Positions 1 to 38,297 of a stretch of 38,297 nt of DNA are shown here, piece by piece (the stretch's first letter is position 1; every line of letters starts with the position of its first letter). Origin of the DNA: an uncultured Acidimicrobiales bacterium (lineage in GTDB: Bacteria > Actinomycetota > Acidimicrobiia > Acidimicrobiales > UBA10347); assembly GCA_938015575.1 (NCBI GenBank), contig CALLPT010000279.1:1-38297 (forward strand), written 5' to 3'. The position numbers and the translations under genes were made by a program. Below the pieces are notes generated by a model, which saw nothing but the letters and a program-made list of their open reading frames with translations, had not been told where the DNA came from and did not search any database.

Positions 1-570
1 CTCGAGCAGCTCGGACTGAGCACCGAGGACACGGTGATCGAGGGAGTGGCTGTCAACGGCGGAGGAATTCGCGAAGCCTTCGTGCACGCGGTGCACGCGG
101 CACTCCAACGCAACGATCACCGATTCGACGTCTCGAGCCCCGAGGCCCTTCTCGGCGAACTCCAGTCTGCCGGGCGTGTGCCGATCACCGCACAGCCCGC
201 ACGCACCGAACCCGCAATCCACGCGGCCCCCACGGCGGACCCAGTGACCGAACCCGCGATCCACACGGCCCCCACGGCGGAGCCAGTTGCCACCGCGCCG
301 GCGGAGCCATCCGAGGCGGCTCCGTTCGTCGGACTCCATCGACCTCGCCTGAATCCCGATGCGATCGCCGACGGCGAGGCCGTCGTGATCTTGGCCGAAC
401 ATTGGCGCGTGCTCGCCGAGGTCGCCGAATCCCCCACCACAACCCCGCTACCGAGTTCCCATGATCCGGCCGAAGCCATGACGGTCGCGGAACTCGTTGC
501 CTGGGGCCTTCTGGTCGACGATCACCCGACCGCCGCGCATCATGGCGGCGACATCACGACCCGCTTCTGA
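1..570 (+). CDS. C-terminal part of probable MglA/CvnD-like small GTPase (5' end outside window)
   Basis: The reading frame is open from base 1, so the gene begins upstream. The first ~40 residues (LEQLGLS...VIEGVAVNGGG.REAFVHAVHAAL) look like the last strand and helix of a small Ras/MglA-type GTPase, the region after the NKxD motif. The nucleotide-binding motifs themselves would lie outside the window. A Pro/Ala/Thr-rich linker follows, with an imperfect repeat (EPAIHAAPTADPV / EPAIHTAPTAEPV), then a tail containing LAEHWRVLAEVA. The GTPase call is inference, supported by the downstream conservon-type kinase and DUF742 genes, whose operons normally include a CvnD GTPase. Such a long C-terminal extension is unusual for CvnD proteins, which are usually about 190 residues. 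Confidence 0.5.
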   Translation, partial: LEQLGLSTEDTVIEGVAVNGGGIREAFVHAVHAALQRNDHRFDVSSPEALLGELQSAGRVPITAQPARTEPAIHAAPTADPVTEPAIHTAPTAEPVATAPAEPSEAAPFVGLHRPRLNPDAIADGEAVVILAEHWRVLAEVAESPTTTPLPSSHDPAEAMTVAELVAWGLLVDDHPTAAHHGGDITTRF

Positions 571-619
571 CGTTCCCCCCTTCTTCCCCCGTTCTTCGCT
601 CACCAAAGGAGACGCCACG

Positions 620-1411
620 ATGCACACCGATTCCGGCACGACGACTCCGACTGCCGAGGCGCCCGGGTACACAACCGACGTAGCCGATGAGCTCGAAAGC
701 GCTCGGGAACTCCGCCGCCAGGCAGCACAGCTTTTGGCCCAGAGCCATGAGCAGGCCCAGCAGGTGCTCGACGAAGCGAACCGACTCGGCGCGGCGACCA
801 TCGCCGACGCCGAAGCGCGAGCCGCCGAGCTGATGGCAGCAGCGACGTCGCAACGCAACGGGCTGGTGGCCGATGCTGAGACCCGACTCGCCGATGCCGA
901 TCGCAGAGCCGCCGAGGCTGCCAAGAACGCGGTCGACGAAGCACGCGAGGAATACCGAGCGCGAGCGTCCGCGATCGTCGACCAAGCCATCGAGGATTCC
1001 GGACTGCTCATCGACAAGGCCAATGATCAGGCACGCCGGATCAAGGCGGGGGCCGAAGACGCCGCGCGCCGCCTCGTCGAGGAAGCAGCGACCGAGGCCC
1101 AGGCCACCCGGGACCATGCTGAACGTCAAGCCGCGTCGATCCTGACCGAGGCAAACAAGACCCGAGAGAGCATTCTCAGCGAAATCGAAGCCCAAAAAGC
1201 TTCAGCCGCCGACCGTTTCGCCGAAGCTATGGGTACGGCAAGGGACCGCGGCATCGCTGCGGCCGAGGCCGAAGCAAGCCGAATACAACAAGAAGCAAAT
1301 GCCCAGATGGCCGAAGCCAACGCTCGCGCCACCGCAATTATCGAAGAAGCCATGACCGATGCAGAGCAGATCCGCTCGCAGGTCGCGAGAGATCCGGAAC
1401 CCAATGTCTGA
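620..1411 (+). CDS. Ala/Glu-rich coiled-coil protein of the conservon-like operon
   Basis: A predicted soluble protein of 263 residues, almost wholly heptad-like coiled coil from about residue 30 to 255, rich in Ala, Glu, Arg and Asp with no signal peptide or membrane segment. An AAAGGAG ribosome site lies 8 bases before the chosen ATG; a longer frame to 497 would run into the previous gene. The last codons overlap the next gene (AATGTCTGA, 8 bases), so the two are probably translationally coupled. In composition it resembles DivIVA/Scy/FilP-type cytoskeletal coiled coils and the F0 b-subunit stalk, but no family motif was recognised. A scaffold that organises the GTPase, kinase and DUF742 protein is a guess from position. 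Conservon operons do not usually carry such a gene. Confidence 0.8.
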   Translation: MHTDSGTTTPTAEAPGYTTDVADELESARELRRQAAQLLAQSHEQAQQVLDEANRLGAATIADAEARAAELMAAATSQRNGLVADAETRLADADRRAAEAAKNAVDEAREEYRARASAIVDQAIEDSGLLIDKANDQARRIKAGAEDAARRLVEEAATEAQATRDHAERQAASILTEANKTRESILSEIEAQKASAADRFAEAMGTARDRGIAAAEAEASRIQQEANAQMAEANARATAIIEEAMTDAEQIRSQVARDPEPNV

Positions 1412-3263
1412 TCACGACACCGACGCCGCGGCGACGCAGAAGCAAAAGAAGACCGGGTTCCTGGCGTCGATTGACGGCACCTTGCTCGTGCGCTTCGCTG
1501 CGCTCGCGCTCATTACCTCGTTGGTCCTCGGCGGACTCGTCTTCATGGCTATGCGGTCGCTGTCCGCCACGGCCGACGACGCCCTTGCCAACGCTCGCGA
1601 AAGCCTCAGCGACGAAGGCATCGCTTCCGTCCAGGCCCTCACCGACCAAGTCGCCTCGACCTCGTCACAGCTCACGATGTTCATCGGGGCAGTCGTCGCC
1701 GTTGGGCTGATCCTTGCCGTGGTTCTGGCCCGTGCCACCGTCAAGCGAGTGACTGCTCCCATGGTGGAGCTACGCGACGCGGCACGAGCAACGTCGGGTT
1801 CGCTCCCGGCCTTTGTTCAAGCCTGCGAAGCGGGCAATGGTGTTCCCACGCTCCCGACCGTGGACATCGCGTCCGGCGGCATCGCCGGTGACATCGCGGC
1901 TTCGTTCAACGAAATGCAGCGCAACGCGGCAAATTTGGCCGTCACCGAAACATTCCGTCGTACACGCGACGGCGGACGCTTTGTCCAGCTTGGCCGCAAC
2001 ACCGAACTCCTGCTGAATGAGCAGATGCGCTTCATCGAAACAATGGAGCATGACGAGACAAGCGCAGAAAACCTTCAACGCCTGTTCCGAGTCGATCACT
2101 TGGCAAGCCGGATGCGTCGCTATGCCGCTTCGATGCTGGTGCTCGCCGACAGCGATACGCCTCGCCAGTTCAGTCGCCCGGTCTCGATCCACCAGGTTGT
2201 CCAAGCAGCGAGCAGCGGCATCGAGCATTTCGAGCGGGTCTCCATGCCCGATCTGTCGGGAGTCGCGGTCAATGGTGCAATCGCCGCCGACCTCGCTCAC
2301 CTGCTCGCCGAGGTGCTCGAGATCGCCACGGTGCGTTCGCCGGATACACGCACCGAGGTCAGCGGTCACGCGACGTCGGATGGCTTCACCGTTGCGATCT
2401 CCGATCCTGGTTCACCACTCGATCCCAACGAGATCGGGGCGATCAACCGGGTCCTGGCCGACCGCCACACCGCCGATGCGACGCCGACCACGTCGATGAC
2501 CCATGCGGTGATGGCGCGGCTTGCAAACCGCCATGACCTTCGCGTTGAACTCGCGGCCGGCGACGAGGGCATCACGACGCTGATTCATCTCCCCCAGATC
2601 GCACTCGCTCGCATGAGCGGGACCGAAGCGACCCCCGCCTCTCCATCACCCGAGCGGGCCGCGTCAGCGTCCTTGCCTGAACAGGAACACGCGAACCATC
2701 TCGACGAGTCAGCTGGCGCTTCGTCGTCCGAAGCCGCCGGTGCGTCGCTCGCCGCCGAGTTCGTGACCGAACCCGCGCCGGCAGCGGCTGAAGCTCCGCC
2801 GGTCGCCGACGTCGTCGACCGTGTCGAAGCGTCTGACCCTGGGGTCGAGACCTTTCACGAAGCAGCTACACCCGAGCCATCGGTCGAGCTGCACGAGACC
2901 GATGCGCCGGCGCCGTATCAGCCACCCGAGTCGATCATCGACCCAGCCACCAACGCCGCATTCGAAGCCATGGTTGCCGCCGTCGCTGATCCCACAAGCC
3001 ACCGGTCGACCGAACCTGCAGGTTCGCCCGCGCTCCAAACCGAGGCGACCACGCCGGTAGCTTCGTCGGGCCTTGCCGATATCGAGGCCGACAATCTGGC
3101 AGAACGGTGGCGGGTGCTCGCGAGCGGTCAACGCGCCGCAATCGAGTGGGCCATGGATGTCGACAACCGCGGCCCCGCACCGGCCTCCCCGACCCTGCGT
3201 CCGGGGCCGGTGAGCGCAGCGGCGCTCGCCGAGTTCGACGCAACGTCACCCGACGAGGAATGA
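1404..3263 (+). CDS. conservon CvnA-like membrane sensor kinase homologue with degenerate ATPase domain
   Basis: A 619-residue protein starting at the ATG that overlaps the previous stop. Two membrane segments (about 26-50 and 90-109) bracket a short external loop, followed by a HAMP-like stretch. A dimerisation region around 205-256 (NTELLLNEQMRFIE, then LFRVDHLASRMRR) closely matches the His-containing helix of Streptomyces conservon kinases. The ATPase-like domain follows, but its N-box reads HLLAEVLEIAT where the family has ELLENAT, the G1 box reads DPGSPLD instead of DxGxGM, and a GLGL-type G2 is absent. It may therefore not bind or hydrolyse ATP. From about residue 420 there is a long Ala/Pro/Glu-rich linker and a final conserved-looking tail with LAERWRVLA. 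The family assignment is strong; signalling without phosphorylation is inference. Confidence 0.85.
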   Translation: MSDHDTDAAATQKQKKTGFLASIDGTLLVRFAALALITSLVLGGLVFMAMRSLSATADDALANARESLSDEGIASVQALTDQVASTSSQLTMFIGAVVAVGLILAVVLARATVKRVTAPMVELRDAARATSGSLPAFVQACEAGNGVPTLPTVDIASGGIAGDIAASFNEMQRNAANLAVTETFRRTRDGGRFVQLGRNTELLLNEQMRFIETMEHDETSAENLQRLFRVDHLASRMRRYAASMLVLADSDTPRQFSRPVSIHQVVQAASSGIEHFERVSMPDLSGVAVNGAIAADLAHLLAEVLEIATVRSPDTRTEVSGHATSDGFTVAISDPGSPLDPNEIGAINRVLADRHTADATPTTSMTHAVMARLANRHDLRVELAAGDEGITTLIHLPQIALARMSGTEATPASPSPERAASASLPEQEHANHLDESAGASSSEAAGASLAAEFVTEPAPAAAEAPPVADVVDRVEASDPGVETFHEAATPEPSVELHETDAPAPYQPPESIIDPATNAAFEAMVAAVADPTSHRSTEPAGSPALQTEATTPVASSGLADIEADNLAERWRVLASGQRAAIEWAMDVDNRGPAPASPTLRPGPVSAAALAEFDATSPDEE

Positions 3264-3320
3264 GCCTGGCCGTGTCTTGCGTGTTCGACCGCACCGGTCC
3301 CCGACCAAGAGAGGAATCGC

Positions 3321-3671
3321 ATGTTCAGCGAAGCTGACCTCGCCGCAGGCGACGCCTCGTTCGTGCGGCCGTTCGTCATCACGCAGGGTCGTACGGTTGG
3401 CGAAGCGGGCGACATCCCGCTCGAGACCCTGGTCGTTGCTCGTGCCGACGCAGAAGGACTCGCGCCCGACCACGCGGCTGTCGTCACCGCGTGTTCCGGC
3501 GACCCCGTATCGGTCATGGAAATCGCGATGCACCTCGACCTGCAGATCGGCGTTGCCCGAGTCCTGGTCGCCGATCTCACGGCGAGCGGACATGTCGAGC
3601 AATACGACACCGCCGGGTCCGAGAGCGCAGCGATCGTCAAACGTCTGCTCGACGGCTTGCGATCTCTTTAG
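3321..3671 (+). CDS. DUF742 family protein (CvnC-like)
   Basis: A 116-residue protein with the features of DUF742: VRPFVITQGRT near the N terminus, then IPLETLVVA, a helix-turn-helix-like core (VSVMEIAMHLDLQIGVARVLVADL) and a C-terminal LLDGLRSL helix. GAGAGGA lies about 8 bases before the ATG. DUF742 proteins (CvnC) are encoded with a sensor kinase, a roadblock protein (CvnB) and a GTPase (CvnD) in actinobacterial conservons, where they form a membrane-associated switch complex. Here the gene follows the kinase by 57 bases and ends the operon. No roadblock gene is seen in the window; it may lie upstream of base 1. Confidence 0.85.
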   Translation: MFSEADLAAGDASFVRPFVITQGRTVGEAGDIPLETLVVARADAEGLAPDHAAVVTACSGDPVSVMEIAMHLDLQIGVARVLVADLTASGHVEQYDTAGSESAAIVKRLLDGLRSL

Positions 3672-3688
3672 TCTCCGTCAGAGCGCCG

Positions 3689-3722
3689 GCGCCTCATTCC
3701 AGCGCGCCTGCGCCTCATTCCA
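3689..3722. repeat. direct repeat between convergent genes
   Basis: GCGCCTCATTCCA occurs at 3689-3701 and again at 3710-3722 (period 21) in the 69-base gap between the convergent DUF742 and hemL genes. The first copy is preceded by the palindrome GCGCCGGCGC. No clear stem-loop with a T-run is visible; the function is unknown. Confidence 0.6.
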
Positions 3723-3740
3723 ATGGGCTCTGGCTGGGTC

Positions 3741-5015
3741 CTAGGCCATGAGCGCGGCGACTTCGGCGGCCGCCGCGATCGTGGCGTCGATGACCTCGTC
3801 GGTGTGGACCGTCGACACAAAGATCGCCTCGTACGGTCCCGGCGCGAGCGCGACACCGCGTTCGAGCATCCCGTGGAAGAAGGTCGTGTACTTGCCGTTG
3901 TCCGCAGCCACCGAGGCTTCGTCGAAGTTCGTGGGCGCGGTGTCGGTAAAGAAGATGCCGAGCAAGGACCCAACCCGCGGAACGATCACATCGACGCCGG
4001 CTTCGGCGAACACGGTCTCGAGACCGGTCGCCAGGCGAATTGCCGTGGCCTCGAGTTTGGCGTAGGCAGCGTCGGTCAGCTGCTCGAGCATCGCCAAACC
4101 GGCGGCCGTTGCGAGCGGGTTCCCGCTCAACGTGCCGCCTTGGTAGACGCCGCCGAGCGGAGCGATGCTGCTCATGATCTCTTTGGAAGCGCCATACGCG
4201 CCGACCGGCAAGCCGCCACCGATGACCTTGCCGAAACACCAGACGTCGGGCTTGACCCCGAACCATTCGCTCGCGCCGCCTCGACCGAGTCGGAACCCCG
4301 TGATGACCTCGTCGAAGAGCAGCATGGCACCGACCTTGTCGCAGGCTTCTCGCAGGCCTTGCAGGAATCCCGGCGCCGGAGGAACCACGCCCATGTTCGC
4401 AGCGACAGGTTCGACCGCAACGACGGCGACGGTCTCGTCGAGTTCGGGAACAATGTTGTACGGGGCGACGATCGTGTTGGCGACGGCACCGTCAGGAACC
4501 CCGTCGCAACCACTGAGTCCCTGATTCGCGACCCCGCTTCCGCCAGCAGCGAGCAGGTTGTCGCTGTGGCCGTGATAGTTGCCTGCGAACTTGATCACGT
4601 TGTCTCGCCCGGTCGCGCCACGGGCGAGGCGCAGCGCGGACATGGCGGCTTCGGTCCCGCTCGAGACCAGCCGGAGCATCTCGAGACCGGGCACTCGGGC
4701 GCACATTTCTTCGGCCATCAGGACTTCGCGTTCGGTGGGCGCGCCGTAGCTCGTGCCGTGTCCGGCAGCGACCGAGACTGCGTCGACAATCTGTGGGTTG
4801 GCGTGGCCGAGCATGCAGGGCCCGTAGCTGAGGACGTAGTCGATATAGCGCTTGCCCTCGACATCCCACACGTAAGGACCCTCGGCCGTGTGCACGAAGT
4901 ACGGCGTGCCGCCAACCGAGCGAAACGAACGCACCGGCGAATTCACACCGCCAGGCATCACTTCCTTGGCCCGCTCGAAGAGATCTGCGTTCATTTGCCC
5001 AGTGGGTTGTGCCAC
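3741..5015 (-). CDS. hemL: glutamate-1-semialdehyde 2,1-aminomutase
   Basis: Converts glutamate-1-semialdehyde to 5-aminolevulinate with pyridoxal/pyridoxamine phosphate, the last step of the C5 route whose first committed enzyme (HemA) is also in this cluster. The 424-residue length is normal. Family signatures seen are ERAKEVMPGGVNSPVR at the N terminus, SSGTEAAMSALRLAR for cofactor binding, NYHGHSD, FDEVITGFRLGRGG, and the Schiff-base lysine in CFGKVIGGGLPVG (about Lys263). The listed start is GTG; an ATG seven codons further in (4994) is equally possible because neither has a clear ribosome site. It is the last gene of the rex-hemA-hemC-hemD-hemL block and follows hemD by 65 bases. hemB and hemE are not in the window. 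Confidence 0.97.
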   Translation of the reverse strand: MAQPTGQMNADLFERAKEVMPGGVNSPVRSFRSVGGTPYFVHTAEGPYVWDVEGKRYIDYVLSYGPCMLGHANPQIVDAVSVAAGHGTSYGAPTEREVLMAEEMCARVPGLEMLRLVSSGTEAAMSALRLARGATGRDNVIKFAGNYHGHSDNLLAAGGSGVANQGLSGCDGVPDGAVANTIVAPYNIVPELDETVAVVAVEPVAANMGVVPPAPGFLQGLREACDKVGAMLLFDEVITGFRLGRGGASEWFGVKPDVWCFGKVIGGGLPVGAYGASKEIMSSIAPLGGVYQGGTLSGNPLATAAGLAMLEQLTDAAYAKLEATAIRLATGLETVFAEAGVDVIVPRVGSLLGIFFTDTAPTNFDEASVAADNGKYTTFFHGMLERGVALAPGPYEAIFVSTVHTDEVIDATIAAAAEVAALMA

Positions 5016-5080
5016 GGCCGCAGTCTACGGGCCACTGCCCGACTGCTCATCGTTCGGACGTGTTCGTCGCGGCGATGCGC

Positions 5081-5845
5081 TCAGCGGTCGGGGCCGCGAG
5101 ACCGGGCCCAGTCAATGACAGCGTCGACAAGCCCGGTGAGCGTATGTGGTTCTGCTTCGGCGTCGACGGGTACGTCGAGCGATCGCGCCGTTTCGCTCGT
5201 GAGCGGTCCGATGCTGATCACGGCGGGCGGAAGCGACCGGCGGCCGACGAGACGTACGAAACGCTCGACCGTCGATGACGAGGTAAAGGTGATCACGTCG
5301 GCGGCTCGGGCCGCCGCGGCCGCTTCCGGCGTGACGTCGCCGTCGACCGTGCGATACGCGATCACCCGGTGCACGTCCCATCCGTGCCGGCCAAGGCCCT
5401 TCGCGAGCGCGTCGCGGGCGATCTCGGCTTGGGCAAGCAACAGCCTGGCGCCTGCATGGGGTGCAGCGCCGATGGCCTCGACCAGCCCTTCGGCGAGATT
5501 GCGGTCCGGGACGATGTCGACTCGCAGTGGGCTATCCGCGAGCACCGCGGCCGTGCTCGGTCCAACGCAGGCGATCGGGGCACTCGGCCACACATCGATC
5601 CGTTCGCAGGCGGCGAGCAACGAACGCGCCCCATTGGGTGACGACACGGCGATGCGCCGATAGTCGTCATGGTTCGTGACCGCCGCGTCGAGCGCGCCAC
5701 CCCCATCGGCCGGAGGCTCGATCGCAATCGTCGTGATCTCGACCGTGGTCGCACCGAGCTCGTGGAACCGATCGGACAGCGACGACGCCTGGCCAGCGCT
5801 ACGGGTGACGACGATCGAGAGCCCCTGGAGCGGCGGCGTCGACAT
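5081..5845 (-). CDS. hemD: uroporphyrinogen-III synthase
   Basis: Cyclises hydroxymethylbilane to uroporphyrinogen III with inversion of ring D. The 254-residue protein begins LQGLSIVVTRSAGQ with the usual HemD N-terminal pattern and shows the scattered conserved sites of this divergent family: VSSPNGARSLL, CVGPSTAAVL, and near the end VITFTSSSTVERFV and ISIGPLTSETA. The ATG chosen lies only 5 bases past the hemC stop, which fits coupled translation; upstream in-frame codons lie inside hemC and read as low-complexity Arg/Ala, so a longer protein is rejected. HemD is poorly conserved in sequence, but the context makes the call secure. Confidence 0.93.
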   Translation of the reverse strand: MSTPPLQGLSIVVTRSAGQASSLSDRFHELGATTVEITTIAIEPPADGGGALDAAVTNHDDYRRIAVSSPNGARSLLAACERIDVWPSAPIACVGPSTAAVLADSPLRVDIVPDRNLAEGLVEAIGAAPHAGARLLLAQAEIARDALAKGLGRHGWDVHRVIAYRTVDGDVTPEAAAAARAADVITFTSSSTVERFVRLVGRRSLPPAVISIGPLTSETARSLDVPVDAEAEPHTLTGLVDAVIDWARSRGPDR

Positions 5846-5850
5846 GGCGC

Positions 5851-6741
5851 TCAGCCAGCGAGCGCGTCGCGCAGCGTGCGGGCCAACTCGGCGCCGAGCG
5901 CTTCGCCGTCGTCTCCCACCAGCCGCAACTGGTGTGACCGGGTCAGGTCCTCGGTGGCGAGAAAGCCGACCAGCTCCAGCGGGCCGTCGACGCCACCACG
6001 AGCATGGGCCGCTGCTGGCATGGAACAGTCGCCGCCGAGCTCGTGGAGAAACGCCCGTTCGGCTCGCACCCGGCGGGCACTTGCTCGATGCTCGATTCGC
6101 GCCAGCAGCGAGATCACCCGGTCGTCTTCGGCGCGGCATTCGATCGCCAAGGCGCCCTGGCCGACCTGGGGCACCATGGTCTCGACCGGCAGCACGTCGA
6201 CCGGGGCCCGAATGTCGTCTTCGATGCCGAGCCGTTCGATCGCGGCGGTGGCCATGACGATCGCGTCGAACTCGGGAGCCTTGGACAACCGGGTGGCGAT
6301 GTTGCCGCGCAGCTCGTGGAACACAAGGTCGGGCCGGTGCCGGTACAGCTGGGCGCGGCGCCGGACCGAACCGGTCGCGACCGACGCGCCAGGCGCCAGG
6401 TCGAGCAGCGAGGACCCGACCAGACAGTCGCGCACTTCGCCACGGGTCGGGATCGCTGCGAGGGTCAGGCCGTCGGGCGTGATGGTCGGCAGGTCCTTGG
6501 CGGAATGTACGGCGATGTCGGCACGGCCGTCGAGCAACGCAGCCTGCACTTCTTTGCAGAACACGCCTTTGCCGCCGATCGAGTGCAGGGGCGAGGTCGT
6601 GTCTCGGTCACCGGTCGTCTCCACGACGACAATTTTGGCTTTGCCACCGCGATTGGCGGCGAGCAGCGCCGCGACGTGGTCGGCTTGCCAGCGGGCGAGC
6701 GCACTACCTCGGGTCGCGATGCGCACAGTTGGTTTCGCCAT
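5851..6741 (-). CDS. hemC: porphobilinogen deaminase (hydroxymethylbilane synthase)
   Basis: Polymerises four porphobilinogens to hydroxymethylbilane on a dipyrromethane cofactor. The 296-residue length fits. Seen motifs are IATRGSALARWQA at the start, GKGVFCKEVQAALLDG, the catalytic-Asp region ADIAVHSAKDLPT, GSVRRRAQL, ELRGNIATRL, and the cofactor-attachment cysteine in HELGGDCSMPAAAHA (about residue 243). Starts at ATG 18 bases after hemA and ends 5 bases before hemD, so it sits inside one transcription unit. Confidence 0.97.
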   Translation of the reverse strand: MAKPTVRIATRGSALARWQADHVAALLAANRGGKAKIVVVETTGDRDTTSPLHSIGGKGVFCKEVQAALLDGRADIAVHSAKDLPTITPDGLTLAAIPTRGEVRDCLVGSSLLDLAPGASVATGSVRRRAQLYRHRPDLVFHELRGNIATRLSKAPEFDAIVMATAAIERLGIEDDIRAPVDVLPVETMVPQVGQGALAIECRAEDDRVISLLARIEHRASARRVRAERAFLHELGGDCSMPAAAHARGGVDGPLELVGFLATEDLTRSHQLRLVGDDGEALGAELARTLRDALAG

Positions 6742-6759
6742 CAGTCAGGCCGGCGCGAA

Positions 6760-8019
6760 TCAGTCGAGATCGAAGAGTTCGCGCAAGGCCGACGCGAGCC
6801 GTTCGCCCCGGAGGCTCGTCGCCGATTCCTTGAGGCGGACCGTCGGCTCGTGCAGGAACTTGTTCAACACCGCTCGGGTGATCTCATCGACCGCCTGACG
6901 TTGCTCGTCGGTGAGGTTCTCGAGCTTGGCGTTCTGGCGAGCGAGTTCTTCGGAGCGAAGTCGTTCTGCCTCGGCCCGGAACTCGGTGATCAGCGGCGCC
7001 ACGGATTGTTGGCCGACACGCTCGGCGTAGCGGGCGACCTCGTCATCGATGATGCCCGTCGCCTGTTCAAGCTCGGCACTGCGGCTTTCGAGACCCTCGG
7101 CGACAAAGGCGCCAACGGCATCGAGATCACACAGGTGCAGCCCGTCCAAGGCGGCGGCCGCCGGGTCAATGTCGCGGGGCATGGCAACGTCGACAATGAG
7201 GAGCGGACGCCCGTTGCGCCGATCCATGACCTGTTCGAGTGCGCCCGCTTCGACGACGAGCGACGGGGCCGCGGTCGAGGTAAAGGCCAGGTCACAGGCA
7301 ACCAGCGCGTCGAGTAGTTCATCGATCGGACGTACTTGGGCACCGATGCGCTCGGCAAGGTCGTCGGCAGTGCCGGTCGTGCGACTCATCACGGTGATCG
7401 AAGCAAGGTCACGTTCGGCCAGCGACAGCGCCATGCCCGATCCCATTTCGCCGGCACCGATCAACAGTGCCGACAAGCCCGCCAGCGGGGCGTGTGCGTC
7501 AGCGAGCACGATGGCGGCCTGCGAAACCGAGGCGACGTGACGGGAAATGTCGGTGTCGGTGCGAACTCGCTTGCCGACCTCGAGTGCGGAACGGAAGACC
7601 GTGTTGAGGCTCGAGCCGACACACGCTTGCTCTTGGGCAACCTGCCAGGCCCGCTTGACCTGACCGAGAATCTCGTGTTCGCCGACGACGGCTGAATCGA
7701 CCCCGGCACTGACCCGAAACAGATGTTCAACCGCTTCGTCGTCGTAATAGGTGTACAGCACGTCGCCGAGGCGCTCAGGAGCGACAAAGCTCGACTGCGA
7801 CAAGAAGTCACGGACGTCTTGGAACGCCCCGTGGAATCGTTCGGCTTCGACGTAGATCTCGGTCCGATTGCAGGTGCTGAGCAGCACGGCCTCGGACACG
7901 TACGGCCGCTGAGACAGGTCGTGCAACGCCTTGGGAAGGTCGTCAGGGGCGACGGTCACCTGCTCGAGCAAATCGAGCGGTGCGGTTGCGTGATTCAGTC
8001 CGATGACGACGAATGACAT
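6760..8019 (-). CDS. hemA: glutamyl-tRNA reductase
   Basis: NADPH-dependent reduction of glutamyl-tRNA(Glu) to glutamate-1-semialdehyde, the first committed step of the C5 haem pathway. The 419-residue protein carries the catalytic Cys50 in LLSTCNRTEIY, GLNHATAPL at the N terminus, the substrate-site region AGVDSAVVGEHEILGQVK, a Rossmann motif LLIGAGEMGSGMA and the C-terminal dimerisation helix ending RLASALRELFDLD. The ATG at 8019 has only a weak ribosome site. It follows rex by 58 bases, the same rex-hemA order known from Streptomyces, which links haem supply to the NADH/NAD+ ratio. Confidence 0.97.
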   Translation of the reverse strand: MSFVVIGLNHATAPLDLLEQVTVAPDDLPKALHDLSQRPYVSEAVLLSTCNRTEIYVEAERFHGAFQDVRDFLSQSSFVAPERLGDVLYTYYDDEAVEHLFRVSAGVDSAVVGEHEILGQVKRAWQVAQEQACVGSSLNTVFRSALEVGKRVRTDTDISRHVASVSQAAIVLADAHAPLAGLSALLIGAGEMGSGMALSLAERDLASITVMSRTTGTADDLAERIGAQVRPIDELLDALVACDLAFTSTAAPSLVVEAGALEQVMDRRNGRPLLIVDVAMPRDIDPAAAALDGLHLCDLDAVGAFVAEGLESRSAELEQATGIIDDEVARYAERVGQQSVAPLITEFRAEAERLRSEELARQNAKLENLTDEQRQAVDEITRAVLNKFLHEPTVRLKESATSLRGERLASALRELFDLD

Positions 8020-8077
8020 GAGTCCGAGAGAAACGAGGTTGGGGCCCCACCATCATGGCGGATGAAGAGAAGAAACA

Positions 8078-8767
8078 TCATCTCGCAGCCCTGAGGTTTT
8101 CGTCACGCGCCCCATGTTCTGGAGACGTTTCGGGGCGAGGTTGGTAGTAGCTGAGTATTTGGAGCTCGAGCGCGAGGTCGACTTGGCGTAGGGCAACGCC
8201 CTCGGGAACCTGCACGACGGTCGGCGCGAAGTTGAGCACCGAGGTGATTCCGGCGGCGACCACGCGGTCGGTGGCGCTCTGTGCAGCCCCGACCGGGGTG
8301 GTGATGATGGCCGTTCGGGCCTCGTGCGCAGCGACGACCGTCTCGAGATTGTCGAGGTGCTCAACCGCGGTATCGACGCCCTCGACCCGACGGCCGATCT
8401 TGTTCGGATCGATGTCGAACACGGCCACGATCGGGAAGCCGCGGTCGCCGAACCCGGCATGGTTGACCAGGGCCTGACCCAAGTTTCCCAAACCGATGAC
8501 GATGACCGGCGATTGCTCGTCGAGCCCGAGCTCGAATCGGATCGAGCGCATGAGGTGTGCAACCTGGTAACCGACGCCGCGAGTGCCATAGCTGCCGAGG
8601 TGGCTCAGGTCCTTGCGCAGCTTCGCCGCATTGACACCGGCAAGTTCGGCGAGCCGCGACGACGAGACCGTTTCGACCTTGGTCTGTTCGAGTTCTTCGA
8701 GGCAGCGGAGGTAGAGCGGTAGCCGGGCCACGGTGGCGGCGGGAACCTGCTGCACGTCAGGAGGCAC
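8078..8767 (-). CDS. rex: redox-sensing transcriptional repressor Rex
   Basis: A NADH-responsive repressor of respiratory and haem genes. The 229-residue protein has the N-terminal winged helix (ATVARLPLYLRCLEEL, LAELAGVNAAKLRKDLSHLG, SYGTRGVGYQV) and a Rossmann NAD(H) domain with VIVIGLGNLGQAL, then the domain-swapped C-terminal helix (VDLALELQILSYY). The start is taken as GTG at 8767; a second GTG four codons later cannot be excluded, and no strong ribosome site is seen. It heads the hem genes, and an imperfect palindrome resembling the Rex operator lies 15 bases upstream, so autoregulation of the whole block is likely. Confidence 0.96.
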   Translation of the reverse strand: MPPDVQQVPAATVARLPLYLRCLEELEQTKVETVSSSRLAELAGVNAAKLRKDLSHLGSYGTRGVGYQVAHLMRSIRFELGLDEQSPVIVIGLGNLGQALVNHAGFGDRGFPIVAVFDIDPNKIGRRVEGVDTAVEHLDNLETVVAAHEARTAIITTPVGAAQSATDRVVAAGITSVLNFAPTVVQVPEGVALRQVDLALELQILSYYQPRPETSPEHGARDENLRAAR

Positions 8768-8781
8768 GGGCGCAGGGTACG

Positions 8782-8807
8782 GCGATTGCGCGTCATTTCA
8801 CAATCGC
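8782..8807 (-). promoter_or_regulatory. candidate Rex operator upstream of rex-hemACDL
   Basis: A 26-base imperfect inverted repeat with perfect 7-base outer arms (GCGATTG ... CAATCGC). Inside it is TTGCGCGTCATTTCACAA, whose right half TCACAA matches the known Rex site TTGTGA-N6-TCACAA exactly and whose left half keeps 4 of 6 bases. It lies 15-40 bases before the rex start, where a repressor would block transcription or promoter clearance. No convincing -35/-10 pair was found in the 77-base gap to the upstream gene. Confidence 0.65.
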
Positions 8808-8844
8808 ACAAAGTGGTTCTTTTTGGTCTTTTTCGCGGTACCGC

Positions 8845-10380
8845 TTACCCCGAGGATCGCAGCGCTCGGCGCTGCAGCTTGCCGCCGAGACCACGAGGCA
8901 ACTCGTCGACGATCTCGAAGCGCGACGGCACCTTGTATCCCGCGAGCCGGCGGCGACAGTGCGCCCGCAACTGATCAATGTCGAGGGTCGCACCCGCGAC
9001 CGGCGTCACGAACGCGACGACCGTCTCGCCGTACTCACGATCCGGTTCACCGATCACCGCTGCGGCCTGCACGTCTGGGTGCGTTGCCAGCCAGTCTTCG
9101 ACCTCGCCAGGATGGACGTTGAACCCGGCACAGATGATCTGGTCCTTGTTGCGCCCGACGATGAACAGGTGCCCGTTTTCATCGACCACGGCCAGGTCGC
9201 CCGTGCGCAACCAACCATCGGCGTCGAGCACTGCGGCGGTGGCTTCGGGGTCACCGAGATAGCCAAGAAACACGTTGTCGCCGCGAGCCCAGACTTCGCC
9301 GACATCGCCAACGAGCGCATCGTCACCGAACTCATCGACGAGGCGAAGCTCAACCCCCGGCAGCGGACGCCCGACCGACGTCGCGGGTGCATCGGTGCCG
9401 ACCGAGGTCGTCAGGCCAGGCGATGCTTCGGTCAGTCCGTACCCCTGACGCAAACGGATGCCAAGCGTGTCTTCGACGCGCGCCGCAAGCGCACCCTGGA
9501 GCGGCGCCGCGCCGCTCAGACCGAGCTCGACCGAGGCGAGCCGCTCCGGGTCCGGTTCGGCAGAAGCGAGCCGGAACCAGAACACCGGCGGGGCGACGAG
9601 GAGGGTGACCTGGTGGGCCTCGACGAGGTCGACGATGTTGTCGACCTCGACCTGAGGTGCCAACACAAGCGTCGCCCCGGCGGCCAGCGACACGCCGAGC
9701 ACACTGACCAAACCCAGCACATGGCTCAGCGGCATGACGCCGAGGACGACACGAACGAGATCGGCCAAGCGATCGGAACTGGTCATCGTCGATCGAATCG
9801 ACGCGGCAAGATTCGCCCGGCTGAGCATGGCCAGACGCGGGCTTCCGGCAGTCCCGCTCGTGAACATCAGCAGTGCGGGCTGATGCTCGTCGACCTCGAC
9901 GGCCTCGGAAGGCTCGCCAACCAGCAGGTCACCAGCATCGACCGGAGCAGAAGCCAACTCGGCCGCCATTGCGGCGCTCGCGACCGACACGACGACCGCA
10001 GGCTCGGCCAGTTCACAGGCATAGGACAGCTCGGCAACCGGATACCGAGGATGCAGCGGCAAGACGGTGGCACCTGCGGCCAACGCGCCCAGGACGACCT
10101 CGACAAACTCGGGCGAGGTCTCGCCGACAACGACGACCACGTCTCCCGGCGCGATGCGCTCGCCGAGCCTGCCGGTGACCTGGCCGATGCGGTGACGCAG
10201 TTCGCTCCAGGTGCGTCGATCGTCGCCGCACACCAAGGCGACGGCGTCGGGATCGTGGCGCGCTATGAGACGGGCGACATGCACCTCTGCATCGTACGCG
10301 ATCGCCCTCTGGGCCGAACCACCCAGGACCGAACGGGTCATTTGGGCCCGGGTGCTCAGGGCCTGGGGCCGATGGATCAC
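8845..10380 (-). CDS. AMP-dependent acyl-CoA synthetase/ligase (ANL family)
   Basis: A 511-residue adenylating enzyme that would activate a carboxylic acid as acyl-AMP and pass it to CoA or another acceptor. Motifs in order are the phosphate loop LLMFTSGTAGSPRLAMLS (family form TSGTTGxPKG, so the Lys is Arg here), HVLGLVSVLG, QGYGLTEASPG, WLRTGDLA, the hinge GRNKDQIICAGFNVHPGEVE, and the C-terminal catalytic Lys in RGLGGKLQRRAL. The chosen start is ATG 10380; an ATG 13 codons later is possible. The substrate cannot be told from sequence. It lies 77 bases upstream of rex on the same strand, so read-through into rex-hem is possible, but no functional link is evident. Confidence 0.9.
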   Translation of the reverse strand: MIHRPQALSTRAQMTRSVLGGSAQRAIAYDAEVHVARLIARHDPDAVALVCGDDRRTWSELRHRIGQVTGRLGERIAPGDVVVVVGETSPEFVEVVLGALAAGATVLPLHPRYPVAELSYACELAEPAVVVSVASAAMAAELASAPVDAGDLLVGEPSEAVEVDEHQPALLMFTSGTAGSPRLAMLSRANLAASIRSTMTSSDRLADLVRVVLGVMPLSHVLGLVSVLGVSLAAGATLVLAPQVEVDNIVDLVEAHQVTLLVAPPVFWFRLASAEPDPERLASVELGLSGAAPLQGALAARVEDTLGIRLRQGYGLTEASPGLTTSVGTDAPATSVGRPLPGVELRLVDEFGDDALVGDVGEVWARGDNVFLGYLGDPEATAAVLDADGWLRTGDLAVVDENGHLFIVGRNKDQIICAGFNVHPGEVEDWLATHPDVQAAAVIGEPDREYGETVVAFVTPVAGATLDIDQLRAHCRRRLAGYKVPSRFEIVDELPRGLGGKLQRRALRSSG

Positions 10381-10468
10381 CCCGCCCTACCCATTTGCGA
10401 CGTGGGGGCTTGACCAACCCCGAACCAGGCCCGAATCGAGCGGAGTCCGCCCCTGATCTGACTCTGAG

Positions 10469-11392
10469 ATGCCACGTCACCACCAACGTCGACTTCGCCG
10501 AATCGCCGCCCTGCTGGCTTTCGTCGTGCTTGCCGCGTTGGCACCGACCAGTCCGGCCGAGGCGCAGAACCTCACCCGCGACACCGCCATGGAGTCAGGG
10601 TTTCTTGCCAACCTGAATGCCCAACGCGCCTCGCGTGGTGTTGCCCCGTTGACCCTCAACGCGTCGATGTCCTCGGCTGCCGCGAATTGGACCGCCCAGA
10701 TGGTGAACGGCAGCTTCCTGGCCCACGCCAGCGACATCGTCACCGGTTCACCGAGTGGCTGGAGCAAGCTCGGTGAGAACGTCGGACGAGGCAAAACCGT
10801 GACCTCGCTGACGACCGCGTTCATGAACAGCCCGGGACACGCTCGCAACGTGTTGGACCCGGACTTCACCCATGTCGGGATCGCCGTGATCGTGCATCCG
10901 ACCGGCCGGGTGTACACGACCCACCGGTTTGCGGCGCTGCCCGTCGGGGCCGCCCCGGTGACCCAACCGGCACCGACGGCGACGCCCATTCCCCCGCCAC
11001 CCGCTCCGGAACCAACACCGACGCCGATTCCGCCCACACCGATCCCAACGGCGACGCCGGAGCCAACCGCGACACCGATCCCGCCAACACCAACCCCCGC
11101 ACCGACGCCGACGGCAACCCCCGAGCCGACCGCGACACCGATTCCGCCAACACCAACCCCAACAGCAACCCCTGGGGCGCTCGAGCCCCAGGACTCGTCA
11201 CTCGACTCTTCGCCGCCGGCCGGATCGATCCTGGGAGACGCCCCTGAGCGCCTTGCCTTTGTCGACCCGGTCGGGGTGAGGGGCGTGCGCGTGCTTCCCC
11301 TCGATGCCGAACCAAGTGAGATCGCCGCACTCGCTGCCGCCAAGGCCGAACGAAAGCAGCGCGTGCTGCTGCGAGAAGCGACCTTTAGCTAG
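10469..11392 (+). CDS. secreted CAP (SCP/YkwD-like) domain protein with Pro/Thr-rich tail
   Basis: 307 residues. A signal peptide (Arg-rich start, hydrophobic core, AEA cleavage near residue 33) is followed by a CAP domain at about 40-170 with FLANLNAQRASRGVAPL, a His in FLAHASDIV, GENVGRG and FMNSPGHARNVLDPDFTHVGIAV, all hallmarks of bacterial YkwD-like CAP proteins. The biochemical role of bacterial CAP proteins is mostly unknown. Residues 178-245 are a repetitive linker of Pro, Thr and Ala (TATPEPTATPIPPTP units), typical of a wall-spanning spacer. A final ~60-residue segment (LAFVDPVGVRGVRVLPLD...AALAAAKAERKQ) matches nothing I recognise. Divergent from the acyl-CoA synthetase across 88 bases; no ribosome site is obvious at the ATG. 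Confidence 0.9.
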   Translation: MPRHHQRRLRRIAALLAFVVLAALAPTSPAEAQNLTRDTAMESGFLANLNAQRASRGVAPLTLNASMSSAAANWTAQMVNGSFLAHASDIVTGSPSGWSKLGENVGRGKTVTSLTTAFMNSPGHARNVLDPDFTHVGIAVIVHPTGRVYTTHRFAALPVGAAPVTQPAPTATPIPPPPAPEPTPTPIPPTPIPTATPEPTATPIPPTPTPAPTPTATPEPTATPIPPTPTPTATPGALEPQDSSLDSSPPAGSILGDAPERLAFVDPVGVRGVRVLPLDAEPSEIAALAAAKAERKQRVLLREATFS

Positions 11393-11400
11393 CTCGTGGC

Positions 11401-11427
11401 AAGGCCCAGCGAGCAACGCCGGGCCTT
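11401..11427. terminator. inverted repeat just after the CAP gene
   Basis: Perfect 7-base arms AAGGCCC / GGGCCTT with a 13-base loop, 8 bases past the CAP stop. It has no T-run, so it is at best a weak or factor-dependent terminator between convergent genes. Confidence 0.4.
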
Positions 11428-11440
11428 CAGCATCAAGGCT

Positions 11441-11470
11441 TCGGGCAGCAACGCCTCGGGCAGCAACGCC
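11441..11470. repeat. tandem 15-base repeat, two perfect copies
   Basis: TCGGGCAGCAACGCC occurs twice head to tail, with a degraded third copy (CGAGCAACGCCG) about 30 bases to the left. It is followed by a short hairpin CGCCTC/GAGGCG at 11467-11487. It lies in the convergent gap between the CAP gene and the small membrane peptide. Confidence 0.7.
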
Positions 11471-11495
11471 TCGCCACGGCTGAGGCGATGAACGA

Positions 11496-11588
11496 TCAGG
11501 CGCCGCCCAGGACCACGATCTGCCAGAACGCGGCGCCCAGAATGATCAGGAGCAAGAGCCCGAGCACGATGACGGTGGCCGGGCGCAT
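11496..11588 (-). CDS. 30-residue single-pass membrane peptide coupled to the SAM hydrolase gene
   Basis: A very short frame, ATG to TGA. It encodes Met-Arg-Pro followed by an uninterrupted hydrophobic helix (VIVLGLLLLIILGAAFW, about residues 6-22) and a short tail ending VLGGA. Its ATG shares one base with the TGA of the upstream SAM hydrolase gene (TGATG), the classic arrangement for termination-reinitiation. The coupling and the clean single membrane segment are what argue for a real gene; the length alone would not. Function unknown. It could anchor or modulate a membrane partner. Confidence 0.55.
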   Translation of the reverse strand: MRPATVIVLGLLLLIILGAAFWQIVVLGGA

Positions 11589-12436
11589 CAGCTGCTTCGC
11601 CCAAGTGTCACCGGGGTGGACACGCTCTTGGCTTCGCCGGGAAACAGCCGGACCTCGGTGTTCGTTGCGGCCCGAAGTTCTTTTGCCGCCGAAGCCCGAT
11701 TCACCACGAGGGCGACCATACCGCTGCTATCGGTCATGATTCCGAGCTCGCCCGAACCCAGGGCCTCGAAGTGGCTTACCGTGCGGGCCGGGCGGCGCAG
11801 ATCGCCGATCTGTACAGACCAAGCAGTGCCATCGAGTTCGTCGGGGTCGAGGTTGAGCTGCACATTGCCGAACCGGTCAACCCAGAGCACCTCGGCCACG
11901 ATGATTTCGTCGTCGGCCCCCTCGCGGCCGGACACGGGCATCACCGCCGGCAGGAGTGCCGCCGGGTCGATGGCCTCGCCGACCTCGTGCAAGGGAACCC
12001 CCGCGGCCAGATGGGCGCCGACAGGGCCGAACAGATCTCGCCCGTCAAAGGTCGGCCCGGGTGCATCGAGACGATACGTCGACTGCGTTATGTCCACCGC
12101 CGCGGTCGCCCCGCCGACGAGGGCCACGGTGGGCGCCAACAGCCCGTTGTCAGGGCCGACCAGGATCGAAGCTCCACCGCCGACCTCGACCGCCACCGCT
12201 CGTCGAGTACCGCCGACGCCGGGGTCAACGACCGCGACGACCACGCCGGGATTGAGATAGGGCGCCGATCGCGCCAAGCTCAAACCGCCAGCACGCACGT
12301 CGTGCGGGGCTACATCGTGAGTCACATCGACGATGCGGACCGCTGGGGCGATCGACCACATCACGGACTTCGTCACGCCGACGAATTCGTCGGCCAGCCC
12401 GTAATCGGTCAAGAAATTGATGGTGTCGAATCGCAT
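11588..12436 (-). CDS. S-adenosyl-L-methionine hydrolase (adenosine-forming), DUF62 family
   Basis: The 282-residue protein belongs to the SAM hydroxide adenosyltransferase family, which cleaves SAM to adenosine and methionine and is related to fluorinase and chlorinase. Motifs seen are NFLTDYGLADEFVGV at the start, VDVTHDVAPHDVRAG, VVDPGVGGTRRAVAV, VGPDNGLL, TFDGRDLFGPVGAHLA, and in the C-terminal domain VLWVDRFGNVQLNL. Nothing suggests halogenase activity, and the insertion typical of fluorinase is not apparent. The start is ATG 12436. The 3' end overlaps the small membrane peptide gene by one base. Confidence 0.93.
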   Translation of the reverse strand: MRFDTINFLTDYGLADEFVGVTKSVMWSIAPAVRIVDVTHDVAPHDVRAGGLSLARSAPYLNPGVVVAVVDPGVGGTRRAVAVEVGGGASILVGPDNGLLAPTVALVGGATAAVDITQSTYRLDAPGPTFDGRDLFGPVGAHLAAGVPLHEVGEAIDPAALLPAVMPVSGREGADDEIIVAEVLWVDRFGNVQLNLDPDELDGTAWSVQIGDLRRPARTVSHFEALGSGELGIMTDSSGMVALVVNRASAAKELRAATNTEVRLFPGEAKSVSTPVTLGRSS

Positions 12437-12471
12437 CGATCTGAACCCTACCGATCGACACCCTCGGTCTG

Positions 12472-12524
12472 TTCGGCGTCGCGCCGAATCAAACCACGTT
12501 CACCGCGCGAGCGCTCCGGCTCGC
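12472..12524. terminator. two adjacent stem-loops between HTH gene and SAM hydrolase
   Basis: TTCGGCG-TCG-CGCCGAA (12472-12488, perfect 7-base stem with a 3-base loop) and GCGAGC-N6-GCTCGC (12507-12524). Both lie in the 135-base gap after the HTH gene stop. They could end the HTH transcript or be leader structure for the SAM hydrolase mRNA; there is no T-run. Confidence 0.4.
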
Positions 12525-12571
12525 CGGCTGGGAACCACGCGGCCCCTGCCGTATCGTGCGAGACGGGTGAA

Positions 12572-12772
12572 TCAGGTACCGGTACCGGTCTCGACGTAGC
12601 GGCTGTCGAGGAAGATGTCGAGATCAGTCGCACGGATGCGATAGGACTTGCCGACGCGTACTGCGGCGAGCTCGCCCGACTTGATCAGTCGGTACACCGT
12701 CATGGTGGAGACTCGCATGTCCTGCGCAACCTCAGCGACGGTGAGGTAGCGGGGGCGTTGGCTGTCGTTCAC
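12572..12772 (-). CDS. small excisionase-family/BldC-like helix-turn-helix DNA-binding protein (Rv0500A-like)
   Basis: 66 residues forming a single MerR/excisionase-type winged helix: YLTVAEVAQDMRVSTMTVYRLIKSGELAAVRVGKSYRIRATDLDIFL. The start is GTG at 12772 because GAAGGA lies 8 bases upstream; a longer frame to 12874 would begin with TTG and add a sequence unlike the family. It closely resembles the small HTH protein next to proC in mycobacteria (Rv0500A), and proC is likewise the neighbour here, so the linkage looks ancient. The tiny basic ribosomal-type protein that follows in mycobacteria (Rv0500B) was searched for by eye and not found. Likely a transcriptional regulator of unknown targets. 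Confidence 0.88.
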   Translation of the reverse strand: MNDSQRPRYLTVAEVAQDMRVSTMTVYRLIKSGELAAVRVGKSYRIRATDLDIFLDSRYVETGTGT

Positions 12773-12836
12773 GATGCAGATCCTTCGGTGCGGTGGCAGC
12801 ACAGGTGGGGTGGGCCCCACTCGTTTAACGGTCCAC

Positions 12837-12865
12837 ACTCTAGGGGCTGTTGTGCGATCTGTCAC
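12837..12865 (-). promoter_or_regulatory. candidate sigma-70-type promoter of the HTH gene
   Basis: On the minus strand GTGACA (5 of 6 bases of TTGACA) and TAGAGT (4 of 6 of TATAAT) are separated by exactly 17 bases. The predicted leader is about 60 bases to the GTG at 12772. Confidence 0.45.
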
Positions 12866-12915
12866 CTTGACCAACGTTGGCGACGCATTTCACCTCGGCC
12901 AACATGTGCCCCACT

Positions 12916-12967
12916 ACCCGCGCTGGCCCCAACACCCGCGCTGGCCCCACGGTCAGCGTTGGCCCCA
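12916..12967. repeat. 18-base tandem repeat, about three copies, between proC and the HTH gene
   Basis: ACCCGCGCTGGCCCCA starts at 12916 and 12934, with a degenerate copy TCAGCGTTGGCCCCA at about 12953; the period is 18. It lies in the 260-base gap between proC and the HTH gene, upstream of the candidate promoter. The rest of that gap shows no gene. Confidence 0.7.
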
Positions 12968-13032
12968 TCGGAGCGTGCGCCGCCGCACACGCACGGCCTG
13001 TCCCTGACCGCGGCGTGACAGTCGAGGGCGAC

Positions 13033-13845
13033 TCAGGCTTGGCCGAGTTCCAAGCTGCGAGCGACCGCAGCCGCGATGCCATCACCCACGATCCGTTCGA
13101 GCTGCTGGGACTGCATCTCTTCGATGGCCGCTTGGGTCGTGCCACCAGGCGACGTGACGTTCTTGCGCAGCACGGCAGGGTCCTCGCCTGACTCGGACAG
13201 CAAGGTCGCCGCACCCAGCAACGTCTGGCGGGTCAGCCCGTCGGCGACCTCGGGGCGAAGCCCCTGGGCGACACCCGCGGCCGTCATTGCTTCGGCAAGC
13301 AAGAAGACATAAGCCGGCCCCGACCCGGACACGCCGGTCACCGCGTCGAGGTCCGCCTCGTCGACGCGAACGACCGTGCCGACCGCGGACAAGATGCTCT
13401 CCGCCCAAGCCAGGTCATCATCAGAGGCCGACTCGCTCGCCGCAATACCCGCTGCTCCCTTGCCGACCAGGGCGGGCGTGTTCGGCATCGCCCGAATCAC
13501 CCGGGCATCGGCCCCGAACCCGGCCAGAAGTGCGTCGATGCGGACACCGGCCGCAATGCTGAGCGCCCGCTGCGCTCCCCCGGCACCCAACTCCGCTGCG
13601 ACGTCGGCGACATGCTGGGGCTTGACCGCCACCAGCACATCGGCGACATCGAAGCGGTCATCGGCACAAGCTTCGGCACAGCTCGACGCCACGACGAGAC
13701 CGGGAAATCGCGCCGACAGCTCCTCGCGGCGGGACTCGACGATCTCGACCACTCCGATGTCGGCGGCAGCCGCCCATCCGGTCGCGATCAGACCACCGAT
13801 CAATGCCTCGGCCATCTTGCCGCCACCGGCGCAACAGAGCTTCAT
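13033..13845 (-). CDS. proC: pyrroline-5-carboxylate reductase
   Basis: Last step of proline synthesis: NAD(P)H reduction of 1-pyrroline-5-carboxylate. The 270 residues are normal length. The N-terminal Rossmann motif is CCAGGGKMAEALIGGL; then come VLVAVKPQHV, RAMPNTPALVGKGA, and in the C-terminal dimerisation domain VTGVSGSGPAYVFLLAEAM and NVTSPGGTTQAAI, the family signature. The ATG at 13845 has GGGGACC upstream as a weak site. It follows the M23 peptidase gene by 37 bases on the same strand, so they may be co-transcribed. Confidence 0.97.
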   Translation of the reverse strand: MKLCCAGGGKMAEALIGGLIATGWAAAADIGVVEIVESRREELSARFPGLVVASSCAEACADDRFDVADVLVAVKPQHVADVAAELGAGGAQRALSIAAGVRIDALLAGFGADARVIRAMPNTPALVGKGAAGIAASESASDDDLAWAESILSAVGTVVRVDEADLDAVTGVSGSGPAYVFLLAEAMTAAGVAQGLRPEVADGLTRQTLLGAATLLSESGEDPAVLRKNVTSPGGTTQAAIEEMQSQQLERIVGDGIAAAVARSLELGQA

Positions 13846-13882
13846 GGGTCCCCTCTCGCCGCCTGACGAGGGGTCAGCGCGG

Positions 13883-15163
13883 TTAGCTCAGATATTGGAG
13901 GGGATTGTACGCAACACCGTTCACGCGGGTCTCGAAATGCAGGTGGGGGCCGGTCGAGTTACCGGTCGAGCCAACGGTGCCGACCGAGTTGCCAGCCGAA
14001 ACCTGCTGACCGGACCGCACGTTGATTGCATTGAGGTGCGCATAGGCAGTCACCAGGCCGCCGCCGTGGTCGATCAACACCAGGTTGCCGAACCCGCCGC
14101 TGAACCCGGCCGAAAGGACCTGACCAGCACCGGCGGCAATGACGTTGGTACCCGTATTGGCGGCAAGGTCGAGCCCGTTGTGTTGGCGACCCCACCGAGG
14201 ACCGAAGCCTGACGTCATGACGCCCTGGACGGGCCAGATCAGCGAACCGACCGGCGTCGGTGGCGCGCTCAGCAGCTGCGCGTCGGCACGATTGACCGCC
14301 GTCTCCTCGGGCACGCGGCCCGCAGCGAGGTCGGCGGCTCGCTGGGCAGCCAGGCGGGCTTCTTCGGCCGCCACCCGTTCACGCTCGGCCTGAATTCTTG
14401 CCGCTTCGCGGATCGCTGCCTGTCGGGCTTCTTCTTCGGCGATGAGGCCGGTCAGTTGGCGAGTCAGGGCATCTTCGTCGGCCGCGTGCGAGTCAACCTC
14501 GGCTTGGAACTCGGCGATACGAGCATCGAGGATCTCACGCAACCGCTGACGGTCGGCGATCGCGTCGTTGACCTCGTCGACTTGCAGGATCGCCTGTTGT
14601 TCCCGGGCCTCGATATCGCGCTGCGCGGCCTCGGCTCGCTGGAGCCCGAGCTCAACGTTGGCTTCGGCGGTCCGCAACTCGTCGAGGATGTCGTTGCGCG
14701 ACGTGCTGACCGCGGAGACAAGGGCTCGACGACGTTCTCCGTCATTGATGTCGTTCGATGAGAGCACCTCGTCGTCGGTACGCGGCTGCACATAGGCGCT
14801 GATCGCCTGTCGCTGCAGTTGCACACGCAGTTCGGCGATCTTCTGCTGCTCAACGGCAACCAGTCCCTGGGCCGCAAGCACGTCGGAACGCGCCTTGTCG
14901 AGGCGAGCGCGGGTGGCATCGAGCGCGGCCTGACGGGCAGAAAGGTCCTCGTCGAGCAAGCGCAGCGCTTCTTCGATCTCCTCGTTCGCCGACAGGAGTG
15001 GATCGAGATCGGCAGCCGCACGAGCGCGTTCGGACCGGACCTCGTCGCGGTCGGCGCGGAGCTGATCGATCTCTTCGGTCTGGGCCTGAACTCCGCTCGA
15101 CATGAGCTGGGTGCACAGGCATACGACCAAAAGGATCGCGAAGATGCGGAAGGAAGGTTTCAT
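13883..15163 (-). CDS. secreted M23 (LytM/EnvC-like) peptidase with N-terminal coiled coil
   Basis: A 426-residue exported protein. A signal peptide (KPSFRIFAILLVVCLCTQL, cleavage near VQA) leads into a long coiled coil of Glu/Arg/Ala from about 30 to 270 (LRADRDEVRSERARAAADLD onward). A C-terminal M23 domain has the full zinc set: H and D in RQHNGLDLA (about 328/332), the catalytic His in AYAHL, and HLHF (about 407-409). This matches peptidoglycan hydrolases or activators of the EnvC/RipA-neighbour type. All metal ligands are present, so it is probably active, unlike EnvC-type activators that have lost them. The ATG at 15163 directly precedes the signal peptide; upstream in-frame codons are not secretory. 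Confidence 0.93.
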   Translation of the reverse strand: MKPSFRIFAILLVVCLCTQLMSSGVQAQTEEIDQLRADRDEVRSERARAAADLDPLLSANEEIEEALRLLDEDLSARQAALDATRARLDKARSDVLAAQGLVAVEQQKIAELRVQLQRQAISAYVQPRTDDEVLSSNDINDGERRRALVSAVSTSRNDILDELRTAEANVELGLQRAEAAQRDIEAREQQAILQVDEVNDAIADRQRLREILDARIAEFQAEVDSHAADEDALTRQLTGLIAEEEARQAAIREAARIQAERERVAAEEARLAAQRAADLAAGRVPEETAVNRADAQLLSAPPTPVGSLIWPVQGVMTSGFGPRWGRQHNGLDLAANTGTNVIAAGAGQVLSAGFSGGFGNLVLIDHGGGLVTAYAHLNAINVRSGQQVSAGNSVGTVGSTGNSTGPHLHFETRVNGVAYNPLQYLS

Positions 15164-15192
15164 GAAGGCGCGCTGCAGTTCGCAGCCTCGAG

Positions 15193-15221
15193 AATGTAAC
15201 ACGTTCGAAATACGCTCACGA
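15193..15221 (-). promoter_or_regulatory. possible promoter of the M23 peptidase gene
   Basis: On the minus strand TACATT (4 of 6 of TATAAT) lies 17 bases after TCGTGA (3 of 6 of TTGACA), about 30 bases before the ATG. Weak evidence by itself; it is the best pair in the gap. Confidence 0.3.
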
Positions 15222-15267
15222 CCTCATCCCACCCGGGTTTTTGGCCCATTTGTCGGGCGAAACGCGA

Positions 15268-15299
15268 ACGGTCCGACACCGAAACTGGTGTCGGACCGT
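15268..15299 (-). terminator. strong perfect stem-loop downstream of the LuxR-type regulator
   Basis: Perfect 13-base arms ACGGTCCGACACC / GGTGTCGGACCGT around a 6-base loop, about 100 bases past the regulator stop and well before the M23 gene on the same strand. The minus-strand sequence after the stem has only short T-runs, which is common for actinobacterial terminators. It probably insulates the M23 gene from the regulator. Confidence 0.75.
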
Positions 15300-15401
15300 C
15301 TGCCTGTGTTCTTGTTTCGAGTGCCCTGCACCCCATCTACGGGTTCCCCGGCACTGGCACTCGGTCGGCGTCGCGACCAAATGGTCGGTCGCCGACGGTC
15401 G

Positions 15402-16148
15402 TTACATGCTGTTGTAGCTACGAGGTAGGCGCAGGTCCACGGGCAGCGACGGATCAGCGGCCGCCCACCCGCTGCGGTACGCCAGTGCGACGGCCGCGGC
15501 CTGGCTGTTGACGCCGAGCTTGCGCAGAATGGCCTTGACCTGGGTACGGACCGTGCCGACGGACACGAACGATGACTCGGCGATCTTGGCGACCGAGTGA
15601 CCTTCCATGAGCAGGCACAGGACTTCGTTCTCGCGTCGTGACAGCGCCTCGAACGGCATGAAGCGGTTGTCGCGGTCCAGGCGGTGGGTGCGGAACAGGT
15701 CGAGGAGTTCACCCCGACGCTGCTCGGTCAAGAGCTGCTCGCCCTTCACCATCGCCAGGATCTGGTCGACCGTGTCGACCATGAGCTCGCTGGTGCCGAC
15801 CATGCCGCTCGCGCCGGCCTCGACTGCCGCCGCGAACAGCAGCTCGTGGGTGCTGTCGCTGAGCACGGCAACCGTCGTACCGGTCGACGAAGCGACCTCG
15901 ACGAGGCGCAGGCTGCCGGCCAGACGGGGTCCAGGTTGAATGCGCACGAGCACCACAGTGGGAGGACGCTCGCTCAGTTCGAGTTGAAGCTGTTCGACAG
16001 TGGTCGCCTTGAGGGTGCGCACGGCGCATCCTTCGGCGGCGAGCACCATGGCCAGACTGCCCGCCAGAAGCGAGTGATCGTCAACGATCAGTACGGGGGC
16101 CACAGCAGCTCCATTGCCATCAAGCATTGCATCAGAGGGGGTTTGCAC
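15402..16148 (-). CDS. LuxR/NarL-type response regulator with atypical receiver
   Basis: 248 residues. A CheY-like receiver at about 18-135 (VLIVDDHSLLAGSL keeps the acidic pair) is followed by a LuxR helix-turn-helix at about 178-235 (LSRRENEVLCLLMEGHSVAKIAE, VSVGTVRTQVKAILRKLGV). The phosphoacceptor position reads VVLVRIQPG where active regulators have LLDxxMPG, so the Asp is Arg (residue 69). The conserved Lys of the GYLxK motif is also missing (GMVGTSE). It therefore probably works without phosphorylation, by ligand, oxidation or level of expression. No histidine kinase is adjacent. The start is taken as ATG 16148; Met8 is an alternative. Confidence 0.92.
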   Translation of the reverse strand: MQTPSDAMLDGNGAAVAPVLIVDDHSLLAGSLAMVLAAEGCAVRTLKATTVEQLQLELSERPPTVVLVRIQPGPRLAGSLRLVEVASSTGTTVAVLSDSTHELLFAAAVEAGASGMVGTSELMVDTVDQILAMVKGEQLLTEQRRGELLDLFRTHRLDRDNRFMPFEALSRRENEVLCLLMEGHSVAKIAESSFVSVGTVRTQVKAILRKLGVNSQAAAVALAYRSGWAAADPSLPVDLRLPRSYNSM

Positions 16149-16468
16149 GGTTTCAGTATCCGAATCTCATCGCCACAAGATCGTGATTCGAGTCTGACGT
16201 CTCACTCTCCCGTTTGCTGTAAGCAATTTGCCTCAAATGGGGGGTGCCGTCGACCTACTTTACGCACTCTCATGCCCTATAACACCCTTTGGAACGACCA
16301 AAAAAGCGAAACACCCCACCCGAAACGGGTGAGGTGCTCCCCTCGATAGGTGACGTCGCCTACGCGCCCCCGAGCCGTGCGACCCACGACAGCCCGGCAT
16401 AGGGCGCCCGGGTCGGGTGAAAGACCATCGGGATGCCTACAGATGCAGGCGTTGCGTACGTCGTTGGG
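16149..16468. other. 320-base non-coding gap between pspA and the LuxR-type gene
   Basis: No gene was found here. Near the regulator is a small palindrome TTGCT-GTA-AGCAA (16214-16226) directly followed by GCAATTTGC, a possible operator. At 16299-16336 is the pspA terminator. The rest, including a 22-codon frame on the minus strand just after pspA, shows no feature I can support. Confidence 0.5.
16299..16336 (-). terminator. intrinsic terminator downstream of pspA
   Basis: Arms CACCCCACCCG (16312-16322) and CGGGTGAGGTG (16326-16336) form an 11-base stem with one mismatch and an AAA loop. Read on the minus strand it is followed within 6 bases by TTTTTT (16300-16305), the classic intrinsic pattern. 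It lies about 130 bases beyond the pspA stop. Confidence 0.75.
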
Positions 16469-17182
16469 TCAGTTCAGCCCGAGCTCAGCCCGAAGTTCGG
16501 CGAGCTTGTCGTCGGCCTTGGCCAACGACACCGCGTCGCGCAGCTCGGCCTCGGCGCCTTCGGGCGTCGACTGGGCGACCTCGGCCTTGGCCTTGGCCTG
16601 AGCCAGACGGGCGTCGATCTTGTCTTCGACGCGTTCGAGGCTCGGCGTGTCATGTTCGAGGGCACCCGACATGGCCTCGACGGCCTTGTTGACCTCTTCT
16701 TGCATCTTGGCCTGCTGGATCTGACCGAGCAGCTGCATGCGCTTCGCGGCGAGTTCCTGCACCCGCATTGCGTTGGACTGCACCGCGCTGTTGGCCTCGT
16801 CGGCCTGGGCAACCGCAATCTCGTACTGATCCTTGAGACTCTCGAGGTTCGACTCTGAAGCCTGAAGCTTCATGGCCAGGCTCGACGCGGTATTGGTCCA
16901 CTTCTCTACGCCAGCCGGATCTTCTTCGGCCTTGGCTCGCTCGGCTCGCAGCAGCGCCTGCTTGGCCATCTCACGTGCTTCGCCCACCTGGTCGGCGGAC
17001 TTCTCGATCTTGGTCTCGAGCTGCTCGCGGTGCGCAATGACCTTTGCGGCCTGATTGCGCAACTGACGGTCCTGCTTGCGCGCTTCGTCGATGGCCTGTT
17101 CGATCTCGACCTCGGGGTCCATCGCCGCTTCGGCCTTGATCCGGAAGAGGGTCCGGAGGTAGTTGATGACTCGCTTGAACAC
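16469..17182 (-). CDS. pspA: PspA/IM30 (Vipp1) family membrane-stress protein
   Basis: A peripheral membrane protein that forms ESCRT-III-like assemblies to protect damaged membranes. The 237-residue, almost fully helical protein starts FKRVINYLRTLFRIKAEAA with the amphipathic membrane-binding helix and continues MDPEVEIEQAIDEAR, the family signature, then a long coiled coil and a C-terminal helix (ADDKLAELRAELGL). GTG at 17182 is chosen because AGGAGA lies 8 bases before it; an ATG eleven codons upstream has no ribosome site. It follows the TPM-like membrane protein gene on the same strand, a pairing common in actinobacteria, suggesting joint action in envelope stress. Confidence 0.93.
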   Translation of the reverse strand: MFKRVINYLRTLFRIKAEAAMDPEVEIEQAIDEARKQDRQLRNQAAKVIAHREQLETKIEKSADQVGEAREMAKQALLRAERAKAEEDPAGVEKWTNTASSLAMKLQASESNLESLKDQYEIAVAQADEANSAVQSNAMRVQELAAKRMQLLGQIQQAKMQEEVNKAVEAMSGALEHDTPSLERVEDKIDARLAQAKAKAEVAQSTPEGAEAELRDAVSLAKADDKLAELRAELGLN

Positions 17183-17274
17183 TGGTGCCTTCTCCTGATC
17201 GTTGGCGGGATTCATGGTAGGTCGACGGCACGAGGCTTGCGCGTGGCGCCGACCGGGTTGGTTGACGAAACATT

Positions 17275-17301
17275 CGGTGCGACGACGTGGTCACCGCACC
17301 G
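17275..17301 (-). terminator. inverted repeat between the TPM-like gene and pspA
   Basis: Perfect 7-base arms CGGTGCG / CGCACCG with a 13-base loop, starting 8 bases after the TPM-like gene stop and about 90 bases before pspA. There is no T-run; it could be a weak attenuator that sets the pspA ratio or an mRNA-stabilising hairpin. Confidence 0.35.
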
Positions 17302-17308
17302 GTTGACC

Positions 17309-18793
17309 TCAGCGACGGCGCCGCCGGCTGCTGGAGCGACGGGTACTCGATGCACGGCTGCGGTTCCGGCTGCTACTCCCCTGCCGGGTCCTTGACCTGC
17401 TCGTCGATCGGCGGGCCGAACCGCGCGAGCTAGACCCGCCGCCGAAGACGCCGCCGCCTGAACGCGGGCTCGAGCCTCGCGAACGAGACGTGTTCCGCGA
17501 GCGTGCGGGGCCGGGGTTGTACGAAGAACCGCCGCCGAACATGCCGCCGCTGCGACCGCCACGTGACGATCGGCCAAACGTGCCACCGCCGCGTCGCCCA
17601 CCGAGCATGCCCGACCCGGCGATGAGGATGTCGAGCAGACCCCCGCCTGAGCTACGGCGGCTCCGGCTATAGGGGGTACGCGGTCGCGGCTGGCGGTGCT
17701 GAATCTGCGGGGGGATGCGGGGCGCGGGCGATGGTGTCGGCGCCTTGGCCTGTTCGGGCGGCGGTGGTGGTGGCTCGATCTCGGGCTTCTCGGGAATCGG
17801 GTCGCCGCCGATGATCGCCTCTGCGGCGTCCATCTGCCAGCGGGCCTGCACAACACGGGCGCCGAGCTCGGACAAGGCCCGCAGATCCGCGTTGGCCAAC
17901 TCGTCGAGGTCTGGGATCTCGTCGCTGATCGACGTATAGGTCGCGGTGGCCTCGCGGTAGTAGCCGATCGCGGTTTCGTTTTCGGACAGATCGACCGGGC
18001 CGGACAACACAATCACATCGTTCGCGAGCTCATCGAGCTCGGTCTGGAGCTCAGCGCGGATCTTCTCAGCGGCCTCGAGCTGGTCTTCGGCCGCCTTCTT
18101 CTTCTTGCGGCGCCCGCTCCACCAGACACCGCCACCGATCGCGGCGCCGATGCCGACAAACCAGGGCCATACCGATCCGCCACCATCATCGGAGCCCGAC
18201 GCCGTACCCGAACCGGTCGCGGAACCACCGGTCGTCGTTGTCCCTGACGAGGTCGAGGTCGTCACGGTGAGGCGGTCGAAGTCGCGCACGACATCGTCCA
18301 TGAACTCGTCGGGGGTGACCCAATCGTCACGATCGAACGAGATGAGGGCTTGGTCCTCGATGGTCTCGCTCTCGTTACTTGCGAGCTGCACGTTCAGAAA
18401 GTCGTCGTTGTCGAAGAAGTAGACCAGGACATTGCCGGTCGGCCGCACCCGATCGCGCAAACTGTCAGCGAAGTCGGCCTCGACCGGGCCTGCCATCGAC
18501 ACGAAGTACCACTCGTCGTCCGCCCCGGCGGTTTCGCGCACGAGCGCCTGGAAATCGCTCGTGTCCCCGTCGCCGCCCGGCTCGATATAGAAGCCGTCGT
18601 CTTCGAGGTCGTTGACGATGAGGTCCAGGTCTTGTGCCATCGCCGCCGGCGACAATGCAAGGCTGAAGAACGCGAGCAACACGCTGGCCGCCACCGCGGT
18701 CAAAGGTCGCGACCGGAGCCGGGGCCGGCGGCTGGGTTCCGGAACTCGGGACTCGCCGGGTTCGCACTCATGGACATGCAGTCTTGGGGTCAC
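17309..18793 (-). CDS. TPM-like domain membrane protein with Gly/Ser/Arg-rich tail (PspA partner)
   Basis: 494 residues from a GTG preceded by CAGGAG. There is an Arg-rich start and signal-type hydrophobic segment (LTAVAASVLLAFFSLAL, cleavage after AMA), then an external domain of about 130 residues (DLDLIVNDLEDDGFYIEPG ... VLVYFFDNDDFLNVQLA) resembling TPM-type domains, a Thr/Ser/Gly linker, and a membrane segment (VWPWFVGIGAAIGGGVWWS). A basic cytoplasmic stretch with a helical region follows (AEDQLEAAEKIRAELQTELDEL), then a Pro linker and a C-terminal ~130 residues almost wholly Arg, Ser and Gly. This layout matches actinobacterial TPM-domain proteins encoded next to pspA. The TPM assignment is by architecture and context; individual catalytic residues were not identified. 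Confidence 0.7.
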   Translation of the reverse strand: MTPRLHVHECEPGESRVPEPSRRPRLRSRPLTAVAASVLLAFFSLALSPAAMAQDLDLIVNDLEDDGFYIEPGGDGDTSDFQALVRETAGADDEWYFVSMAGPVEADFADSLRDRVRPTGNVLVYFFDNDDFLNVQLASNESETIEDQALISFDRDDWVTPDEFMDDVVRDFDRLTVTTSTSSGTTTTGGSATGSGTASGSDDGGGSVWPWFVGIGAAIGGGVWWSGRRKKKKAAEDQLEAAEKIRAELQTELDELANDVIVLSGPVDLSENETAIGYYREATATYTSISDEIPDLDELANADLRALSELGARVVQARWQMDAAEAIIGGDPIPEKPEIEPPPPPPEQAKAPTPSPAPRIPPQIQHRQPRPRTPYSRSRRSSGGGLLDILIAGSGMLGGRRGGGTFGRSSRGGRSGGMFGGGSSYNPGPARSRNTSRSRGSSPRSGGGVFGGGSSSRGSARRSTSRSRTRQGSSSRNRSRASSTRRSSSRRRRR

Positions 18794-19032
18794 GAGGGCT
18801 CCTGTTTCCGCCGACGTCTCGAACGGTGAGTCTACGAGACCGGCTGACGCCCGACCGACCTTGACGCACCGCATCACTCGACCTCCAACACTTGGTGACG
18901 CGACACCATTCCCGCTACCGGCTGGGCACATGCCACCTGCGTCGACCGCTCGCGGTCATCGCCGTCGCGGTAGCGTGAAGACACTTCGTCTACTGACACG
19001 CTGGTTCGAGACTGGCGACCAAGGAGACCCCG

Positions 19033-19689
19033 ATGGGACTGTTCAGCCGCTCGCTTCCCGAGATGATCACCCCGGACCAGGCCCTTCCAGGCCGGGACCA
19101 GGTCATGCCCGTTGCCAGTGCCAACTTGGTGACCGGCAATCCGATGGTGCCCCCGTTCCCTGATGGCTTCGGCACGATCGTCGTCGGCATGGGCTGCTTC
19201 TGGGGTGCCGAGCGAAAGTTCTGGGAAGCCGATGGCGTGTGGACCACCGCCGTTGGCTATGCGGGTGGGTTCACCCCGAACCCTTCGTACGAAGAAGTCT
19301 GCAGCGGTCGCACCGGCCACACCGAGGTCGTCCTGGCGGTCTTTGATCCGGAGATCACGTCGTACGAGAACATGCTCAAGGTGTTCTGGGAGAGCCACAA
19401 CCCGACCCAGGGCATGCGCCAGGGCAACGATGTGGGCACCCAGTACCGCTCGGCCCTGTATTGGCACAACGACGCCGAGCGCGAGGCCATCGAGGCCAGC
19501 GCCAAAAGTTTCGCTCCCGCACTAGCTGCTGCTGGCTACAGCGACATCACCACTGAGCTGGCGCCCGCGGGCTCCTTCTACTACGCCGAGGACTACCACC
19601 AGCAGTACCTGGCCAAGAACCCCAACGGCTACTGCGGCCTCGGCGGCACGGGTGTTTCGTGCCCCATCGGCGTCGCACGCGTCGATTGA
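19033..19689 (+). CDS. msrA: peptide methionine-S-sulfoxide reductase MsrA
   Basis: Reduces the S-epimer of methionine sulfoxide in proteins and free Met. 218 residues with the catalytic Cys in [49 protein letters not shown], and [13 protein letters not shown]-terminal resolving cysteines lie in [13 protein letters not shown], so recycling by thioredoxin is likely. AAGGAG sits 7 bases before the ATG. The gene diverges from the TPM-like gene across 239 bases that carry both promoter regions, though no clear -35/-10 pair was recognised. It is followed after 6 bases by a 2OG-Fe(II) oxygenase. Confidence 0.97.
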
Positions 19690-19695
19690 GCTTCC

Positions 19696-20664
19696 ATGAG
19701 TGATCAGATCCTCGACGTTGACCTGCTCGCCTTTGAGTCGGGCACGGCAGCTGAACGCGCCGCGGTCGTCGATGGCGTAACCCGCAGCCTTCAGACCGGC
19801 TTCGTGTACACGAAACACGATGTCAGCGAAGCCCTCCTCGACGATGCCTACGACATGTTGGCCGAGTTCTTCGCGCTCGACAGCGAGACGAAGCAGCGCA
19901 GCACGGCCATCGGTTCGCACGGCCAGACGGGATACACGGGTCTGCTGGTCGAGACGGCGGCAACGAGCGATCATGCCGACTGGAAAGAGATGCTCAACTG
20001 GAGCGTCCCCATCGATCCCGGCCACCCTCTACGGGCCCAGTTCCCGCACCGTTACCACGACCCGGTGCTGCCCGACGCGGACGTTCCCGGCATCGCCGAA
20101 GTCCTGCTCGAGTTCCACGAAAAGATCGCCGACCTGCAGCGTCGTTTCCTGAGAATCATCGCCGTTGGGGTCGGAGCGCACGAGTCGCTCTTCGACGACA
20201 CCGTGCTCTACGGGGCCAACCTCACCCGAGCGATCCGGTACCCGCCGATGGAACAAGCACCGGGAGAACAACACGTTTGGGCCGGCGCACACGCCGACAT
20301 CAATCTGATCACGGCGTTGCCGCGGGCGACGGCTCGAGGCCTGCAGGTCGAGGTCGATGGCGTATGGGTCGACGCGACCCCACCCGATGGTCACGTCATC
20401 ATCAATACCGGCCTCATGCTCGAACGGGTCACCAACGGACTCATCCCGCCCGGCATGCATCGTGTGGTCGCCGACCCCGATCAGCCGGGTGAACGGATTT
20501 CGGTGGTGCAGTTCTGCCATCCAGCGCCTTGGACCATGCTCACGCCGTTGAGCTCGTGTGTCACCGAGACCAACCCGCAGCGATTCCTGCCAATTCGAGC
20601 CGCCGACGCCCTCGACGAGGTGCTGTGGCAAATCAATCTGTTCGACGCCACCAAACGCGCCTAG
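19696..20664 (+). CDS. isopenicillin N synthase-like 2OG-Fe(II) oxygenase
   Basis: 322 residues with the double-stranded beta-helix signatures of the IPNS/GA-oxidase family. [10 protein letters not shown] supplies the His and Asp iron ligands (around residues 199-201), PPGMHRVV the distal His, and [10 protein letters not shown] the Arg-x-Ser that binds 2-oxoglutarate. The N-terminal region ([28 protein letters not shown]) is also typical. The substrate is unknown; small-molecule hydroxylation or desaturation is the family norm. It starts 6 bases after msrA, so the two form an operon, and its stop is 4 bases from the stop of the convergent lipoprotein gene, leaving no room for a terminator. 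Confidence 0.9.
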
Positions 20665-20668
20665 TCGC

Positions 20669-21760
20669 TCAGCCGGCGAGCACGCTCGCCAGATCAGCCG
20701 CCGTCTGCTCCGACAATCCCCCGGCCAGCACCAAGCGAGTCTCGCTCGCCGACGGACGAGTGAGCAGCGGCGCGGTGACGACACCGCCGCCAACCTCGAC
20801 GGCGATCACGAGGCCGCGGTCGATCGCGGGCGAGCCGGGCGCGAACGACTCGACAAGGAAGTTCCGGAACAACGGGGTGATCGTGAGCTCCACCGCCGGC
20901 TGACGATTGAACACCACCGCGCGAGCGTCGGCGATTGCCTCGGCGCCGGCGAATATGTCGGGGCCGCGCTCGAAGCATGACGCGTCTCCGTAGCGCACCA
21001 GCTCCGGAATCTGCCCACTGGTGCACGGGGGTGCACCGACCGATGCGACGCTCCACAACGAGACCGAGGTCGGGTCAGCTTCGGGATCGACGTCGACCCA
21101 TGGCTCCGGAAGCTCGCCCACCAGGTTCGACACTTCGGGCAGGAGTTGCCACGCGGGCGGTACCACCGGGGGTGCATCGACGGGAGCGAAGGCAATCTGA
21201 TAGAGCTCGCCGTCGGCCGCGAACCCAATGCCGCCCGGATCGGCGAAGATCCGTTCGACAGCGCCCTGCGGTGCGGGGTCCACCCATCGATCGACATAGA
21301 CGCGACCCGGAACGCCATTGCACAGGTCGCCATCGCGCCAGGTCCCACCGCCCGGAAGCGTCAGCTCACCAGTGTCGAGCGAAAAGCCCATGGCATCGGC
21401 GAACAGGTCGAGGGTGGCCCGCTCAAAACCGCTCTCTTCGAAGAAGGGGTGGATATGAATGAGGCCGTCGCCGTGGCTGTGGATCCCCAGCGGATCGGCG
21501 TCGCTGTCAAACGGTGCCAGGACGTCGTCGCAGATCCGCACGACATACGCGGCGTGCCAATGCGATGAGCCCGGCGCCGGGCCGACGATCGGCAGCGGGC
21601 TGGCCGCCGAGCCCGACGTGTCGAGCGTGTTCGAGGCCGTGGCGCGACCGCCGCGAACGGGGCTGACCACGACGGAGTCGGACGAGACCGAGCACGCCGA
21701 TGCAAGGAGCGCGATGAGCAGCAGCGGGGCCAGCGCCGTTCTGACGCGTTGAACGAACAT
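20669..21760 (-). CDS. His-rich lipoprotein with SecD P1-head-like C-terminal domain
   Basis: 363 residues. A lipoprotein signal with lipobox LASAC (Cys23) is followed by a Ser/Thr/Gly linker and an N-terminal domain with an unusual His cluster at about 66-112: SHWHAAYVVRICDD and GIHSHGDGLIHIHPF, which could bind metal. A Pro-rich middle section separates it from a C-terminal ~90 residues (VELTITPLFRNFLVESFAP ... RGLVIAVEVGGGVVTAPLL ... GGLSEQTAADLASVLAG) that resemble the SecDF P1 head, where the pattern is AIVLDGKVxSAP and FxxxxAxxLAxxL. The gene begins 17 bases after a Fur-family regulator, so it is likely co-regulated by metal. Extracytoplasmic metal binding or sensing is inference. Confidence 0.65.
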   Translation of the reverse strand: MFVQRVRTALAPLLLIALLASACSVSSDSVVVSPVRGGRATASNTLDTSGSAASPLPIVGPAPGSSHWHAAYVVRICDDVLAPFDSDADPLGIHSHGDGLIHIHPFFEESGFERATLDLFADAMGFSLDTGELTLPGGGTWRDGDLCNGVPGRVYVDRWVDPAPQGAVERIFADPGGIGFAADGELYQIAFAPVDAPPVVPPAWQLLPEVSNLVGELPEPWVDVDPEADPTSVSLWSVASVGAPPCTSGQIPELVRYGDASCFERGPDIFAGAEAIADARAVVFNRQPAVELTITPLFRNFLVESFAPGSPAIDRGLVIAVEVGGGVVTAPLLTRPSASETRLVLAGGLSEQTAADLASVLAG

Positions 21761-21777
21761 GAACCGGCGTGTGCGTG

Positions 21778-22188
21778 TCAGTTCGCGCAGCTGGCGCAGA
21801 TGCCCGAAAACAACACGTCGAGGCGTCGCAGCTCGAAGCCCGGCATCGAGGCCGGCACTTGGGGCTCATCGTCGGAGCGCAACTGGATGTCTTGCACCAT
21901 GCCGCACGACTCGCACAAGGCGTGATGATGACGATCGGTGACGTTCGGGTCGTACTTGCGTGAGCGGCCAGCGACGTGGAGCTCGCCAACTTCGCCCATC
22001 TCGACGAGCTCGTTGAGCGTGTTGTACACGGTTGCCCGACTGGTCTCGGGCAGTTCATCGCGGACCCGGTCAAGCACTTCGTCGGCACTCAGATGGACAT
22101 TCTCACCGCGGAGCGCGTCGACGACCGCCCGCCGTTGCGGGGTGAGTCGCCAGTCGCGGCGCTCGAGCCGCTGGAGAAGGTCGTCCAT
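21778..22188 (-). CDS. Fur family metal-dependent transcriptional regulator
   Basis: 136 residues: an N-terminal winged helix (RLTPQRRAVVDAL, LSADEVLDRVRDELPETSRATVYNTLNELVEMGEV) and a C-terminal dimerisation domain with the metal site HHHALCESCG and a second CxxC (ICASCAN), giving the four-Cys structural zinc. Fur, Zur and PerR cannot be separated confidently; HHHALCESC is shared by all three. It precedes the His-rich lipoprotein by 17 bases, consistent with metal-controlled expression of that gene. The ATG at 22188 follows CATGACACGG without a strong ribosome site. No clear Fur box was found in the short upstream gap. Confidence 0.92.
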   Translation of the reverse strand: MDDLLQRLERRDWRLTPQRRAVVDALRGENVHLSADEVLDRVRDELPETSRATVYNTLNELVEMGEVGELHVAGRSRKYDPNVTDRHHHALCESCGMVQDIQLRSDDEPQVPASMPGFELRRLDVLFSGICASCAN

Positions 22189-22206
22189 GACACGGCAACG
22201 ATACCA

Positions 22207-22242
22207 GCGGGGCCCGGGTGAACTCAGTCCCCTCGGCCCCGC
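22207..22242 (-). terminator. stem-loop between the DUF11 gene and the Fur-family gene
   Basis: Perfect 8-base arms GCGGGGCC / GGCCCCGC with a 20-base loop in the 69-base gap. It is GC-rich without a T-run; probably ends the long surface-protein transcript. Confidence 0.45.
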
Positions 22243-22257
22243 CCTCCATCGGTTGAC

Positions 22258-23148
22258 TCAATCCTGTTCGCCTCGGCGACGGCGGCCGGCGACTTGGAGC
22301 ACACCACCGAACATCAGCATCAGCGTGGACAGCAGCACCAACAGCCGCGATGACGACCCGGTGATCACCAGCTCGAGCACCTCGTCTGGTTCGTCCTCGG
22401 GTTCGACGGGATCCGAGAACGGACCGGGGTATTCGATACCGGTGGGTGGTGTCGGAGGCGGCGGCGGAACCACTGTCAAGGTGGTCGCGTCGTCGCGGTT
22501 GTTGGTCAGGTCCGGGTCGGGAGTGTTCGAGCTGACCTCGGCTTCGTTGGTGAGATCGATGCCGTCGCCCGCGTCGGGCGCCACGAGCACCGTGTACGCC
22601 AACGTGATCTGCTCGCCCACCAGCAACGGGCTGGCCTTGGTACAGCTGAAGCCGGTCGTACTTGCCGCCTCGTCGATGGCGTCGACGACGAAGGTGGCAC
22701 AAGCCCACCCTTCGACCGCAGGCAGGGTCGCGTAGCTGAGCTCGGGCGCCAGCGTGTCCGTGACGAAGACGTCGACCGCGGCATCAGGGCCGAGGTTGGT
22801 GACCGTCAGGGTGTAGGCGAGCTCAGATCCGGGCTCAACCGCAGCTTCGGTGTCGGTCGCCTTCACGATCGACAAATCGGCTCGCAGCGGGGTGACGCGT
22901 GCCGAGTCATCGTCGGCGATCACGGGCGGGTCCGAGAACGGCTCGCCCTCATCGTCGAGCGGCAGGCCCTCGACCGTCGCCAGGTTTTCGATCGCTTCGT
23001 CGATGACGCTGACCGCAGTGACCGTGACCGAGGCGTCCGGCGCAAGCAGCTGCGCGTCGGCCGGGATCGCGAGGACCAGACCGAGTTGGTCATCGACGAT
23101 CTCGGTGACCTGCAGGTCGACATTGCCGATGTTGGTGACGGTGAAGCA
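22258..23148 (-). pseudogene. severed C-terminal part of the giant DUF11 surface protein (after in-frame TGA)
   Basis: The frame continues without any shift directly after the TGA at 23149-23151, beginning CFTVTNIGNVDLQVTEIV. It holds the remainder of the eleventh repeat, one classical DUF11 domain (LRADLSIVKATDTEAAVEPG ... YTLTVTNLGPDA), a Pro-rich spacer and a wall-sorting-type end: LVITG, a hydrophobic helix (LLVLLSTLMLMFGGVLQVA) and the tail RRRRGEQD. Internal starts exist (for example Met at 22923), but there is no ribosome site and no signal peptide, so independent function is unlikely. With the upstream part it forms a gene of about 2030 codons. It could be read through, be a real truncation, or be a sequencing error. 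Confidence 0.8.
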
Positions 23149-26100
23149 TCAGGTCACACTCGCGCCGGCGTTGACTTCGAGGTCATCGATCGCGGTGCCA
23201 CAGTCGGCGTCGGCGCCAGCAGCGACGAGCTTCACCAAGCGGATACCAGCTTCGTCGACCGCAGCGTCGTTCTGGTCGCTGACCGGGTCGAGGTCGCCGA
23301 GCGGGTTGCCGGCCGCATCGGACGGCGTGGCGACGATCGACGACAAGCTGACGACGCCGTCCTGCGGGATCGCACCGTCGCTACTGAAACGGATCGAAGC
23401 GCCTGGCGGCAGGGACAGGCCGCCGTTGCCGTGGTCGGCCAAGACGTCGACCTCGACGAGACCGAGCGGCGGATCGTCGAAGACGAGATCGGTGAGCGAC
23501 GTGTTGCCGGTGTTCGAGACCTCGAAGCACCACCGCACCCCATCACCAACCGCGCCGAGCACGAACTCGTCGACCGACTCGACCGCGTCGTTGCAGCTCT
23601 CATTGATCGGAACCACGGTGTTCGTAAGTGTGATGCTCGGGATCAGCTGCTCGGTGGCGACGATCTGGGCCGAGTCCTCGGCGTTCACCGAACCCTCGGG
23701 GCCTTGTCCCGAGGCCACGGCAGTATTGATGAGTGGCGTGGCTTCGGTGACCGTGACGTCGTAGGTCGTGTCAAAGGTTGCGCCCGCCGCAAGATCGCCG
23801 ACAACGATCTCGGCATCGGCTTGCGGGTCGTTGATGACGACATTGGTTGCCGCACCATCGCCGACGTTGCGGACCGAGATGCAATAGGTGACCGCGTCGG
23901 TGACCATGACCTCGAGGCCCGGACCGATCCCGACCACTCCATCGTCGAAGCTCGGACAGGTCCCCGCGGGGCCTTCGATCGCCGTCTTGACAATCGACAG
24001 CTGGGGCACGAGCACCGGCGATGCGTCGATACGGGCCAGATCGGTGTCCGCGTCGACGGGACCGTTCGGACCGTCGCCGGTGACCATGGCGATGTTTACG
24101 GCCGGCGTGTCCTCGTCGACGACAACGTCATAGACCAAGGTTGCCTCTTGGCCGGGTGAGAGCTCACCGATCGCGCCGTCGAAGCCCTCGGGGGCATGAC
24201 TGTCGATCACGGCAACGTTCGTCGCGGCGCCGAGTCCGTTGTTGCGCACTGACAGGCAGTAGGTGACGGTCTCGCCGAACAGCACTTCGAGGGCCGCGCC
24301 GACTCCTTCGACGCCGTCTTCGAATGCAGGACACACGCCGCCTGGCCCGGCGATCACGGTCTTGACGATGTCGAGCACCGGCTCGGGCAGCGGCGACGAA
24401 GAGATCTGCGCAGTGTCGGAATCTCCGGGCACGGGCCCGTTCGGGCCGTTGCCGCTGACAAGCGCGGTGTTGACCTCGGGGGTTGCCGGGCCGATGGTCA
24501 GATCGAACGAGCGCGTGGCTTCGGCACCGACGACCAGGGTCCCTACCGCGCCATCGAACGTGCCTGGGGCCTGCACGTCGCGGATCACGACGTCGGTGGC
24601 CGTGTTCAGACCCTCGTTGATGACCGAGATGCAATACGTGACGGTCTGGCCATAGAGCACGGCCAACGCGGGACCGACGCCCTGGATCCCGTTGTCATAG
24701 GTCGGGCACGACCCGTTCGGGCCGAGCACCACGGTCTTGATGATCTCCAAGCGGGGCTCGGGTGCGAGGGCGGGCTGGATCGCCGCTTGATCCGAGTCGG
24801 GAGCGACCGGGCCGTTCGGGCCTTCGCCGTCAACCCGCGCGGTATTGAGCACCGGGGTCTGCTCGTCGACCAACTTGTCGAAGCTCAACGTGCGTTCCGA
24901 TGCAACGCCGAGGTCCCCGATGAACCCGTCGAATCCGGCCGGCGCTTGAATGTCGGAGATCACCACGTTGGTGGCAGCGGACAGGCCACCGTTGAAGATC
25001 GAGAGGCAGTAGGTCACCGTTGTGTCGAAAAGCACGGCGAGCGCCGGCCCAACGCCCTGGACCCCTTGCTCATAGCCGGGGCAGACACCATTCGGGCCGG
25101 GGACGACCGTCTTGACGATGTCGAGTATCGGGTCAGGCTGGGGCGAGGACACGATGCGGGCCTGGTCGGTGTCGCCGGGAACCGCACCGTTTGGTCCGAC
25201 ACCGCTCACGGTGGCGGTGTTGACTTCTGGGGTCGCCGCGTCGATGACGAGATCGAACGAGCGGACGGCTTCGGCGCCGACGGCCAGGTCGCCGACCGCC
25301 CCGTCGAACCCGACCGGGGCCTGCGGATCCGAGATCAACACACCCGTTGCATCGGTACCTGCGTCGTTACGCACATTCAAGCAATACGTCACGGTGTCAC
25401 CGAACAACACCGGTAACGCAACGCCAAGCCCATCCACACCATCAGCGACCGACGCGGGACAAGTGCCACCCGGACCAACGACAACCGTCTTCACGATCTG
25501 CAATACCGGATCCGGCTGCGGCATCGGATCAATGACCGCCTGATCACTGTCACCAGGGACGGGACCGTTCGGGCCCGAGCCGCCCACACCTGCGGTATTG
25601 ATTTCTGGGGTCGTCGCGTCGACCGCGAGGTCGAAGGATCGAACCGCTTCGGCGCCGACGGCCAGGTCGCCGACCGCCCCATCGAACCCGACCGGGGCCT
25701 GCGGATCCGAGATCAGCACACCGGTTGCATCGGTACCTGCGTCGTTACGCACATTCAAGCAATACGTCACGGTGTCACCGAACAACACCGGTAACGCAAC
25801 ACCAAGGCCATCCACACCGTCGGCAACCGACGCCGGGCACGTGCCACCCGGACCAACGACAACCGTCTTCACAATCTGCAACACCGGATCCGGCTGCGGC
25901 ATCGGATCAATCACCGCCTGATCACTGTCGGCGGGGACCGGACCGTTCGGACCCGAGCCATTCACGACTGCGGTGTTCAACGCCGGCGTTGCCGCATCGA
26001 CCTCCAGGTCGTAGCTCAGCGTTCGCTCCTGGCCGACGGGAATCGTGCCGAGGTCACCGTCGAAGCCCACGGGCGCTTGGGCGTCGGTCACGACCACATT

Positions 26101-28350
26101 GGTCGCATCGGAGCCACTTTGGTTCATGACCGAGATGCAATAGGTCACGGTCTCGCCGTAAACGACCGCCAGCGCAGCACCTGCGCCGATGACACCATCG
26201 GCAAACGCGGGGCAGGCCCCAGCGGGACCGGCGATCGCGGTCTTGACAATCGCGAGTGCCGGATCGGGCCGAGCCGACACATCGATGAGCGCGTCGTCGG
26301 TGTCGGGAGCAACGGCACCGTAGGGCCCGTCACCGGTAACCGTGGCGGTGTTGAGGGGCGGCGTGAGCAGCGTGACCGTCAGATCAAAGACGAGTGGCCC
26401 GGCATCGCCACCCGCGGCGAGCGTGCCGATCGTGCCATCGAAGGCGGCCGGAGCCTGCGGATCGGTCACGACGACATTGCTTGCATCGCCAGCGCCGCTA
26501 TTGCGCACCGACAGGCAGTACGTGACGGTGTCGCCCTCTTCGACGGCCAATGCAGTACCGGCGCCCACGATCCCGTCGTCGAAGTCGGGGCAGACGCCGT
26601 TCGGTCCGGGCACGACCGTCTTGACGATGGACAGCTCGGGGACCGGCAACGGGGCGATCGCGATGACGGCGGTGTCACTCACCGATGGCAGCGCGCCGTT
26701 CGGGCCGTCGCCGGTGGCCGTCGCTGTGTTGGTCGACGGCGTGTTCAGGTCGACGACGAGGTCGTACGCGAAGGTCTGCTCGCTTTGCCCCGCGAGTGTT
26801 CCAACCGCAATCGCTCCGTCGGGGTTCTGCGAATCCGAGATGACCACGTTGGTAGCGCTAAAGGTTGCGGGGTTGGCGACGCTGATGCAGTACGTGACCG
26901 TGTCTTGGTCGGTGACGTTGAGCGTGGGCCCGTCGCCGACGATGCCGCCCGCGAAGTCGGGGCACGCCCCGTTGGGACCAGCCACGACGGTCTTCACGAT
27001 TTCGAGGTCGGCGGGAGGGCAGGGGAAGACGACTTCGGTGACGTCATCGACGCCGCCGATGCCGTTGTCGTTGCCGGGCGCAGGGTTGAGTCCGTCGTCG
27101 GACTGGTCACTGACGGCGACGTTGGCCGCCGTCGCAGTGACGGTCGCCTGGTTCAGGTACGTGTACCCGTTGGCGCAGTCGCTCCAAGCCACCTGGGCGA
27201 GGTCAGGCGTGTACTGCAGCTCGAGCGTGATCAGCTCGTCGGTCTCGGCCGTGAGCGATGCACCGCCCGCCAACAGGTTGGTATCGCCAATGCCGTCGTA
27301 GCTCGGGTTGAGCGGAAGAATCCCAGCCGGGTTCGAGACCCGCACGATCGAAATGTCGGAAAAGGCCGAGTCGGCCAAGGGCTCCACCAGTTGCAGGTCG
27401 CGCAACGGAATGCCTTCGGGGGCGCCGCTGAGGAAATCGGCGGGGGCGTTTGCCTGCGCGGCGAGGATCGCGGCCGCGACGGTTGAACCCGACGGAAGAT
27501 TGTTCCGGACCCGAAGCTCAAAGGTGACGTCGAAGCTGGAGCCGTTCCATGTTGGTCCCGCGGCCAGGACTTTCGCGGCGCCCGCAGCCTCGCAGCCACC
27601 ACCGACAGCAAAGCCGGACTGCCCGCTGCCGACGTCGCGCTGCATGCTGATGCCGGTGACCGCGCCGAGCATGTCGACCTGCACCCGGCCGCCGATGTCC
27701 TGCGAATCGAGTCCGACCGTGTCGGTGTCGTTGAAGGCCGCTTGCACATTGGAGCTGCCATCGAACTCGAAGCTCGGATCGCCGGCGAAGATCGCGATCT
27801 GGGCGTCGGGGTCGGTCCAGGCCGGGGTGACGAAGAAGCCTTCGTTCTGGCGATCGACATCGGTGAACACCCATTGGCTGTAGAACAGCGGTGCCGACAG
27901 CGTCACGGTCGCTTCGTCGCCCGCTGCCATCTCGACGCCCTTGGGCTGGTCGTTCGCGACGCCCTCGCCACCGGCGGGGAAGAAGCCGGGGTACTGGCCT
28001 CCGGGGTCACCTTCGGCGGTGATCTCGAAATCCATGGTGATGCCGTCGGTGGTGACCGAGGCGTTGGGCGTGCCAGCAACATCGATGCGCCCGATCGGGC
28101 TCACGTTCTCGGGGAACGGATCAAAATAGGTCGGACTCTCGCAGTAGGGCACCGGGTTCGGGGCCGGACCGAAATAGGCCGGTCCGGTCGCGCCCGTCTG
28201 GGGACCGCTGTAGGGAGGTCCTTGGGCCTCGGCAACCGAGCCGCCGACGTTGGCCGCACCAAGAAGCGCGGCCAACAGTGCAACCACGGCCAGCACGACC
28301 AGGTGTGGCTGCAAACGGCCACGCCACTGCTGAGCAGTCGACTTCCTCAT
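23149..28350 (-). CDS. giant DUF11-repeat surface protein, truncated by in-frame TGA
   Basis: 1733 residues from an ATG preceded by GGAGGG. A signal peptide (Arg-rich start, hydrophobic LVVLAVVALLAALLGAA, cleavage near AEA) leads into a unique N-terminal domain of about 400 residues (GPPYSGP, GPAYFGPAPNPVPYCE, FDPFPENVSPIGRIDV ...) almost identical to the upstream paralogue. Nine repeats of about 126 residues follow, starting IVKT.V.GP.G.CP and containing VTYC.SV.N, N.ATNVV..D and TA...G.GPNG; these are DUF11/Ig-like modules. Repeats 4 and 5 are identical over about 90 residues. Two variant repeats come next; the last stops at TGA where its relatives have Trp (RWCF, IWCY). The truncated protein lacks the wall anchor and would be released. 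Probably a stalk-like surface or adhesion protein; the binding target is unknown. Confidence 0.88.
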   Translation of the reverse strand: MRKSTAQQWRGRLQPHLVVLAVVALLAALLGAANVGGSVAEAQGPPYSGPQTGATGPAYFGPAPNPVPYCESPTYFDPFPENVSPIGRIDVAGTPNASVTTDGITMDFEITAEGDPGGQYPGFFPAGGEGVANDQPKGVEMAAGDEATVTLSAPLFYSQWVFTDVDRQNEGFFVTPAWTDPDAQIAIFAGDPSFEFDGSSNVQAAFNDTDTVGLDSQDIGGRVQVDMLGAVTGISMQRDVGSGQSGFAVGGGCEAAGAAKVLAAGPTWNGSSFDVTFELRVRNNLPSGSTVAAAILAAQANAPADFLSGAPEGIPLRDLQLVEPLADSAFSDISIVRVSNPAGILPLNPSYDGIGDTNLLAGGASLTAETDELITLELQYTPDLAQVAWSDCANGYTYLNQATVTATAANVAVSDQSDDGLNPAPGNDNGIGGVDDVTEVVFPCPPADLEIVKTVVAGPNGACPDFAGGIVGDGPTLNVTDQDTVTYCISVANPATFSATNVVISDSQNPDGAIAVGTLAGQSEQTFAYDLVVDLNTPSTNTATATGDGPNGALPSVSDTAVIAIAPLPVPELSIVKTVVPGPNGVCPDFDDGIVGAGTALAVEEGDTVTYCLSVRNSGAGDASNVVVTDPQAPAAFDGTIGTLAAGGDAGPLVFDLTVTLLTPPLNTATVTGDGPYGAVAPDTDDALIDVSARPDPALAIVKTAIAGPAGACPAFADGVIGAGAALAVVYGETVTYCISVMNQSGSDATNVVVTDAQAPVGFDGDLGTIPVGQERTLSYDLEVDAATPALNTAVVNGSGPNGPVPADSDQAVIDPMPQPDPVLQIVKTVVVGPGGTCPASVADGVDGLGVALPVLFGDTVTYCLNVRNDAGTDATGVLISDPQAPVGFDGAVGDLAVGAEAVRSFDLAVDATTPEINTAGVGGSGPNGPVPGDSDQAVIDPMPQPDPVLQIVKTVVVGPGGTCPASVADGVDGLGVALPVLFGDTVTYCLNVRNDAGTDATGVLISDPQAPVGFDGAVGDLAVGAEAVRSFDLVIDAATPEVNTATVSGVGPNGAVPGDTDQARIVSSPQPDPILDIVKTVVPGPNGVCPGYEQGVQGVGPALAVLFDTTVTYCLSIFNGGLSAATNVVISDIQAPAGFDGFIGDLGVASERTLSFDKLVDEQTPVLNTARVDGEGPNGPVAPDSDQAAIQPALAPEPRLEIIKTVVLGPNGSCPTYDNGIQGVGPALAVLYGQTVTYCISVINEGLNTATDVVIRDVQAPGTFDGAVGTLVVGAEATRSFDLTIGPATPEVNTALVSGNGPNGPVPGDSDTAQISSSPLPEPVLDIVKTVIAGPGGVCPAFEDGVEGVGAALEVLFGETVTYCLSVRNNGLGAATNVAVIDSHAPEGFDGAIGELSPGQEATLVYDVVVDEDTPAVNIAMVTGDGPNGPVDADTDLARIDASPVLVPQLSIVKTAIEGPAGTCPSFDDGVVGIGPGLEVMVTDAVTYCISVRNVGDGAATNVVINDPQADAEIVVGDLAAGATFDTTYDVTVTEATPLINTAVASGQGPEGSVNAEDSAQIVATEQLIPSITLTNTVVPINESCNDAVESVDEFVLGAVGDGVRWCFEVSNTGNTSLTDLVFDDPPLGLVEVDVLADHGNGGLSLPPGASIRFSSDGAIPQDGVVSLSSIVATPSDAAGNPLGDLDPVSDQNDAAVDEAGIRLVKLVAAGADADCGTAIDDLEVNAGASVT
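25271..25928 (-). repeat. recent 378-base tandem duplication inside the DUF11 gene
   Basis: The stretch 25271-25550 recurs at 25649-25928, offset by exactly 378 bases (126 codons). By eye only about a dozen bases differ and these are synonymous over some 90 codons, so the encoded repeat is the same. The other repeats in the gene are far less alike at DNA level. This marks recent duplication or gene conversion with selection on the protein. Confidence 0.85.
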
Positions 28351-28444
28351 GATGTTCGCCCTCCAGGTTCCGCCCCTATCGGCGGAGCGTAGGTCACCGG
28401 GGGAGACGGATTCCAGAGAAAAGTCTCGATCTTTGTGACGATTT

Positions 28445-28496
28445 CCGTTTCGGCCACGGTGGGTGCTCGGGACACCTAGCACCGTGACCGAAACGG
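28445..28496 (-). terminator. long stem-loop between the two DUF11 paralogues
   Basis: Seventeen-base arms at 28445-28461 and 28480-28496 (CCGTTTCGGCCACGGTG against CACCGTGACCGAAACGG) pair with one mismatch; the loop contains a further GGTG/CACC. It starts 17 bases past the stop of the upstream paralogue and lies about 95 bases before the start of the next, so the paralogues are probably separate transcripts. Only short T-runs follow on the minus strand. Confidence 0.7.
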
Positions 28497-28512
28497 TCTC
28501 GGGTTCGAGGGT

Positions 28513-31500
28513 TTACTCGTCGTCGCGAGCGCGGCGTGCGCCGATGGCGAGCATCCCACCCAGGGTCAGCAGGGCCGCGGCCAGACTCACGAAGAGCGAT
28601 GACTGCGAACCGGTGATCGCCAATGGCGGATTCGGCACCGGAATCGACGCGGGTTCCTCGGGCGTGAACGGCCCGGGGTATTCGGGGCGAAGCGGCACGG
28701 TCACTGGTGGCGCTTCGCGCGTCGTGAGGTCGGTGTCCTCGTTGTCGGTCGGATCGGGATCCGACGTCGTCGTTGAGACGGTGGCCGTATTGACGAGGTC
28801 GATGAGGATCTCGGCTGCCGAGGTCACGATGGCGTTATACGTCAGCGTCTCGGAAGCACCGGCTGGCAAAGCAGCGCCGCGAGCACACTGCAGCTCGGTC
28901 GAGCTGACCTCGGTGCAGGCCCAACCAGCGGTGTCCGGCACGTTCATCAGCGCCAGACCGGCCGGAAGCTGGTCGACGACAACCACGTTCTCGGCGGCAT
29001 CGGGGCCGGCGTTCGCGACGACCAACGTGTAGGTCAGCACCATGCCGACGGGAACCGGACCCTGATCGCTCACTGCCTTGGTGATGCTGACGTCAGCGAG
29101 CAATTCGTCGACGCCCGCGTCGTTGTCATCTTGGACCGGGGCGACGTTGGCGATCAGCGTGCCGTCTGGTTCGGATGCCTCGCCGACCACGGTCGCCGTG
29201 CTGGCGAGGCCGCCGACCGGGATCGTGCCGTCGACCTGGAAGGTCACAACCTGGCCGACCGCGAGCGACGCGATGCCGTTGGCGTAGGTGGCCAAGAGGT
29301 CGATGTCGGCAATGCCGACCGGGGCGTCGTCCACGATCACGTTGGCGAGCGGTGTGTTGCCGTCGTTGGTCACGACGTAGCACCAGATGACAGGGTCGCC
29401 CGCGTTTGCGACGACAGAGTCATCAATGACGTCTTGGGTCGAGGCGCAGTCGCCGCCAGCGGGAACGACGGTCTTGATGATCGTGACCGACGGAGCGGGC
29501 GCTGCGACATCGATGATGGCGGTGTCGGTGACCGGTCCCACGGGGCCGTCTGGACCTTGACCGGTCGCCGTTGCCGTGTTCTGGGCAGCGGTGTCTGATT
29601 CGACGACCACGTCGTAGGACGACGATGCCTCGCCGCCAGCCGCGATGGTGCCGAGATCGATCGGCGCCGGCGCCATTGGGTCGTTGACCGTCACCATGGT
29701 GGCGGCTGCGTTGCCGCTGTTCTGCACGGACACGCAATAGGTGACGATGTCACCAATGTTGACGGCCAGAGCGGTGCCGTCACCGACGACGCCACCGGCG
29801 AAGTCAGGACAAACGCCATTGGGGCCGGCGACGACGGTCTTCACGATCGCAAGGATCGGCGCAGGGGCCTCGCTCACATCGACGAGCGCGGTGTCGGTAA
29901 CCGGACCGACGGGTCCGTTCGGGCCGTCGCCGGATGCTGCAGCGGTGTTGGCGATCTGGCCGACGCTGTCGACGACGAGGTCGAAGCTCAGGGTTGGAGC
30001 TGTGGTACCGGCAGCGAGATTGCCGATCGTTCCGTCGAAGCTGGCGGGTGCGATCGGGTCGGAGACAACCACATTGGTGGCATTGCCTGCACCGGTGTTA
30101 CGGACCGAGATGCAATAGGTGACGGTGTCACCCACGTTGGCCGCAAGCGGTGCACCGTCACCGGCAACGCCGCCAGCGAAGTCGGGGCACGTGCCGCCAG
30201 GACCGGCAACAACCGTCTTGACGATCTCGAGCACCGGGTCCGGCAGGGCCGAGATGGTGATGAGCGCGGTGTCGGTGACCGGGCCGATTGGACCGTTCGG
30301 TCCGTCGCCGCTCGCCGAGGCGGTGTTCTGCAGTGGCGTCACACCCTCGGCCACGACCACGTCGAAGCTGAGGGCTGGAGCCTCTGCTCCGGCGGCGAGG
30401 TCGCCGATCGCGCCGTCGAAGCCGGCGGGCGCCATGGGATCGGACACGACCACGTTGGTCGCATCGCCGGCGCCGGTGTTACGGACCGAGATGCAATAGG
30501 TGACGGTGTCACCATCGGAAACTGCGAGGGCCGCACCATCGCCGGCGACACCGCCAGCGAAGTCGGGGCACGCGCCGCCCGGACCGGCAACGACCGTCTT
30601 GACGATGTCGAGCGCTGGGTCATCGAGCGGTGGACAGTCGAAGGTGACGACGGTCGGGTCATCGTTGCCGCCGGCACCGTTGTCGACGCCAGGGTCGGGG
30701 TCGACACCCTCGTCGGACAGGTCGGTGACGTCGACGCCGCTGGCCGAACCGGCAACGAGTGCCGAGTTCAGCAGGTTGTAGCCGGCAGCACAGGTTGCGC
30801 CGAGCGCGCCTGCTGCGTCAGGCGTGTACTCGAGGACGAGGACGAATTCTTCTTCGGACTCAGGCGGGACAATCTCGCCCGGGGCGATCAGGTCGGTGTC
30901 GAGGACACCGTCATAGGTGTCGTTGACCATGATGTTGCCACTGGTGTTCGTCAGCGAGGCAACGGTGACCGACGAGAACGCCGGGTCAGTCAACACATCG
31001 GTGAGCTGGATGTTCGTCATGTCGATGCCGGTGGGGGTGCCGACCGAGGTGCCGCTTGCGGCGGCGAGGAGTGCGGCGTTGACATCAGCGGTGAGGGTCG
31101 CCGTCGAGGGGAGGTTGTTGCGAACTCGCAAGGTGTAGGTCACGTCGTAGCCCGCGCCGTTCCAGGTCGGACCCGAGGTGACCTCTTTGGCGACACCGAT
31201 CGGCGAGCAACCACCGCCGACCGCGAAGCCGGACTGGCCGCTGCCGGTGTCGCGGACGATGGTGAGGCTGTCAACTGCTCCCAGGAAGTCGACTTGGACA
31301 CGGCCATTGAGCGATTCGCTCGGGTGGCCGACCTGGTCGAGGTCGTTGAACTGGGCCAGGTTGACCGTGGTCCCGGTGAAGTCGAACTCGGTATCGCCGC
31401 CGAACACTGCGACCTGTCCGGGCGTGCCGGGATCGGTCCAGGCCGGGGTGACGTCGAAGCCTTCGTTCGAGCGGTCGACGTCGGTGAACACCCATTGGGT

Positions 31501-31953
31501 GTAGAAGAGTGGTTCCGAGAGCGTGATCGTCGCCGCGTCGTCGCTGGCCATCTCGACGCCCTTGGGCTGATCGCCTGGGCCTCCGTCAGCGCCTTCGGGG
31601 AAGAAGCCGGGGTACTGGGTACCAGGCGAACCCTCGGCGGTGAGCTCGAACTCCATCGTGATGCCGTCGGTGGTCACCGATGCGTTCGGCGAGCCGGTGA
31701 CGTCGATCCGGCCGATCGGGTTCACATTCTCGGGGAACGGGTCGAAGTAGGTCGGTGTCTCGCAGTACGGGACCGGGTTCGGGGCGGGACCAAAATAGGC
31801 CGGTCCGGTCGCTTCGGTCATCGGCCCGCTGTAGGGCGGTCCTGCCGCATCAGCAGCGGTGCCGAGCTGCAACGTGGCAGCCACGATCGCCAGGACCGCA
31901 GTAAGGACAATCGCAAGCTTGGTGTGTCGGCTTGCAGGGCGCGTCGAACGCAT
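28513..31953 (-). CDS. DUF11-repeat cell-wall-anchored surface protein (intact paralogue)
   Basis: 1146 residues from an ATG with GGAGGAG 7 bases upstream. A signal peptide (KLAIVLTAVLAIVAATLQL, cleavage near ADA) precedes the same ~400-residue N-terminal domain as the downstream paralogue. Then come three IVKT-type repeats of about 125 residues (from about residue 443), one variant repeat with VIWCYVVTNDGN, and one classical DUF11 repeat (LADVSITKAVSDQGPVPVG ... GPDAAENVVVVDQLP). The C terminus has LAITG, a hydrophobic helix (LFVSLAAALLTLGGMLAIG) and ARRARDDE, matching the LAxTG signal of class E sortases, so the protein is probably attached to peptidoglycan. No sortase gene is in the window. 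Likely a surface stalk or adhesin; the ligand is unknown. Confidence 0.9.
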   Translation of the reverse strand: MRSTRPASRHTKLAIVLTAVLAIVAATLQLGTAADAAGPPYSGPMTEATGPAYFGPAPNPVPYCETPTYFDPFPENVNPIGRIDVTGSPNASVTTDGITMEFELTAEGSPGTQYPGFFPEGADGGPGDQPKGVEMASDDAATITLSEPLFYTQWVFTDVDRSNEGFDVTPAWTDPGTPGQVAVFGGDTEFDFTGTTVNLAQFNDLDQVGHPSESLNGRVQVDFLGAVDSLTIVRDTGSGQSGFAVGGGCSPIGVAKEVTSGPTWNGAGYDVTYTLRVRNNLPSTATLTADVNAALLAAASGTSVGTPTGIDMTNIQLTDVLTDPAFSSVTVASLTNTSGNIMVNDTYDGVLDTDLIAPGEIVPPESEEEFVLVLEYTPDAAGALGATCAAGYNLLNSALVAGSASGVDVTDLSDEGVDPDPGVDNGAGGNDDPTVVTFDCPPLDDPALDIVKTVVAGPGGACPDFAGGVAGDGAALAVSDGDTVTYCISVRNTGAGDATNVVVSDPMAPAGFDGAIGDLAAGAEAPALSFDVVVAEGVTPLQNTASASGDGPNGPIGPVTDTALITISALPDPVLEIVKTVVAGPGGTCPDFAGGVAGDGAPLAANVGDTVTYCISVRNTGAGNATNVVVSDPIAPASFDGTIGNLAAGTTAPTLSFDLVVDSVGQIANTAAASGDGPNGPVGPVTDTALVDVSEAPAPILAIVKTVVAGPNGVCPDFAGGVVGDGTALAVNIGDIVTYCVSVQNSGNAAATMVTVNDPMAPAPIDLGTIAAGGEASSSYDVVVESDTAAQNTATATGQGPDGPVGPVTDTAIIDVAAPAPSVTIIKTVVPAGGDCASTQDVIDDSVVANAGDPVIWCYVVTNDGNTPLANVIVDDAPVGIADIDLLATYANGIASLAVGQVVTFQVDGTIPVGGLASTATVVGEASEPDGTLIANVAPVQDDNDAGVDELLADVSITKAVSDQGPVPVGMVLTYTLVVANAGPDAAENVVVVDQLPAGLALMNVPDTAGWACTEVSSTELQCARGAALPAGASETLTYNAIVTSAAEILIDLVNTATVSTTTSDPDPTDNEDTDLTTREAPPVTVPLRPEYPGPFTPEEPASIPVPNPPLAITGSQSSLFVSLAAALLTLGGMLAIGARRARDDE

Positions 31954-32176
31954 GTTGTTACTCCTCCCGAGCGCGCGACTGTCGCCGAGCGCACCGATCG
32001 CCAAGCCTAGGGATCGGATGGGTAGGTGACTAGGAAAACATCGGGTTTCTCCATGGGTAAATCAGCCCAGAAGAGTCCGGCTAGTTCACGCTGCCTAGCA
32101 GTGTCCACAGAAGGCAACAGAAGCCACTTTTGCCCCGAGCCGCCGGCTCTGAATCCGACACCATCAACCGTTAACC

Positions 32177-32683
32177 TCAGGTTGACGTTGAGACCTCCCA
32201 GTCACCGGTTGCCGCCCGTAGCCCGGTAATGACCTCGGCCACCGAGCGCTGCCCGGTCGAATCGAGCCCCGCAAGACCAAATTCGATCGATTCGAGCTCG
32301 GCGGCACAGCTCACGGCCAGGGCAGCGCCCGCGTCGGTCAACACCGCCAGCGTTGTCCGGCGATCCGTTGGGTGCGGTCGACGCTCGACGTAGCCATCGG
32401 CCACCAGTCGATCCACCAGGCTCGTCACGCTCGTTGGGTGGACCTGCAACCGGGCACCGATTTTGCCCAATGGCAGTTCGCGAGCTTTCGAGAAGTACAA
32501 CAGCGCGAGGAGCTCGAACCGGCTAAAGGTGAGCCCGTGCGGATGCAGGGCTGCGTTGATCCGCCCCAACAGGATCTGATGCGCGCGGGTGATCGACGTC
32601 GCCGCGACCATGGCCTCGCCATCGCCCCACCGATGTTCGGTCCAGTTCCGGCGAGCCTCCTCGATCGGATCGAAATTCAACAC
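32177..32683 (-). CDS. MarR family transcriptional regulator
   Basis: 168 residues: NFDPIEEARRNWTEHRWG at the start, then a MarR winged helix with LTFSRFELLALLYFSKARELPLGKIGARLQVHPTSVTSLVDRLVADGYVERRPHPTDRRTTLAVLT. The DxR wing motif (HPTDRRTT) is intact. The start is GTG 32683; a much longer frame upstream would run through the mutase gene and is rejected. It is transcribed away from the acyl-CoA mutase operon, with a perfect palindrome between them, so it most likely represses itself and the mutase in response to an acyl-CoA or fatty/branched acid. The ligand is inference. Confidence 0.93.
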   Translation of the reverse strand: MLNFDPIEEARRNWTEHRWGDGEAMVAATSITRAHQILLGRINAALHPHGLTFSRFELLALLYFSKARELPLGKIGARLQVHPTSVTSLVDRLVADGYVERRPHPTDRRTTLAVLTDAGAALAVSCAAELESIEFGLAGLDSTGQRSVAEVITGLRAATGDWEVSTST

Positions 32684-32727
32684 CTGGCGACCATACCGTT
32701 TTGCGGCCCAGGCAGTAGGGTCACCAA

Positions 32728-32745
32728 TAGTTGGAAGTCCAACTA
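32728..32745. promoter_or_regulatory. probable MarR operator in the divergent promoter region
   Basis: A perfect inverted repeat TAGTTGGA-AG-TCCAACTA (8-base arms, 2-base spacer), the size and symmetry of a MarR dimer site. It lies 44 bases before the marR start and 21 bases before the mutase start, so one site could control both. Possible promoter elements overlap it (TTGGAC and CTACTG towards marR), but spacing and match are weak. Confidence 0.75.
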
Positions 32746-32766
32746 ACCGCGCGATTGGGAGTAGTG

Positions 32767-34407
32767 ATGACCGAACCGTCGAACGCAGAAGCCAAGGACC
32801 AGTGGCAGGCCGCCTACGACGCTTCCCGAGTCGGTGACGGGCCGTTCGAAACCATGTCCGGCGTCCCGGTCGACGCGGTCTATGGCGACGCGCCATTTCC
32901 GGGCCAATACCCGTACACCCGCGGCCTCTACGCCGCCGGCTATCGATCCAAGCCATGGACCATGCGCATGTTCGCTGGCTTCGGCACGGCCGAAGACACC
33001 AACGCCCGGTTCAAGGAGATCCTGCGCAACGGTGGTGGCGGGCTGTCGACTGCCTTTGACATGCCCACACTCATGGGCCGCGACAGTGACCACGAATGGT
33101 CGCTGGGCGAAGTCGGCCACTGCGGTGTGGCGATCGACACGCTGGCCGACATGGAAGACCTCTTCGCCGACATCGACCTGGGGTCGGTCTCCACCTCGAT
33201 GACCATCAACGGCCCCGCCGCCATGATCATGGCGATGTATGTCGCTGTCGGCGAGAAGACCGGCGTCGAGCGTGCCGCCTTGGCCGGCACGATTCAGAAC
33301 GACATCCTCAAGGAGTACCAGGCGCAAAAGGAGTACATCTTCCCACCGCGCCCGTCGATGCGAATCATCACCGACATGATGAAGTTCACGTCGGCCGAGA
33401 TGCCCAAGTGGCACTCAATTTCGATCTCCGGCTACCACATTCGCGAAGCGGGTTCGACCGCCGCCCAAGAGCTTGCGTTCACGCTTTCAAATGGGTTCGC
33501 CTATGTCGAAGCAGCCCTCGCGGCGGGCCTCGATATCGATGACTTCGCACCGCGGTTGAGCTTCTTCTTCAACAGCCATAGTGACTTCTTCGAAGAGATC
33601 GGCAAGTTCCGAGCCGCGCGGCGGATCTGGGCTCGATGGATGAAGGAGCGCTACGGCGCGACCAGCGAGCGCAGCATGCGTATGAAGTTCCACACCCAAA
33701 CGGCTGGCGTGTCGTTGACCGCGCAACAGCCCGAGATCAACATCGCCCGCGTTGCCATCCAAGCCCTCGCCGGCGCGCTCGGCGGCACACAGTCGCTACA
33801 TACCGACTCCTACGACGAAGCAATGGCGCTACCGACCGAAGACGCGGCTCGTATTGCACTGAGGACCCAGCAGATCGTCGCCCACGAAACCGGCGTCACC
33901 AACGTGGTCGACCCGCTCGGCGGCGCACCCTACGTGGAGTGGATGACCGACGAGATGGAGCGCCAAGCCGAAGCCATCTTCGAGCACCTGCTCGAGATCG
34001 GTGACGGTTCGATCCTCGAGGGCGCGTATGTCGGTATCGAGAATGGCTACTACGTCGGCGAGATCGCGGATGCCGCCTATCGCTTCGAGCGCGAGGTGAA
34101 TGCCGGGCGTCGCATCATCGTCGGGGTCAACGAGTTCACCGAAGGCGACGACGGCAAGCGGAACCTGCTGCGCATCGGCCCCGAGGTCGAGGAATACCAA
34201 CTCAAGCGCCTCGCCGATGTGAAGCAGCGACGAGACGACGACGCGGTCCGTACCGTGCTCGACCGCTTGGCGACCGAGGCCGCGGACCCCGAAATCAACC
34301 TGATGCCGACCATCATCGACGCGGTCAAGACCTTCGCGACCGAAGGCGAGATTGTGGCCTCGCTCGAAGGTGTGTTCGGTGGCTACGTCGAGCGGGTTGT
34401 CCTCTGA
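32767..34407 (+). CDS. coenzyme B12-dependent acyl-CoA mutase large subunit (isobutyryl-CoA mutase-like)
   Basis: 546 residues; the catalytic TIM-barrel subunit without a B12 domain, as in isobutyryl-CoA mutase IcmA or split methylmalonyl-CoA mutases. Seen: [92 protein letters not shown] (active-site His224), [15 protein letters not shown] and [13 protein letters not shown]. At the two substrate-specifying positions (recalled as Tyr89/Arg207 in P. shermanii methylmalonyl-CoA mutase, Phe80/Gln198 in IcmA) this protein has Phe69 and Gln187; the spacing of 118 residues between them and 37 to the His is the same. That favours isobutyryl/butyryl-CoA over methylmalonyl-CoA. Automated annotation would probably say methylmalonyl-CoA mutase. 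ATG chosen after GGGAG. Operon with the B12 subunit and MeaB. Confidence 0.92.
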
Positions 34408-34455
34408 GCGCCGGCACTGCCACTCCCCTCTTCTTCGAATACAGAAAGTTCTCCC

Positions 34456-34860
34456 ATGAGTGATGATCCGATTCGCGTGGTGCTCGCCAAGCTCGGTTTC
34501 GATGGGCATGACCGCGGCATCAAGGTGGTGGCCCGGATCTTGCGCGACGCGGGCATGGAGGTCATCTACCTTGGCCTTCGCCAGAGCTACGCGAACGTCG
34601 TGAACGCCGTTGAGCAAGAAGACGCCGACGCGGTTGGTTTGTCGATGCACAACGCGAGCCATCTCACCCTCGCTCCCAAGATGGTCGAGGCGCTGGCCGC
34701 AGCCGATCTCGATGTTCCCGTCATCGTCGGCGGGATCATTCCCGACGAAGACGTCCAGCCGCTCGCCGACAAGGGCGTCGCCGCCATCCTCGGCCCCGGC
34801 GCATCGGCCGAAGAGGTCGCCGCGGCCGTTCGTTCGGCCGTCGCCCAACGTGCAGGCTGA
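34456..34860 (+). CDS. cobalamin-binding small subunit of acyl-CoA mutase (IcmB-like)
   Basis: 134 residues, the free-standing B12 domain that pairs with the preceding large subunit. It begins IRVVLAKLGFDGHDRGIKVVARILRDAGMEVIYLGLRQ; DGHDRG is the DxHxxG motif whose His replaces dimethylbenzimidazole as lower cobalt ligand. GGIIPDEDVQPLADKGVAAILGPGA near the end is the nucleotide-tail loop. The usual SxL motif (as in GLSILSGAH) reads GLSMHNASHLTL here, so Leu is replaced by His, which is unusual. Length and order match IcmB. It starts 48 bases after the mutase and is followed by meaB after 12 bases. Confidence 0.94.
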   Translation: MSDDPIRVVLAKLGFDGHDRGIKVVARILRDAGMEVIYLGLRQSYANVVNAVEQEDADAVGLSMHNASHLTLAPKMVEALAAADLDVPVIVGGIIPDEDVQPLADKGVAAILGPGASAEEVAAAVRSAVAQRAG

Positions 34861-34872
34861 GTCGCCCACCTC

Positions 34873-35841
34873 GTGAGCATTCGTGACCTTCCGATTCCCG
34901 ACCTGTTCGAACGCGCTGTCGAGGGTGACCGTCGCGCCCTCGGTCGCCTTCTCACCCACATCGAACGAGAGAACGAACACGCGGCCCCGATCGCCGAACT
35001 CGCGCACCCGCTGGCCGGCACCGGCCACGTCGTCGGTATCACCGGCGCCCCCGGTTCGGGCAAGTCGACGCTCACCGGACAGCTCGTCAAGCTGCTCGGC
35101 GAGCTAGGCCTTCGTGCCGCCGTGTTGGCCGTCGACCCATCATCACCATTGACGGGCGGTGCCATTCTCGGCGACCGGGTCCGTATGGAAGACGTGGCCT
35201 CGCCCGAGACGTTCATCCGTTCGATGGCGACCCGCGGCCATCAGGGCGGGCTGGCCCTCGCCGTGCCGGGCGTGGTCCGTGTGCTGAACGCCTGCGGCTA
35301 CAACCCGGTGCTCATCGAGACGGTCGGTGTCGGCCAGGTCGAAGTCGACGTCGCCGGCACCGCCGATACCACCGTCGTCGTCGCTACGCCCGGCATGGGC
35401 GACGGTGTGCAGGCCAACAAGGCCGGCCTCCTCGAGCTCGCCGATTTGTTCGTGGTGAACAAGGCGGACCGCCCGGGCGCGAACGATGTCCGGCGCGACC
35501 TGGATCTGATGCTTGATCTTTCCCATGCGACCGGCCAGGACCAACGCACGGGCCTGCGGCCCGAGATCATCATGACCTCGGCGTTGACCGGCGAGGGTGC
35601 ACCCGAGATGTGGGAGGCCATCGAGCGCCACCGCGCGGCGATCACCGCGAACGGCCAACTCGAGCAACGCCGGCGCGACCGCGACGTCGTCGAGGTTCGC
35701 AACCGCCTGTTGGTCGCTGCGGAGCGTCGAGTCGATGAGCTCCTCAGCGCGGAATCCCACGCCGATCTGCTGGATCGGGTCGCGGCACGATCGGTGGCGC
35801 CGGCAACGGCTTCTTCCGAAATCGCTCAGCAACTGCACTAG
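34873..35841 (+). CDS. meaB: MeaB-type GTPase chaperone of B12-dependent acyl-CoA mutase
   Basis: 322 residues of the G3E/ArgK-MeaB family, which gates cofactor loading and protects the mutase from inactivation. The P-loop is GITGAPGSGKSTL; then VLAVDPSSPLTGGAILGDRVRM, the switch region ETVGVGQVEVDVA, and the base-specificity motif NKAD. The C-terminal dimerisation arm (RRRDRDVVEVRNRLLVAAERRVDELL) is present. GTG start at 34873, 12 bases past the B12 subunit stop, so translated from the same mRNA. The 102 bases after the gene lead to an unrelated diguanylate cyclase and show no clear terminator. Confidence 0.96.
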   Translation: MSIRDLPIPDLFERAVEGDRRALGRLLTHIERENEHAAPIAELAHPLAGTGHVVGITGAPGSGKSTLTGQLVKLLGELGLRAAVLAVDPSSPLTGGAILGDRVRMEDVASPETFIRSMATRGHQGGLALAVPGVVRVLNACGYNPVLIETVGVGQVEVDVAGTADTTVVVATPGMGDGVQANKAGLLELADLFVVNKADRPGANDVRRDLDLMLDLSHATGQDQRTGLRPEIIMTSALTGEGAPEMWEAIERHRAAITANGQLEQRRRDRDVVEVRNRLLVAAERRVDELLSAESHADLLDRVAARSVAPATASSEIAQQLH

Positions 35842-35943
35842 CAATCCCACGTTGCTGGGTCGTTCGACCTAGTTGTGCGCGATAGAGAAATCGAATCCGG
35901 TCAAAAGGCTTAGGCCCTTTGTCATACTGCCGACAGTAAGGGC

Positions 35944-37884
35944 ATGTCTGCGATACACAACGCGGCGCCAGAGATCGTCATTGATCAACGGGACCCCGTC
36001 GTCACGCTCGGACGGTTGGCCACCGAGCTGACCATGAATCTGAGTGACCCATCGGAACGTTCTCTGCGCGAAGCGTGCGAGACGATCGGATCAGCGCTCG
36101 ACGCTCGGCTCGTCACGTATCGTCGCATCGAGGACCAGACCGCCCATTTCGTCGCCGGGTGGGCACCGAACACGCCGAAGCTCATCTCGCTGCCGCTTTC
36201 GGTCGCGAGCGAAGCGCACCTCCCCACCCGACCCCTGCTGCGCTACGAACCGATCTACTTGTTGCCTGAGCCACTCGAGCTGCCGGTGGGACTGCTTGAC
36301 GACACCGACGCGGCCACGCTGCCGCGGCTCGTGGTACCGGTCCTGGCCAACGGCCAGGTCCTCGGGTACCTCTATCTCGCGCTCGAGATCGACGCGTTGA
36401 TCTACGACGCACTCGACGCGATGCTCACCCTGATCGCCTCGTTGTTCCATCAAACACTCCAGATTTGTGGCGCCGGCGGGGATCGTCGGATGCGGGCATC
36501 GATGGACCGGATCCTGCGTCAGACCGCCATCGACTTCCTGGAACTCGCTCCCGGCGAAGAAGCGGTTGCCATCGACCAAGCCATCGATGAGCTGGGGCGC
36601 ACACTCGGAGCGAACCACATCACGTACTGGGACGTCGATCTGACCCGTGGGCGAGCGGTTCGGAACCATCGCTGGCTCGCGCCGGACTCCGACGTGCCCG
36701 AAATCCTGAGTGAGGATCCAAGCGAGCCCAACGCGGCAGTGACGGTCTTCGAGCGCTTGGGCGAAGCCGACCTTCTCGACAACATCGCTTGCACTGGCGT
36801 CGCCGAGGTCGTGATCGATGTCGGCCGCCACATCATCCTCACCCCGTTCGTGGCCCCGGGCCGCCTCGGCGCAAGCCTGCGAGGCGCACTCGTCGTCTCA
36901 CGCGAAAGTGCGCGGCCTTGGACCACGTGGGAGCGCGACACCATCTCGACCTTCGCAGGCATGATTCCGCAAATCCGAAATCGGATGGAGACCGAGGCGC
37001 AGGTCATGGCCTCGTTCTACGACGCCCCGGTTGGCATCGCGTTGCTCGGCGACCGCAGCGAGGTCCTCGACTGCAATCAGTCATTCCTCGACTTCCTCGG
37101 CCTCGAGGACGAACGCTCCATCTTGCGGACCAGCCTGCGCGAAGTCATTGCGTACGAAGAGTTGACCGACGAGGCGTTGGACGCGATCGACGCCATCGAT
37201 AGCTCCGGCGAGACACGTGGACTCGAACTCCCCTACCGTCATGCGAACGGCAGCGTCGTTTGGGGACGCATGGCGACGAACCAGGTCCCAACCGGCGACG
37301 GCATGACCTGGCTGGTCCACATCGAGGACGTCACCGCATTGCGAGCCGAACGCGAGCGGGATCGGCAACGAGCGACTCAAGACGCGCTCACGGGTCTCCC
37401 GAACCGACACGAGTTGTTCGATGCGATCTCTCGGCGCGGCACCGAGCCGTACACAATGCTGATGTTGGATCTCGACGGCTTCAAGCTCATCAACGACAAG
37501 TTTGGACACCTCGTCGGCGACGAACTGCTGGCGACCATCGGGCAGCGTCTGTCCAGTGCGGTTCGTGCGGGTGACCTGATCGGCCGCTTCGGCGGCGACG
37601 AGTTCGTCGCCATTCTCGCCGGCCACCACCGGGAGCCCGCGCTCACCCAACACATCGAACGCCTCCGCGCCTGCATCCTCGAACCGGTCGACACCTCGGC
37701 GGGTCCCGTCAGCGTTGGGGTGAGCATCGGGGCGGCCCGCAACCTCGAGGGTGACCGTGCCGAGGCGGTCATGGCCCGCGCCGACGCGGCGATGTACGCC
37801 GAGAAGCAGATGCGGTCCCAAGACGAGTTCTGCGAATCGATGCATGAGATCACCGACCGCGCTGCCACACTGGATGGGTGCTGA
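35944..37884 (+). CDS. GAF-GAF-PAS-GGDEF diguanylate cyclase
   Basis: 646 residues with no membrane segment. Two GAF-like sensor domains (about 20-180 and 195-355) are followed by a PAS domain (about 360-475: MASFYDAPVGIALLGDRSEVLDCNQSFLDFLG, WLVHIEDVT) and a GGDEF domain (about 485-640). The active-site motif RFGGDEF is intact (GGDEF at 550-554), DxDGFKLINDKFGHLVGD is normal, and an inhibitory site RAGD (541-544) lies five residues before GGDEF, so product feedback is expected. It makes cyclic di-GMP in the cytoplasm in response to unknown small molecules. No EAL domain is fused. The ATG at 35944 has a poor, closely spaced TAAGGG. The 3' end overlaps the next small gene by 7 bases. Confidence 0.95.
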   Translation: MSAIHNAAPEIVIDQRDPVVTLGRLATELTMNLSDPSERSLREACETIGSALDARLVTYRRIEDQTAHFVAGWAPNTPKLISLPLSVASEAHLPTRPLLRYEPIYLLPEPLELPVGLLDDTDAATLPRLVVPVLANGQVLGYLYLALEIDALIYDALDAMLTLIASLFHQTLQICGAGGDRRMRASMDRILRQTAIDFLELAPGEEAVAIDQAIDELGRTLGANHITYWDVDLTRGRAVRNHRWLAPDSDVPEILSEDPSEPNAAVTVFERLGEADLLDNIACTGVAEVVIDVGRHIILTPFVAPGRLGASLRGALVVSRESARPWTTWERDTISTFAGMIPQIRNRMETEAQVMASFYDAPVGIALLGDRSEVLDCNQSFLDFLGLEDERSILRTSLREVIAYEELTDEALDAIDAIDSSGETRGLELPYRHANGSVVWGRMATNQVPTGDGMTWLVHIEDVTALRAERERDRQRATQDALTGLPNRHELFDAISRRGTEPYTMLMLDLDGFKLINDKFGHLVGDELLATIGQRLSSAVRAGDLIGRFGGDEFVAILAGHHREPALTQHIERLRACILEPVDTSAGPVSVGVSIGAARNLEGDRAEAVMARADAAMYAEKQMRSQDEFCESMHEITDRAATLDGC

Positions 37885-38129
37885 TTCGACTTGTCGCCAG
37901 CGTGTTGCTGATCGTTGCATCGTTCGCGGCCGTCGAACCATCGGCATTGGCTCAGGACTCCGACGACTCGACACCGTCGTCAATCGACGCCACGTTCACC
38001 ACCGAGACCGTCGACCACGACGCGTCGAACCTGTCGGCGCTCCTGATCGGCGCGGTGTTGTTGAGCGCTGGGGTTTGGGCCTACATCAACAAGAAGAAAC
38101 GGTTCCCTGGGGCCCGATTCCGCGACTAG
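37878..38129 (+). CDS. small exported membrane protein overlapping the diguanylate cyclase gene
   Basis: 83 residues from a GTG inside the last codons of the diguanylate cyclase gene. An N-terminal hydrophobic signal (LIRLVASVLLIVASFAAV, cleavage near ALA) is followed by an acidic Ser/Thr/Asp-rich external stretch, a membrane helix (about 53-69, SALLIGAVLLSAGVWAY) and a basic tail NKKKRFPGARFRD. The 7-base overlap suggests translational coupling. No family recognised; a role in passing an envelope signal or anchoring is possible but unproven. Confidence 0.7.
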   Translation: MLIRLVASVLLIVASFAAVEPSALAQDSDDSTPSSIDATFTTETVDHDASNLSALLIGAVLLSAGVWAYINKKKRFPGARFRD

Positions 38130-38175
38130 CGCTCGGCAGCGTGACATTCGACCGGGCCGCTTGCGTAGGACACGC

Positions 38176-38205
38176 TTGCAAAACCCGACCCAGATAGTCG
38201 AGAAT
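38176..38205 (+). promoter_or_regulatory. possible promoter of the last gene
   Basis: TTGCAA (4 of 6 of TTGACA) and GAGAAT (4 of 6 of TATAAT) are separated by 18 bases; the start codon is 36 bases beyond. No SAM or methionine riboswitch structure was recognised in the 111-base gap. Confidence 0.3.
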
Positions 38206-38240
38206 GAGCGCTTCCTAACAACTCAATATGTGGAGCAACC

Positions 38241-38297
38241 ATGACGCAAGGTTTCGAAACCCGTCAGATACACGCAGGGCAAGTACCCGACTCGGAC
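38241..38297 (+). CDS. start of a Cys/Met-metabolism PLP enzyme (O-acetylhomoserine sulfhydrylase / cystathionine gamma-synthase family), cut by window end
   Basis: Only 19 codons are present: MTQGFETRQIHAGQVPDSD, following GGAG 5 bases before the ATG. The pattern GFETRQIHAG at the extreme N terminus is typical of PLP-dependent trans-sulfuration enzymes, especially MetY-type O-acetylhomoserine sulfhydrylases. The catalytic Lys region lies outside the window, so the exact reaction is undecided. Confidence 0.75.
   Translation, partial: MTQGFETRQIHAGQVPDSD

Follow-up and report, generated by a model that had tools for sequence, protein, structure and literature searches.

An in-frame TGA, probably a recent nonsense allele, in a DUF11-repeat surface-protein gene of an uncultured Acidimicrobiales bacterium

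Surface proteins with DUF11 (PF01345) or DUF7507 (PF24346) repeats combine tandem repeats with a signal-peptide-like start and a C-terminal hydrophobic anchor followed by a basic tail. The gene described here shares all of these traits but differs in having an in-frame TGA ahead of its last DUF11 domain. Ordinary nonsense mutations and young pseudogenes in draft bacterial genomes offer the nearest comparison, since there too a single base separates sense from stop, the orthologue is intact and the defect is confined to one gene of one genome; unlike the ordinary young pseudogene, however, the interrupted gene has a tail that shows no decay at all. In known bacterial selenoproteins, selenocysteine (Sec) pairs with Cys and a SECIS element lies directly downstream (PMC1088965). 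Among the stop codons of E. coli, UGA leaks most; it is mainly Trp that is then inserted, and a T downstream favours termination (PMC11126739). Searches of the literature on read-through in DUF11 proteins and on premature stops in MAGs gave nothing of use.

The window (the whole stretch of DNA analysed, contig C279, 38,297 bases) comes from a draft genome, apparently a MAG, that comprises 393 contigs and 4.2 Mb and is 80% complete, and the region of the interrupted gene is present there as a single copy. The gene is flanked by an intact paralogue (28513-32004) on one side and a Fur-family gene (21778-22188) on the other. The relevant features are:

23149..28350, minus strand: ORF as far as the TGA, 1733 aa when counted from the probable ATG, with a signal-peptide-like segment, an N-terminal module and tandem repeats of ~125 aa of DUF11/DUF7507 type
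23149..23151, minus strand: in-frame TGA, codon 1778 of the frame opening at 28482; TGG in the orthologue
22261..23148, minus strand: tail of 296 codons that continues the frame and is still subject to purifying selection
22483..22878, minus strand: DUF11 domain of the tail, 72 bits, over the cut-off
22285..22347, minus strand: hydrophobic C-terminal anchor segment, followed by RRRR
22258..22260, minus strand: natural terminator, TGA
23530..23532, minus strand: TGG (Trp) at the corresponding place in the sister repeat, within the motif RWCF
28513..32004, minus strand: intact paralogue next to the gene, 1163 aa, with IWCY as the corresponding motif; served as selection control

The frame 28482->22258 on the minus strand reads TGA at codon 1778 (23151..23149, in the context GTG-ACC-TGA-TGC-TTC-ACC) and then, as the preliminary description had reported, continues for 296 sense codons. 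The next in-frame stop is TGA at 22260..22258, where the orthologue has TAA. The DUF11 domain and the anchor claimed for this continuation are borne out by a Pfam match at residues 1869-2000 and by the hydrophobic segment, which is followed by RRRR at the C-terminus. Translation probably starts at the ATG at 28350, which has GGAGG upstream and a signal-peptide-like hydrophobic segment downstream, and the product truncated at the TGA is 1733 aa when counted from there. The tail is a strongly constrained coding sequence, and its open frame is not a matter of chance.

The codon lost to the TGA had been described as a conserved Trp codon, on the strength of the sister repeat (RWCF, codons TGG TGC) and the adjacent paralogue (IWCY). 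Both equivalents were recovered, and the one-to-one orthologue, G004:C408, also has TGG at the site; strict conservation did not hold more widely, as the equivalent position in 27 distinct repeat modules of the genus was Tyr in 13 and Trp in 10, with Ile in two, Phe in one and the TGA in one. Nine upstream repeats of the interrupted gene itself read TYC there. Judging from these alignments, the position is aromatic without being confined to Trp. Two changes separate the Tyr codons from TGA, and with TGG in the orthologue a change from TGG to TGA would be the simplest origin; the single-base change to an anchor-less 1733-residue product that was originally proposed is supported, and the orthologue is intact. 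A Dcm-type deamination hot spot was considered as the source of this change and rejected. Dcm does not methylate the first C of the CCTGG motif, and a change from CCTGG to CCTGA alters the base opposite that C, so it is not the classic transition.

The closest orthologue found, G004:C408 (CALDGN010000408.1, from a MAG of an uncultured Acidimicrobiales bacterium of the same genus), aligns over positions 1775-5248 with the last 974 residues of the interrupted frame; its frame is open throughout, with no stop, and the tail is 78% identical. Named relatives were also sought by sequence: the tail by itself matched none, and the two-row alignment matched only this G004 contig. Nei-Gojobori dN/dS against this orthologue was 0.113 upstream of the TGA (676 codons) and 0.169 downstream (296 codons), with a 95% bootstrap interval of -0.009 to 0.137 for the difference, and it was 0.057 over the last 71 codons of the tail. 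The intact neighbouring paralogue, compared with its own G004 orthologue as a control, gave 0.123 upstream and 0.178 in its last 296 codons. The relaxation of constraint that marks an established pseudogene was therefore not seen after the TGA, as the tail value of 0.169 matches the 0.178 of the intact paralogue tail, and by this comparison constraint on the tail is at least as strong in the interrupted gene as in its intact sister. In a simple mixture model, the tail would have been free of constraint for about 1% of the branch since the split, with an upper bound of about 19%, a rough estimate that uses one orthologue and no close outgroup. Since no loss of constraint can be detected in the tail, the TGA should be either very young or not real. 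Among the matches listed in 36 genomes of the order, an internal stop occurs only at this site.

The recoding of UGA had to be considered, because the genus uses Sec. The source genome carries a tRNA-Sec with anticodon UCA (G000:C88), a SelB above the cut-off (G000:C68) and a fragment of formate dehydrogenase in which a single TGA stands in frame, as it does in four other genomes of the genus. In the source genome and three of the others, this TGA follows SCNRT and precedes a conserved hairpin with an apical GGUCU. The fragment of the source genome (L141, G000:C164, 1732-1791), together with L137, L139 and L140, belongs to a formate dehydrogenase alpha subunit reading SCNRT-U-HAPSVVG, with a SECIS-like GGUCU-loop hairpin. 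By these features the genus decodes UGA as selenocysteine in formate dehydrogenase, and any in-frame TGA in the genus must therefore be checked against this possibility.

The interrupted surface-protein gene resembles this selenoprotein in having an in-frame TGA in a genome that encodes tRNA-Sec and SelB, but unlike it has no Sec/Cys pair and no SECIS-like hairpin, and it does not encode a redox enzyme. Insertion of selenocysteine at 23149 would have the necessary machinery at hand, in a genome whose formate dehydrogenase has an in-frame UGA; against it, Trp or Tyr mostly stands at the homologous position in the 27 repeat modules and Cys in none, and no GGUCU-loop hairpin follows the site. The 47 bases downstream fold with -7.5 kcal/mol, compared with -13.8 to -18.7 at the four confirmed formate dehydrogenase Sec sites; a fifth folded sequence, L138, was left out of this comparison because it is not a Sec codon. 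Selenocysteine was accordingly rejected for this site, which fails on both Cys pairing and SECIS despite the Sec machinery, and we regard its probability as practically negligible. Reassignment of UGA to Trp, of the table 4 type, was likewise excluded, because the only tRNA-Trp detected in the 80% complete assembly has anticodon CCA and because TGA is a common terminator, ending 147 of 229 long ORFs.

In order to see how prone the assembly is to such interruptions, a codon model was run over 369 kb (about 9% of the assembly), scanning for stop codons that have in-frame coding sequence both before and after them; the model is imperfect, its top-ranked frame being the correct one in 1246 of 1708 training segments. 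It returned 59 same-frame candidates, most with a start codon close behind, and only six of these, the TGA at 23149 among them, lacked a start codon in the next 30 codons. The remaining five were rejected as interrupted genes: L116, L127 and L130 are ordinary gene boundaries by Pfam, L120 has near-zero margins in the codon model and L125 is a 15-bp tandem array. No other interrupted gene was thus supported by the codon model in 369 kb of this assembly, which argues that the assembly is not error-ridden. The array in L125 (G000:C21, 18361-18485) has 8.3 copies and lies just past a gene end, with FTQDY/FTQGY in one frame.

Four origins had been offered for the TGA, namely a nonsense mutation, a subpopulation switch, read-through and an error, and the comparison favours either a very young nonsense allele or an error while providing nothing for a switch or for programmed read-through. 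The explanation we favour, with some reserve, is a nonsense allele that arose recently through the change of one base, TGG to TGA, in a membrane-anchored DUF11-repeat surface-protein gene; it accounts for the sense codon and the open frame of the orthologue, and since the tail has not yet decayed the allele would be young or still polymorphic in the population. Translation would then mostly stop at the TGA and release a 1733-aa protein lacking the last DUF11 domain and the membrane anchor, which might be secreted or degraded, and basal misreading of UGA by tRNA-Trp could leave a trace of the full-length protein. The alternative, a TGG in the organism that the contig misstates through a consensus error or the calling of a minor variant, is less likely but has to be taken seriously. 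It would explain the tail without relaxed constraint equally well, as an undecayed tail implies a lesion that is either very young or an error, and the source is a fragmented draft MAG in which the base is seen once. The six genomes of the genus include no second conspecific one, so that the base is known from a single 80% complete MAG, and the pattern expected in the sequence is the same for a very young allele as for a consensus error. The scan of 369 kb speaks against frequent errors, although a single one is compatible with it. The case calls for caution: when only one draft genome is at hand, a conspicuous in-frame stop can resemble a switch or recoding, but comparison with one orthologue and with one pair of intact paralogues narrows it down to an error or a nonsense allele of very recent date.

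A functional leaky stop, at which near-cognate tRNA-Trp reads UGA often enough to yield both a secreted and an anchored form, appears unlikely. The tail is constrained, tRNA-Trp(CCA) is present, and UGA, as the leakiest stop in E. coli with mostly Trp inserted (PMC11126739), would restore the ancestral residue; yet the TGG of the orthologue means that no leaky stop is conserved, the base after the TGA is T, which favoured termination in the E. coli study (PMC11126739), and downstream structure is not significant, with the larger fold at the site not clearly better than shuffles (z = -1.17). Programmed read-through would call for a stop conserved in orthologues and a conserved downstream signal, and neither was found here, given the orthologue's TGG and the same z value. 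With T as the next base, only basal read-through is expected. Any read-through would nevertheless insert the ancestral residue, which might, with small probability, be why the allele is tolerated; that a leaky UGA at an ancestral Trp codon yields the giant surface protein in both released and anchored form, and that selection maintains this mixture in the population, seems very improbable. A regulated or selected truncation, in which a phase-variable or ecotype switch releases the surface protein, would fit the position of the stop, cleanly ahead of the last DUF11 domain and the anchor. It is nonetheless hard to credit, since the change is a substitution of one base, no sign of an invertible element, of slippage or of recombination was seen at the codon, the assembly contains no second allele, and the tail has not decayed.

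Several other giant DUF11 genes are found in the same assembly with unbroken frames, and giant DUF11-repeat frames of the genus, such as those in G000:C43 (4273 codons) and G004:C114 (4996 codons), are unbroken among the matches listed. Within the interrupted gene, two consecutive repeat units (residues ~868-993 and ~994-1119, at ~25126-25881 of the window, minus strand) are nearly identical, which suggests a recent tandem duplication or an assembly-sensitive repeat. The adjacent paralogue at 28513-32004 is about one repeat unit shorter than its G004 orthologue (L025, 3431-7333), and repeat number therefore differs between species.
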